Shown piece by piece: positions 1 to 48,218 of a DNA stretch of 48,218 nt. Each line of letters starts with the position of its first letter. The stretch's first letter is position 1. Under the pieces are notes generated by a model that did no database searches, was not told the DNA's origin, and saw only the letters and a program-made list of their open reading frames with translations. The translations under genes were made by a program, and so were the position numbers. The stretch is from Pararhodobacter sp. (GTDB lineage Bacteria; Pseudomonadota; Alphaproteobacteria; Rhodobacterales; Rhodobacteraceae). The stretch lies in the NCBI GenBank assembly GCA_020832545.1, contig JAFIEK010000033.1, positions 1 to 48,218 of the forward strand. The letters are read 5' to 3'.

Positions 1-42
1 CGGGGGGTTTGGGGGGCGGGCAGCCCCCCAAGACTGCCCTGA

Positions 43-969
43 TCAAACCCCCAGACACCAGCGCATCACCGCCTTTTGTGCATGCAACCGGTTCTCGGCC
101 TCGTCAAAGATCACCGATTGCGGCCCGTCCATCACCGCATTGGTCACCTCATCCTCGCGATGCGCGGGCAGGCAATGCATGAACAGCGCATCCGGCTTGG
201 CGGCGGCCATCAGGCGTTCGTTGACCTGATAAGGGCGCAGCTGGTTATGGCGCCGCTCTTTGGTGGACTGGCTGTCATGCATCGACACCCAGGTGTCCGT
301 GACCACCAGATCGGCGCCCTGCACTGCCTCCATCGGGTCACGCACGATCTGCACATCGCTGCCGCGCTCACGGGCGAAGCGGATGAAGTCGGCCTCGGGG
401 TCAAGGGGCGGCGGGCCGGTGAAGGTGAAGTCAAAACCGAACTGACCAGCCGCCTGCAGGAATGAGGCGCAGACGTTGTTGCCGTCGCCTGACCAGACCA
501 CCTTGCGCCCGGCAATGGGGCCGCGATGTTCCTCGAACGTCAGCACGTCGGCCATGATCTGGCAGGGATGGGTGCGGTTGGTCAGCCCGTTGATCACCGG
601 GACCGAGGCGAACTCGGCCAGTTCCTGCAACACCGATTCCTCAAACGTGCGGATCATGATCAGATCGACATAGCGTGACAGCACGCGGGCCGTGTCGGCG
701 ATGGTCTCGCCGTGGCCCAGTTGCATTTCCGAGCCCGACAGAACCATCGTCTGCCCGCCCATCTGCCGCACGCCCACATCGAATGAAACGCGCGTGCGGG
801 TCGACGGCTTTTCAAAGATCAGCGCCACCATCTTGCCGGCAAGCGGCTGCTCATCATCCGGCGCGGCATGTCCGCGACCGTTGCGGGCGGTTTTCATGGC
901 TTGCGCCTGATCGATCATCACCCGCAAAGCGGCGGGGTCGGTGGTGTGGATATCGAGAAAATGATTCAT
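43..969 (-). CDS. argF: Ornithine carbamoyltransferase
   Basis: Joins carbamoyl phosphate and ornithine to give citrulline in cytoplasmic arginine biosynthesis. The 308-residue protein has the carbamoyl-phosphate motif STRTR (residues 56-60), the HPCQ motif, the ornithine-loop DTWVSMHD and the C-terminal HCLP motif, all typical of the anabolic enzyme. I start at the ATG at 967-969 because it opens the family's usual N-terminus ([10 protein letters not shown]); the frame continues about 20 codons upstream, but that part crosses a repeat and does not look like the family. argD lies 94 bp upstream on the same strand, so the two probably form an arginine operon. Identification is secure. Confidence 0.97.
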
Positions 970-998
970 GACGTGCGACTTTCGAAAGACCGGGGGAA

Positions 999-1060
999 GG
1001 GGGCTTTGCCCCCTCTGGCCTGCGGCCATTCACCCCCAGGATATTTTGGGACACAAAATG
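999..1060 (-). repeat. Intergenic double-hairpin repeat, copy 1
   Basis: Between argD and argF. A GGGGGC-TTT-GCCCCC hairpin (999-1013) is followed by TGGCC-TGC-GGCCA (1016-1028), a C-run and the tail AGGATATTTTGGGACACAAAATG. A second copy with the same plan lies at 14627-14689. The hairpin bases differ between copies but pairing is kept, and the tail is nearly identical. It may act as an intercistronic RNA-stabilising or attenuating structure. I recall similar elements in Rhodobacterales genomes, but that is memory, not a search. Confidence 0.7.
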
Positions 1061-1063
1061 GTA

Positions 1064-2236
1064 TCAGGTGCTTTCCAGAGATGACGCGGCCTGATCGAGG
1101 CGGGTGGCGGCCTCGGCCAGGTCTTCGTCTGGGATGTTGAGCGCGGGCAGAAGGCGGATGACATTGTCTGCCGCAGGCACCACCAGAAGCCCGGCATCGC
1201 GCGCGGCGGTGACAAGGTCGGTGTTGGGCTTGCGGCATTTCAGGCCAAGCATCAGGCCGGAACCGCGCACCTCCTCGAACGTATCGGGATGCGCCGCTAC
1301 CAGCCCTTCCAGTTTCTGGCGCAAGAGGCCCGCCTTGCGGCTGACATCGGCCAGAAAGACCGGGTCGGCGATGATCTCCATCACCTTCAGCCCCACCGCG
1401 CAGGCCAGCGGGTTGCCGCCATAGGTGGAGCCATGCGTGCCCGCAACCATGCCCGCAGCCGCTTTCTCGGTGGCAAGAACCGCGCCCAGTGGGAAGCCCC
1501 CGCCGATGCCTTTGGCGACCATCATGATATCGGGGTCCACACCCGCCCATTCATGGGCGAAGAGTTTACCGGTTCGGCCCATGCCGCATTGCACCTCATC
1601 AAGGACGAGCAGCGCGCCGGTGCGCTCGCAAGCCGCGCGGAGCCATTTCAGCTGCGCCTCAGACAGGGGCCTGATGCCGCCCTCGCCCTGCACGGTTTCG
1701 ATCAGGACTGCCGCCACGGTCTCATCAAGCGCCGCTTCCAGCGCCTTATGATCATCCCACGGCAGCACCTTGAAACCCGGCATCAGCGGGCCGAAGCCTT
1801 TGGTCATCTTCTCTGACCCCGATGCCGCGATGGCACCGGTGGAGCGCCCATGAAACGCGGCCTCGAAGGTCAGGATCGTGACCCGCTCCTGCCCGTGCTC
1901 ATGCCAGTATTTACGCACCATCTTGATGGCCAGTTCCGCAGCCTCGGTGCCCGAGTTGGTGAAGAACACCGTATCGGCAAAGCTATGCTCCACCAGCGCA
2001 TCGGCCAGCGCCTGTTGCTGCGGAATCTGGTAGAGGTTGGACACATGCCAAAGGTTCTGCGCCTGTTTGTGCAGCACATCGACCAGCGCCGGATGGGCAT
2101 GGCCCAGTGCATTCACCGCAATCCCCGCGCCAAGGTCAAGAAAGCGTCGGCCATCGGCCTCGATCAGCCAGGAGCCTTCGCCCCGCACAAAGGTCAGAGG
2201 CGCGCGGTTATAGGTGGGCAGAACGGTTGCGATCAT
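1064..2236 (-). CDS. argD: Acetylornithine/succinyldiaminopimelate aminotransferase
   Basis: PLP-dependent class III aminotransferase that converts N-acetylglutamate semialdehyde to N-acetylornithine, and in many bacteria also serves lysine synthesis. The 390-residue protein has the class III core: the phosphate-binding NSGTEA motif, the LVLDEVQCGMGRTG strand with the PLP Asp, and the Schiff-base Lys in VAKGIGGG. The ATG at 2234-2236 opens MIATVLPTYNR, the usual ArgD N-terminus; about 17 further in-frame codons upstream are not family-like. It is the first gene of the argD-argF unit. Position next to argF makes arginine synthesis the likely main role. Confidence 0.96.
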   Translation of the reverse strand: MIATVLPTYNRAPLTFVRGEGSWLIEADGRRFLDLGAGIAVNALGHAHPALVDVLHKQAQNLWHVSNLYQIPQQQALADALVEHSFADTVFFTNSGTEAAELAIKMVRKYWHEHGQERVTILTFEAAFHGRSTGAIAASGSEKMTKGFGPLMPGFKVLPWDDHKALEAALDETVAAVLIETVQGEGGIRPLSEAQLKWLRAACERTGALLVLDEVQCGMGRTGKLFAHEWAGVDPDIMMVAKGIGGGFPLGAVLATEKAAAGMVAGTHGSTYGGNPLACAVGLKVMEIIADPVFLADVSRKAGLLRQKLEGLVAAHPDTFEEVRGSGLMLGLKCRKPNTDLVTAARDAGLLVVPAADNVIRLLPALNIPDEDLAEAATRLDQAASSLEST

Positions 2237-2458
2237 GCTGGAAGCCTTCGAAATGAAGTGCAAGACGTGCCAAAGCCTTTTGGCCAAGTCAATGCAGGGA
2301 TTGGGACTGTCAGGAAAAGTGGCCTGCCGGGCAGGCGTGATCAGGCGTCAGACGCGGGTGCGTCGACGTCGCAGGTCGGCAAAGGGGGCGATGCGCGTGA
2401 TCATGGGCAATGGCATAGCGCCGGGCGCGGCAATTGTCGATACACTTTCGCGCATCGG

Positions 2459-2698
2459 CTACGCGCGTCGCGCCAGCCACACCATACGCGCCAGCTTGGC
2501 CAGTAAAAGCGCCAGCGGCACCGCGTGATAGAACAGATCCAGGATATCAAGCGGCCGTGTCAGCGCGCCCTGCCCCAGCATCCGCAGCTTTTCCACCAGA
2601 TGCGGCTCTGGCACAAAGGGCGCGAACCCCAGCAGCAGCCCCAGGATGAGCGCGATATGCAGGGGTAACTTGTCCAGGAGTCGCAGGGCGGTGGTCAT
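2459..2698 (-). CDS. Small two-helix membrane protein
   Basis: A 79-residue protein with a hydrophobic helix at about residues 13-30 and a second at about 58-75, joined by a polar loop containing [14 protein letters not shown]. No catalytic motif is visible. A GGAG lies just upstream of the ATG at 2696-2698. I recall similar small proteins in Rhodobacterales carried as hypothetical or misnamed as RND transporters; it is far too short to be one. It sits alone between argD and ilvD. Function unknown. Confidence 0.7.
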
Positions 2699-2838
2699 GG
2701 TCGCTCCGTCAGCTTTGCCCCCCGCTAGCGCGCCGCGCCCACACAGGCAACCGTGGCAAAGGCGCGCACCAAGGCACCTTGCCCCGCCCTGCCCCTTTCA
2801 TTATCCCTTTGCCTCAGCACGTTTGCGGAGGACCAGCC

Positions 2839-4552
2839 ATGACCAACCAGCGTTTCGACAAGTCGAAACTTCCCAGCCGCCATGTAACCGAGGGCCCCGC
2901 CCGCGCGCCACATCGCTCCTACTTTTACGCGATGGGGATTTCCGAGGCGGAAATCCACCAGCCCTGGGTAGGTGTGGCAACCTGTTGGAACGAGGCCGCG
3001 CCGTGCAACATCGCACTGAGCCGGCAGGCGCAGGCGGTCAAGGCCGGGGTCAAGATGGGCGGCGGCACGCCGCGTGAGTTCACCACCATCACCGTGACCG
3101 ACGGCATTGCGATGGGGCACGAGGGCATGCGCTCATCCCTGGCCTCGCGCGAGGCCATCGCCGATACGGTGGAGCTGACGATGCGCGGCCATTGCTACGA
3201 CGCGCTGGTGGGCCTCGCGGGTTGCGACAAAAGCCTGCCGGGGATGATGATGGCCATGGTCCGGCTGAACACGCCCTCGGTGTTCATCTACGGCGGTTCG
3301 ATCCTGCCGGGGCGGCTGAACGGGCAGGATGTGACGGTGCAGGACGTGTTTGAGGCCGTGGGCAAGCATCAGGCGGGTAACTACTCCGACGCCGAACTGG
3401 CGATTCTGGAGCGCGTCGCCTGCCCTTCAGCGGGTGCTTGCGGCGGGCAGTTCACGGCCAATACCATGGCCTGCGTGTCCGAGGCGATCGGACTGGCGCT
3501 GCCCAACTCCTCGGGTGCCCCTGCACCTTACGAATCGCGCGATGAATACGGTCAGGCCTCGGGCCAAGCCGTGATGCACCTTATTGAGAAGAACATCCGC
3601 GCCCGCGATATTGTCACCCGCAAATCGCTGGAAAACGCCGCGCGGATTGTGGCCTGCACCGGTGGCTCCACCAATGCCGGGCTGCATTTGCCCGCGATTG
3701 CCCATGAAGCCGGGATCGACTTTGACCTCTTTGATGTCTGCGACATCTTCCGCGATACGCCCTATTTCGTGAATCTGAAACCGGGCGGCGCCTATGTGGC
3801 GAAAGACCTCTATGAGGCAGGCGGCGTGCCGGTGGTGATGAACGAGCTGCGCAAGCTTGGCCTGATCCACGAGGATTGCATGACCGCCACGGGCCGCAGC
3901 ATGGGCGAAGAACTGGATCTGGTGAAGCGTGAGGCCGATGGCAAGGTGATCTATCCTTCTTCGGCGCCGATCACCAAGACCGGCGGCGTCGTTGGCCTGA
4001 AGGGCAATGTCGCCCCCGAAGGTGCGATTGTGAAAGTGGCCGGGATGAGCGAGGCCGAGCAGGTGTTCACCGGCCCCGCGCGGGTTTTTGAATGCGAGGA
4101 AGACGCGTTCGAGGCGGTGAAAAGCCGTGGCTACGAAGAGGGCGAAGTCATCGTCATCCGCAACGAGGGCCCGGCGGGTGGCCCCGGTATGCGCGAGATG
4201 CTGGCGACCACCGCCGCCCTTTCCGGGCAGGGGATGGGCAAGAAGGTGGCGCTGATCACCGATGGCCGGTTTTCAGGCGCGACGCGGGGTTTCTGCGTCG
4301 GCCATGTGGGGCCGGAGGCGGCGCATGGCGGGCCGATCGCACTGCTGAAAAACGGCGATGTGATCACCATCAACGCGCTCACCGGCGAATTGTCGGTGGC
4401 ACTGTCGGATGACGAACTGGCGGCGCGCAAGGCCGATTGGAAAGGCCCGCGCAAGACCATCTATTCCAACGGTGCCTTGTGGAAATACGCGCAACTGGTT
4501 GGCGGCGCACGCAAGGGGGCGGTGACGCATCCGGGCGGCGACGACGAAGCCC

Positions 4553-4572
<20 letters not shown>
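2839..4572 (+). CDS. ilvD: Dihydroxy-acid dehydratase
   Basis: Iron-sulfur dehydratase that converts dihydroxyisovalerate and dihydroxymethylvalerate to 2-keto acids for valine, isoleucine and leucine. The 577-residue protein has the three cluster cysteines at about 56 (APCN), 129 (GCDKSLPG) and 201 ([14 protein letters not shown]), the family signature. The ATG at 2839 follows a GCGGAGGAC ribosome-binding site and gives [15 protein letters not shown]; the frame stays open about 20 codons upstream without family similarity. IlvD/Edd relatives also include sugar-acid dehydratases, but length and motif wording fit IlvD. A putative lipoprotein gene overlaps its last 20 bp. Confidence 0.95.
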
Positions 4573-7298
<2,726 letters not shown>

Positions 7299-7508
7299 AC
7301 GCGGCACGCGCCGAGGTATCCATTTCGGACCCGGCGCGCGAAATCTGGCAAGTTTGTTTCCTTTATGCAAACAATCTGAGCTGATAGCTTGAACTATAGG
7401 CCAGATTTCAGACGATTGTCCGAGGAATGCCCACCCCGCTCCACAATCATGCCTGAATTGAAGCCTTTAAGGGAAACAGAGCGTTTTCCTGATGGCAGCA
7501 GGTGAGAA

Positions 7509-8414
7509 ATGGATCGATTGACGGAAATGGAAGCCTTTGCCACAGTTGTGGATCAGGGAGGTTTTACAGATGCCGCGCGCAAGATGGGCATCTCGAAATC
7601 TGCAGTTTCCAAACATGTCTCATCGCTGGAGGCGCGGCTGGGCGCAAGGCTTCTCAACCGCACCACCCGGCGCGTCAGCCCTACCGAGATCGGACTGGTC
7701 TACTATGACCGCGCCCGGCGCGTGCTCAATGATGCGGGCGAGGCTGACAGCATCGTCACGGCCATGCAATCGGCACCCTCGGGCGTGTTGCGCATGTCTG
7801 TCGTGACCGATTTCGGGGTTTCGCTGCTGTCGCCGGTACTGGATGAATTTCTCAATGAATTTCCCGATATCAGCGTCAACATGGTGCTGAAGAACCGCTA
7901 TGTTGAGCTGATCTCGGAAGGGTTCGATATGGCGATTCGTGTGGGCGAGATGGAGGATTCCAGCCTGCGCGCCCGTAAGATCACCGATACCACCCAGCGG
8001 CTGGTTGCCGCACCGTCGTACTTCGAACATCACGGCCGCCCCACGCGGATCGACGATCTGACCGAACACCGGCTGCTGCATTATTCCAATCAGGCCAGCG
8101 CCAATGTCTGGAAACTGACCGCCGCTTCGGGCGAAGAGCGCCAGGTGCGCGGCACCGGTTGGCTGACGGTCAATGACGGGCAGTCGCTGCTCAATGCCGC
8201 AATCAAGGGGCTGGGCATCGCCTATCTGCCCAGCTTTCTGTATCACAAGGCCATGGCGCAGGGGCTGGTGGAAGATGTAATCCCCGAACTTCCGCGCACG
8301 GTTCTGGGCATCTACGCCGTCTATCCTCCGGGCCGGTTCACACAGCCCAAGGTGCGCGCCTTCATCGATTTCCTGGTCGAGCAGTTCTCGGCCAAAGGAC
8401 CTGAGACCTGGTAA
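7509..8414 (+). CDS. LysR-family transcriptional regulator
   Basis: A 301-residue regulator with an N-terminal winged helix-turn-helix (about residues 1-60; GGFTDAARKMGISKSAVSKHV is the recognition region) and a C-terminal LysR effector-binding domain (about 90-295). The wording resembles the CrgA/DsdC-like subgroup, but no inducer can be read from it. The 210 bp upstream separate it from the fadH-like gene, so it probably has its own promoter. A strong terminator follows it, making it monocistronic. Targets are unknown; LysR proteins often act on a neighbour, but no divergent gene is present here. Confidence 0.92.
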   Translation: MDRLTEMEAFATVVDQGGFTDAARKMGISKSAVSKHVSSLEARLGARLLNRTTRRVSPTEIGLVYYDRARRVLNDAGEADSIVTAMQSAPSGVLRMSVVTDFGVSLLSPVLDEFLNEFPDISVNMVLKNRYVELISEGFDMAIRVGEMEDSSLRARKITDTTQRLVAAPSYFEHHGRPTRIDDLTEHRLLHYSNQASANVWKLTAASGEERQVRGTGWLTVNDGQSLLNAAIKGLGIAYLPSFLYHKAMAQGLVEDVIPELPRTVLGIYAVYPPGRFTQPKVRAFIDFLVEQFSAKGPETW

Positions 8415-8458
8415 GCCAGGTGCGGCAACCCATCCCTCGTGTGTCGTCCCTGCACACT

Positions 8459-8486
8459 GCGCCGGCCTTCGGGTCGGCGCTTTTTT
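8459..8486 (+). terminator. Rho-independent terminator after the LysR gene
   Basis: A 9-bp GC-rich stem (8459-8467 with 8472-8480, one G-T wobble) closed by a TTCG tetraloop and followed by six T (8481-8486). It is a textbook intrinsic terminator 45 bp after the LysR stop. Confidence 0.93.
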
Positions 8487-8531
8487 CTGACGCGGGCTGA
8501 ACCGTAAGACCAACAGAAACGTTGTGATGCC

Positions 8532-8969
8532 ATGACAGATCGTGACCTGCCCCCCGCCCCCATACCGACGCGCGCGCTGGAAGCGGCGCTTTATGCCGAT
8601 GACCTGAAAACCTGCGCCGCATTCTATGAACAGGTGATCGGGCTGGAACGCGGGCCAGAGGTGGCGGGGCGGCATGTGTTCTTCCGGCTGGGTGACGGGA
8701 TGCTCTTGCTGTTCAACCCGCAAGCCACGCGCGAACCCACTGACAACCCGGATCTGCCGGTGCCACCGCACGGCGCGACGGGTGAGGGGCATCTGTGCTT
8801 TGCTGCCGAGCGCCCGGCGCTTGCGGCATGGGCGGCACGGCTGCGCGCGGCCGGAGTGGAAATCGAGGCAGAATTCGACTGGCCGAATGGCGCGCGCTCA
8901 CTCTACTGCCGCGATCCGGCTGGCAACTCGATCGAATTTGCAGAACCCCGCCTCTGGGCACGCGGGTAG
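8532..8969 (+). CDS. VOC-superfamily (glyoxalase/bleomycin-resistance fold) protein
   Basis: A 145-residue single protein with two beta-alpha-beta-beta-beta modules of the vicinal oxygen chelate fold: EAALYADDLKTCAAFYEQVIGL opens the first and the C-terminal SLYCRDPAGNSIEFAEP motif closes the second, with a probable metal-binding Glu. Family members include glyoxalase I, dioxygenases and antibiotic-binding proteins, and the substrate cannot be told from sequence. It is bracketed by a terminator upstream and a palindromic hairpin downstream, so it is likely transcribed alone. Confidence 0.88.
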   Translation: MTDRDLPPAPIPTRALEAALYADDLKTCAAFYEQVIGLERGPEVAGRHVFFRLGDGMLLLFNPQATREPTDNPDLPVPPHGATGEGHLCFAAERPALAAWAARLRAAGVEIEAEFDWPNGARSLYCRDPAGNSIEFAEPRLWARG

Positions 8970-8989
8970 GAAGGCCGCGCGCGGCCTTC
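8970..8989. terminator. Palindromic hairpin between convergent genes
   Basis: GAAGGCCGC-GC-GCGGCCTTC, a perfect 9-bp inverted repeat directly after the VOC gene stop. The T-run is weak (TCTGTCG), but its place between convergent genes suggests a terminator for the VOC gene and possibly for tpa. Confidence 0.6.
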
Positions 8990-9063
8990 TGTCGTCTGTC
9001 GATAGCCGGGGAACAGGTGGTATCCCGCAGCCCGTTCAAGGCGTATCGCCGGTGGCGGGCGGT

Positions 9064-10449
9064 TCAGCTGCCAACAACCTCGCTCAGTGCGCCGTCAATC
9101 GCATCGGTGATCTGGTCAATCTGATCAGCCGTGACCATCAGCGCCGGTGACAGGCACAGCGTGTTGTTCAGCCCCGGCAGAGAGCGGTTGGTCATGCCAA
9201 TCTGCACGCCGCGCTTCATCACCGCGCCCAGCACGGCAGAAACCGTCTTCTCCGGCAGCGGCTCTTTGCTCGTGCGATCTGCCACCAGTTCAGCGCCACA
9301 AAACAGCCCCTTGCCACGGACATCGCCAATGACCGGGTGCTTTTCCATCAGCCGGTGCAGGTTGTCCATCAACCGGTCGCCCATCGCCAGCGTGTTGCCC
9401 AGCAGGTTCTCGGCCTCGATAATGCGCATGTTCTCCAGCGCCGCCGCAGGCCCTGCCGTGCAACCGCCAAAGGTAGAGATATCGCGGAAATACGACATCG
9501 GGTCTTGCGCGTCATCCTTGAACATCTCGAACACCCGCTCGGTCGTCACCGTGCACGAAATCGCCGCATAGCCCGAGGCGACGCCCTTGGCCATTGTCAC
9601 GATATCGGGCTGAATGTCATAGTTCTGATAGCCAAACCACACACCGGTGCGCCCCACGCCGCAAACCACCTCGTCGATGATCAGAAGCAGGTCATACTTG
9701 CGGCATATCTCCTGCACGCGGGGCCAATACCCTTCCGGCGGGGTGATCACGCCGCCGCCCGCCGTCACCGGCTCAAGGATAATCGCACCCACTGAATCGG
9801 GGCCTTCGCGCAGGATCACCTCTTCGATGGCATTGGCCGCGCGCAGCCCGTAATCGGACACATCGCCCCACTGGCTACGGTATTCCAGACAATGCGGCAC
9901 CGGCACAAAGCCCGCCGGGAACGGGCCATACATCGCCTTGCGTTCTTCCTGCCCGCCCGAGGCCAGCGCGGCAATCGTGGTGCCGTGGTAATCACGCTCA
10001 CGATACAGGATCTTCCACTTGTTGCCGCCATGCCGCTGATGGGCGATCTGGCGCACCATCTTGTAGGCCTTCTCGTTCGCCTCGGAGCCTGAGTTGGAAT
10101 AATACACCCGCGTCATGCCCGGCATCGTCGCGGTCAGCGCCTCGGCATAAAGCGCGCCCGGCACCGACCCGGCAGACCCGGCGAAATAGTTCATCTTCAG
10201 AAGCTGGTCGCGCACCACATTGGCGATGCTTTCGCGACCGTAGCCCACATTGACCGTCCAAACCCCGCCAGAGACCGCATCCAGCGTCTCGCGCCCCGTG
10301 GCATCCCACACGCGCAGGCCCTTGCCCTCGACAATCACGCGCGGATCGACGGTTTCATACTGTTTATGCTGCGACAAATGATGCCAGACATGCGCGCGAT
10401 CAGCCTCGATCACGCCTTGCAGATCATTGCGGTTCAGAGCGTCGTCCAT
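9064..10449 (-). CDS. tpa: Taurine:pyruvate aminotransferase (class III)
   Basis: PLP-dependent transfer of the amino group of taurine to pyruvate, giving sulfoacetaldehyde and alanine, the first step of dissimilatory taurine use. The 461-residue protein has the class III core: YYSNSGSEANEKA, the Asp of LIIDEVVCGVGRTG and the Schiff-base Lys in MAKGVASGY. The ATG at 10447-10449 has a strong GGAGGGGG upstream. General omega-aminotransferases are similar; the specific call rests on wording and on the divergent MocR gene resembling TauR. The later pathway genes (xsc, pta) and a taurine transporter are not in the window. Confidence 0.85.
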   Translation of the reverse strand: MDDALNRNDLQGVIEADRAHVWHHLSQHKQYETVDPRVIVEGKGLRVWDATGRETLDAVSGGVWTVNVGYGRESIANVVRDQLLKMNYFAGSAGSVPGALYAEALTATMPGMTRVYYSNSGSEANEKAYKMVRQIAHQRHGGNKWKILYRERDYHGTTIAALASGGQEERKAMYGPFPAGFVPVPHCLEYRSQWGDVSDYGLRAANAIEEVILREGPDSVGAIILEPVTAGGGVITPPEGYWPRVQEICRKYDLLLIIDEVVCGVGRTGVWFGYQNYDIQPDIVTMAKGVASGYAAISCTVTTERVFEMFKDDAQDPMSYFRDISTFGGCTAGPAAALENMRIIEAENLLGNTLAMGDRLMDNLHRLMEKHPVIGDVRGKGLFCGAELVADRTSKEPLPEKTVSAVLGAVMKRGVQIGMTNRSLPGLNNTLCLSPALMVTADQIDQITDAIDGALSEVVGS

Positions 10450-10547
10450 GAGGCCCCCTCCAGGGTGACAAAAATCATTGCGGGCAGAATGCCGGATGCC
10501 GGGTGACCGGGATAGGGCCAGAATCCCTCTACCCATACGGCCACAGG

Positions 10548-10600
10548 TTGGTATTGTGAACCGCGCGCGCAACAGGCGCAATGCCAATAACAGGGGTTCA
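10548..10600. promoter_or_regulatory. Possible operator region between tpa and tauR
   Basis: The 155-bp divergent spacer holds nested inverted repeats: TTGGTATTG (10548-10556) against CAATGCCAA (10579-10587), and TGAACC (10557-10562) against GGTTCA (10595-10600). A MocR regulator usually binds its own divergent promoter, so this is a plausible site, but MocR sites are often direct repeats and I see no second copy. Confidence 0.3.
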
Positions 10601-10604
10601 ACCG

Positions 10605-12125
10605 GTGCCAATCTCGGTCGATTGCCTCTTTCTCAGCCCTCACCAGCCGGGAACGCTTCAGGCCCGGATCCGGAAGATGGTGGCCGAGGGAATTCTGGCC
10701 GGGCGCCTGCGCCCCGGCGAGCGCATGCCCTCCAGCCGGAAACTGGCTGCGCATCTGGGCGTCAGCCGGATTACCGTCAGCATGGCCTATGCCGATCTGG
10801 TTGCAGACGATTATCTGAGCGCGCGTGGGCGCTCTGGCTATTTTGTTTCAATGGATGCGCCGCAGCCGCAGGATTTTCCCGCAAGCGCGGCCCCGCAGAC
10901 TGATACCGTGGACTGGGCGCGCGCACTGGGCCACCGCCCGGGCGGCCTGCTTGGCAACGGGCCGGGCGGTGAAACGGTTGAGGCCGCGACCATTGGCCTT
11001 GGCATGGGCAAGCCGCGCAACTGGCGCGACTACCGCTTTCCCTTCGTCTATGGCCAAGCCGATCCCACGCTCTTTGATCAGGCGAACTGGCGCGGTTGCA
11101 CAATGCTGGCGCTGGGCCAGAAAGATTTCCACAGCCTGACCGACGACCAGTTTGAAGAGGACGACCCCGGGCTTGTCGAATACATCGCCCGCCACACCCT
11201 GCCCCGGCGCGGCATTCTGGCGCGGCCAGAAGAGATTCTGGTCACCATGGGGGCACAGAACGCGCTCTGGATTGCTGCGCAACTGCTGCTGAACCAGCGC
11301 CGGACCGCCGCCATCGAAGAGCCGGGCTACCCCGGCCTGCGGCGCATCCTTAATCAGGCACGCAGCCGCATGTTGCGGGTGCCGGTTGGGGTGCAAGGGC
11401 TGGACCCCGCCACTCTGCCCACTGAGCTGGATGTGCTGTTTTGCACCCCAAGCCACCATTGCCCCACCGGCGCAACCATGCCACTGGCCCAGCGCGAAGA
11501 GCTTCTGGCATTGGCCGGCGAACGTGGCTTTCTGATTGTCGAGGATGACTACGAATTCGAAATAGCAGGCCCGCGCCCACCCCTGCCCGCGCTGAAATCG
11601 CTGGACCGTGAGGGGCGGGTGATCCATGTCGGCAGCTTCTCGAAATCGCTGTTTCCGGGGCTGAGGCTCGGCTTTCTGGTGGGCTCGGCCCCTTTTATCC
11701 GAGAGGCGCGCGCGCTCCGCGCCACGGTGCTGCGCCACCCGCCGGGGCTGGTGCAGCGCGCAGCCTCGTATTTCCTGTCTCAGGGCCATTATGATGCACA
11801 GTTGCGGCGCATGGCCCGTGCCTTTCAGACCCGGCGGCAGGTAATGTTGGCGGCAGTCGAAGCCGAGGGGCTGTGCGTGGCCGGTGAGATCGGCGCGGGC
11901 GGGTCCAGCCTGTGGATGCGCGCCCCGGCTGGCGTGGACAGCACAGCGCTGGCGCTGGCTTTGCGCGATGACAGCGTGCTGATCGAACCCGGCGCGCCCT
12001 TTCATGCCGAAGCTGACGCCCCGCAGAATTACTACCGCATTGCCTACAGCTCCATCGCCTCTGATCGCATTCCCGAAGGCATCACCCGGATCAGCGCGCG
12101 CATCCGCGCCGCGGAGCGGGGCTGA
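10605..12125 (+). CDS. tauR: MocR-type GntR/aminotransferase regulator, TauR-like
   Basis: A regulator with an N-terminal GntR winged helix (about residues 15-75; SSRKLAAHLGVSRITVSMAY) fused to a catalytically idle class I aminotransferase fold (about 110-500) that keeps the PLP Lys in GSFSKSLFPGLRLG. TauR of Rhodobacter capsulatus has this plan and activates the taurine genes; divergence from tpa supports the same job. I prefer the GTG at 10605 (506 residues, VPISVDCLFL) because AGGGG sits 8 nt upstream and the product starts like TauR as I recall it. An in-frame ATG at 10581 would add 8 residues. Confidence 0.85.
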   Translation: MPISVDCLFLSPHQPGTLQARIRKMVAEGILAGRLRPGERMPSSRKLAAHLGVSRITVSMAYADLVADDYLSARGRSGYFVSMDAPQPQDFPASAAPQTDTVDWARALGHRPGGLLGNGPGGETVEAATIGLGMGKPRNWRDYRFPFVYGQADPTLFDQANWRGCTMLALGQKDFHSLTDDQFEEDDPGLVEYIARHTLPRRGILARPEEILVTMGAQNALWIAAQLLLNQRRTAAIEEPGYPGLRRILNQARSRMLRVPVGVQGLDPATLPTELDVLFCTPSHHCPTGATMPLAQREELLALAGERGFLIVEDDYEFEIAGPRPPLPALKSLDREGRVIHVGSFSKSLFPGLRLGFLVGSAPFIREARALRATVLRHPPGLVQRAASYFLSQGHYDAQLRRMARAFQTRRQVMLAAVEAEGLCVAGEIGAGGSSLWMRAPAGVDSTALALALRDDSVLIEPGAPFHAEADAPQNYYRIAYSSIASDRIPEGITRISARIRAAERG

Positions 12126-12150
12126 CGGCGCGGCTGGCGCGGAAACCCCT

Positions 12151-13443
12151 TCAGACCAGAACGTCCTGCGCCGTTTGCGCGCCCACATCGAACACCCGTT
12201 TGTAACGCGCGATCTCTTCTGCCGGGCCCATGGCCTTGTTGGGATTGTCCGACAGTTTTACCGTGGGCCGCCCGTTGGCCGAAACCGCCTTGCACACCAG
12301 CGAGAACGGGGCCAGCCGGTCATCCGGCGCAAGGCCGCGAAAATCGTTGGTCAACAGGGTGCCCCAGCCGAAGCTGATTTTTGCGCGGCCATTGAAGCGT
12401 GCGTGCAATTCCTCAATCCGCGACACATCCAGACCATCGGAAAAGATGATCAGCTTCTCACGCGGGTCCTCGCCGCGCGACTGCCACCAGCGGATCGCGT
12501 CTTCGGCGCCCTGCGCCGGATCGCCCGAATCAATCCGCATCCCGGTCCATTGCGACAGCCAGTCGGGCGCGTGTTTCAAAAACCCCGCGCTGCCAAAGGT
12601 GTCGGGCAAAATGATGCGCAGATTGCCGTCATGCTCTTCATGCCAGTCCGCCAGAACGCGGTAGGGGGCCTCAGCCAGTTCGGCATCGGTGCCGGACAGG
12701 GCTGCATAGACCATCGGCAGCTCATGCGCGTTGGTGCCGATCGCCTCGATATCGCGGCGCATCGCGATACGGCAGTTCGACGTGCCGATAAAAGCGCTGC
12801 CCAGCCCTTCGATCAGTGCCTGCACACACCAGTCCTGCCAGAGAAACGAATGCCGCCGCCGGGTGCCGAAATCGGCCAGCTTCAGCCCCTCCAACCGGCG
12901 CAGACGCTCTACCTTTTCCCATAGCCGGGCAGTGGCGCGGGCATAAAGCACCTGAAGCTCGAACCGGCCCATCCCCTTGAGAACGGCGCGGCTGTGCAGT
13001 TCCATCAGCACAGCCAACGCCGGGATCTCCCACATCATCACCTCGGACCAACGGCCCTCGAAGGTCAGTTCATACTGGCCATCGCGCTTTTCCAGATGAT
13101 AGGGCGGCAGCTGCAACTCCTCGAACCATTCCATGAAATCCGGGCGGAACATCTGGCGCTTGCCGTAGAAAGTGTTGCCGCGCAGCCAGGTGCTTTCGCC
13201 GCGCGTCAGCCGCAGCGAGCGCACATGATCCAGCTGTTCGCGCACCTCGCCCTCATCCACCAGATCAGCCAGACGGACCGAGGACGAGCGGTTGATCAGG
13301 CTGAAGGTGACGCGCGTGTCAGGCCGGTCACGAAAGATCGTCTGGCACATCAGCAACTTGTAAAAATCTGTGTCGATCAGTGAACGAACGATCGGATCGA
13401 TCTTCCAGTTCTGATTGTGCACACGAGTGGCGATATCGACCAT
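12151..13443 (-). CDS. pncB: Nicotinate phosphoribosyltransferase
   Basis: Makes nicotinate mononucleotide from nicotinate and PRPP in the NAD salvage (Preiss-Handler) pathway. The 430-residue protein has the N-terminal [14 protein letters not shown] motif, the GTNAHELPM motif with the His that is phosphorylated during the reaction, and the later FSDGLDV and [10 protein letters not shown] strands of the phosphoribosyl-binding barrel. Start ATG at 13441-13443 with GGAG upstream. It is divergent from gpsA across 138 bp and convergent with tauR. No nicotinamidase neighbour is seen; the isochorismatase-fold gene near 31 kb resembles RutB, not PncA. Confidence 0.95.
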
Positions 13444-13581
13444 CGGCGGTCTCCGTTCACGGGCTTGGCCGGAACCGTCTTACAACCAGCGCACGGCATA
13501 GGCAAAGGCTCTGTTGGTCTGCGCCTTGACAGGTGGGCCACGCTGCCGATACCCGCGAGGGACAAAGCGCAGGAGCATCAG

Positions 13582-14562
13582 ATGGCACAGGCGGAACGGA
13601 TCGGCGTCATTGGCGCGGGTGCCTTTGGCACGGCACTGGCGATCGCCCAGGCGGCGGCCGGGCGGCAGGTGACGCTCTGGGCGCGCGATCCCGCGCAGGC
13701 CGCAGAGATGGGCCAACTGCGCGAGAACCGCCGTCGCCTTGCAGGCGTGCCGCTGCCGGAAGGCATTGCGGTGACCGCTGATTTTCACGCTGTGGCCCGC
13801 GCGCCCGTGCTGCTGCTGGCGCTGCCAACCCAGACACTGCGCGGCGTGCTGGGCGCGCAGGCGGCGGCGCTGGACGGACGCAGCCTGATCGCCTGCAGCA
13901 AGGGGGTGGAACTGGGCACCGGGCTTCTGCCCGCGCAGATCATGGCAGAACTTGTGCCCGGCGCGACCTGCGCTGTGCTGACGGGCCCCAGCTTCGCGGT
14001 CGATATCGCACAGGGCAAGCCCACGGCGCTGACGCTGGCAACAGCGGCCCCCGGATCACAGGCCGAAACGCTGCAAAACACGCTCTCGACCCGCAACCTG
14101 CGGCTCTACCTCAGCGATGACCCCACGGGCGCACAACTGGGTGGAGCGCTGAAGAACGTGATCGCCATCGCCGCCGGGATCACCATGGGCGCAGGGCTGG
14201 GCGAAAGCGCGCGCGCAGCCCTCATGACGCGCGGCTTTGCCGAAATGACCCGCTTCGCTGAAACCCGCGGAGCACGGCCGACCACTCTTTCCGGCCTGTC
14301 GGGCTTTGGCGATCTGGTGCTGACCTGCACCTCAGAGAAATCACGCAACTACCGCCACGGGCTGGCGATCGGCGCCGGGCAGACACCAGACGCCAGCAAG
14401 ACAGTCGAAGGGGTGATGACGGCCCATGCCCTGGCCTCAAGCGCGGACCATGACGCGCTGCCGGTGACTTGCATGGTCTCGGCGCTGCTCAACGGCACTG
14501 TCGCACTGCCCGAGGCTGTGGAACTGCTGCTGACCCGCCCGCTCAAACGCGAGCGCGACTGA
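13582..14562 (+). CDS. gpsA: NAD(P)-dependent glycerol-3-phosphate dehydrogenase
   Basis: Reduces dihydroxyacetone phosphate to sn-glycerol 3-phosphate for phospholipid synthesis. The 326-residue protein begins with the Rossmann motif GVIGAGAFGTALA, has the catalytic Lys region LIACSKGVELG, and the second conserved Lys in GALKNVIAIAAGI. An AGGAG sits 5 nt before the ATG at 13582, which settles the start; the frame is open 55 codons further upstream across the divergent pncB start, which is not coding. In many Rhodobacterales gpsA follows tsaD, which is absent here. Confidence 0.96.
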   Translation: MAQAERIGVIGAGAFGTALAIAQAAAGRQVTLWARDPAQAAEMGQLRENRRRLAGVPLPEGIAVTADFHAVARAPVLLLALPTQTLRGVLGAQAAALDGRSLIACSKGVELGTGLLPAQIMAELVPGATCAVLTGPSFAVDIAQGKPTALTLATAAPGSQAETLQNTLSTRNLRLYLSDDPTGAQLGGALKNVIAIAAGITMGAGLGESARAALMTRGFAEMTRFAETRGARPTTLSGLSGFGDLVLTCTSEKSRNYRHGLAIGAGQTPDASKTVEGVMTAHALASSADHDALPVTCMVSALLNGTVALPEAVELLLTRPLKRERD

Positions 14563-14626
14563 CCTGGCAGGACTGACCTGATTGCCTGCTGCGCAGACGC
14601 CTTTCTGTTGGCCGCTTCGCGGCGAT

Positions 14627-14689
14627 GGGGGCGCTGCCCCCGCCGCCCGTTCCGGGCGACTCCCCCGGGATATTTTCAGACAAGAAATG
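14627..14689 (+). repeat. Intergenic double-hairpin repeat, copy 2
   Basis: Follows gpsA by 64 bp. GGGGGC-GCT-GCCCCC (14627-14641), then GCCCG-TTC-CGGGC (14645-14657), a C-run, and the tail GGGATATTTTCAGACAAGAAATG. The design matches copy 1 at 999-1060, with compensating changes in the second stem. The rest of the gap between gpsA and the amidase (14563-14815) holds no gene that I can support. Confidence 0.7.
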
Positions 14690-14815
14690 AACAAGAGCCG
14701 AGGCCATACCATTTTTCTGTTTGATGGTTTCCGGGGGTAAACGGCGTCTCAGGGGCGGGCCCGCGAAAGGCCCGGCCTTGATGCGAAGGCGGGCGCGCGC
14801 CTCCGTGCCCCCCGG

Positions 14816-16147
14816 TCAGCCGAGCGCCGCTTCGGCAGCTGCGCCCAGCCGCAGAAGGCGGGTTTCCTGCATCGGGCCAGCCAGCAGGGTGACCCCGGCG
14901 AGGGGTGTTGTGGTGGGCAGCGTCAGACCGCAGAGCCCCATCAGGTTCCCGATGCGGGCATTGCGCAGGGTTCTCAGGTTTTCGCGGGTGAAGTAGTCAT
15001 GATCGGCCAGCAACTCAGTGGTTTTCGGCGGCAGGTTCGCCGTGCTGGGCACAATAACCGCGTCATACCCGGCCGTCGCCTGCGCAAAGGCGGCGCGCAG
15101 CGTGTCAAGCTGTTGCCATGCGGCGATGTAGTCATGCGCGGCATGCCCGCGCCCGGCGCGGAACCGGTCAAGAACCGGCGGGAACATTCGTTCGGGGTAA
15201 AGCTCGATCAGTGTGCCCCAGGTGCCGTAGCATTCTGACGTGTAGAGAATGCCCGAAAGCTCCATGGCTTCACTCACCTGCGGCAGAGCCGCGCGGGTGA
15301 TCCGGGCCCCTGCCGCAGCAAGACGCGCGACCGCCCGTTCGAACCCCGCAGCGATCACCGGGTCCAGATCATCGAGCGCGATCGTGTCCAGCACCATCAG
15401 CCGCGCCCCCGTCAGGCTTGCCTCGCGCAGGTCGGGCGCGGGGCTGGCGTCCAGCAGGGCAAACGCCAGTGCCGCATCCTCGACCGTGCGGGCCAGCGGG
15501 CCGATTGTATCGAACCGGGCCGCCAGCGGCGCTACGCCGGTCAGCGGAATGCGCCCGGCGGTGGTTTTCAGCCCCACCAGATCATTCCAGGCCGCCGGCA
15601 CCCGCACCGAACCGCCGGTATCAGAGCCAACGGCAAGCGGTGCCAGCCCATGGCGCACCGACGCCGCCGCACCCGAGGACGAGCCCCCCGGCACGGCCTG
15701 TGGGTCATATGCGCCCGGCGGTGTGGCCGTGACCGGGTTCACCCCCAGCCCGGAAAAGGCCAGTTCGGTCATATGCGTCTTGCCCAGCGGCGCCAGCCCG
15801 GCCATGCTCAGCCGCTCCACCACCAGCGCATCGCGGTCAGGCACGCGGCCCTTGAGCAGCGCCGAGCCTGCCTCCGTTGCCACACCTGCCGTATCAAACA
15901 AATCCTTCCAGGACACTGGCACCCCGTCAAGCGGCCCGCGCCGCAGTCCGGCTTTGGCCCGCGCCCGCGCGGCGGCGGCAGTGTCGAGTGCTTGCTGGCG
16001 CATCATCCGCGCATAGATCTGTGCGCCATAAGGGTGGTCTGCCGCCGCCTCCAGAAAACTTTCGGTCAGTTCCACCGGGCAAATGCTGCCCCCCTCAATC
16101 CCGCGCCCCAGATCGGCCGCGCTCATGCTGTGCCAGTTCCTGCTCAT
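14816..16147 (-). CDS. Amidase-signature family amidase
   Basis: A 443-residue hydrolase of the amidase signature family (Ser-cisSer-Lys triad), related to GatA and to small-molecule amidases. Visible: the catalytic Lys in VSWKDLFDTAG, and the Gly/Ser-rich signature with both serines in VPGGSSSGAAASV and GSDTGGSVRVPAA. No gatB or gatC neighbour is present, so it is a stand-alone amidase of unknown substrate rather than the tRNA amidotransferase subunit. The ATG at 16145-16147 opens MSRNWHSMSAADL, a typical N-terminus; the frame runs far upstream through the divergent gene's territory, which is not coding on this strand. Confidence 0.9.
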   Translation of the reverse strand: MSRNWHSMSAADLGRGIEGGSICPVELTESFLEAAADHPYGAQIYARMMRQQALDTAAAARARAKAGLRRGPLDGVPVSWKDLFDTAGVATEAGSALLKGRVPDRDALVVERLSMAGLAPLGKTHMTELAFSGLGVNPVTATPPGAYDPQAVPGGSSSGAAASVRHGLAPLAVGSDTGGSVRVPAAWNDLVGLKTTAGRIPLTGVAPLAARFDTIGPLARTVEDAALAFALLDASPAPDLREASLTGARLMVLDTIALDDLDPVIAAGFERAVARLAAAGARITRAALPQVSEAMELSGILYTSECYGTWGTLIELYPERMFPPVLDRFRAGRGHAAHDYIAAWQQLDTLRAAFAQATAGYDAVIVPSTANLPPKTTELLADHDYFTRENLRTLRNARIGNLMGLCGLTLPTTTPLAGVTLLAGPMQETRLLRLGAAAEAALG

Positions 16148-16173
16148 CCTGCCCTCCAGTCGGTCAGGGCACG

Positions 16174-16208
16174 CTAGAGCAATTCCTGACGAAGGGGAAT
16201 CCGGTTTT
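16174..16208 (+). repeat. Partial dispersed repeat (CTAGAGCA...CCGGTTTT)
   Basis: CTAGAGCAATTCCTGACGAAG followed by GGGAATCCGGTTTT, in the divergent gap between the amidase and ubiH-like genes. It matches the first half of the fuller element at 30801-30906 in plan (CTAGAGCA, a middle, GGGttCCGGTTT). The return arm is missing, so I read it as a decayed or half copy. Confidence 0.5.
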
Positions 16209-16270
16209 GTGACCCTGCCGCGCGGCTTTGGCGCATGGACAATTCCGCCTGCACGGGCATATTGAAAGGT

Positions 16271-17497
16271 ATGACAGTGCAGAGCGATATTCTGATCGTG
16301 GGTGGCGGGCTGAACGGCCCTGCGCTGGCGCTGGCGCTGGCACAGGGCGGCTTTCGCGTTACGCTGGTAGATGCCCGGCTGGCTGGCGCGCGCGCAGATG
16401 ACGGCTTTGACGGGCGCGCCTATGCGCTGGCGCTGGCCTCGGTCAGGGCGCTGACCGCGACGGGTATCTGGCCCGGGCTGGCGGCGCTTGCGCAGCCCAT
16501 TCTGGGCATCCGCGCCAGCCAGGGCCATCCGGGCAAGGGCGCGTTCCCGCTGTTTCTGGGCTTTGAGCATACCGAGATCGAGGAAGGCCCGATGGGCCAG
16601 ATGATCGAAGACCGCCACCTTTACCGCGCCTTCCTTGACGCGATGGAGGCGGCATCCGGCATCACCCTGCGCCACGGCGTCTCGGTTGTGGCGCAGGAAA
16701 CCGATGGCAACCACGCGCAGGTCACGCTGGACACGGGTGAGGTTCTGACCGCACGGCTGCTGGTCGGCTGTGACGGGCGCGACAGCCCCACCGCGCAGCG
16801 CGCAGGTATCAAACGGTGGGGGTGGGATTACGGTCAGACCGCGCTGGTCTGCGCCATTGCCCATGAACTGCCCCATGACGGAATCGCACATCAGTTCTTC
16901 ATGCCCACCGGCCCGCTGGCGATTCTGCCGCTGCCCGGCAACCGCTGCTCGATTGTCTGGAGCGAGGCCACTGGAACCGCGCGCACCTTCGCCGCGCTGG
17001 ATGATGCCGGTTTCCTTGAGGTTCTGCGCCCGCGTTTCGGCTCCCATCTTGGCGAGATCGCGCTGGAGGGACGGCGCTTTGCCTATCCGCTCAAACTGAC
17101 CGTGGCCGAGGATTTCATCGCACCGCGGCTGGCGCTGCTGGGTGATGCCGCGCATGGCGTCCACCCCATTGCCGGGCAGGGCCTGAACCTGGGCCTGCGC
17201 GACATGGCCGCGCTGGCTGAAGTGCTGATCCTTGCCGCGCGCCGGGGCGAGGATATCGCCAGCTCGCTGGTGCTGGAGCGCTATCAGGAATGGCGGCGCT
17301 TTGACACGGTGAAGATGGCGTTGGGAATGGATGCGGTGAACCGTTTATTTTCAAACGACAACCCATTGCTTGAGGTGATGCGTGGGCTGGGGCTGGGGGC
17401 CATCAATGCGCTGCCGGACCTGAAGCGCTACTTCATCCGCGAAGCTGCCGGGCTGAACGCCGCCCAGCCACGGCTGTTGCAGGGCCTGCCGATCTGA
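16271..17497 (+). CDS. UbiH/UbiF/COQ6-family FAD monooxygenase
   Basis: A 408-residue flavin hydroxylase of the ubiquinone-biosynthesis family. Visible: the N-terminal FAD motif ILIVGGGLNGPALALALA, the middle GCDGRDS (DG motif), and the C-terminal LLGDAAHGVHPIAGQGLNLG, which is the UbiH/UbiF/VisC signature. Such enzymes hydroxylate the ring of the ubiquinone precursor at the membrane; alphaproteobacteria often carry one or two with differing position specificity, so I do not choose a letter. The ATG at 16271 is preceded by GAAAGG; an upstream ATG at 16235 would add 12 unlike residues. Confidence 0.9.
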   Translation: MTVQSDILIVGGGLNGPALALALAQGGFRVTLVDARLAGARADDGFDGRAYALALASVRALTATGIWPGLAALAQPILGIRASQGHPGKGAFPLFLGFEHTEIEEGPMGQMIEDRHLYRAFLDAMEAASGITLRHGVSVVAQETDGNHAQVTLDTGEVLTARLLVGCDGRDSPTAQRAGIKRWGWDYGQTALVCAIAHELPHDGIAHQFFMPTGPLAILPLPGNRCSIVWSEATGTARTFAALDDAGFLEVLRPRFGSHLGEIALEGRRFAYPLKLTVAEDFIAPRLALLGDAAHGVHPIAGQGLNLGLRDMAALAEVLILAARRGEDIASSLVLERYQEWRRFDTVKMALGMDAVNRLFSNDNPLLEVMRGLGLGAINALPDLKRYFIREAAGLNAAQPRLLQGLPI

Positions 17498-17547
17498 TGT
17501 TCTGAATCTGCGCTGGACTCGACTCATGCAATGTCACGCCCTAGAAA

Positions 17548-17562
17548 GAACAAAACAGAAAC
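17548..17562 (+). promoter_or_regulatory. Candidate LexA (SOS) box upstream of imuB
   Basis: GAAC-AAAACAG-AAAC, 19 bp before the imuB ATG. The alphaproteobacterial LexA box is the direct repeat GAAC-N7-GAAC (or GTTC-N7-GTTC); this differs in one base of the second half. Location before an SOS-type gene makes it credible. Confidence 0.5.
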
Positions 17563-17580
17563 ATTTTGTCGGGAATCGGT

Positions 17581-19077
17581 ATGGCGCGGCGCATCCTTTC
17601 GCTTTGGTTGCCCCGGCTGGCCAGCGAACTGGCGCTGCGCCAGCGTGACACGCAGGCCGCCGCCATGGCGGGGCCTTTCGCGGTGGTGGCCCGGCAGGGG
17701 GCCGCCGATCTGCTGCTTTGCCTGAACCCCGCCGCCGAGGCGCATGGCCTGCGGGCTGGCCAGCCCCTTTCTGAGGCGCGGGCGCTGGTTCCGGGGCTGA
17801 TCACCCGCACACATGCCCCGCAGGCACAGGCGCGGTTTCTGCAGGTACTGCGGCGCTGGGCGCTGCGCTATGCGCCCTGGGTCGCCACTGAGGGCACCGA
17901 CGGGCTGGTGTTTGACATCACCGGCGCCGCGCATCTGATGGGGGGCGAGGCCGCGCTCTGCGACGATCTGCACGCCCGGCTGGACGCGATGGCGCTGTCT
18001 CCCCGCCTCGCGCTGGCGGGTACACGCGGCGCGGCCTGGGCACTGGCGCGCTACGCGCGTGGTGCGGTGACGATCGTCGGCGACGATCCCCGCGCTGTGC
18101 TTGCGCCGATGCCCCCCGCCGCCCTGCGCCTGCCTGAGGATGTCTGCACCGCCATGGCGCGGGTGGGGTTGCGCCAGATCGGCGCGCTGGCGGACATTCC
18201 GCGCGCGCAACTGGCGCGGCGGTTCGGCATGCAACCGGGGTTGCGGCTGGATCAGGCGCTGGGACGGGTGGCCGAGCCGGTGAACCCCGCGCAAGACCCG
18301 CCCCCCTTTGCCGTCCGGCTGACCCTGCCCGAGCCGATCGGACTGACAAGCGATGTCATGGCCGGGCTGGACCGTCTGCTGGCGCGGCTGTGTGAGCGGC
18401 TGGCCGAGACCGGACAGGGCGCGCGCCACCTGCGGCTGGATCTGGCGCGCACCGACGGATCGCGCGCCGAGGCCGCCATCGCGCTGGCCCGTCCGATGCG
18501 TGACCCGCCCGCCATGGCCGCCCTGTTCGAGCGCGCTGTAGATGCGCTGGACGCGGGCTTTGGCTTTGACGCCCTGCGCCTGAGCGCCCCTTTGACCGAG
18601 GCCCTGCCGCCGGCGCAACTGACCACCGCGCACACGCAGGGCAGCGATGCGCTGGCCGATCTGATGACGCGGCTGGGCAACCGTATCGGGCTGGAAGGGA
18701 TCACCCGGTTCCTGCCCGCCGAAAGCCATATCCCCGAACGCGCCTTCCAGATCGCTGCTGCCGCCTTTACCGAGGCCCCGCCACCGGATGCCTGGCGCGC
18801 GGGGCCGCAGCGGCCCCTGATCCTGTTTCCGCCCGAGCCGCTGATCGGCCTCACCGGGCGCGAGCCGCCGCGCCGGTTTCGCTGGCGCCGCCGCTGGCTG
18901 ACCACGCGGCAAGCCAGCGGACCTGAGCGGCTGTCGCCGGAATGGTGGCTGGATGACCCGCTATGGCGCAGCGGATTGCGTGACTACTGGCGGGTGAACA
19001 CCGCCGAGGGGCCGCGCCTGTGGCTGTTCTTCACGCCGCAAACGCCGGGATGGGCGGTTCAGGGGGAATTTGCCTGA
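17581..19077 (+). CDS. imuB: ImuB-type Y-family DNA polymerase homologue
   Basis: A 498-residue protein of the Y-family branch that lacks polymerase activity and acts as the hub of the ImuA-ImuB-DnaE2 mutasome in damage-induced mutagenesis. The N-terminus (RRILSLWLPRLASELAL) replaces the metal-binding Asp motif of active Y-family enzymes; GLVFDITGAAHLMGGE is the later conserved strand, and the long Arg- and Trp-rich C-terminus (RRFRWRRRW, WWLDDPLWRSGLRDYWRV) is an ImuB trademark. ATG at 17581; an in-frame TTG at 17566 is less likely. imuA and dnaE2 are not adjacent: a ubiH-like gene precedes it and opposite-strand genes follow. A near-LexA box lies upstream. Confidence 0.88.
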   Translation: MARRILSLWLPRLASELALRQRDTQAAAMAGPFAVVARQGAADLLLCLNPAAEAHGLRAGQPLSEARALVPGLITRTHAPQAQARFLQVLRRWALRYAPWVATEGTDGLVFDITGAAHLMGGEAALCDDLHARLDAMALSPRLALAGTRGAAWALARYARGAVTIVGDDPRAVLAPMPPAALRLPEDVCTAMARVGLRQIGALADIPRAQLARRFGMQPGLRLDQALGRVAEPVNPAQDPPPFAVRLTLPEPIGLTSDVMAGLDRLLARLCERLAETGQGARHLRLDLARTDGSRAEAAIALARPMRDPPAMAALFERAVDALDAGFGFDALRLSAPLTEALPPAQLTTAHTQGSDALADLMTRLGNRIGLEGITRFLPAESHIPERAFQIAAAAFTEAPPPDAWRAGPQRPLILFPPEPLIGLTGREPPRRFRWRRRWLTTRQASGPERLSPEWWLDDPLWRSGLRDYWRVNTAEGPRLWLFFTPQTPGWAVQGEFA

Positions 19078-19092
19078 AGGCCACCGGAAGGG

Positions 19093-19551
19093 TCAGGCAT
19101 CGGGGCGGGGGTCAGGCCCGGACTCCGGCCCACCGTCAGCCTCCGGCCCCTCGCCAAAGCTCTTGCCCATGACCAGCCCAGCCATCACCGCTGCCGCCAC
19201 CAGCGCCAGCCCCTTCGGACCCAGCGCCGCGCCGGACAGCGTGACCATCGCGTTGGAATAGACCGCGCGGCGCTCTGTCAGCCATTGCCGGTCCCGCCGG
19301 TTCAGCACCGCCACCACCGCAAGGACCACTAACGCCAGCGCCGCAAAGGCCGCCGCCGCGAAAGTGGCGGCCAGAACCGGATCAGACCAGCGCGCCAGCA
19401 ACAACACCCCCGCCGCGACAAGGCAGACATAGGCCGTCAGCCCCGCCACAGCCGCAACGGCATAAAGCGCCACATTACGCTGGCGGGTGCGGGCGTAGTG
19501 CCCGGCGTCGGCGGCAGCCAGCCGAAGAAGACTCTGAATGACCTCGCGCAT
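19093..19551 (-). CDS. YqjE-like phage-holin-superfamily membrane protein
   Basis: A 152-residue membrane protein with two strongly hydrophobic segments (about residues 27-48 and 55-78), followed by a basic stretch (LNRRDRQWLTERR) and a third weaker hydrophobic segment near 115-130. It fits the holin-X/DUF1469 family that includes E. coli YqjE. Its ATG overlaps the stop of the upstream gene by one base (TGATG), so the two are translationally coupled. In E. coli, yqjD and yqjE are neighbours in the same way. The family name does not mean phage lysis. The exact role is unknown. Confidence 0.75.
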   Translation of the reverse strand: MREVIQSLLRLAAADAGHYARTRQRNVALYAVAAVAGLTAYVCLVAAGVLLLARWSDPVLAATFAAAAFAALALVVLAVVAVLNRRDRQWLTERRAVYSNAMVTLSGAALGPKGLALVAAAVMAGLVMGKSFGEGPEADGGPESGPDPRPDA

Positions 19552-19865
19552 CACCGCCTCAGAAACAGCCCCAGAACCAACCCGGCCATCGCTGCAAGCC
19601 CCAGCGATTGCAGCGGATGGTCGCGCACTTTGGTTTTCAGATCCGCCTCCAGCGCAGCAAGCTGGCGCTGCAGCTCGGCCAGCGCCTCGTCCGGCAGGCT
19701 TTCGGCCTGGGCCTGGGCGCCGCTCAATTGTGCGCGGCCATAGGCCTGCATCATGCCGCCCAGCGCGGCGATATCCTCGCGGATGCGGGTAATCCGGGCT
19801 TCGATCTCGGCCCGGTCGGGGGCCGAGGTGGGGCCGGGTTGGGGTTTTGTGGTTTTCTGTGCCAT
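19551..19865 (-). CDS. DUF883/ElaB/YqjD-like membrane-anchored protein
   Basis: A 104-residue protein: a Lys/Pro-rich N-terminus, a long helix with heptad character (about residues 18-80, rich in Ala, Glu and Gln), and a single C-terminal membrane helix ending in LGLFLRR. This is the layout of ElaB/YqjD proteins, which in E. coli sit in the inner membrane and bind ribosomes in stationary phase. ATG at 19863-19865 with GGAGG upstream. It is coupled to the YqjE-like gene. Sequence similarity is by pattern, so the family call is moderate. Confidence 0.72.
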   Translation of the reverse strand: MAQKTTKPQPGPTSAPDRAEIEARITRIREDIAALGGMMQAYGRAQLSGAQAQAESLPDEALAELQRQLAALEADLKTKVRDHPLQSLGLAAMAGLVLGLFLRR

Positions 19866-20011
19866 GCGCGGCCTCCTGTTGTTGCGCCCGGCCATCATGG
19901 CGCAACGCGCGGCGGGCGCAAATGAACTTGGTCAAGGCAATAGCACGTAACTGCGCGCCACCCTAGCCCTGCAAACGCCTCAACCGCGCGCACACTGCTT
20001 TCAACCGGCTT

Positions 20012-20040
20012 GTGGCAAGGGCGTTCGAATGCCCTGCCAC
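20012..20040 (-). terminator. Hairpin just downstream of the ABC export operon
   Basis: Two stacked stems, GTGGC/GCCAC and AGGGC/GCCCT, with one bulged A and an 8-nt loop, four bases past the adaptor stop codon. There is no U-run after it on the minus strand, so it is a terminator-like or RNA-end-protecting structure rather than a classic intrinsic terminator. Confidence 0.5.
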
Positions 20041-20044
20041 CCGC

Positions 20045-21256
20045 TCACCCGTCGCGCGCGCTCACCCGCGCACCGTCGCTGAGGGACGAGGCCGGATACA
20101 TCACCACCGCCGCGCCCTCGTCAAGCCCGCCCAGCAGTTCCGCCTGTCCGCCCGCCTGTCGGCCCACCTGCACCGGCGTCAGGACCGCGCGGCCGTCGTC
20201 AACCCGGAACACCGCCCAGCCGCCCTCATGGCGAAACAGCGCGGCTTGCGGCAGTTGCAGCACGCCCTCGCCCTCCCACAGGATCACCCGCACGAACACG
20301 CGAAACCGGTCGCCCAGCCCGGCGCGGTCGCCCGGCGGGGTCAGGATATCAAGGCGCACACGCACCCGCTGCTCCTCGATCCCCAGAGCCGAGACGCGGG
20401 TAAACGCGGCGGGCTCGACGCGCCGGACCTGCGCTTCCAGTTCGGTGTCGCCGCCCCAGCGCTCAACGCGTGCGCGCGCCTCGGGCGGCACACGCACCGC
20501 ATCAGAGGACAACAGGTCAAGCTCGATTTCCAGATCCTCGACATCACCGATGCTCAGAAGCGGTGCCCCGGCCTGCACCAGCCGCGCGCTGGCATCGGCC
20601 ACCTCCAGCACAGTCCCGGTCTGCGGCGCGACGAGGCGCACACAACAGGACTCGGTGCCCTCCTCCGGCATCTGCATCGACGAGGGGCCCATCAACTGCG
20701 CCTGCATCCGCGACAACGATGCGCGATGCAGGTCCAGTTCGGACAGCGCGGCTGACAGCGCCTGTGTCGCGGTAACATGCGCCTGTTCCATGTCTTCCAG
20801 CATCCGGCGCGGCACGGTCCCGCGTTCGACCAGCACGCGGTTGCGCTCCAGCTGGCTTTCAGCATGCGAGAGATCGGAGCGGGCGCGCACCACATTGGCC
20901 TCGGCCAGTCGCACCGTGGCCTCGGCCTCGGTCACTGCCGCTTCGGCCTGCAGGCGCGAACGGGCGTCCATCAGCGCGGGTTCGGCAGGCTGGATCACGG
21001 CCACCACGGTTTCACCGCGCAACACCTGATCGCCCACCTGAACCGGCGAGCGGGTGGTGGTGCCGGTAATTGGCGCGGTAATCGCATAGGGCTCGCGCAC
21101 CCGGGTGATACCCTCGGCGCTGATGGTCACCTGCATGGGCCCGCGCGAGACTGTGGCCAGATCGACCGCCGCCGGTTCCGGCCACATCGCCCAGACCAGT
21201 GCACCCGCCAGCACCAGCCCACCCAGCCCGATCCCTGCCTTGCGTATCCGTGACAT
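20045..21256 (-). CDS. HlyD-family periplasmic adaptor of an ABC exporter
   Basis: A 403-residue membrane-fusion protein. One N-terminal membrane helix (about residues 8-25) is followed by a split lipoyl domain (ITGTTTRSPVQVGDQVLRGE and later VRLVAPQTGTVLEVADA), an Ala/Glu-rich coiled-coil hairpin (about 95-195) and beta-barrel domains. It would link the inner-membrane ABC permease to a periplasmic or outer-membrane partner. The ATG at 21254-21256 has AAGGAG 6 nt upstream, which beats an in-frame TTG five codons earlier. Third gene of the minus-strand ABC operon, 24 bp after the permease. No outer-membrane channel gene is adjacent. Confidence 0.88.
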   Translation of the reverse strand: MSRIRKAGIGLGGLVLAGALVWAMWPEPAAVDLATVSRGPMQVTISAEGITRVREPYAITAPITGTTTRSPVQVGDQVLRGETVVAVIQPAEPALMDARSRLQAEAAVTEAEATVRLAEANVVRARSDLSHAESQLERNRVLVERGTVPRRMLEDMEQAHVTATQALSAALSELDLHRASLSRMQAQLMGPSSMQMPEEGTESCCVRLVAPQTGTVLEVADASARLVQAGAPLLSIGDVEDLEIELDLLSSDAVRVPPEARARVERWGGDTELEAQVRRVEPAAFTRVSALGIEEQRVRVRLDILTPPGDRAGLGDRFRVFVRVILWEGEGVLQLPQAALFRHEGGWAVFRVDDGRAVLTPVQVGRQAGGQAELLGGLDEGAAVVMYPASSLSDGARVSARDG

Positions 21257-21280
21257 CGCCCTCTCCTTCAATCCCTGCCC

Positions 21281-23641
21281 TTAATCCTGGGCCTTCAGCG
21301 CCATCGCCAGATCCACCTTGTCCAGCCGTCGCCGCACCAGAAGCACCGAGGCCAGCGACGCCAGAAACACCGCCAGAGCCGCCAGCGCATAAGTGCGCTT
21401 GGTGATGATGAAGGGGATCTGGATCATGTCGGTAGACATCGCCCCCACCAGCCCCACCGCCAACCAGTAGCCCAGCACCCAGCCAAGGGGGATAGCCAGG
21501 AGCGTTAACAGCATCATCTCACCCACCAGTACAAACGCCACCTCGCCCCGTGTGAAGCCCAGAACGCGCAGGCTGGCCAGCTCGTAGCTGCGTTCGGCCA
21601 GCTGGATGCGCGCGGCATTATAAACCACGCCGATGGCGATCAGCACGCCGATCAACGTATAGATCGCCACCATGGTCAACAGGTTCTCGCTGAGCGTGGC
21701 ATCGAACTGGCGGCGCACATCGGCCCAGTCTGACAACCCCGCCACAGCGGGGGTCACCTTGATCTGCGCATTGAGCGCCGCCATCGCATCGGCTTCGACC
21801 ATCAGGTGAATCTGATTGACCTGCGGCGCCACGCGCATCGCACTGAACAGGGCGGGCGCAAGGATATGGGCCTCTTGCCCCATGCCTTGATGGATCACGG
21901 CGGCGACGGGCAGTTCCAGCACCTCACGCGGGGGGGCCAGCATCTCGATCCGCAGCATCTCGCCCGCTCTGATCTGCAACGCGCGTGCCAGCATATCCGG
22001 CAGAACCACACCCTCGGCAGGCAGCGCAACAACGGTACCCGCATCATCGATCAGCCGCGTCAGCTCGTTGCCCTGAAAATGCGCCGACAGCGCAGTCAGC
22101 CGGTCGTGGTGGCCATTCACCAGCCGGACAGGCATGGCGTAGCCGCCTTCCGCCGCACGCACCCCCGGCAGGGTCAGCGCATCCAGCACCGCCGATTGCG
22201 GCGCGGGCCGGGCCAGCGCCAGCGTGACGTGCTGGCGGTTGGCCTGCTCGAACACGTTCTCGATGATCAGCTCAACCGCGTCGAACATGAAATACGACAT
22301 CACCAGCACACCGACCGAGGCCGACACCCCGAACAGCGTGATCGCCGCACGCCCCGGCCAACGCAGGATCGAGCGGAAGATCATCATCGTGGTCTGGTGC
22401 AGCCGCATCGCCCCCAGCACCCGGTCTACCGCGCCCCGGCTGAAGCTCGGCGGCGCGGGGGGCGACATGGCCTCGGCGGGTGGCAACCGGACCGAGGCCC
22501 AGACCGCGCGCAAACCGCCCGCCATCACTGTAGCCATCCCCAGAACTGCCGACAGCACCAGCACCCACCAACTGGGGTCACGCAAGATGAAGGGGAACTT
22601 GAAGAAATCGCCGTAGAGCGAAATCATCGCATCGCCAATCCACCAGCCAAAGCCCCAGCCCAGCAGAACGCCGATCACCCCGATCAGCATCGCCAGCTTC
22701 AGGTAATGCCATGCAATCTCGATGGTGCCGTAGCCCACAGCCTTCAGCAGACCGATCTGCGCGCGCTCTTTCGCGATCAACCGGCCCAGCACCATGTTCA
22801 CAAGAAAGGCCGCCACCAGCAGAAAGATCGGCGGCATATAGGTGGCCATGACGCCCAGTTGCTGCAACTCTCCATCGAGGAAAGCGTGCGAGACCTGCCG
22901 GTCACGGCCATGCGCGCCGGTGCCGCCGTAAGGGTCCAGTATGGTATCCAGCTGGTCGATCACGGCGCGCGCATCGGCGCCGCGTGTCAGGCGCAGACTG
23001 ATGTCATTGATCGCGCCGCCCATGTCCTGCGCGGCGGCTGCGGCGGCTTCGTTCATCCAGATCAAGCCATGGCGGCTGTTGTCCGGCATGATGCCACCGG
23101 GCGCGGTGGTATAGATGAATTCGGGCGACAGCACCCAGCCTGTCACCTCCAGGTCGCGCAACTGTCCGTTCAGCACGCCCCTGAACCGGCTGCCGGGCAC
23201 AAGCGCATTTTCTTCGCCAAACGCTTCGTTGATCGCAACCTCGTCGGCACGGTCAGGGTGCGGCATGCGCCCCCGCCGCAGAAGCGGGACGTTCAGCCCG
23301 GCCCCATCCGGTGGCACTGACAGGATCTGCGCGGTTGCGGGCGCGTCCAGCCCGTCGATATCCAGCACCGCCGACAGGGTGATCCGCCCCTCGGCCTGCG
23401 CCACGCCATCAATGCGCGCGACCTCTTCGACAATCGACGCCGGTGCGCGGGTCATGTTTGCAAAGACTTCGGCGAAGCGGTGGCGCTCATAATAGGCGGC
23501 TTGCGTGCCCTCAAGCGTGCGCTGGGTGCTTTGCGCGCCCACCAGCACCATGATGCCGCAGCCCAGCACCAGCGCAATGGCGAGCGTCTGCGCCCAGATC
23601 CGGCGCAGGTCGCGCAACAGCTTGGCGTCCAGCGCCCTCAC
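21281..23641 (-). CDS. FtsX-domain ABC transporter permease
   Basis: A 786-residue inner-membrane protein with an N-terminal helix ([21 protein letters not shown]), a large periplasmic part, a block of three helices (about residues 270-380), a helix near 435, a second periplasmic region, and a final three-helix FtsX block (about 660-770). This two-FtsX-domain layout is seen in MacB/DevC/Lol-like type VII ABC systems, which push molecules out of the membrane or periplasm rather than across it. It begins with GTG at 23641, overlapping the ATPase stop in GTGA, so the two are translationally coupled. The substrate is unknown. Confidence 0.88.
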
Positions 23642-24360
23642 CAGCTGACCTCCGAGGGCAGCACACGCGCGGCATTCACCTCGTCGCGCGTGATGCGGCC
23701 ATCGGCCAGCACCACCACGCGGTGCGCGATTTTCTGAATGCCAGCGTTGTGGGTGATCAACACGGTCGCGGTGCCCAGATCGCGGTTGACCTCATAAAGC
23801 GCCTCCAGCACCTGAACGCCGGTCTTGCTGTCCAGCGCCCCCGTGGGCTCATCGCACAACAAAACTTCAGGGCGTTTGGCGATGGCGCGGGCGATGGCCA
23901 CGCGCTGCTGCTCACCGCCCGACAGTTCTGAGGGGAAATGGTCCATCCGGGGTTTCAGGCCCACCCGTTCCAGCGCCTCTTCTGGGGACATGGGGTTTTT
24001 GGCAATCTCGGTCACCAGCGCCACGTTTTCACGCGCGGTCAGGCTGGGCACCAGATTGTAGAACTGAAACACAAACCCAACATGGTCCCGCCGGAATGCC
24101 GTCAGCCGGGCATCCGATACCCGCGTCAGTTCCTGATCGCGGAAAAAGACCTTGCCGTCAGTCGGTTGATCCAGCCCGCCCAGAATGTTCAGAAGCGTGG
24201 ACTTGCCAGACCCCGAGGCCCCCAGCAGAACCACCATCTCATGCTCATAAAGCGCCAGATCGACCCCGCGGAGCGCCCGCACCTCGACTGCGCCGGTCCG
24301 GTAAACCCGCGTCACACCTTCGGTGCGAAACACCACTTGTTTGTCGCTCTGCTGCTGCAT
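23638..24360 (-). CDS. MacB/LolD-type ABC transporter ATPase
   Basis: A 240-residue nucleotide-binding subunit: Walker [10 protein letters not shown] (about residues 47-55), Q-loop [13 protein letters not shown], signature [14 protein letters not shown], Walker [13 protein letters not shown] and switch His in LITHNAG. The [11 protein letters not shown] and [10 protein letters not shown] wording is typical of MacB, LolD, FtsE and DevA ATPases. It leads the operon ATPase, FtsX permease, HlyD adaptor, an order resembling cyanobacterial DevBCA-type and other tripartite exporters. Divergent from the ftsH paralogue over 118 bp. Confidence 0.93.
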
Positions 24361-24478
24361 CGTCCAGCCTTTAATCCCGCATTCGCCATCTGCCTTTGAT
24401 TTCGATCATATTGCAACTTCCGCGCGCAATCCCATACTGGCACATGCCGCACTCCGCGGCAGGGGGCTACAAGGCGTG

Positions 24479-26308
24479 ATGGAAAAGCAGCAACAGTTCC
24501 ACCTTTGGTATTTCGTCGCTGCATTTCTGGCGCTGATGGCGTTTCAAAGCTGGTTTTCAACCGCCTCGGTGACTGAGCGCATCCCCTATTCCACTTTCCT
24601 GGAGCATCTGGAGGCAGACCGGATCTCCACCGTCACCGTGCGCTCGGAGCAGATTCAAGGCCGCTACACTGCGGCAATAGACGGGCACACGCATTTCATT
24701 ACCAATATCGTGCCCGATGACCTGACCACCCGGCTGGAACGTTCGACCGCCGAGTTTGACGGCACGGTAGAAAACACAGCGCTGGGGGCGATCCTGTCGT
24801 GGGTGGTGCCGATCCTGTTGATCTTCGCGTTGTGGATGTTTGTGTTCCGCAAGGTGGTGGAAAAGCAAAGCTTCGGCGGGATGATGAATGTCGGGAAGTC
24901 CAAGGCCAAGGTCTATGTCGAGAAAGACACCGGCGTCACCTTTGACGATGTCGCGGGTGTGGACGAGGCCAAATCAGAACTGAAGGAAATCGTCGATTTC
25001 CTGAAAGAACCCGCAAAATTCGGCCGCCTTGGCGCGCGTATCCCCAAGGGCATTCTGCTCACCGGCCCGCCGGGCACCGGCAAGACGCTGTTCGCGCGTG
25101 CGGTTGCGGGCGAGGCCGGGGTGCCGTTCTTCTCGATCTCGGGCTCGGAATTCGTGGAAATGTTTGTGGGTGTGGGCGCCGCGCGGGTGCGCGATCTGTT
25201 CGATCAGGCCCGCAAGGCCGCGCCCTGCATCATCTTCATTGATGAGCTGGACGCGCTGGGCAAACGGCGCTCGATCGGCGGTTTTGGCGGCGGGCATGAT
25301 GAGAAGGAACAGACACTCAACCAGTTACTGGCTGAACTAGATGGCTTTGACCCGCGCGAAGGCATCGTGTTGCTGGCCGCCACCAACCGCCCTGAAATCC
25401 TTGATCCGGCCTTGATGCGCGCGGGCCGGTTTGACCGGCAGGTGGTGGTAGACCGGCCCGACAAGACCGGCCGCGCCGCCATCCTGCGGGTGCATCTGCG
25501 CAAGGTTCAGGTTGATCCTGATCTGGATGTCGAGGCCGTTGCGGGGCTGACACCGGGGTTCACCGGGGCGGAACTGGCCAATCTGGTGAACGAGGCCGCA
25601 ATTCACGCCACCCGCCGGATGGCTGAGCGCGTAGGGATGGAAGACATCACCTCGGCGTTGGAACGGGTGGTGGCAGGGATGGAACGCAAGGGCCGCCTGC
25701 TCAACCCGCGCGAGCGTGAGACCGTCGCATGGCATGAGATGGGCCACGCACTGGCCGCCGCCACGCTGCCGGGGGCCGACCCGGTGCATAAGGTGTCGAT
25801 CATCCCGCGCACCATCGGCGCGCTGGGCTACACCATGACGCGCCCCACCGAGGACCGCTTCCTGATCACCCGGTCAGAGCTGGAAAACCGCATGGTGATG
25901 CTGCTGGCTGGCCGCGCGGCGGAGCAGATAGCCATGGGTGAGGTATCTACTGGGGCTGCGGATGATCTGGTACGCGCCACAGATATCGCGCGCCAGCTTG
26001 TGACCCGCTTTGGCATGCATGACGTGCTGGGGCAGGCGGTTCTGGAACAGGATCGCGGCGGTTTTCTGGGCGAGGACCGGGTCAGCTTCAACCCGCGCGA
26101 CCATTCCGAGGCCACGGCGCGCGAGGTCGATCTTGCAGTGCGCGAGTTGCTGGATACTGCCTATGCCCGCGCGATCACGTTGCTGGAGGGGCGGCGCAGC
26201 GATCTGGAGGCCGGCACTGCCATGCTGATGGAGCGCGAGACCATCACACCGGATGACTTCCCACCCTTGCGCCAGCCAGCCACCAAACCGGAACCCGAGG
26301 TTGCCTGA
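24479..26308 (+). CDS. FtsH-type ATP-dependent zinc metalloprotease (paralogue)
   Basis: A 609-residue membrane AAA+ protease. It has two membrane helices (about residues 9-25 and 104-123), Walker A GPPGTGKT (196-203), Walker [11 protein letters not shown] (251-260), the SRH region [20 protein letters not shown], the zinc site HEMGH (419-423; HEAGH in most FtsH) and the third-ligand region [16 protein letters not shown]. It degrades membrane and some cytoplasmic proteins. Wording of the [13 protein letters not shown] segment and the neighbourhood differ from the housekeeping copy usually found beside tilS, so I take this as a second FtsH. ATG at 24479; about 52 extra in-frame codons upstream are not FtsH-like. 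Confidence 0.92.
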
Positions 26309-26381
26309 CACCGTGCAGACGCGCGACAGATCAAACCCGCTCAGCCGGTCGCGCTGAAAAGCCGGCACCATGTGGCCCCGC

Positions 26382-27386
26382 TCATCGCCTGACGGCCACC
26401 ACGCTGCGGTCGCGGGCCGAGGCGATGATCGCCTCATAGGCTGCAGCACCGTGGATCATCTGATCCGGCGTGATCGGATAGGGGGCACGCCCGGCCACGG
26501 CATCTGCAAAGGCCTCCAGTTCGGCGGCGGGCGTGTCAAAGCCGGGGCGCAAGATGCGCTCGGGCGTGGGCGCGGGTTCGCCGGGCGCAGGCGGCACCGC
26601 GTGGAAAGTGAACTCGTCCAGCCCCATCGTGCGGATCTCGGCGATGCCCTTGCTGCCATAGACACACATCCGATAGCTCGACGCGGTGGAAATCAACGCC
26701 GACAGATAACCCGTTGCGCCATTGTCAAAGCGCAGCAGAATACCGGTGGTATCTGCCACGCCCGAGGTGGCAGCGCGATGGGTGGTCTGGCAGATTACAT
26801 CGGCCACCGTGCCGTTGAGGTCAATCATACCATCCAGCATGTGAATGCCCACCGGGGCCATGCCGCCCACGGGCGATTGCGCCGGATCAGCGCGCCAATG
26901 CTCAGGCGGCATGAACAGCCCGCTTGGCCCGGTCATCGTGGCCTCGATATGCTGGATGATCCCCAGCCGCCCGTCGCGTATGCGGGCGCGCAGCTCAGCC
27001 ATGTTGGGATGAAAGCGCCGGTTATGGCCAAGCGCCACCGTAACCCCGGCCTTGTCGATCGCAGCGATGGCCCGGCGGGCACTGGCAGCATCCAGCGTGA
27101 AGGGTTTTTCGACAAACACATGCTTGCCCGCCCGCGCGGCGGCGATCATCTGCGCCTCGTGGTCCAGATGCGGCGTGGCCAGCACCACGGCCTGCACCGC
27201 AGGGTCGGCCAGCACCTGTTCATAGCTGTCATGCAGCCGGAACCCGGCCTGCGCCGCGTAGTCTTCGGCCCGTTCGCGCCGGCGGGTGGAACCGGCGACA
27301 AAGCGGATCTTGTCGCTCTTGCCCTGCACCGCGTTGACAAGCGTCTGGCCCCAGGCCCCGATCCCCACAATGGCTGCATTCAGCAT
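26382..27386 (-). CDS. Gfo/Idh/MocA-family oxidoreductase
   Basis: A 334-residue NAD(P)-dependent dehydrogenase with an N-terminal Rossmann fold (AAIVGIGAWGQTLV), the conserved EKPFTLDA segment with the family Lys, and a C-terminal alpha/beta domain that binds substrate. Members oxidise or reduce sugars, inositols and related compounds; the specific substrate cannot be read here. It starts 11 bp after the stop of the carboxymuconolactone decarboxylase-like gene on the same strand, so the two probably form an operon. Confidence 0.9.
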   Translation of the reverse strand: MLNAAIVGIGAWGQTLVNAVQGKSDKIRFVAGSTRRRERAEDYAAQAGFRLHDSYEQVLADPAVQAVVLATPHLDHEAQMIAAARAGKHVFVEKPFTLDAASARRAIAAIDKAGVTVALGHNRRFHPNMAELRARIRDGRLGIIQHIEATMTGPSGLFMPPEHWRADPAQSPVGGMAPVGIHMLDGMIDLNGTVADVICQTTHRAATSGVADTTGILLRFDNGATGYLSALISTASSYRMCVYGSKGIAEIRTMGLDEFTFHAVPPAPGEPAPTPERILRPGFDTPAAELEAFADAVAGRAPYPITPDQMIHGAAAYEAIIASARDRSVVAVRR

Positions 27387-27397
27387 CTGCCTGCTCC

Positions 27398-27967
27398 TCA
27401 GTCCTGGCCCGCGAACGGGTCCGCCGCACCGTCTGGCAATGGCACCGCGAAGGCATTGATCGTCATCGAAATCAAGGTGTAGTACCCCAGTATGCCGACC
27501 AGTTCCACTGTTCCAGGCACGCCCAGGCAGGCCACCGCGCGGGCATAAGTGGCGTCATCAACATGGCGCTGGCTGTGCAGCATCTGGCTGAAAGCGTGTA
27601 CGGCAGCCTCGTCTTCGCGCTCAAAAACCGGAGGCTGGCCGGTACGGATCGCCGCGATGACGGCGTCGGAAACCCCGGCTTGCGCGGCGATCGGCGCATG
27701 AACCGCCCATTCAAACCCTGAGCGCCAGAACGCCCCGGTGGTGAGGATCGCCAGTTCGGACAAGCGCGGCGGCAGGCTGGTGCCATACCGGCAAAACGCA
27801 CCCAGCGCCTGCGCCGTATCGGCCAGACCGGGGCTTTGCAGCCAGACCCGCAGGGGCCCTTCCACCACACCGCGCGGGCCGGACAAAATGGCATCATGGA
27901 TACGCCGCTGCTCAGGCGATAGGGCGGTTTCGTTCAGCCGGACGGGGCGCAGGGGAGTGTCTTGCAT
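27398..27967 (-). CDS. Carboxymuconolactone decarboxylase-like (AhpD-fold) protein
   Basis: A 189-residue all-helical protein of the CMD/AhpD fold. The core LSELAILTTGAFWRSGFEWAVHAPIAAQAGV carries the family's conserved Glu and His, but the CXXC pair used by AhpD-type peroxidase partners is absent, so a redox role of that sort is unlikely. True 4-carboxymuconolactone decarboxylase (PcaC) is shorter, and no protocatechuate genes are near. ATG at 27965-27967; an upstream in-frame extension is rich in Cys and unlike the family. First gene of a two-gene unit with a Gfo/Idh oxidoreductase; pathway unknown. Confidence 0.82.
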   Translation of the reverse strand: MQDTPLRPVRLNETALSPEQRRIHDAILSGPRGVVEGPLRVWLQSPGLADTAQALGAFCRYGTSLPPRLSELAILTTGAFWRSGFEWAVHAPIAAQAGVSDAVIAAIRTGQPPVFEREDEAAVHAFSQMLHSQRHVDDATYARAVACLGVPGTVELVGILGYYTLISMTINAFAVPLPDGAADPFAGQD

Positions 27968-28186
27968 AGGGCGGAACCTTTGGAACGAGGGGCGCAATGC
28001 ATTGCCAGTATCTGTATCGTTTGCAGCGCAGCACGCAGGGCAGGCGCTGTGCCATTCGTAGCCGTTGCCCGAAACGAGGTCCATACAGCTTTGCCTGCCC
28101 CCAGGCGGGCCATCAGAACAGCGAATCCGGGCAGCAGCACACAGTCAGAGGGTTGCGCCGCCCCCGCCTCCGTTGCAGATAAGGCC

Positions 28187-28831
28187 ATGGCACGCCAACT
28201 CGATTACCTGACCATCCGTGAGATCTTTCGCCGTTTCCACGCGGCAGAGGCTGAGCCGCAGGGCGAGCTGGATCATGTCAACGCCTTTACCCTGCTGGTG
28301 GCGGTGGCCCTGTCGGCGCAGGCGACCGATGTCGGTGTGAACCGCGCCACCCGCGCCCTGTTTCCCATCGCCGATACCCCGGAAAAGATGCTCGCCTTGG
28401 GCGAAGAAGGGCTGACCGAGCATATCCGCACCATCGGCCTTTATCGCAACAAGGCAAAGAACGTCATCAAGCTGAGCCGGATACTGGTAGAACAGTTCGG
28501 TGGCGAAGTGCCCTCCAGCCGTGCGGCGCTGCAAACGCTGCCGGGTGTGGGACGCAAGACAGCGAATGTGGTGCTCAACATGTGGTGGCGCATACCGGCG
28601 CAGGCCGTCGATACCCATATCTTCCGCATCGGCAACCGCACCGGCATCTGCCCGGGCCGCGATGTCGAGACTGTCGAGCGCGCCATCGAAGACCATGTCC
28701 CTGCCGAGTACCAGCAGCACGCCCATCACTGGCTGATCCTGCATGGCCGCTATATCTGCAAGGCGCGCAAACCCGCCTGCGGGGTCTGCCTGATCCGCGA
28801 TCTCTGCCCTTATGAGGAAAAGACCCTATGA
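28187..28831 (+). CDS. nth: Endonuclease III
   Basis: DNA glycosylase/AP lyase that removes oxidised pyrimidines in base excision repair. The 214-residue protein has the helix-hairpin-helix LPGVGRKTANVV with catalytic Lys124, the catalytic Asp142 in VDTHIFRIGNR, and the [4Fe-4S] loop Cys191-X6-Cys198-X2-Cys201-X5-Cys207. ATG at 28187 with AAGG upstream; an upstream open extension is not Nth-like. Its stop overlaps the start of the PfkB kinase gene (ATGA). Confidence 0.96.
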   Translation: MARQLDYLTIREIFRRFHAAEAEPQGELDHVNAFTLLVAVALSAQATDVGVNRATRALFPIADTPEKMLALGEEGLTEHIRTIGLYRNKAKNVIKLSRILVEQFGGEVPSSRAALQTLPGVGRKTANVVLNMWWRIPAQAVDTHIFRIGNRTGICPGRDVETVERAIEDHVPAEYQQHAHHWLILHGRYICKARKPACGVCLIRDLCPYEEKTL

Positions 28832-29817
28832 AGACGTATCAGGTTGCCGGAATCGGCAATGCCGTTGTCGATGTCATCACCACGGTTGATGACCATTTTC
28901 TGGACCATCTGGGCATCCGCAAGGGCATCATGCAGCTTATCGAGCGCGAACGCGGCGAGACGCTTTATGGCGCGATGGACACGCGGCAGCAGGCCTCTGG
29001 CGGGTCGGTGGCCAATACACTGGCCGGGATCGGCGCGCTGGGGTTGCGCACGGCATTTGTAGGCCGGGTGAGCGATGATGCGCTGGGGCGGTTTTACGCG
29101 AATGATACTGAGAAAGCGGGCACTGCTTTCATCAACCCGCCGGTCGCGGGCGGTGAGCTGCCCACCTCGCGCTCAATGATCTTTGTCACGCCGGATGGCG
29201 AGCGCTCGATGAACACCTATCTGGGCATCTCTGCCGAGGTGGGGCCTGATGACGTGAATGAAGCCGTAATGGCCGATACCGAACTGCTGTTCCTTGAGGG
29301 CTATCTGTTCGACAAGGACAAGGGCAAGGAAGCCTTTCTGAAAGCCGCGCGCGCCTGCCGGGGGGCCGGAGGCCGGGTGGGGATCGCGCTCAGTGATCCG
29401 TTCTGTGTAGACCGTCACCGCGCCGATTTCCGCCAATTGGTGGCGAACGAAATGGATTTCGTGATCGGCAATCAGCAGGAATGGGTCTCGCTTTATCAGG
29501 CGAATGATCTTCAGGATGCGCTGGATCAGGCCGCCCGCGACTGCCCGATCGTGGTCTGCACCCGGTCCGGCGACTCGGTGGTGCTGCTCCATTCCGGTCA
29601 CCGGGTGGAAGCCCCTGTGACGATGATCACGCCGGTCGATGCCACAGGCGCGGGCGATCAGTTCGCAGCGGGGTTCCTTTTCGGGCTGGTGCAGGGGCAT
29701 TCGCTGGAAACCGCTGGCCGGATGGGCTGTATCGCAGCCGCCGAGGTGATCAGCCATCTGGGCGCACGCCCGCAAAGCAGCGTTCTGGCGCGGTTTCGCG
29801 CCGAAAAGCTGGTCTGA
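28828..29817 (+). CDS. PfkB-family carbohydrate/nucleoside kinase
   Basis: A 329-residue kinase of the ribokinase/PfkB family. The N-terminal GIGNAVVDVITTV and GGSVANTLAGIGALG motifs bind substrate, and DATGAGDQFAAGF (from residue 271) holds the anion hole and catalytic Asp277. The wording resembles the adenosine-kinase-like sugar kinases common in Alphaproteobacteria, but substrate is unproven. Its ATG overlaps the nth stop by 4 nt (ATGA), implying coupled translation, although a functional tie between DNA repair and this kinase is not evident. Confidence 0.9.
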   Translation: MKTYQVAGIGNAVVDVITTVDDHFLDHLGIRKGIMQLIERERGETLYGAMDTRQQASGGSVANTLAGIGALGLRTAFVGRVSDDALGRFYANDTEKAGTAFINPPVAGGELPTSRSMIFVTPDGERSMNTYLGISAEVGPDDVNEAVMADTELLFLEGYLFDKDKGKEAFLKAARACRGAGGRVGIALSDPFCVDRHRADFRQLVANEMDFVIGNQQEWVSLYQANDLQDALDQAARDCPIVVCTRSGDSVVLLHSGHRVEAPVTMITPVDATGAGDQFAAGFLFGLVQGHSLETAGRMGCIAAAEVISHLGARPQSSVLARFRAEKLV

Positions 29818-29901
29818 CCCTGACGCTCACTTGCAGCTGCGAGGGGTGTTGCCCATATTCAAAGCCAGTATTTCCGGCAGATGTTGCGAACGGAGCGTGC
29901 A

Positions 29902-30804
29902 ATGAACGGTTATGTAAAGACCGCGATGCTGATGGCGGCGATGACCGCGCTCTTTCTGGGGGCGGGGTATGCCATCGGCGGGTCTGGCGGCGCGTTGATC
30001 GCGCTGGTGATCGCGGCGGTCATGAATGCCATGGCGTGGTGGAACTCGGACAAGGCAGTGCTCAAGATGCACAATGCCCGGCCCGTCGATGCCACCACTG
30101 CACCCGAGCTTCAGGAAATGGTGATCCAGCTGGCCCGCGCCGCCGATATGCCCGCGCCGAGGGTCTATATCATCGACCAGGACCAGCCCAACGCCTTTGC
30201 CACGGGCCGCAACCCCGACAATGCGGCAGTGGCGGCGACCACCGGGCTGCTCGCACGCCTTTCCAACGAAGAGGTGGCGGCGGTCATGGCGCATGAACTG
30301 GCGCATATCAAAAACTATGACACTCTGGTCATGACCATCACCGCCACATTTGCCGGTGCCATCTCAATGCTGGCGAATTTCGCACTTCTGTTCGGGCGCG
30401 GGCGCAACCAGTCCAACCCCATCGCGCTGATCGCCATGATGATCCTGGCGCCCTTGGCAGCGGCGGTGGTGCAGATGGCGATCTCGCGCTCACGCGAGTA
30501 TGAGGCGGACAAACTGGGCGCGGAAATCTGCGGCAACCCGATGTGGCTGGCCTCCGCGCTTCAGAAAATTCAGGGCTTTGCCGCGCGCATCGACAATGAC
30601 AGCGCCGAGCGCAACCCAGCCACGGCGCATATGTTCATCATCAACCCGCTGCATGTGTTCAAGCGCGACAAGCTGTTTTCCACCCATCCATCGACTGAAA
30701 ACCGTATCGCGGCGCTGGAAAAGCTGGCGGGCGAGATGGGCAGCTCCGGGCGCGGCACCAGCATTCCCCGCGCCGGGGCCAGCCGCACGGGGCCGTGGAG
30801 CTAG
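29902..30804 (+). CDS. htpX: HtpX-type membrane zinc metalloprotease
   Basis: A 300-residue M48-family inner-membrane protease that works with FtsH in membrane-protein quality control. Two N-terminal hydrophobic segments (about residues 5-25 and 30-48), the zinc site HELAH in [11 protein letters not shown], a further pair of helices (about 140-200) and the third ligand Glu in [11 protein letters not shown] are visible. GGAG precedes the ATG at 29902; an in-frame ATG at 29881 is less likely. The TAG stop is supplied by the first bases of the repeat at 30801. An ftsH paralogue lies 4 kb upstream. Confidence 0.95.
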
Positions 30805-30906
30805 AGCATGTCGCTCGAAAATGGGTTCCGGTTTCGAGCTGTTCGACATGCGAAAACAATAGCCTAGAGCAGATCGCGGGAATGCGAATGAACGCGATCT
30901 GCTCTA
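30801..30906 (+). repeat. Dispersed palindromic repeat with two hairpins
   Basis: Begins CTAGAGCATGTCG at the htpX stop. Hairpin 1: GCATGTCG-CTCGAAA (30806-30820) pairs with TTTCGAG (30832-30838) and CGACATGC (30844-30851), with a 5-nt bulge and a loop containing GGGTTCCGG. Hairpin 2: TAGAGCAGATCGCG (30865-30878) pairs perfectly over 14 bp with 30893-30906. The plan (AGAGCAtg...GGGttCCGGttt...catGC, then AGAGC) resembles dispersed repeats I know from alphaproteobacterial genomes. Hairpin 2 could also end htpX or rutB-like transcripts. Confidence 0.72.
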
Positions 30907-30915
30907 AGGGACGGT

Positions 30916-31590
30916 TCAGCGTGCCCCGAACAGGTCGAACACCGAGGCACTGTCGGTCACCCAGCCCAGCACATTCTCAAAGTTCCACAGCGTTGCCTGA
31001 CGGGTGAACTCCGGGCCCGCGTGGTTCATTGCGTCTTCTATCAGGATCGGCCAAAACTCGTTGAAAAACGCATTCCGCGCCGTGCTTTCCACACAGATAT
31101 TCGTGGCAATACCGGAAAACAGCAGATGCCGGATGCCGCGCGCTTTCAGGATTGCATCCAGTTCGGTGCCGGTAAAGCCGTTGTAGCGCGATTTGCGGAT
31201 GACGATATCACCGTCTTGCGGTTGGATCCCGTCGATGATCTGCGCATCCCAACTGCCGTCAATCAACAGCGTCCCCGCCAGTTCGGGCCGCTCACGCATC
31301 AGCCGCAGGGCCAGCTCCTTGTGAAAGGCTGGCGAATCGGGGCCGCCAGCGTCGCTCAGGTCAGGCTTGAAGGACATTTGCAGATAAATCACCTGCACAC
31401 CCGCATTCCGCACCACCGGCAACAGGCGCTTGTGCAGCGCCACCACTTCAACGGCACCCGAGATGTCATGCCCCGCCAGATCGAACATGCCGCCCTGTGT
31501 GGCAAAGGCGTTCTGCATATCGACAACAATCAGCGCTGTGCGATCACGGTCAAGCGTGACGGGATCTGGCCGGGCGTGCAAGGTGGTCAT
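30916..31590 (-). CDS. RutB-like isochorismatase-fold amidohydrolase
   Basis: A 224-residue cysteine hydrolase very like RutB, which cleaves (peroxy)ureidoacrylate in the Rut pyrimidine-degradation pathway. The triad Asp24 (VVDMQNAFA), Lys133 (IRKSRYNGF) and Cys166 (GIATNICVEST, with the non-prolyl cis-peptide) is in place, and the long SPAFHKELALRLMRERPEL and GSWD segments follow RutB wording. A strong GGAGGAG precedes the ATG at 31588-31590. No other rut genes are near: it lies 84 bp after the substrate-binding-protein gene of an ABC transporter, so it may be the last gene of that operon and act on a different ureide or amide. Confidence 0.85.
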   Translation of the reverse strand: MTTLHARPDPVTLDRDRTALIVVDMQNAFATQGGMFDLAGHDISGAVEVVALHKRLLPVVRNAGVQVIYLQMSFKPDLSDAGGPDSPAFHKELALRLMRERPELAGTLLIDGSWDAQIIDGIQPQDGDIVIRKSRYNGFTGTELDAILKARGIRHLLFSGIATNICVESTARNAFFNEFWPILIEDAMNHAGPEFTRQATLWNFENVLGWVTDSASVFDLFGAR

Positions 31591-31674
31591 GGCGTATCTC
31601 CTCCAACTTGAGAAGACTTTGCGACAAACGAAAGGGGGCGGCAAGGCCGCCCCCCAAAGCCATGAGGCCTTCGC

Positions 31675-32841
31675 TTACTCGATGTCTTCGCGCGACAGCA
31701 GCTCCCAGACACCGCCATTCACAACTGACATGGTGACGATATTGCCGCCCTGATGATTTTCAGCCGAGTAGCTGACCTGAACATCAAGCAGGTCATCGAA
31801 ATAGTCGATCGAGTACATGCCCTCCATGAAGCTCTCGACCGTCAGGTCAGGACCCGCCGCTTCAAGCGCCATATGCAACTGACGCGCAGCGGTGTAGCCG
31901 AGCATGGCAAAACCGCCCGCCGGGTGGCCATAGGCGGCCTCATAGGCGGCCATGAACTCAGCCGGGGCCTCATCTTCGGCGCGGGCAACAAGGTCCACCC
32001 AGCCAGCGGCTGCAAACAGGCCATCCGTCACACCGCCCGGCACCTGCGCCACGGCCTCCAGAAAGCCCGCAGACGAGGCGAGGAACTGAACGTCATCCCA
32101 GCCCAGCCGCTTGGCGGTGCCGACAACGGTAATCCCGGCGCGCACACCCAGTGCCTGAGTGATGATCTGGCACCCTTCAGAGCGCAGACGGCTGAGCGCG
32201 CCGACAAAATCCTGCTCATCGGGGCGGTGGGTGGTTTCGGCGACAAAGTTCAGACCCAGCTGTTCGGCCGCATCGCGGGTGCCTTGCACAATCTCTTCAC
32301 CGAACTCGGTCGGCAGATACATTGAGCAGACATTCGTCGCGCCGCTATCCTCATGCAGATAGCGCACCCCGGCGATCATCTGGTCATAATAGCTGGAAAA
32401 TGCAGAGAAGTTCATACCCGGCGGGTCCGGCAGAATGTCGCGCGCAGCGGTCAGCGGGTTGATGTTCGGCACCTCGCGACGTGCCATCAGCGGGTAATGC
32501 GCCAGGTTGTGCGGCGTGCCAAGGTTCAGCAGCATCGCAAAGACCTGATCACGCTCAATCAGCTTGTTGAAGACCTGCGTGGCGCGCGGCAACTGATAGC
32601 CGTGATCCTCGACGATGTAGCGGATTGTGCGCCCGTGCACCCCGCCCTCGTCATTGAGGGCGTCAAAGTAAAGGTTCGCGCCATTCACCGCCGGGGTGCT
32701 GACTGCGGCGAACACGCCTGACAGGTCATGCGCCCCCCCGATGACGATTTCGCTGTCCGTGACGCCCCGGGTCTGGGCGTGCGCCCCTGCGGCCAGCGCA
32801 AGCGTGGCCGATGCGGCAAGTAGGGTCTTGAGATGCTTCAT
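31675..32841 (-). CDS. Branched-chain-type ABC substrate-binding protein
   Basis: A 388-residue periplasmic binding protein of the LivK/Peripla_BP_6 type. The signal peptide MKHLKTLLAASATLALAAG ends near AHA (cleavage about residue 23), and the mature part starts GVTDSEIVIGGAHDLSG, the usual opening strand of this family. The ATG at 32839-32841 has GAGG upstream; 11 extra codons above it are not needed. Its operon carries an acyl-CoA ligase, so the ligand is more likely an aromatic or aliphatic acid (or an amide, given the next gene) than a branched-chain amino acid. That ligand guess is inference. Confidence 0.9.
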   Translation of the reverse strand: MKHLKTLLAASATLALAAGAHAQTRGVTDSEIVIGGAHDLSGVFAAVSTPAVNGANLYFDALNDEGGVHGRTIRYIVEDHGYQLPRATQVFNKLIERDQVFAMLLNLGTPHNLAHYPLMARREVPNINPLTAARDILPDPPGMNFSAFSSYYDQMIAGVRYLHEDSGATNVCSMYLPTEFGEEIVQGTRDAAEQLGLNFVAETTHRPDEQDFVGALSRLRSEGCQIITQALGVRAGITVVGTAKRLGWDDVQFLASSAGFLEAVAQVPGGVTDGLFAAAGWVDLVARAEDEAPAEFMAAYEAAYGHPAGGFAMLGYTAARQLHMALEAAGPDLTVESFMEGMYSIDYFDDLLDVQVSYSAENHQGGNIVTMSVVNGGVWELLSREDIE

Positions 32842-32874
32842 GGTTTCCTCCCAAAAGCGGGCCACATGGCCCAT

Positions 32875-34758
32875 TCAATACATATCATCAATCAGCGCCG
32901 CGTGGCGCTTTTCTACCGTCGCGCGCTTCAGTTTCATCGTCGCGGTCAGTTCCTCGTCTTCAGCGGTCAGAAGTACGTCGATCAGGCGGAAATCCTTGAT
33001 CTGTTCGACGCGGGCAAACTCGCGGTTGACCGCATCAACCTCGCGCTTGATCAGTTCCAGCACCTCGGGCGAGCGGCACAAGCTGCGGAAATCAGAGAAC
33101 GGGACCTTGCGCTCCTGCGCGTATTTCTCGACATTTTCCTGATCGATCATGATCAGGCAGGTGAGAAACTTGCGCTTGTCACCAATCACCACGGCGTCAG
33201 AAATGTAGTGGCTGAACTTCAACCGGCTTTCGATCTCGGCAGGGGTGATGTTCTTGCCGCCCGCCGTGATGATGATGTCTTTCATCCGGCCGGTGATGGT
33301 CAGAAACCCGTCTTCAACCCGCCCGATATCTCCGGTGCGCAGCCAGCCGTCATCGCTGAAGGTCTCGGCGGTCTTGTCGGGCTTGTTCAGATAGCCGGTA
33401 AAGATATTCAGCCCCTTGAGCTGAATTTCGTCATTCTCGCCAATCCGCACCTGCACCCCTGGCACCGCACGACCGACTGAGCCGGTCATATTGGCGTGCG
33501 GCAGATTGATGGTGGCCACGCCTGCCGTTTCAGACATGCCGAAGCCTTCAAACAGTGGCACACCGATGGCATGATACCATTTCAGCAGCTCCGGCGAGAT
33601 GGGGGCGGCGCCGGTCAGCCCCTGTTTCAGCCGGTCCATGCCCAGCATTCGGCGCAAGTTGCGCAGAACCAGAAAATCCCAGACATGAAACCAGGCATTG
33701 GTGACAAAGGGCACGGGCTTGCCGGCCAGCGTATAGTCGGCGCGCGCCTTGCCGGCCCTGACCGCCGTGGCAAACGCCACGCGGCCCAGCCATGTGGCGT
33801 CTTGCGCCATGACCAGCACGCGGGAATAGACCTTTTCCCACACCCGCGGCACCGCGACAAAGCCATGCGGCGAGACCTCGCGGATATTGTCGAACACCGT
33901 TTCCGGGCTTTCCGCAAAGTTCACCGTCGAGGACACGACAAGCGGGGTGTAAAGCGACACGATCCTCTCAAGGATGTGGCACAGCGGCAAAAAGCACAGT
34001 TGCTCGGCCCCTTTGGAAAACGGCAGGCCGTATAGACTGGCCTCCATCCCGGCGAGAATGTTCTCTTGCGACAGCATGGTGCCCTTTGGCATGCCGGTGG
34101 TGCCCGAGGTATAGACCAGGATCGCCAGATCCTCGGGCTTCACCGCATCAATCTCGGCGTTGAACACCGCCTCATCATCGTTCTGCCGGCCCAGTTCATA
34201 CAGATCGGTCAGATACATGACCTTGTGATGCGAGAATTTGTGCAGGCCTTCGGGGTCAAAGACAATGACCTTGACCAGCGACGGCATCTGCTCATCAACT
34301 TCCAGAAACTTGTCGAGCTGCTCTTCGTTTTCCAAAAACAAGAATCGGGTCTGGGAATCATTGACCAGATAGGCAAGCTGGCTGGCGCTGTCGGTCGTAT
34401 AGACCCCTGATGACACCGCGCCCATGCATTGCGCGGCCATGTCGCAATACATCCATTCCTTGTTGTCCTCGGACAGAATGCTGACCACTTCGCCGCGCTT
34501 CAGGCCCAGCGCGCGCAGCCCCATGCCGATCAGGCGCGCATGGGTCAGATAATCGTTCCAGCTGTATGACTGCCAGATGCCCAGGTCCTTTTCACGATGC
34601 GCCGTCAGCGCACCGTTTTCCTGGCATCGCGCCCGAAACAGCGCGGCGATGGTGCGGTGTCCGTCAATCTGCAAAGGCCGCTGCCCCGGCTCGGCATTGA
34701 CGCGCACGCCCTTGAGGTCTTTTTCCTGCAGCATGGCTGTTTCCCCGCTCACCGCCAT
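32875..34758 (-). CDS. AMP-forming long-chain-type acyl-CoA synthetase
   Basis: A 627-residue adenylate-forming ligase that activates a carboxylic acid to its CoA thioester. Motifs: P-loop YTSGTTGMPKG (216-226), GAAPISPELLKW, the EGFGMSETAG core, the hinge GWLRTGDIGRVEDGFLTITGR and the CoA-half motif DIIITAGGKNITPAEIE; the family's final catalytic Lys is probably in TATMKLKR. Its ATG overlaps the livF stop by 10 bp, placing it inside the ABC operon. Such ligases beside Liv-type transporters occur in many Proteobacteria and imply uptake followed by activation. The exact acid is unknown. Confidence 0.92.
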   Translation of the reverse strand: MAVSGETAMLQEKDLKGVRVNAEPGQRPLQIDGHRTIAALFRARCQENGALTAHREKDLGIWQSYSWNDYLTHARLIGMGLRALGLKRGEVVSILSEDNKEWMYCDMAAQCMGAVSSGVYTTDSASQLAYLVNDSQTRFLFLENEEQLDKFLEVDEQMPSLVKVIVFDPEGLHKFSHHKVMYLTDLYELGRQNDDEAVFNAEIDAVKPEDLAILVYTSGTTGMPKGTMLSQENILAGMEASLYGLPFSKGAEQLCFLPLCHILERIVSLYTPLVVSSTVNFAESPETVFDNIREVSPHGFVAVPRVWEKVYSRVLVMAQDATWLGRVAFATAVRAGKARADYTLAGKPVPFVTNAWFHVWDFLVLRNLRRMLGMDRLKQGLTGAAPISPELLKWYHAIGVPLFEGFGMSETAGVATINLPHANMTGSVGRAVPGVQVRIGENDEIQLKGLNIFTGYLNKPDKTAETFSDDGWLRTGDIGRVEDGFLTITGRMKDIIITAGGKNITPAEIESRLKFSHYISDAVVIGDKRKFLTCLIMIDQENVEKYAQERKVPFSDFRSLCRSPEVLELIKREVDAVNREFARVEQIKDFRLIDVLLTAEDEELTATMKLKRATVEKRHAALIDDMY

Positions 34759-35519
34759 GTTTTCCTCTTTTTCCAGCGCCGCTCACCGCGTGCGCCCTCA
34801 TTGGCATGGCCCAGATAAAAGCTCTGAATATCCTCTGACGCTGCCAGCTTTTCGGCAGTGTCGGACATCACAATGCGCCCCAGTTCCATGACATACCCAT
34901 GATCCGCCAGATCCAGCGCCACGGCGGCGTTTTGTTCGACCAGCATCATGGTCATCCCGACATCCTTGTTCAGTCGCCTCAGGATGGTAAAGATTTCCTG
35001 CGTCAGCAGCGGCGACAGGCCAAGGCTGGGCTCATCCAGCAGCATGATCTTGGGCCGCAGCATCAGCCCGCGCCCGATTGCTAGCATCTGCTGTTGCCCA
35101 CCTGACAGCGTACCCGCCTCTTGCTGACGACGCTCGGCGAGGATGGGAAAGTATGTGAAGACCAGATCACGGTCGCGCGCGACCTCGGCCTTGTCCGAGC
35201 GGGTATAGGCCCCCAGCGCCAGATTTTCCTCAACCGTCAGAACCGGAAACACCTCGCGCCCCTCGGGCACCTGCACGATGCCGCGACGGACGATGTGATG
35301 CGGCTCCTTGCCCTGAATTTCTTCGCCGTCGAAGACGATCTTGCCTTTCTCAGGGTCCATGATGCCTGAAATGGTTTTCAACAGCGTGGTCTTGCCTGCA
35401 CCATTGGCCCCCAGCACCGTAACCACCTGACCTTTGCGCACCTCAAGACTGACGCCGCGAATCGCCATGATCGCACCGTAGAAGGTTTCAAGGTTGCGAA
35501 CCTCAAGCAGCACACTCAT
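34749..35519 (-). CDS. livF: LivF-type ABC transporter ATPase
   Basis: A 256-residue ATPase of the branched-chain transporter class: Walker A GANGAGKTT, the LivF segment VPEGREVFPVLTVEENL, signature LSGGQQQMLAIGRGL, Walker B IMLLDEPSLGLSP and switch His replaced by Gln in LVEQNA, which is usual for LivF. The C-terminus is extended by a basic tail (RGERRWKKRKTWR). ATGA overlap with the livG stop at 35516-35519. Symbol given by family; the substrate may not be an amino acid. Confidence 0.93.
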   Translation of the reverse strand: MSVLLEVRNLETFYGAIMAIRGVSLEVRKGQVVTVLGANGAGKTTLLKTISGIMDPEKGKIVFDGEEIQGKEPHHIVRRGIVQVPEGREVFPVLTVEENLALGAYTRSDKAEVARDRDLVFTYFPILAERRQQEAGTLSGGQQQMLAIGRGLMLRPKIMLLDEPSLGLSPLLTQEIFTILRRLNKDVGMTMMLVEQNAAVALDLADHGYVMELGRIVMSDTAEKLAASEDIQSFYLGHANEGARGERRWKKRKTWR

Positions 35520-36316
35520 ACCCGCTCCCCCTTGGCGTTGGCGGTCTTGGATATGGCGCCGGTGCCCAGATAAGCCTCGATCACCTTGGGGTGCGACTGC
35601 ACCTCGGCGGGCGTGCCCTCGGCCAGTTTCTTGCCGCCATCCAGCGCCAGAACCCGGTCACACACCTTGCTGACCAGCCCCATGTCATGCTCAACCATCA
35701 GGACCGTGATGCCCATCTGGCGGCGGATGTCATCAATCCACCAACGCATGTCCTGCGTTTCCTCGACTGACAGGCCCGAGGCAGGCTCATCCAGCAGCAA
35801 AAGGCGTGGCTTGGTGGACAGCGCGCGCGCCAACTCCACCACCTTGCGCACGCCATACGGCAGACCGGCGATCATCTGGTTGCGGTAAGGTTGCAGGTCC
35901 AGAAAATCGATCACTTCTTCCACCGCCAGCCGGTGCTCGCGCTCCTGTGCGCGGGCGCGACCGACAAAAAACATCTCTTCCACCAGTGTGGTACGCCGCA
36001 GCCGGTGGCGGCCCACCAGCAGGTTTTGCAACACCGTCGCACGGTCAAACAGCTCGATGTTCTGGAATGTGCGGGCGATGCCCAGTTGCGGCACCTCATG
36101 CGATTTCAGCTTCAGCAGGTCATGCCCGTCAAAGGTGATCGAGCCTGCCGCCGGCCGGTAAAACCGCGAGATCATGTTGAAGACCGTGGATTTCCCTGCG
36201 CCGTTGGGGCCGACAAGCGCGTAAACCTGCCCCTCTTCCACCGACATCGTCAGATCATTGACCGCCGTGACACCGCCGAACTTCAGCGTGACATTGTTCA
36301 GTTCCAGAAGGCTCAT
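35516..36316 (-). CDS. livG: LivG-type ABC transporter ATPase
   Basis: A 266-residue ATPase paired with LivF. Walker A GPNGAGKSTVFNMIS, the LivG-type FQNIELFDRATVLQNLLVGRH segment, a somewhat unusual signature region GLPYGVRKVVELARAL in place of LSGG, Walker B LLLLDEPASGLS and switch His in MVEHDMGLVSKVCDRV. The PYG-type signature (often LPYGQQR) is normal for LivG. It overlaps both neighbours by 4 nt, indicating tight coupling in the operon. Confidence 0.94.
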   Translation of the reverse strand: MSLLELNNVTLKFGGVTAVNDLTMSVEEGQVYALVGPNGAGKSTVFNMISRFYRPAAGSITFDGHDLLKLKSHEVPQLGIARTFQNIELFDRATVLQNLLVGRHRLRRTTLVEEMFFVGRARAQEREHRLAVEEVIDFLDLQPYRNQMIAGLPYGVRKVVELARALSTKPRLLLLDEPASGLSVEETQDMRWWIDDIRRQMGITVLMVEHDMGLVSKVCDRVLALDGGKKLAEGTPAEVQSHPKVIEAYLGTGAISKTANAKGERV

Positions 36317-37395
36317 CTCAGGCGCTCCGTCTTGAGGTAGCTTTTCTGGCGGCGGAACAGGTCACGCCGGGCGAAGGGAAAAAGCTCCAGCCAGATGCGT
36401 AACTTGAGCCATCGGCCATAAAGGCCATGCGGCTCGAAGATAATGAAGGCGATCAGCAGCAAGCCAAAGACCCCCATTTCCAGCCCCGGGATATTGAACC
36501 CGCGCCCCATCTGGTCAGTCAGGATGGACAGGCCCTGCGGCAGAAAGGCCACGACAATCGCGCCCAAAAACGCGCCATGGATAAAGCCCAGACCACCAAT
36601 CACGATCATCATCAGTAGTTGAATGGCGAGCAGGAAATTGAAGGTCTCATTGTTGAACGCACCGGCAAACAGGCCCATCAGCGCGCCCCCCAGCCCAGTG
36701 ATCGCGCAGGAGATGCCGAATGCCATGGTCTTGGTGCGGGCGATATCCACACCCATCGCCTGCGCCGAAATCTCGCTGTCGCGCACGGCGGCGAATGCCC
36801 TGCCGAGCGGCGAGCGCAGGATATTGCGGTAGATCAGCGTCACCACCAGCACCACCACCAGCGCCATGTAATACCAAGCCCCCGGGTTGACCCAGCGGTT
36901 GATCTCATAGCCAAAGATCATCAGATCCGGCGCGAACTTACCGTTCACACCGCCGGTCCAGGGCGAAAGGATCACAATGATATCGTCCGCCAGAATCGCC
37001 AGCGCCAAAGTGGCGATTGCCAGATAGACGCCATGCAATTTGAGCGCCGGAATGGCGATCAGCGCGCCGATCACCCCGGTGATGATGCCGCACAACACAA
37101 AGGCCGCAACAAACGGCACCCCGGCCTCCATCAGGATAACGCAGGTGTAACAGCCCATCGCCATGAAGGCCGAATGGCCAAGGCTGACCTGCCCGGTCTG
37201 GCCGGTCAGCATCATCAGCCCCAGTCCGGCGATGGCCCAGATCAGCACGTTGGTCACTTCGCCCAGGTAGAAGCTGCTGATCACAAAGGGCAATGCCACC
37301 ATCACCGCCAGAAGCGCGGCATAGAGGCTGAAGTTCCACCAGTCCGGAAACAGCCGGATGTCATGGTCATAATCTGTCTTGAAATGAAAGCGCAT
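36313..37395 (-). CDS. livM: LivM-type ABC transporter permease
   Basis: A 360-residue inner-membrane permease with about nine to ten hydrophobic segments and the family sequences TGQTGQVSLGHSAFMAMGCY and GRAFAAVRDSEISAQAMGVD, the latter being the cytoplasmic loop that docks the ATPases. C-terminal GLYGRWLKLRIWLELFPFARRD is a cytoplasmic tail. It starts three bases after the livH stop and its stop overlaps the livG start. Partner of LivH in a heterodimeric channel. Confidence 0.94.
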   Translation of the reverse strand: MRFHFKTDYDHDIRLFPDWWNFSLYAALLAVMVALPFVISSFYLGEVTNVLIWAIAGLGLMMLTGQTGQVSLGHSAFMAMGCYTCVILMEAGVPFVAAFVLCGIITGVIGALIAIPALKLHGVYLAIATLALAILADDIIVILSPWTGGVNGKFAPDLMIFGYEINRWVNPGAWYYMALVVVLVVTLIYRNILRSPLGRAFAAVRDSEISAQAMGVDIARTKTMAFGISCAITGLGGALMGLFAGAFNNETFNFLLAIQLLMMIVIGGLGFIHGAFLGAIVVAFLPQGLSILTDQMGRGFNIPGLEMGVFGLLLIAFIIFEPHGLYGRWLKLRIWLELFPFARRDLFRRQKSYLKTERLR

Positions 37396-37398
37396 GGG

Positions 37399-38274
37399 TC
37401 AGACCTTTTTGGTGCGAACCTGCGCGAACAGGCCGTGCGGGCGGAAGATCAGCACGAGAATCAACAGCGCATAGGGCGCAATCTGGCTGTAACCGGGCGG
37501 CAGGTAGCGCGCCGCGAAGGGTTCGATCACTCCCACGATCAGCCCGCCCATCAGCGCGCCGGGCAGGCTGCCAAAGCCGCCGATCACTGCCGCAGCAAAC
37601 GCCTTGATGCCAATGAACCCGGCGGAAATGTCCAGCGATCCTTTGGATGCGTAAAGTATACCCGCCACGCAGGCGACCATCCCCGCCAGCGCCCAGACCG
37701 CACCCTGCACCCGCTTGACCGGAATGCCCATGTAATATGCTGCCATCTGGTTCTGGCTGGCGGCCTGCATTGCAAGGCCCAGCTTGGTACGCTGGAAAAA
37801 CTGCCACAGCAGCATCGTCATGATCACGGTGACGATAATCACCGCAATATCAGCCAGACTGAGCACCACACCAAACGCACGGATATCGCCCAGCGCCAGC
37901 GGCGAATGCAGGTTGACCGGCTCATGCCCCCAGATCGCCCCGGTGACAAACCGGATGACGAAGCCCAGTGCGATGGTCAGAATTACGATCGCGGTCTGGT
38001 TCTGACCAAACATGTGGCGCAGCACCGTCAGATCTAGCAGATAGCCCAGCGCCCCCATGATCAGAAGCGCGATCGGCACTGCCAGCCAGAAGTTCATGCC
38101 CATGTATTGCGGGTTCACTAGGCCAAGCATGACAAAGGCCCCCAGCATCATGAAATCGCCCTGGGCGAAATTCACAGCCTCGGTGGCCTTGTAGATCAGC
38201 ACGAAGCCCAGCGCCACAAGCCCGTAAACACAGCCGTTGGCCAGACCGCTCAACAGCAGCTGCATAAATTCCAT
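37399..38274 (-). CDS. livH: LivH-type ABC transporter permease
   Basis: A 291-residue permease with about eight hydrophobic segments, opening MEFMQLLLSGLANGCVYGLVALGFVLIY and then EAVNFAQGDFMMLGAF, the standard LivH start. The docking loop is RTKLGLAMQAASQNQMAAYYMGI. The ATG at 38272-38274 follows GGGAGGA; upstream in-frame residues are not membrane-like. First gene of the minus-strand operon livH, livM, livG, livF, acyl-CoA ligase, binding protein and possibly the RutB-like gene. Confidence 0.94.
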   Translation of the reverse strand: MEFMQLLLSGLANGCVYGLVALGFVLIYKATEAVNFAQGDFMMLGAFVMLGLVNPQYMGMNFWLAVPIALLIMGALGYLLDLTVLRHMFGQNQTAIVILTIALGFVIRFVTGAIWGHEPVNLHSPLALGDIRAFGVVLSLADIAVIIVTVIMTMLLWQFFQRTKLGLAMQAASQNQMAAYYMGIPVKRVQGAVWALAGMVACVAGILYASKGSLDISAGFIGIKAFAAAVIGGFGSLPGALMGGLIVGVIEPFAARYLPPGYSQIAPYALLILVLIFRPHGLFAQVRTKKV

Positions 38275-38597
38275 AGATGTCCTCCCAGACCGGCACCGAC
38301 CTGACCACCGAATCTGTCGGTGGACGGTGTGTTTTTCAGGTGCGCTGGTGAAGGATTGCCGCAAGCGTGCCCTGATTCAACCGTTTTTCTCACTCCTGGG
38401 CGCTCCGCGACGCAACGGAAACCCCGGAATTTCGGTGATTCGGGCAAAAGAAAGGCAAAAAAGTGACCCCAAACAGTATTTTCTCTTCTGAATCGTGAGG
38501 TTGAAGGGTATTCTTAACAGGAATCGCGTGACAGGCCCTTATTGGCCGCGTTCTTTCGCTACGATTTTGAGGCACTGCCGGAGCACGGGGTAAGAAA
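38275..38597. promoter_or_regulatory. Divergent control region, livH operon / transglutaminase-like gene
   Basis: A 323-bp gap with no supportable gene and lower GC than its surroundings. Close to livH is an inverted repeat CCACCG-AATCTGT-CGGTGG (38305-38323), which in the livH transcript would be a leader hairpin or could be an operator. The middle (about 38440-38520) is A/T-rich. GGCC-CTTATT-GGCC lies at about 38536-38549. I could not identify convincing -35/-10 pairs on either strand. Confidence 0.4.
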
Positions 38598-39683
38598 ATG
38601 ACGAAGCATTCTGCCAACTTGATCAACCCTGACTTGCTTAATGAGTTTTTTGATTCAACTTTGGGGCTGTATCTTGATGATAACGCAGCACGTGTGTTTC
38701 CGCTGGGCCGCGTTCGCTACCTTGCGCCGGGTGAAGGTCTGAACGATCCAAATCCGTATGCGCTGCACATTATACTGGGCGGTCGGATGGCGGGGCCACA
38801 CACGTGGTTCGGGCCGGGCAACCATATCTCAGGTGCCAATGACGGGTTGCAGGCAGTCGATCTGCCAGCCCGTATCTGGACCCTGGACATGGGCGGCGCC
38901 ACCTGGGCGGCGGCGGCAAACCGGCCGCTGCGCCGGGCGATGACCCATGCCCTGATCGCCGCTGACGCTGCCGAAGCCGCCGCCACACCGCCCGCCGTGC
39001 TGCCGGACCCTGAAACCCTGTGCGACGTGGACCACCCGGAAATCCGGCGCCGCGCCGTGCGTCTGCGCCGGTCCACCCAGGCCAACACGGCGGAAGAGAT
39101 CATGAAATACGTGCAGACCATGCCTTACCGCTTCGGCGCGTGGCAGGAGCGCGCCTCGGACACGATGGCGCGCGGCACCGGCATGTGCACCACCAAGGCA
39201 AATGTTCAGGTCGCGTTGATGCGCGCTGCCGGGCTTGAGGCCGGTTTTGTTGAAATCCCCATGCCGATCACCACACTGGGCAGGCTGATGCCGTCCAGCT
39301 GGCTGGCGCTGATGCGCCCGACTGTGCGCCACTACTTCGCCGCCGTAAAACTGGGCGGGCGCTGGCATTCGGCGGATTCCTCCTATGATTATGAAGCGTT
39401 CAGCGTTTATCTTGAGACCATGCCGCAGTTGCAAAACCTTGTTCCTGTCTTTCTGGGTGAGGGACGGCCGTTCGCGCCAGCGATCGAATCGGAAGGGAAT
39501 GACCCGTTCGATATTACCGTGGTGCCCCATCTGAATGAAGAAATGGGCAAGCGCAGCCGCTTTCAGACCCGCCATTTTGAGGCACTCAACACCCGCCTTG
39601 ACCGTGTGCGCGGCACGCAGCGTTATTGGGCACGGGTGGCCATGGAACAAGCGGCCCGCGACAACACCGAGGCGCTTGCATGA
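38598..39683 (+). CDS. Transglutaminase-fold protein of unknown function
   Basis: A 361-residue soluble protein with no signal peptide. An unassigned N-terminal region (1-165, with NPYALHIILGG and a Gly/His-rich FGPGNHISG) precedes a transglutaminase-like core: Cys197 in GTGMCTTKANVQ, His245 in VRHYFAAVKL and Asp260 in WHSADSSYD form the expected triad. Bacterial members may be proteases, amidases or peptide cross-linking enzymes. The stop overlaps the ATG of the CoaBC-like gene by 4 nt, so both proteins are made together and probably act in one pathway. The ATG at 38598 is preceded by GGGGTAAG. Substrate unknown. Confidence 0.82.
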   Translation: MTKHSANLINPDLLNEFFDSTLGLYLDDNAARVFPLGRVRYLAPGEGLNDPNPYALHIILGGRMAGPHTWFGPGNHISGANDGLQAVDLPARIWTLDMGGATWAAAANRPLRRAMTHALIAADAAEAAATPPAVLPDPETLCDVDHPEIRRRAVRLRRSTQANTAEEIMKYVQTMPYRFGAWQERASDTMARGTGMCTTKANVQVALMRAAGLEAGFVEIPMPITTLGRLMPSSWLALMRPTVRHYFAAVKLGGRWHSADSSYDYEAFSVYLETMPQLQNLVPVFLGEGRPFAPAIESEGNDPFDITVVPHLNEEMGKRSRFQTRHFEALNTRLDRVRGTQRYWARVAMEQAARDNTEALA

Positions 39684-40951
39684 AACCATATGATTGGGAT
39701 TTCGCCGCCCCCACACCCTCGGGGATGGGCGATCATGATGTGCCCATGCTCTCGCAACGGCTGGCCGGGCGGCGCATTGCGCTGCTGGTGACCGGTGGGA
39801 TCGCGGCGATGAAAACGCCGCAGATCGCGCGCGGGCTGCGGCGGCATGGCGCGCAGGTGGTGGCCTTCGCCAGCGATGACGCCTTGCGCTATGTTGCGCG
39901 CGAAGCGCTGGAATGGGCCACCATGGGCCCGGTCATCACGGGGCTGACATGGCGCGCAGAGCATCTGTCAGATGACGCGCCGTTTGACGCCTATCTGCTC
40001 GCCCCCGCCACACATTCCACCATTGCCAAGATGGCGCATGGTATCGGCGATACGGTGGTAAGCTCGGCGCTGATTTCCGCATTGGGGCGGCTGGCACAAG
40101 GGCGCACAAAGGTGCTGGTTGCGCCGACGATGCATGGCACGATGCACAACGCCCAACTGGTGGACAATGCGCGCAGGCTGGCAGAGCAGGGCGTGCGCTT
40201 TGTGGCCCCGCGTGATGCCTATGGCAAGCATAACCTGCCTGACACCGAGGTGCTCTGCATCGCGGTTGGCCGTGCGCTGAGCACATCGCCGCTGATCGAC
40301 CGCAAGATCATGGTGACTGCCGGGCCAACCCCGGTACCTGTCGACGGAGTGCGCCGGATCGTCAACCGGTTTCGGGGACGGCTGGGCGCGCGCGTCGCCG
40401 AAGAGCTGATATGGCGCGGGGCCGATGCCGAGCTAATCCTTGGTGACGGTGCCTGGCGTCCGTCAGCGCCAATCCCGCTCACGATCACCCGCACCTTTGA
40501 TGAATACCGCGACACTGTAGTCGCGCGCGCGCAATCAGGCCTGTTTGCGGGTGTCTTTTCAGCCGGTGTGGCTGATTACCGGCCCAAAAAGGCCGTTGTC
40601 GGCAAGATCGCCTCAGGACAAAGCAGCCTGATGCTGGAACTGGAACCCACTGAAAAGGTGATCGACCTTGCCTGTCAGGCGGACCCGGTCATGCATTGCG
40701 TGGCATTCAAGTATCTTGAGGGTGTGAGCGAGGAAGAGCTGGTGCGCGTGGCGGCGAAACGGCTAGATCACGCGGGCCTTGTGGTGGCCACACGGGGCGA
40801 GGATACGCGCGGCACCGAACAACGCGCATTGATGGTCGCCCGTGACGGGGTCACCCCGCTTGAGGACAAGCGCGCCATCGCCATCGCCATCGCAGATTAT
40901 CTGGAGGGGCTGGCACAGAACGGGCACCCGATCCTCGCCGCAGCGGAGTAA
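39680..40951 (+). CDS. Divergent CoaBC/Dfp-like flavoprotein
   Basis: A 423-residue protein with an N-terminal flavoprotein domain (about 25-205: LLVTGGIAAMKTPQIARGL, LLAPATHSTIAKMAHGIGD) and a C-terminal CoaB-like domain (about 208-415: MVTAGPTPVPVDGVRRIVN, GVADYRP). CoaBC makes phosphopantetheine during CoA synthesis. His95, aligned with CoaC's catalytic His, remains. The PxMN motif is PTMH (Asn to His152), the ACGDxGxGRM flap Cys is missing, the CoaB HSSGKMG loop is RFRGRLG and the KIKK motif is KIAS. I therefore think it is a paralogue acting on another substrate, not the housekeeping CoaBC. It is coupled to the transglutaminase-like gene. Confidence 0.8.
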   Translation: MKPYDWDFAAPTPSGMGDHDVPMLSQRLAGRRIALLVTGGIAAMKTPQIARGLRRHGAQVVAFASDDALRYVAREALEWATMGPVITGLTWRAEHLSDDAPFDAYLLAPATHSTIAKMAHGIGDTVVSSALISALGRLAQGRTKVLVAPTMHGTMHNAQLVDNARRLAEQGVRFVAPRDAYGKHNLPDTEVLCIAVGRALSTSPLIDRKIMVTAGPTPVPVDGVRRIVNRFRGRLGARVAEELIWRGADAELILGDGAWRPSAPIPLTITRTFDEYRDTVVARAQSGLFAGVFSAGVADYRPKKAVVGKIASGQSSLMLELEPTEKVIDLACQADPVMHCVAFKYLEGVSEEELVRVAAKRLDHAGLVVATRGEDTRGTEQRALMVARDGVTPLEDKRAIAIAIADYLEGLAQNGHPILAAAE

Positions 40952-40961
40952 CCGGGTTTGC

Positions 40962-40991
40962 GGCGGCGGCGCGTCACGCGCACTCGCCGCC
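40962..40991. terminator. Large dyad between convergent genes
   Basis: GGCGGCG (40962-40968) pairs with CGCCGCC (40985-40991), and inside it GCGCGT pairs with ACGCGC around a single C. It lies between the convergent CoaBC-like and slipin genes. There is no T-run, so it may be a two-way transcript end stabiliser. Confidence 0.5.
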
Positions 40992-40997
40992 AGTCAG

Positions 40998-41774
40998 TCA
41001 CTTGGGCTTTTTCGGAGTATTCACCGCCGGGATAAGGCTGGCCAACTCCATCGGGAAGGGGAAAATGATTGTCGAGTTCTTTTCACCGGCGATAATGTTG
41101 AGCGAGCTGAGATAGCGCAACTGCATCGCGCCGGGGTCCCTGGACATGATCTGCGCGGCTTCCAGCAACTTCTCGGCCGCCTGCGCCTCACCTTCGGCGT
41201 TGATCACCTTGGCGCGGCGCTCGCGCTCAGCCTCGGCCTGCCGGGCGATGGCGCGGATCATCGATTCGTTCACATCCACATGCTTGATCTCGACATTTGA
41301 AACCTTGATGCCCCATGTGTCGGTCTGCGCATCCAGCAGTTCCTGAATGTCGCTGTTGAGCGTGTCGCGTTCGGACAACATTTCATCAAGCTCGTGTTTA
41401 CCAAGGACTGAGCGCAGCGTCGTCTGCGCCAGTTCGCTGGTCGCCTGCATGAAATCCTCCACCTGAATGGTGGCGCGCTCTGCATCCATCACCCGGAAAT
41501 AGAGCACGGCATTGACCCGCACCGAGACATTGTCACGGCTGATCACATCCTGACTGGGCACGTCCAGCACCTTAACCCGCAGATCCACGCGCACAATCTG
41601 CTGAACGAACGGGATCACGATGATCAGGCCGGGGCCCTTCACACCTGTAAAGCGGCCCAGCGTAAAGACCACCCCGCGCTCATATTCGCGCAGCACCCGA
41701 ATAGCCGAGGCCAGCAGACCCAGCACAAAGACGCCAAGCACGCCGTAAAAGCCGAAACCGAACAAGATATCCAT
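40998..41774 (-). CDS. Slipin (SPFH/band 7 membrane protein)
   Basis: A 258-residue stomatin-like protein: one N-terminal membrane helix (about residues 3-22), then the SPFH domain beginning [21 protein letters not shown] and running through [19 protein letters not shown], and an Ala/Glu-rich helix (about 175-215; [22 protein letters not shown]) that drives oligomer formation. Slipins form membrane rings and pair with NfeD proteases. Here the NfeD gene lies 30 bp upstream on the same strand, which is the conserved operon partner. Confidence 0.93.
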
Positions 41775-41804
41775 GTCTTCCTCCTGCCCCGATGGGGCCT
41801 TGCC

Positions 41805-43256
41805 TCAGGCGGCCGGACTGCCGTGTTCAACTTGCAGCACAAGCCCGTCAATCCGTGTCACCCGCACCATATCGCCAGCACCCAGCGCGGCGGGTCCGCG
41901 CGCCTGCCAGCGTTCGCCATGCACCCAGACATGCCCCTCGCCCCCCTGCCAGTCCATGACCTTTGCATCTGCGCCGATCATGTCCTCGACACCGCTGACA
42001 ACCCGCGCCCGGTAGGATCTGGCGGCCAAGCGCGCCACGATCAGCGTAGACACCAGCCCCGCCACGGCCACCCCCGCAATCACCGGGACCGACACCGCAA
42101 AGCCCGGGGCATCTGTGTCAATCAGGATCACGGCACCCAGCACCAGCGCCGCCGTGCCGCCAATACCCAGCACGCCGAAAGAGGGCGCGAAGGCCTCAGC
42201 CACAATGAGCGCCAGACCCAGCAGGATCAGCCCGACACCTGCATAGCTGATCGGCAGAAGCGCCAGCGCATAGAGGCCAAGAAGCAAGCTGATCCCCCCT
42301 ATCGTGCCCGGCAGCAGAACGCCGGGGTTCAGAAATTCAAAGATAATGCCATAGACCCCCACCAGCATCAGAATCAGCGCCACATTCGGATTGGTGATCA
42401 CGCTCAGCGCGGCGGTGCGCCAGTCAGGGGTAACAGTCTCATGATCCAGACCAGCGGTTTCCAGCGTGAGGGTTGCACCCGTGCCCATCACAACGCTTTG
42501 GCCATCAATCTGTTCCAGCAGTGACCCCAGATCGGCGGCGAGAATGTCGATGACACCCACGGCGAGCGCCGCCGAAGCGCTGAGGCTTTCGCCGTCACGC
42601 ACCGCTGACTCCGCCCAGTCGGCATTGCGTTCGCGCAGTTCTGCCAGACCGCGAATATAGGCGATGGCATCGTTCATCACCTTGATTTCGCTTGCGCTGC
42701 CGGGCTGGCGGGGGGCAGCGGGCGGGTCTTCGCCTTCTGTCGCTTCATCATCGTCCTGCGATGAACCAAAGGGCCACCGGCTGCCCTGCCCGTCGTCGCC
42801 AGATGCGGGGCCGGTCAACGAAACCGGGGTCGCGGCCCCCAGATTGGTGGCAGGTGCCATGGCCGCGATATGGCTGGCATACATGATAAAGGTGCCCGCG
42901 CTGGCCGCCCGCGCGCCCTGCGGCGCCACCCATGTGGCCACCGGCACCGGCGAAGCGAGGATCGCCTGAATGATGTCGCGCATTGACGTGTCCAGCCCGC
43001 CGGGCGTGTCCAGTTTCAGCACCACCAACGGGCTGCTGCGCGCGGCAGCGGTGTCGAGGTTGCGGCGGATGTAATCCGACATGGCTGGCGACACGGCACC
43101 CTGCGCCGTCAGCACCATCACGGGTGCCGCCGGGGGCGCAGTTTCCTGCGCGGCAAGGCCCAGTGCGCCGATCAGCAACATCAGGCCCAGCAACAGGCGG
43201 CGCAACAACCGCAAGGGTGCGCGGCCATATCGACTCAGGCCCGCCCGGCAGGTCAT
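41805..43256 (-). CDS. NfeD-family membrane serine protease (slipin partner)
   Basis: A protein of about 483 residues: N-terminal signal or anchor (LLRRLLLGLMLLIGALGLAA), a ClpP-like protease domain with Ser119 in ARAASAGTF and Lys192 in SEIKVMNDA, four or five membrane helices (about 270-390) and a C-terminal OB-fold NfeD domain (GEGHVWVHGERWQARGP). It is the 1510-N/STOPP type that cleaves stomatin. An acidic, Pro-rich insert (about residues 149-190) splits the protease domain between Ser and Lys. The ATG at 43254-43256 is chosen because it places the signal segment near the start; further in-frame codons upstream keep the true start uncertain. Confidence 0.9.
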   Translation of the reverse strand: MTCRAGLSRYGRAPLRLLRRLLLGLMLLIGALGLAAQETAPPAAPVMVLTAQGAVSPAMSDYIRRNLDTAAARSSPLVVLKLDTPGGLDTSMRDIIQAILASPVPVATWVAPQGARAASAGTFIMYASHIAAMAPATNLGAATPVSLTGPASGDDGQGSRWPFGSSQDDDEATEGEDPPAAPRQPGSASEIKVMNDAIAYIRGLAELRERNADWAESAVRDGESLSASAALAVGVIDILAADLGSLLEQIDGQSVVMGTGATLTLETAGLDHETVTPDWRTAALSVITNPNVALILMLVGVYGIIFEFLNPGVLLPGTIGGISLLLGLYALALLPISYAGVGLILLGLALIVAEAFAPSFGVLGIGGTAALVLGAVILIDTDAPGFAVSVPVIAGVAVAGLVSTLIVARLAARSYRARVVSGVEDMIGADAKVMDWQGGEGHVWVHGERWQARGPAALGAGDMVRVTRIDGLVLQVEHGSPAA

Positions 43257-43581
43257 GCGCCGCGCGCTTTCATCTGCCGCAGCCGTTTCATGGTGCTTCG
43301 CATGCCGTTCGTCCTTTTGCTTGCCCCGGTCCGGTGCGCGTGTCGATGGCCGCAAACGCATTCTCACGCAGTCGGCCACAACATAGGCATTCTAGCACAG
43401 AACCCGCCAGCAAAGCGGACGGCATTGATGAAAGGGCTGTTACCACGGCAAGCCCGGACAAACCGCCATAGCCGGTTTGCATCGGCGGGCCCAGCTGCCC
43501 GGTCGCCGCCAGATCGGGCAAAGGAAAACGGGGCGCAGCACCGCAGCGCTGGCCCCGTTTGTATTGCGGACGTCCCGCAGC
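43257..43581. other. 325-bp gap between nfeD and the cytochrome gene
   Basis: No supportable gene. The part next to nfeD could encode an extended N-terminus if an upstream start is used. The part next to the cytochrome gene holds the terminator at 43526-43560. No clear promoter was found between them. Confidence 0.5.
43526..43560 (-). terminator. Rho-independent terminator of the sulfite dehydrogenase operon
   Basis: AAACGGGGC (43526-43534) pairs with GCCCCGTTT (43552-43560) around a 17-nt loop. Read on the minus strand, the stem ends in TTTTCCTTT. It lies 21 bp past the cytochrome stop. Confidence 0.75.
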
Positions 43582-43884
43582 CTATTCCTCGCCGATATAG
43601 GTGGCGAGATAGTCGAGGATGATCTCACGCTCATCCGGTTCAAGCTCCATCATGCCCTGATCCTCAACCATCCAGTCAAGCAGCTCATCCCAGACACGGC
43701 GCGAATAGGCTCCGTTGGTCACCGTGCGCAAGCTGTGGCAGGCGATGCAGGCGTAATAGGTTTCCTCAGCCCCTTCGCCGGGTGGCAGGGGGGCGAAGGG
43801 GTTGTCATCGTCGGCCATCGCCGGGGTGGCGAAAGCCAAGGTGAGGGCGGCAAGCGCCGCCCCCGTGAAACGCGTCAGGTTCAT
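43582..43884 (-). CDS. Small c-type cytochrome, SorB-like
   Basis: A 100-residue exported protein: signal peptide ending near PAMA (residue 24), one haem-binding CIACH (Cys46, Cys49, His50) and an acidic C-terminal helix with Met residues (QGMMEL) that may supply the distal ligand. It follows the sulfite oxidase-type gene by 10 bp and would take electrons from it, as SorB does for SorA. A GAGGGAG lies before the ATG at 43882-43884. The specific SorB label is inferred from position. Confidence 0.85.
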   Translation of the reverse strand: MNLTRFTGAALAALTLAFATPAMADDDNPFAPLPPGEGAEETYYACIACHSLRTVTNGAYSRRVWDELLDWMVEDQGMMELEPDEREIILDYLATYIGEE

Positions 43885-43894
43885 GCGTGCTCCC

Positions 43895-45214
43895 TCAGAC
43901 TGCCGTCACATGGATGCGGTGGCAGGCGTTGTTGAGATATCCGCGCGGGTTCCAGCCGGGCACAACTGCAGGCTGGCTGCGGCCCCTGTTGTCGGTGGCG
44001 CGAGCCCAGACCTCATAATAGCCCGTGAGAGGCAGGGATACCTGCGCCCGCCAGCGCTGCCACGAATAGCGGTTCGGCGCGGGTTCCACCGTAGCGGTTT
44101 GCCATGTCGCGCCAAAATCGACCGACACTTCCAGCCCGGTCACCCAGTCATCACCTGCCCAGGCCTGGCCACGCACTTCGAAGGGACGGCCTGCCGGCAC
44201 TTCCGTTCCGGCCATCGGATGAGTGATCGCCGATTTGACGATCAGCGAGGTCATGACTTCCATGTCTTCATGCGCCACTTCTGCACCGGGCTCGACCGGG
44301 TGGCGCGGCACGCGGTAGCTCAGGCCCGTCATGCCCGGGCCGGTATGCTCGCGGTCCAGAACCTCGATCCGGGTCAGCCATTTCTGGCTGACAGACCCCG
44401 CCCAACCGGGCGCCACGATCCGCGCGGGATAGCCATGCGCGATCGGCAGGTCTTCGCCGTTCATTTTCAGTGCGATGATGGTGTGTGGGTCCATCATCTT
44501 GGCAATCGGCCCGCCGCGCGAGATGGCCTGACGGTCAGGATCACCCGAAAGATGCGGATCATAGCCATAGTGACCAGTATAAACAGCCGAGGGCTTGAGC
44601 CCGGCACGGCGCAAAATGTCCGAAACGCGCACGCCAGTCCATTCGGAATTGCCGATCGCGCCGATCATCCAGGGGTTTCCACGTGGCAGCGGGTTGAACC
44701 CGGCGCGCCCGTTGCCGCCGCATTCCAGCTGCAAGCGCAGGGTGACATGATCGAAATCATTCATCAGCTCATCAAAGCTGAGTTCCAGCGGCTCGTTCAC
44801 CTCGCCGTCGATGGTCAGCCGCCAGTCGGCCTTGCTCATCGGCATGGGCATGGCGCCGTTGTTGCGGATAAAATGCACATCCGCCGGGGTGACGTCATGA
44901 TCCAGCAGATGGGCGGGGGTTTCCATGTTCACGGGGCGATCATTGTGGATGATCAGATCACCATGCTTTGAGTCGAATTCAAACTCGTCCAGTGTCTCGG
45001 CCAGCGCATTGGGGATCAGCCCCAGCGGCATGTTCGCCGAAAACGGCATGGTTGTGCCCAGAATCGCGCCCATGGACGCAAGACCCGCCCCGCGCAGAAA
45101 ACCGCGCCGGTCTGGCCCGGCCTTGCGGCCGAATACCAGCCAGTCCGCGCGTTCGTGGTCCTCGTGATAGAGTTCGACGATACCGCGTTGTGCTTTCCCG
45201 TTTCTTCTCGCCAT
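43895..45214 (-). CDS. Sulfite oxidase-family molybdoenzyme (SorA/SorT/SoxC-like)
   Basis: A 439-residue periplasmic molybdenum enzyme. A Tat signal (DRRGFLRGAGLASMG, residues 35-49) precedes the molybdopterin domain with the Mo-ligand Cys165 in LQLECGGNGRAG, the substrate-binding region APGWAGSVSQKWLTRIEV, and a C-terminal dimerisation domain ending WNPRGYLNNACHRIHV. It carries no haem domain, which fits a SorA- or SorT-type sulfite dehydrogenase using a separate cytochrome, encoded 10 bp downstream. SoxC is a close relative, but no sox genes are near. The ATG at 45212-45214 follows GGAGG. Confidence 0.88.
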   Translation of the reverse strand: MARRNGKAQRGIVELYHEDHERADWLVFGRKAGPDRRGFLRGAGLASMGAILGTTMPFSANMPLGLIPNALAETLDEFEFDSKHGDLIIHNDRPVNMETPAHLLDHDVTPADVHFIRNNGAMPMPMSKADWRLTIDGEVNEPLELSFDELMNDFDHVTLRLQLECGGNGRAGFNPLPRGNPWMIGAIGNSEWTGVRVSDILRRAGLKPSAVYTGHYGYDPHLSGDPDRQAISRGGPIAKMMDPHTIIALKMNGEDLPIAHGYPARIVAPGWAGSVSQKWLTRIEVLDREHTGPGMTGLSYRVPRHPVEPGAEVAHEDMEVMTSLIVKSAITHPMAGTEVPAGRPFEVRGQAWAGDDWVTGLEVSVDFGATWQTATVEPAPNRYSWQRWRAQVSLPLTGYYEVWARATDNRGRSQPAVVPGWNPRGYLNNACHRIHVTAV

Positions 45215-45337
45215 CCCGGTTTCCTCCCATTGATGATCCGGGCCCGGCGTTCGATGCCGTGACCCTGAGAGAAAAGACGCAGCAAAGATGCGGTTTATTC
45301 CATGCGTTGTGAAGTTTTCGAAATTGATCCCTGCGGT

Positions 45338-45352
45338 GACATCAGTGATGTC
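45338..45352. promoter_or_regulatory. Palindrome upstream of the sulfite oxidase gene
   Basis: GACATCA-G-TGATGTC, a perfect 7-bp dyad with a one-base centre, 2 bp past the RTX gene stop and about 125 bp before the sulfite oxidase ATG. The tiny loop suits a protein-binding site better than a hairpin. No known regulator is assigned. Confidence 0.3.
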
Positions 45353-45354
45353 TG

Positions 45355-46383
45355 TCAGGGCGCAGGTGTGGGCAGGGTGACGGCATCGGGATAAACGGGC
45401 TGCATGTCGATCATGTCAGCCGTCAGCCCGGCCCCGTTGTGGATCAGCGCAATCACCTCTCCGTTCAGCAGCACGCTGGCGACGCCGGTGTCAGGGTCAT
45501 GCGCAATGCTGACCTCTGGCGCGGCTTCCTCTCCGGTATAGGCCAGCATCAGACCGTCCTCGCCGGGGGTAAAATCCATGATCTCGGCCGGGGCGGCTCT
45601 GCCCAGCCAATCCCCCAGAATGAACGTGTCAGACCCGCGGCCACCGGTGGCGATATCGCCCGCACCCAGCACGATCAGATCATCACCGTCGCCGCCATTG
45701 AGGTAGTTGGCACCCCCGACATCGACACCGTCCTCATTGAGGTGAACGCCAATCAGTGTGTCATTGCCCGCGCCGCCCGTCAGCAGGTTGTTGCCCGCAC
45801 CCGCGATCAGCAGATCGTCGCCCCAGCCGCCCTGCAACGTGTCGTCGCCCGCGCCGCCAAAGAGCGTGTCACTCCCCTCACCTCCGGTCAGCAGGTCATC
45901 GCCATCGCCCCCGATCAGCAGATCATCGCCGGGGCCACCCCTGAGCGTATCATCGCCAGCGCCGCCGATGAGCGTGTCGTCCCCGTCGCCACCTTGCAAC
46001 GTGTCATTTCCTGCACCGCCGCGCAGAAGGTCATCGCCGGGGCCGCCGACAAGCCGGCCGCCATTGTCGTCAGTGCGCAGATCCTGATCTTCCGGCGGTA
46101 CCTCGGGGGTGTCACGGCTGATGAACTCGTCATCCTCCCATTCACCCGCCCAAGGGTCCTCATCGGTGTCGGTTTCGTCAGCGCGGTCATCAGGGTCAGA
46201 ACCATCTTCAGGGCCAGCACCATCACCGGGTGGTGACAGGTCGATATAGCCACGCCCGCCGCCCTCATCCTCCGGCGGGGCGTCAGAGGCGGGCTCGTCG
46301 TCAGAATCAGATTCATACCGGATGAAGCCGTCAGCAACGCTGCCCGCCATCATCAATCCGATCAATCCCATCAGCAGCCACAT
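45355..46383 (-). CDS. Membrane-anchored RTX (calcium-binding nonapeptide) protein
   Basis: A 342-residue protein: an N-terminal hydrophobic segment (1-20, MWLLMGLIGLMMAG), a very acidic Pro/Asp/Glu linker (about 23-110), eleven tandem GGxGxDxLx nonapeptides (about 113-211) that would form a Ca-bound beta-roll, a partly degenerate last block (GGDGDDLIVL, GGRGSDTFIL) and a C-terminal domain (about 255-342). There is no protease, lipase or toxin domain. The N-terminal segment suggests Sec targeting or anchoring rather than the usual C-terminal type I signal alone. The ATG at 46381-46383 has GGAGG upstream. The role may be adhesion or surface calcium binding; unproven. Confidence 0.85.
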   Translation of the reverse strand: MWLLMGLIGLMMAGSVADGFIRYESDSDDEPASDAPPEDEGGGRGYIDLSPPGDGAGPEDGSDPDDRADETDTDEDPWAGEWEDDEFISRDTPEVPPEDQDLRTDDNGGRLVGGPGDDLLRGGAGNDTLQGGDGDDTLIGGAGDDTLRGGPGDDLLIGGDGDDLLTGGEGSDTLFGGAGDDTLQGGWGDDLLIAGAGNNLLTGGAGNDTLIGVHLNEDGVDVGGANYLNGGDGDDLIVLGAGDIATGGRGSDTFILGDWLGRAAPAEIMDFTPGEDGLMLAYTGEEAAPEVSIAHDPDTGVASVLLNGEVIALIHNGAGLTADMIDMQPVYPDAVTLPTPAP

Positions 46384-46690
46384 GCCGCGCCTCCGCCTGT
46401 TCTGGCAGGCAGGCCCGCCGCCTGCCTCCGCACACAGGTTTACACCGGCCTGAATGAACAAAACGAGAATCAATCAGGGTTAACAGCGCGGAATCTGCAA
46501 AGCTGGTTAACGCGCCGATCATCACGCGGGGCGGCCCGGTCCCGGCGATTGCGCAGGCAGTTGATCTTGCCCCCGTTCTCGCCTATACGCGCCCATCCTC
46601 GGGTGATTCATGGCCCGCGGAGACCTCCATGGGCCCTGCTGGACGACATCCCGGCCTGCGCCTTAAACACGCATCATAAAGGAGACCCCG
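46384..46690. other. Divergent gap upstream of rpsO
   Basis: 307 bp without a supportable gene. It contains the candidate rpsO promoter at 46561-46588 and an rpsO leader of about 100 nt with a possible hairpin (GGCCC...GGGCC, about 46612-46637). The RTX side shows two GTTAA-containing stretches (about 46478-46510) that may belong to its promoter. Confidence 0.45.
46561..46588 (+). promoter_or_regulatory. Candidate sigma-70 promoter of rpsO
   Basis: TTGATC (46561-46566), a 16-bp spacer and CTATAC (46583-46588), about 100 bp before the rpsO ATG. Good for an alphaproteobacterial housekeeping promoter, though spacing is one short of ideal. Confidence 0.45.
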
Positions 46691-46960
46691 ATGTCGATTA
46701 CCGTTGAAGAAAAAGCCCGCCTGATCAAGGAATTCGCAACCAAAGAAGGCGACACCGGCTCGCCGGAAGTCCAGGTTGCAATCCTGACCTCGCGGATCAG
46801 CACGCTGACCGAGCACTTCAAGACCCACAAGAAGGATAACCATTCCCGCCGTGGGCTTCTGATGATGGTGGCACAGCGCCGCAAACTGCTGGATTATGCC
46901 CGCAGCAAGGACGAAGCGCGCTATCAGTCGCTGATCGCCCGCCTTGGCATCCGCCGCTAA
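46691..46960 (+). CDS. rpsO: 30S ribosomal protein S15
   Basis: An 89-residue small-subunit protein that binds the central domain of 16S rRNA early in assembly. The sequence has the classic S15 wording ([48 protein letters not shown]) over its full normal length. AAGGAG precedes the ATG at 46691. It has its own probable promoter and a terminator directly after it, so it is uncoupled from pnp. In many Proteobacteria truB precedes rpsO; here an RTX gene sits there on the other strand. Confidence 0.98.
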
Positions 46961-46982
46961 GACACCCTGAGCGAAATTCCGG

Positions 46983-47010
46983 AACGCCCGCTGTCACCAG
47001 CGGGCGTTTT
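46983..47010 (+). terminator. Rho-independent terminator of rpsO
   Basis: An 11-bp stem AACGCCCGCTG (46983-46993) with CAGCGGGCGTT (46998-47008), TCAC loop and TTTT. An outer dyad CACCCTGA (46963-46970) / TCAGGGTG (47016-47023) could extend it. It may also serve the convergent small gene. Confidence 0.92.
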
Positions 47011-47037
47011 GCGTTTCAGGGTGACGCCATTGGGCAA

Positions 47038-47277
47038 TCAAAGGCCCAGGATGGTGCGCGCCTCGTTCAGTGCCGCCTCAGAAGCTGCGTGATCACCCGC
47101 ATCGTGAAGGTCGGACCCCTCCTGGCGCAGTTCGGTGACCTGGGTGCGCTCTTCGTCGGTGATCTGTGCATCCGGCAGCGCGGCATCAATCTCGGCCATC
47201 AGTGCCGGGCACATATGTGCAAAAGCGGCGACCGGAGCCATGGAAAGAAGCAGGGTCAGTGCGGCTGTGCGTATCAT
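47038..47277 (-). CDS. Small exported protein of unknown function
   Basis: A 79-residue protein with a clear Sec signal (MIRTAALTLLLSMAPVAAFA, cleavage after about residue 20) and a mature helical part of about 59 residues: HMCPALMAEIDAALPD, one Cys, then Glu/Ala-rich helices ending EARTILGL. GGAGGATGAG precedes the ATG at 47275-47277. It lies on the minus strand between rpsO and pnp, converging with rpsO. I know no family name; the HMC motif could bind metal, but that is a guess. Confidence 0.75.
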   Translation of the reverse strand: MIRTAALTLLLSMAPVAAFAHMCPALMAEIDAALPDAQITDEERTQVTELRQEGSDLHDAGDHAASEAALNEARTILGL

Positions 47278-47472
47278 CTCATCCTCCCGTTTTGCGACCA
47301 CAACGCGGTATCCGCGCTCGGGCCGGTGACGCAAATATAGCAGATCGCACCTGTGCGTGCTGCTCACGCTGTCGTGAGGGTGCGCCCCTGCCCTATGCGC
47401 GCCCCGCGACATGCCGCTTTCCATTCACCCGCTTTTCATGTATTGCGCCACGCATCTGTGACGTGACGCTCT

Positions 47473-47557
47473 GACCCCGGCGTGATGCGAAGGATAGGGG
47501 TCGGCGGCAATGGGGCCGCCACATTAACGGGAGACCCGGAACGCCGGGAGCGCTCCC
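47473..47557 (+). promoter_or_regulatory. pnp: Structured 5' leader of pnp
   Basis: Successive stems lie in the 100 nt before pnp: GACCCC (47473-47478) with GGGGTC (47497-47502); GGCGGC (47503-47508) with GCCGCC (47515-47520); CCCGG-AACG-CCGGG (47535-47548); and the palindrome GGGAGCGCTCCC (47546-47557), which competes with the previous stem. In E. coli the pnp leader is cut by RNase III and bound by PNPase for autocontrol; a similar role is inferred. Confidence 0.5.
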
Positions 47558-47572
47558 TTGAGGATACGCTGT

Positions 47573-48218
47573 ATGTTCAATATCACGAAAAAATCGATCC
47601 AGTGGGGCCCTGAAACGCTCACGCTGGAAACAGGCCGTGTGGCCCGCCAGGCCGATGGCTCTGTCATTGCCACGCTGGGTGAAACCTCGGTCATGGCCAA
47701 TGTCACCTTCGCCAAAGCCGCGAAGCCGGGGCAGGATTTCTTTCCGCTGACCGTCCATTATCAGGAACGCTATTACTCTGCGGGCAAAGTGCCCGGCGGG
47801 TTCTTCAAGCGAGAGGCGCGGCCTTCTGAGAAGGAAACGCTGACTTCGCGTCTGATCGACCGCCCGATCCGCCCGCTTTTTGTTGACGGGTTCAAGAACG
47901 AAGTGCTGGTGATCTGCACCGTGCTCTCGCATGACCTTGTGAACGAGCCTGACATGGTTGCCATGATCGCCGCATCGGCGGCGCTGACTATTTCCGGCGT
48001 GCCCTTCATGGGCCCGATCGGCGCCTGCCGCGTTGGCTTTGTTGACGGCGAGTATGTGCTGAACCCTGAATGCGACGACATGCACAAACTGCGCGAAAAC
48101 CCCGAGCAGCGGCTGGATCTGGTGGTTGCCGGGACCAAGGACGCGGTGATGATGGTGGAATCGGAAGCCTATGAGCTGTCCGAGGCCGAAATGCTGGGCG
48201 CGGTGAAATTCGCCCATG
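47573..48218 (+). CDS. pnp: Polyribonucleotide nucleotidyltransferase (PNPase), 5' part
   Basis: The first 215 codons of PNPase, cut by the window end; the full enzyme is usually about 700-720 residues. It degrades RNA 3' to 5' by phosphorolysis and joins the degradosome. The first RNase PH domain is visible: [49 protein letters not shown] and the following [16 protein letters not shown]. The ATG at 47573 has GAGG upstream. Confidence 0.97.

Follow-up and report, generated by a model that had tools for sequence, protein, structure and literature searches.

An overlapping transglutaminase-like and CoaBC-like gene pair in Pararhodobacter sp. and its possible relation to the CoaC step

Locus and gene arrangement

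The window, i.e., the whole analyzed stretch of 48,218 nucleotides of Pararhodobacter sp. contig JAFIEK010000033.1, carries a transglutaminase-like protein gene followed by a CoaBC-like flavoprotein gene (Table 1). A preliminary description of this DNA had reported the pair with a 4-nt ATGA overlap, divergent genes (liv operon) on one side and a convergent slipin gene on the other, and this arrangement was recovered. The divergent neighbors are presumably LivM/LivH-like. A start codon placed so as to overlap the first gene by 4 nt was available in 24 of 28 loci from Alphaproteobacteria, Gammaproteobacteria, and KSB1.

Genes of the neighborhoods were called by a GC-based greedy script. The pair occupied one same place in all 15 gene-called loci of the genus, and the divergent neighbors (gene clusters c3 and c4) were also present in 15/15, being constant within the genus only. 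SerC, SerA, and metallophosphoesterase genes, named from locus L007 only, were found upstream in up to eight loci of the Roseibaca/Roseinatronobacter group, and histidine kinases adjoined the L015 and KSB1 loci. These genes were rejected as fixed operon partners because none was present at all loci.

Table 1. Features of the gene pair and its flanks (positions in the window)
Feature	Position	Strand	Remarks
Divergent neighbor genes	36313-37395 and 37399-38364 (36313..38364)	-	
Transglutaminase-like protein gene, first of pair	38598..39683	+	361 aa; ORF list, Pfam, alignment
Predicted decayed cyclic-nucleotide-binding-like domain	38655..38987	+	approximately residues 20-130; phosphate-binding cassette missing
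Transglutaminase core	39069..39377	+	PF01841, 33.9 bits
Triad codons	Cys197 39186-39188; His245 39330-39332; Asp260 39375-39377	+	
ATGA, stop/start codon overlap	39680..39683	+	
CoaBC-like flavoprotein gene, second of pair	39680..40951	+	423 aa from overlapping ATG
N-terminal family signature	39692..39745	+	close to WDFxxPxPSxMGDHDVP; low confidence in monomer model
CoaC-like flavin domain	39767..40249	+	His95 39962-39964; His152 40133-40135
CoaB-like domain	40292..40918	+	Arg225, Asn229, Asp299, Lys309 retained; SSG replaced by FRG
Convergent slipin	40998-41774		Band_7 (Pfam); NfeD alongside

Transglutaminase-like protein

In the Pfam search, residues 158-260 matched Transglut_core (cut-off 23 bits). 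The intact Cys-His-Asp triad of the preliminary description was confirmed, i.e., the columns of Cys197, His245, and Asp260 were invariant in a 17-row alignment. The triad was found in 33 of 34 loci read, and the remaining locus, L018, ends after the Cys. The core and the triad are shared with bacterial transglutaminase-like proteins (PF01841; 3ISR), but the pair protein adds an N-terminal cyclic-nucleotide-binding-like domain and, in the proteobacterial branch, has the flavoprotein partner. Small transglutaminase homologs at E values of about 1e-16 to 1e-18 in genomes G293, G302, G520, and G526 were rejected as pair members, since they are plain Transglut_core proteins (confirmed by Pfam for those of G293, G302, and G526).

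Judged from the alignment and the structure model, the N-terminal third of the protein is a decayed cyclic-nucleotide-binding domain. The AlphaFold model had a mean pLDDT of 90, and the best match of this domain among solved folds was the cyclic-nucleotide-binding domain of PycTIR, 8JSJ (E 2.2e-4; TM-score, normalized to the target, 0.54), with many CAP-type domains next in the ranking. The Pararhodobacter protein gave no PF00027 match up to E 1 in Pfam, and relatives L020-L023 matched with E values of 5.5e-11 to 8.6e-13. The phosphate-binding cassette, recognized by its sequence pattern, was deleted in the 13 proteobacterial rows of the alignment and present in L020-L023. The decayed domain had been missed by the preliminary description, as had the altered active-site residues of the flavoprotein.

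CoaBC-like flavoprotein

The flavoprotein matched Flavoprotein (PF02441) with 69.6 bits (cut-off 22.7) and DFP with 82.1 bits (cut-off 22) in Pfam, and Foldseek matched it to the CoaBC fold of PDB 6TGV at E 2e-20. It shares with CoaBC (TIGR00521, 6TGV) the order and fold of the two domains, the catalytic His, the ligase Arg, Asn, and Asp, and one Lys. The catalytic His is His95, retained in 15/15 family members, and its counterpart was present in 37/37 CoaBC.

The catalytic roles of the CoaC residues have been described, and the CoaC step is described as requiring fixed residues, i.e., His, Asn, and Cys; AtHal3a requires both the PXMNXXMW Asn and the redox Cys (PMC9604783). In all 15 family members, Roseibaca included, the Asn is replaced by His152 and the redox flap Cys column is a gap. 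Roles of Arg207, Asn211, Asp281, and the KxKK loop in the ligase half are known from an earlier study (PMC7794376). The corresponding Arg225, Asn229, and Asp299 (Msm R207, N211, and D281) were found in 15/15 members. In the KxKK loop, the first Lys (Lys309) is retained in 15/15, the last is Ser in 15/15, and Ala, Val, Thr, or Pro stands in the middle position. The differences from CoaBC are the loss of PXMNXXMW, the flap Cys, SSG, and two KxKK lysines, together with the extra N-terminal signature, the transglutaminase neighbor, scores under the TIGR00521 cut-off, and a separate clade.

The TIGR00521 cut-off of 219.7 bits was not reached by the Pararhodobacter flavoprotein (178.8), L011 (200.0), L015 (199.4), or L021, which is barely under it (218.8). 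A family with such scores is easily mistaken for ordinary CoaBC. The CypD model (NF033753) gave 15.3 bits against a cut-off of 215.

The preliminary description had named, as grounds against its view, a flavoprotein grouping with genuine CoaBC in a genome with no other CoaBC, and this was not what the analysis found. The Pararhodobacter genome carries a separate genuine CoaBC, and the flavoproteins (15 rows) were split from CoaBC (37 rows) by one branch with 100/100 support, the branches being long. The flavoprotein was thus rejected as genuine CoaBC, because the genome has its own and because residues, score, and tree all differ. All 17 holders of the pair in the genus also have CoaBC or a piece thereof. 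The evolutionary rate of the flavoprotein is similar to that of CoaBC.

EpiD/LanD-type peptidyl-cysteine decarboxylases, CypD, TvaF, and SpaF have the flavin-binding family and fold in common with the flavoprotein. These enzymes are not known to have a CoaB-like domain, and neither is Hal3. A precursor gene, as in LanD/CypD pathways, was not found at the pair locus among gene calls of at least 60 aa.

Distribution of the pair

The pair is conserved but rare, and the two genes were adjacent in Rhodobacterales, Saccharospirillum, and candidate phylum KSB1, so that the adjacency check proposed in the preliminary description came out in favor of the pair. A search with the DFP domain alone detected two DFP genes in 17 of the 18 genomes of the genus, and in all 17 the second one adjoins the transglutaminase gene, which speaks against a chance arrangement. 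The same survey of 27 other genomes gave two fragments in each of G025 and G042, and two intact copies in none. In searches starting from the flavoprotein, the transglutaminase gene was upstream in 4/4 and 2/2 hits; five of these six overlap loci found earlier and one, in G1003, was new. A transglutaminase neighbor was present at every flavoprotein locus examined. The pairwise distances of the two proteins were correlated (r = 0.92; 105 sequence pairs from 15 genomes, shared ancestry uncorrected).

No relatives were found in viral contigs, and the three proteins scanned against PHROG gave no matches. Plasmid searching with query P0002 gave 11 records at 26-37% identity, of which eight were annotated as CoaBC and three were unannotated there. 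The KSB1 transglutaminase gave nothing in the plasmid search, and the KSB1 flavoprotein gave a single CoaBC match (32%). Phage or plasmid cargo was rejected on these grounds. Literature searches in an open-access library gave no described pathway with this gene pair, in agreement with the preliminary description.

Roseibaca-clade genomes with no detected CoaC

In five Roseibaca-clade genomes, the flavoprotein of the pair was the only PF02441 protein found, whereas the identical search detected full CoaBC in 7/7 other pair-bearing genomes. In a tree of the flavoproteins, the five genomes cluster together (support 93/87, and found in 92% of the bootstrap trees). The locus was read in two of the five, G462 and G889, where CoaBC is reduced to CoaB alone with the neighboring genes in place. 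The Roseibaca CoaB gene begins with a stretch that matches CoaC faintly (E 0.043), and this match was taken as chance. The loss of CoaC in the clade was probably a single event (n = 1).

Roseibaca CoaB retains its motifs and is under purifying selection (dN 0.097, dS 0.927). Therefore, the CoaB product should still be made, and it needs a decarboxylase. The pair-bearing genomes examined outside the clade retain CoaBC, so replacement of CoaC cannot be the whole function of the pair.

The selection rates were also compared, using NG86-type estimates, which are approximate and include some dS values close to saturation. The Roseibaca-clade pair showed median dN/dS values of 0.064 and 0.063 for the two genes, and 13 genomes of the genus showed 0.158 and 0.274. 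The ranges of the two groups overlap (genus flavoprotein 0.065-0.272, genus transglutaminase 0.024-0.587), and dN/dS of CoaB was also lower in the single Roseibaca pair compared (0.101 vs 0.163). Relative to CoaB, the Roseibaca dN values were 0.61 and 0.52, within the genus ranges of 0.30-1.54 and 0.13-3.06. Tighter constraint on the Roseibaca pair gives weak backing to replacement of CoaC.

Proposed function and alternatives

Coenzyme A synthesis is nearly universal. The reading that we put forward, with a chance slightly short of even, is that the pair works as an accessory, non-canonical decarboxylase on phosphopantothenoylcysteine or a similar compound, and that it replaced CoaC in the Roseibaca clade. 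The two genes would be translationally coupled and function as a single unit that can be transferred horizontally. Within this unit, the flavoprotein would be a CoaBC paralog whose CoaC-like domain decarboxylates phosphopantothenoylcysteine or a closely related cysteinyl amide. His95 would begin the flavin-dependent oxidation of the cysteine moiety, and candidates for standing in for the Asn and Cys of CoaC are His152, which is invariant, and the Lys-His-Asn found in the flap. The CoaB-like domain, in which most nucleotide-triphosphate contacts are gone, probably binds the pantothenoyl moiety and would make no amide. The transglutaminase-like partner may make or break an amide in the small molecule on which the flavoprotein acts, or may complete the active site; its cyclic-nucleotide switch would have decayed in the proteobacterial members. 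The Roseibaca clade would have exchanged CoaC for the pair. The missing PXMNXXMW Asn and redox Cys weigh against this reading, as does a CoaC loss that was probably a single event, with the CoaB-only locus read in two of five genomes. The preliminary description had suggested a peptide, a thiol, or a pantetheine-like compound as substrate. The CoaC loss favors the pantetheine-like option. As to joint peptide chemistry, no third gene common to all lineages was found among gene calls of at least 60 aa.

The pair may act instead on a different cysteine-containing amide, i.e., of a small thiol, peptide, or natural product, unrelated to coenzyme A, with Roseibaca using salvage or another enzyme. 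This is rather unlikely, because CoaB under purifying selection with no CoaC detected is hard to explain unless its product is decarboxylated, and because the gene calls of at least 60 aa gave no shared third gene. However, it agrees with the loss of PXMNXXMW and Cys in all 15 members, with the TIGR00521 scores of the Pararhodobacter flavoprotein and the three other members tested, with the CoaBC kept by holders beyond the Roseibaca clade, and with a patchy distribution, which suits an accessory pathway. A decarboxylase outside PF02441, or pantetheine uptake, could also account for the CoaC loss in Roseibaca.

The residue pattern resembles that of the yeast half-enzymes Hal3 and Vhs3, in which the His is kept and PXMNXXMW and Cys are lost (PMC9604783), and the 17 genus holders all have CoaBC or a piece of it. 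The flavoprotein could therefore be a Hal3-like half-enzyme lending its His to a mixed CoaBC active site, or a flavin/pantothenoyl sensor controlling the transglutaminase. Both are improbable, since Hal3 depends on Cab3 to supply the missing residues, whereas no CoaC that could lend them was detected in the five Roseibaca-clade genomes, and the flavoprotein there is still at dN/dS 0.064 over four loci. It is very improbable that the transglutaminase is a cyclic-nucleotide-gated effector of Pycsar-like defense or signaling with the flavoprotein as an accessory. No cyclase was found among the Pfam-scanned subset of neighbor genes, all 13 proteobacterial rows of the alignment have lost the binding cassette, and PADLOC gave no match for the window proteins; on this evidence, Pycsar-type defense was rejected. 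The constant genomic place in the genus and the CoaBC-like rate of the flavoprotein also speak against it, although a cyclic-nucleotide-binding domain is present in distant members, that of PycTIR ranks first among the fold matches, and two relatives match Pycsar models weakly in PADLOC (13.6-17.5 bits).

The decarboxylase reading has a stronger form, in which the pair would be a second, two-protein route from phosphopantothenoylcysteine to phosphopantetheine, one that relies on new catalytic residues, cannot work without the transglutaminase as a subunit, spreads horizontally among bacteria, and has already displaced CoaC in the Roseibaca clade. We consider this form doubtful. The Roseibaca lineage, which kept CoaB, dropped CoaC, and has the odd flavoprotein with its transglutaminase, offers a direct test for alternative chemistry of the CoaC step.

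The gene pair and its neighbourhood

The transglutaminase-like ORF and the CoaBC-like flavoprotein ORF were located where the preliminary description had placed them, and a single ATGA serves as the stop of the first gene and the start of the second. The convergent flank was a slipin gene, as described there, and it is accompanied by a convergent NfeD gene. Two divergent genes were found on the other side as claimed, and they are presumably liv genes. An element upstream of the pair, loosely common to the loci of the genus, is possibly a promoter.

Coordinates of the pair and of other features (L-numbers denote individual loci)
Feature	Position	Strand	Remarks
782-residue ORF	window 14816-17164		Amidase domain confined to C-terminal half; no Pfam match at E 1e-5 in first 360 residues
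Upstream element	window 38485-38514		like CTTCT, about 19 bases, TATTCT
Transglutaminase-like ORF	window 38598-39683	+	Pfam Transglut_core
CoaBC-like flavoprotein ORF	window 39680-40951	+	Pfam Flavoprotein and DFP, i.e., both CoaBC halves
Flavoprotein N-terminal signature	window 39692-39745
Molybdopterin oxidoreductase	window 43895-45214
Protein with RTX calcium-binding repeats	window 45355-46473
Metallophosphoesterase	L007:5042-5815 and equivalents		Roseibaca/Roseinatronobacter-group loci
Lone transglutaminase-like gene	L080:7698-10910		adjacent genes related to slipin and NfeD, which flank the pair in the window
Roseibaca CoaB-only gene	L144:4124-4795; matching place in L143		CoaC half gone; neighbours unchanged

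Distribution of the pair

The preliminary description had proposed looking for the pair in other genomes, and the two genes were adjacent from either search side. When genome contigs were scanned for the first protein, 21 loci emerged, and the flavoprotein adjoined in 18, counting L006, where its first 47 residues are followed by the contig end. In one further locus (L018) the contig ends within the transglutaminase gene, and the tail of this gene lies together with the flavoprotein on another contig of that genome (L130). The other two loci, L020 (KSB1) and L023 (Okeania), had no flavoprotein beside the transglutaminase. In their genomes and in the cyanobacterium G667, the flavoprotein profile gave matches at the CoaBC level only (best E 3e-16 to 2e-22). 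The pair was present in 17 of the 18 genomes of the window's genus, its own counted, and the sole genome without it (G007) is 82% complete. Of 345 genomes in the window's family, 4 were matched when the flavoprotein served as query, as were 2 of 244 genomes in the order of Saccharospirillum. The transglutaminase gene was upstream in all six, of which five were already known from other searches and one (G1003) was new. The family is rare, because broad sampling with the first-protein profile gave few full-length members, i.e., 1/398 in Pseudomonadota (the window's own genome), 3/82 in the KSB1 group, 2/194 in cyanobacteria, and 1/243 in the order of G667.

In 24 of 28 complete loci, each from a different genome, a start codon with a 4-base overlap is available to the second gene. 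In four Roseibaca-type loci (L007, L009, L014, and L017), the available start lies 12 bases beyond the first gene's stop. The pairwise distances of the two proteins were correlated over 15 genomes (r = 0.92, a figure to which shared ancestry contributes). The same two divergent genes stood beside the pair in all 15 gene-called loci of the genus. Outside the genus the neighbours vary; therefore, as judged from gene calls of at least 60 aa, the two genes are the whole unit that the lineages share. In six Roseibaca/Roseinatronobacter-group loci, a metallophosphoesterase gene was placed directly upstream of the pair, after serC and serA.

The paired flavoprotein of Saccharospirillum (Gammaproteobacteria) was 78% identical to that of the window, and the genuine CoaBC proteins of the same genomes were 45-46% identical to each other. 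The simple reading of these identities would be transfer between the alpha and gamma lineages.

Characteristics of the two proteins

The flavoprotein could have been the genuine CoaBC of the genome, but another DFP gene of the genome was a normal CoaBC (228 bits vs 83). A tree was built from 15 members of the family and 37 CoaBC proteins, among them the CoaBC of these same genomes; one branch split the two sets with 100/100 support, with long branches warned of by the tree program. The flavoprotein model (pLDDT 78) matched the fold of full CoaBC (6TGV, Foldseek E 2e-20).

CoaBC columns at least 90% conserved were compared with the 15 family members. The decarboxylase His (His95), the ligase Arg/Asn pair (Arg225 and Asn229), the metal Asp (Asp299), and the first Lys of KxKK (Lys309) were retained in all 15. 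The Asn of PXMNXXMW (replaced by His152), the flap Cys, SSG (FRG in its place), and the last Lys of KxKK were absent from all 15. Plant AtHal3a depends on His90, Asn142, and Met145 for its first half-reaction and on Cys175 for the second (PMC9604783). Among the residues of mycobacterial CoaB, Arg207 is important for the cysteine step, Asp281 is a ligand of the cation, and the lysines of KxKK are in contact with the triphosphate (PMC7794376).

From KSB1 to Rhodobacterales, the flavoprotein fold follows a signature similar to WDFxxPxPSxMGDHDVP. MGDHDVP, also the search string, was found in 30/30 loci (two from one genome), and the first half of the signature varies in a few. This highly conserved segment showed little order in the monomer model, which would be expected of a docking peptide, and is possibly a docking segment.

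In the transglutaminase-like protein, the Cys-His-Asp triad was intact as first described (Cys197, His245, and Asp260, all invariant). Its structure model (pLDDT 90) matched cyclic-nucleotide-binding domains at the N-terminus and also the transglutaminase-like protein 3ISR (E 4.5e-4). PF00027 is matched directly by the KSB1 and Okeania relatives, and the phosphate-binding cassette is gone in all 13 proteobacterial alignment rows; relatives therefore probably had a cyclic-nucleotide switch that has decayed in this protein.

Loss of CoaC in the Roseibaca clade

Every PF02441 protein was searched for in 12 pair-bearing genomes. Full CoaBC was found in all seven outside the Roseibaca clade, i.e., G000, G001, G1003, Saccharospirillum G456, G463, G1475, and G1476. 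G463 is named Roseinatronobacter, under which NCBI currently files Roseibaca. In the five Roseibaca-clade genomes (R. ekhonensis CECT 7235, Roseibaca sp. Y0-43, R. domitiana V10, and two metagenome assemblies), no PF02441 protein was found besides the paired flavoprotein; completeness is known for Y0-43 alone (99%). CoaC was likely lost once in this clade, because the five form one group in the flavoprotein tree, with moderate support (93/87).

At the old CoaBC locus, in both genomes read, the gene is CoaB alone, with CoaB motifs intact and neighbouring genes in place. The CoaB-only gene of genome G889 was located by motif, where the gene caller favoured an antisense frame. Between the two CoaB-only genomes, CoaB has dN 0.097 and dS 0.927 and is therefore in use. 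Its product would lead nowhere without a decarboxylase, and the paired flavoprotein is the sole candidate of the right family.

Among four Roseibaca loci, the flavoprotein had a median dN/dS of 0.064 and the transglutaminase one of 0.063; the corresponding medians among 13 genomes of the window's genus were 0.158 and 0.274. In G463, G1475, and G1476, which keep CoaBC, the values were 0.157 and 0.139. This comparison is weak support, because the groups overlap in range, Roseibaca CoaB likewise evolves more slowly (0.101 vs 0.163, one Roseibaca pair), and the rates of the pair relative to CoaB fall inside the genus range.

Proposed function

In full-text searches of an open-access library, judged by titles and abstract starts, no description of a transglutaminase/CoaBC-like pair was found, and no paper on CoaC loss in Roseibaca was among the matches listed. 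Pairing, altered residues, and CoaC loss are established by the data; we infer that the pair most likely performs phosphopantothenoylcysteine-type decarboxylation via variant chemistry. The CoaB-like ligase domain would have turned into a binding domain, and the transglutaminase-like partner would act on the same molecule or complete the site for it. The ordinary CoaB retained in Roseibaca fits a paired CoaB-like domain that has lost the ability to form the amide.
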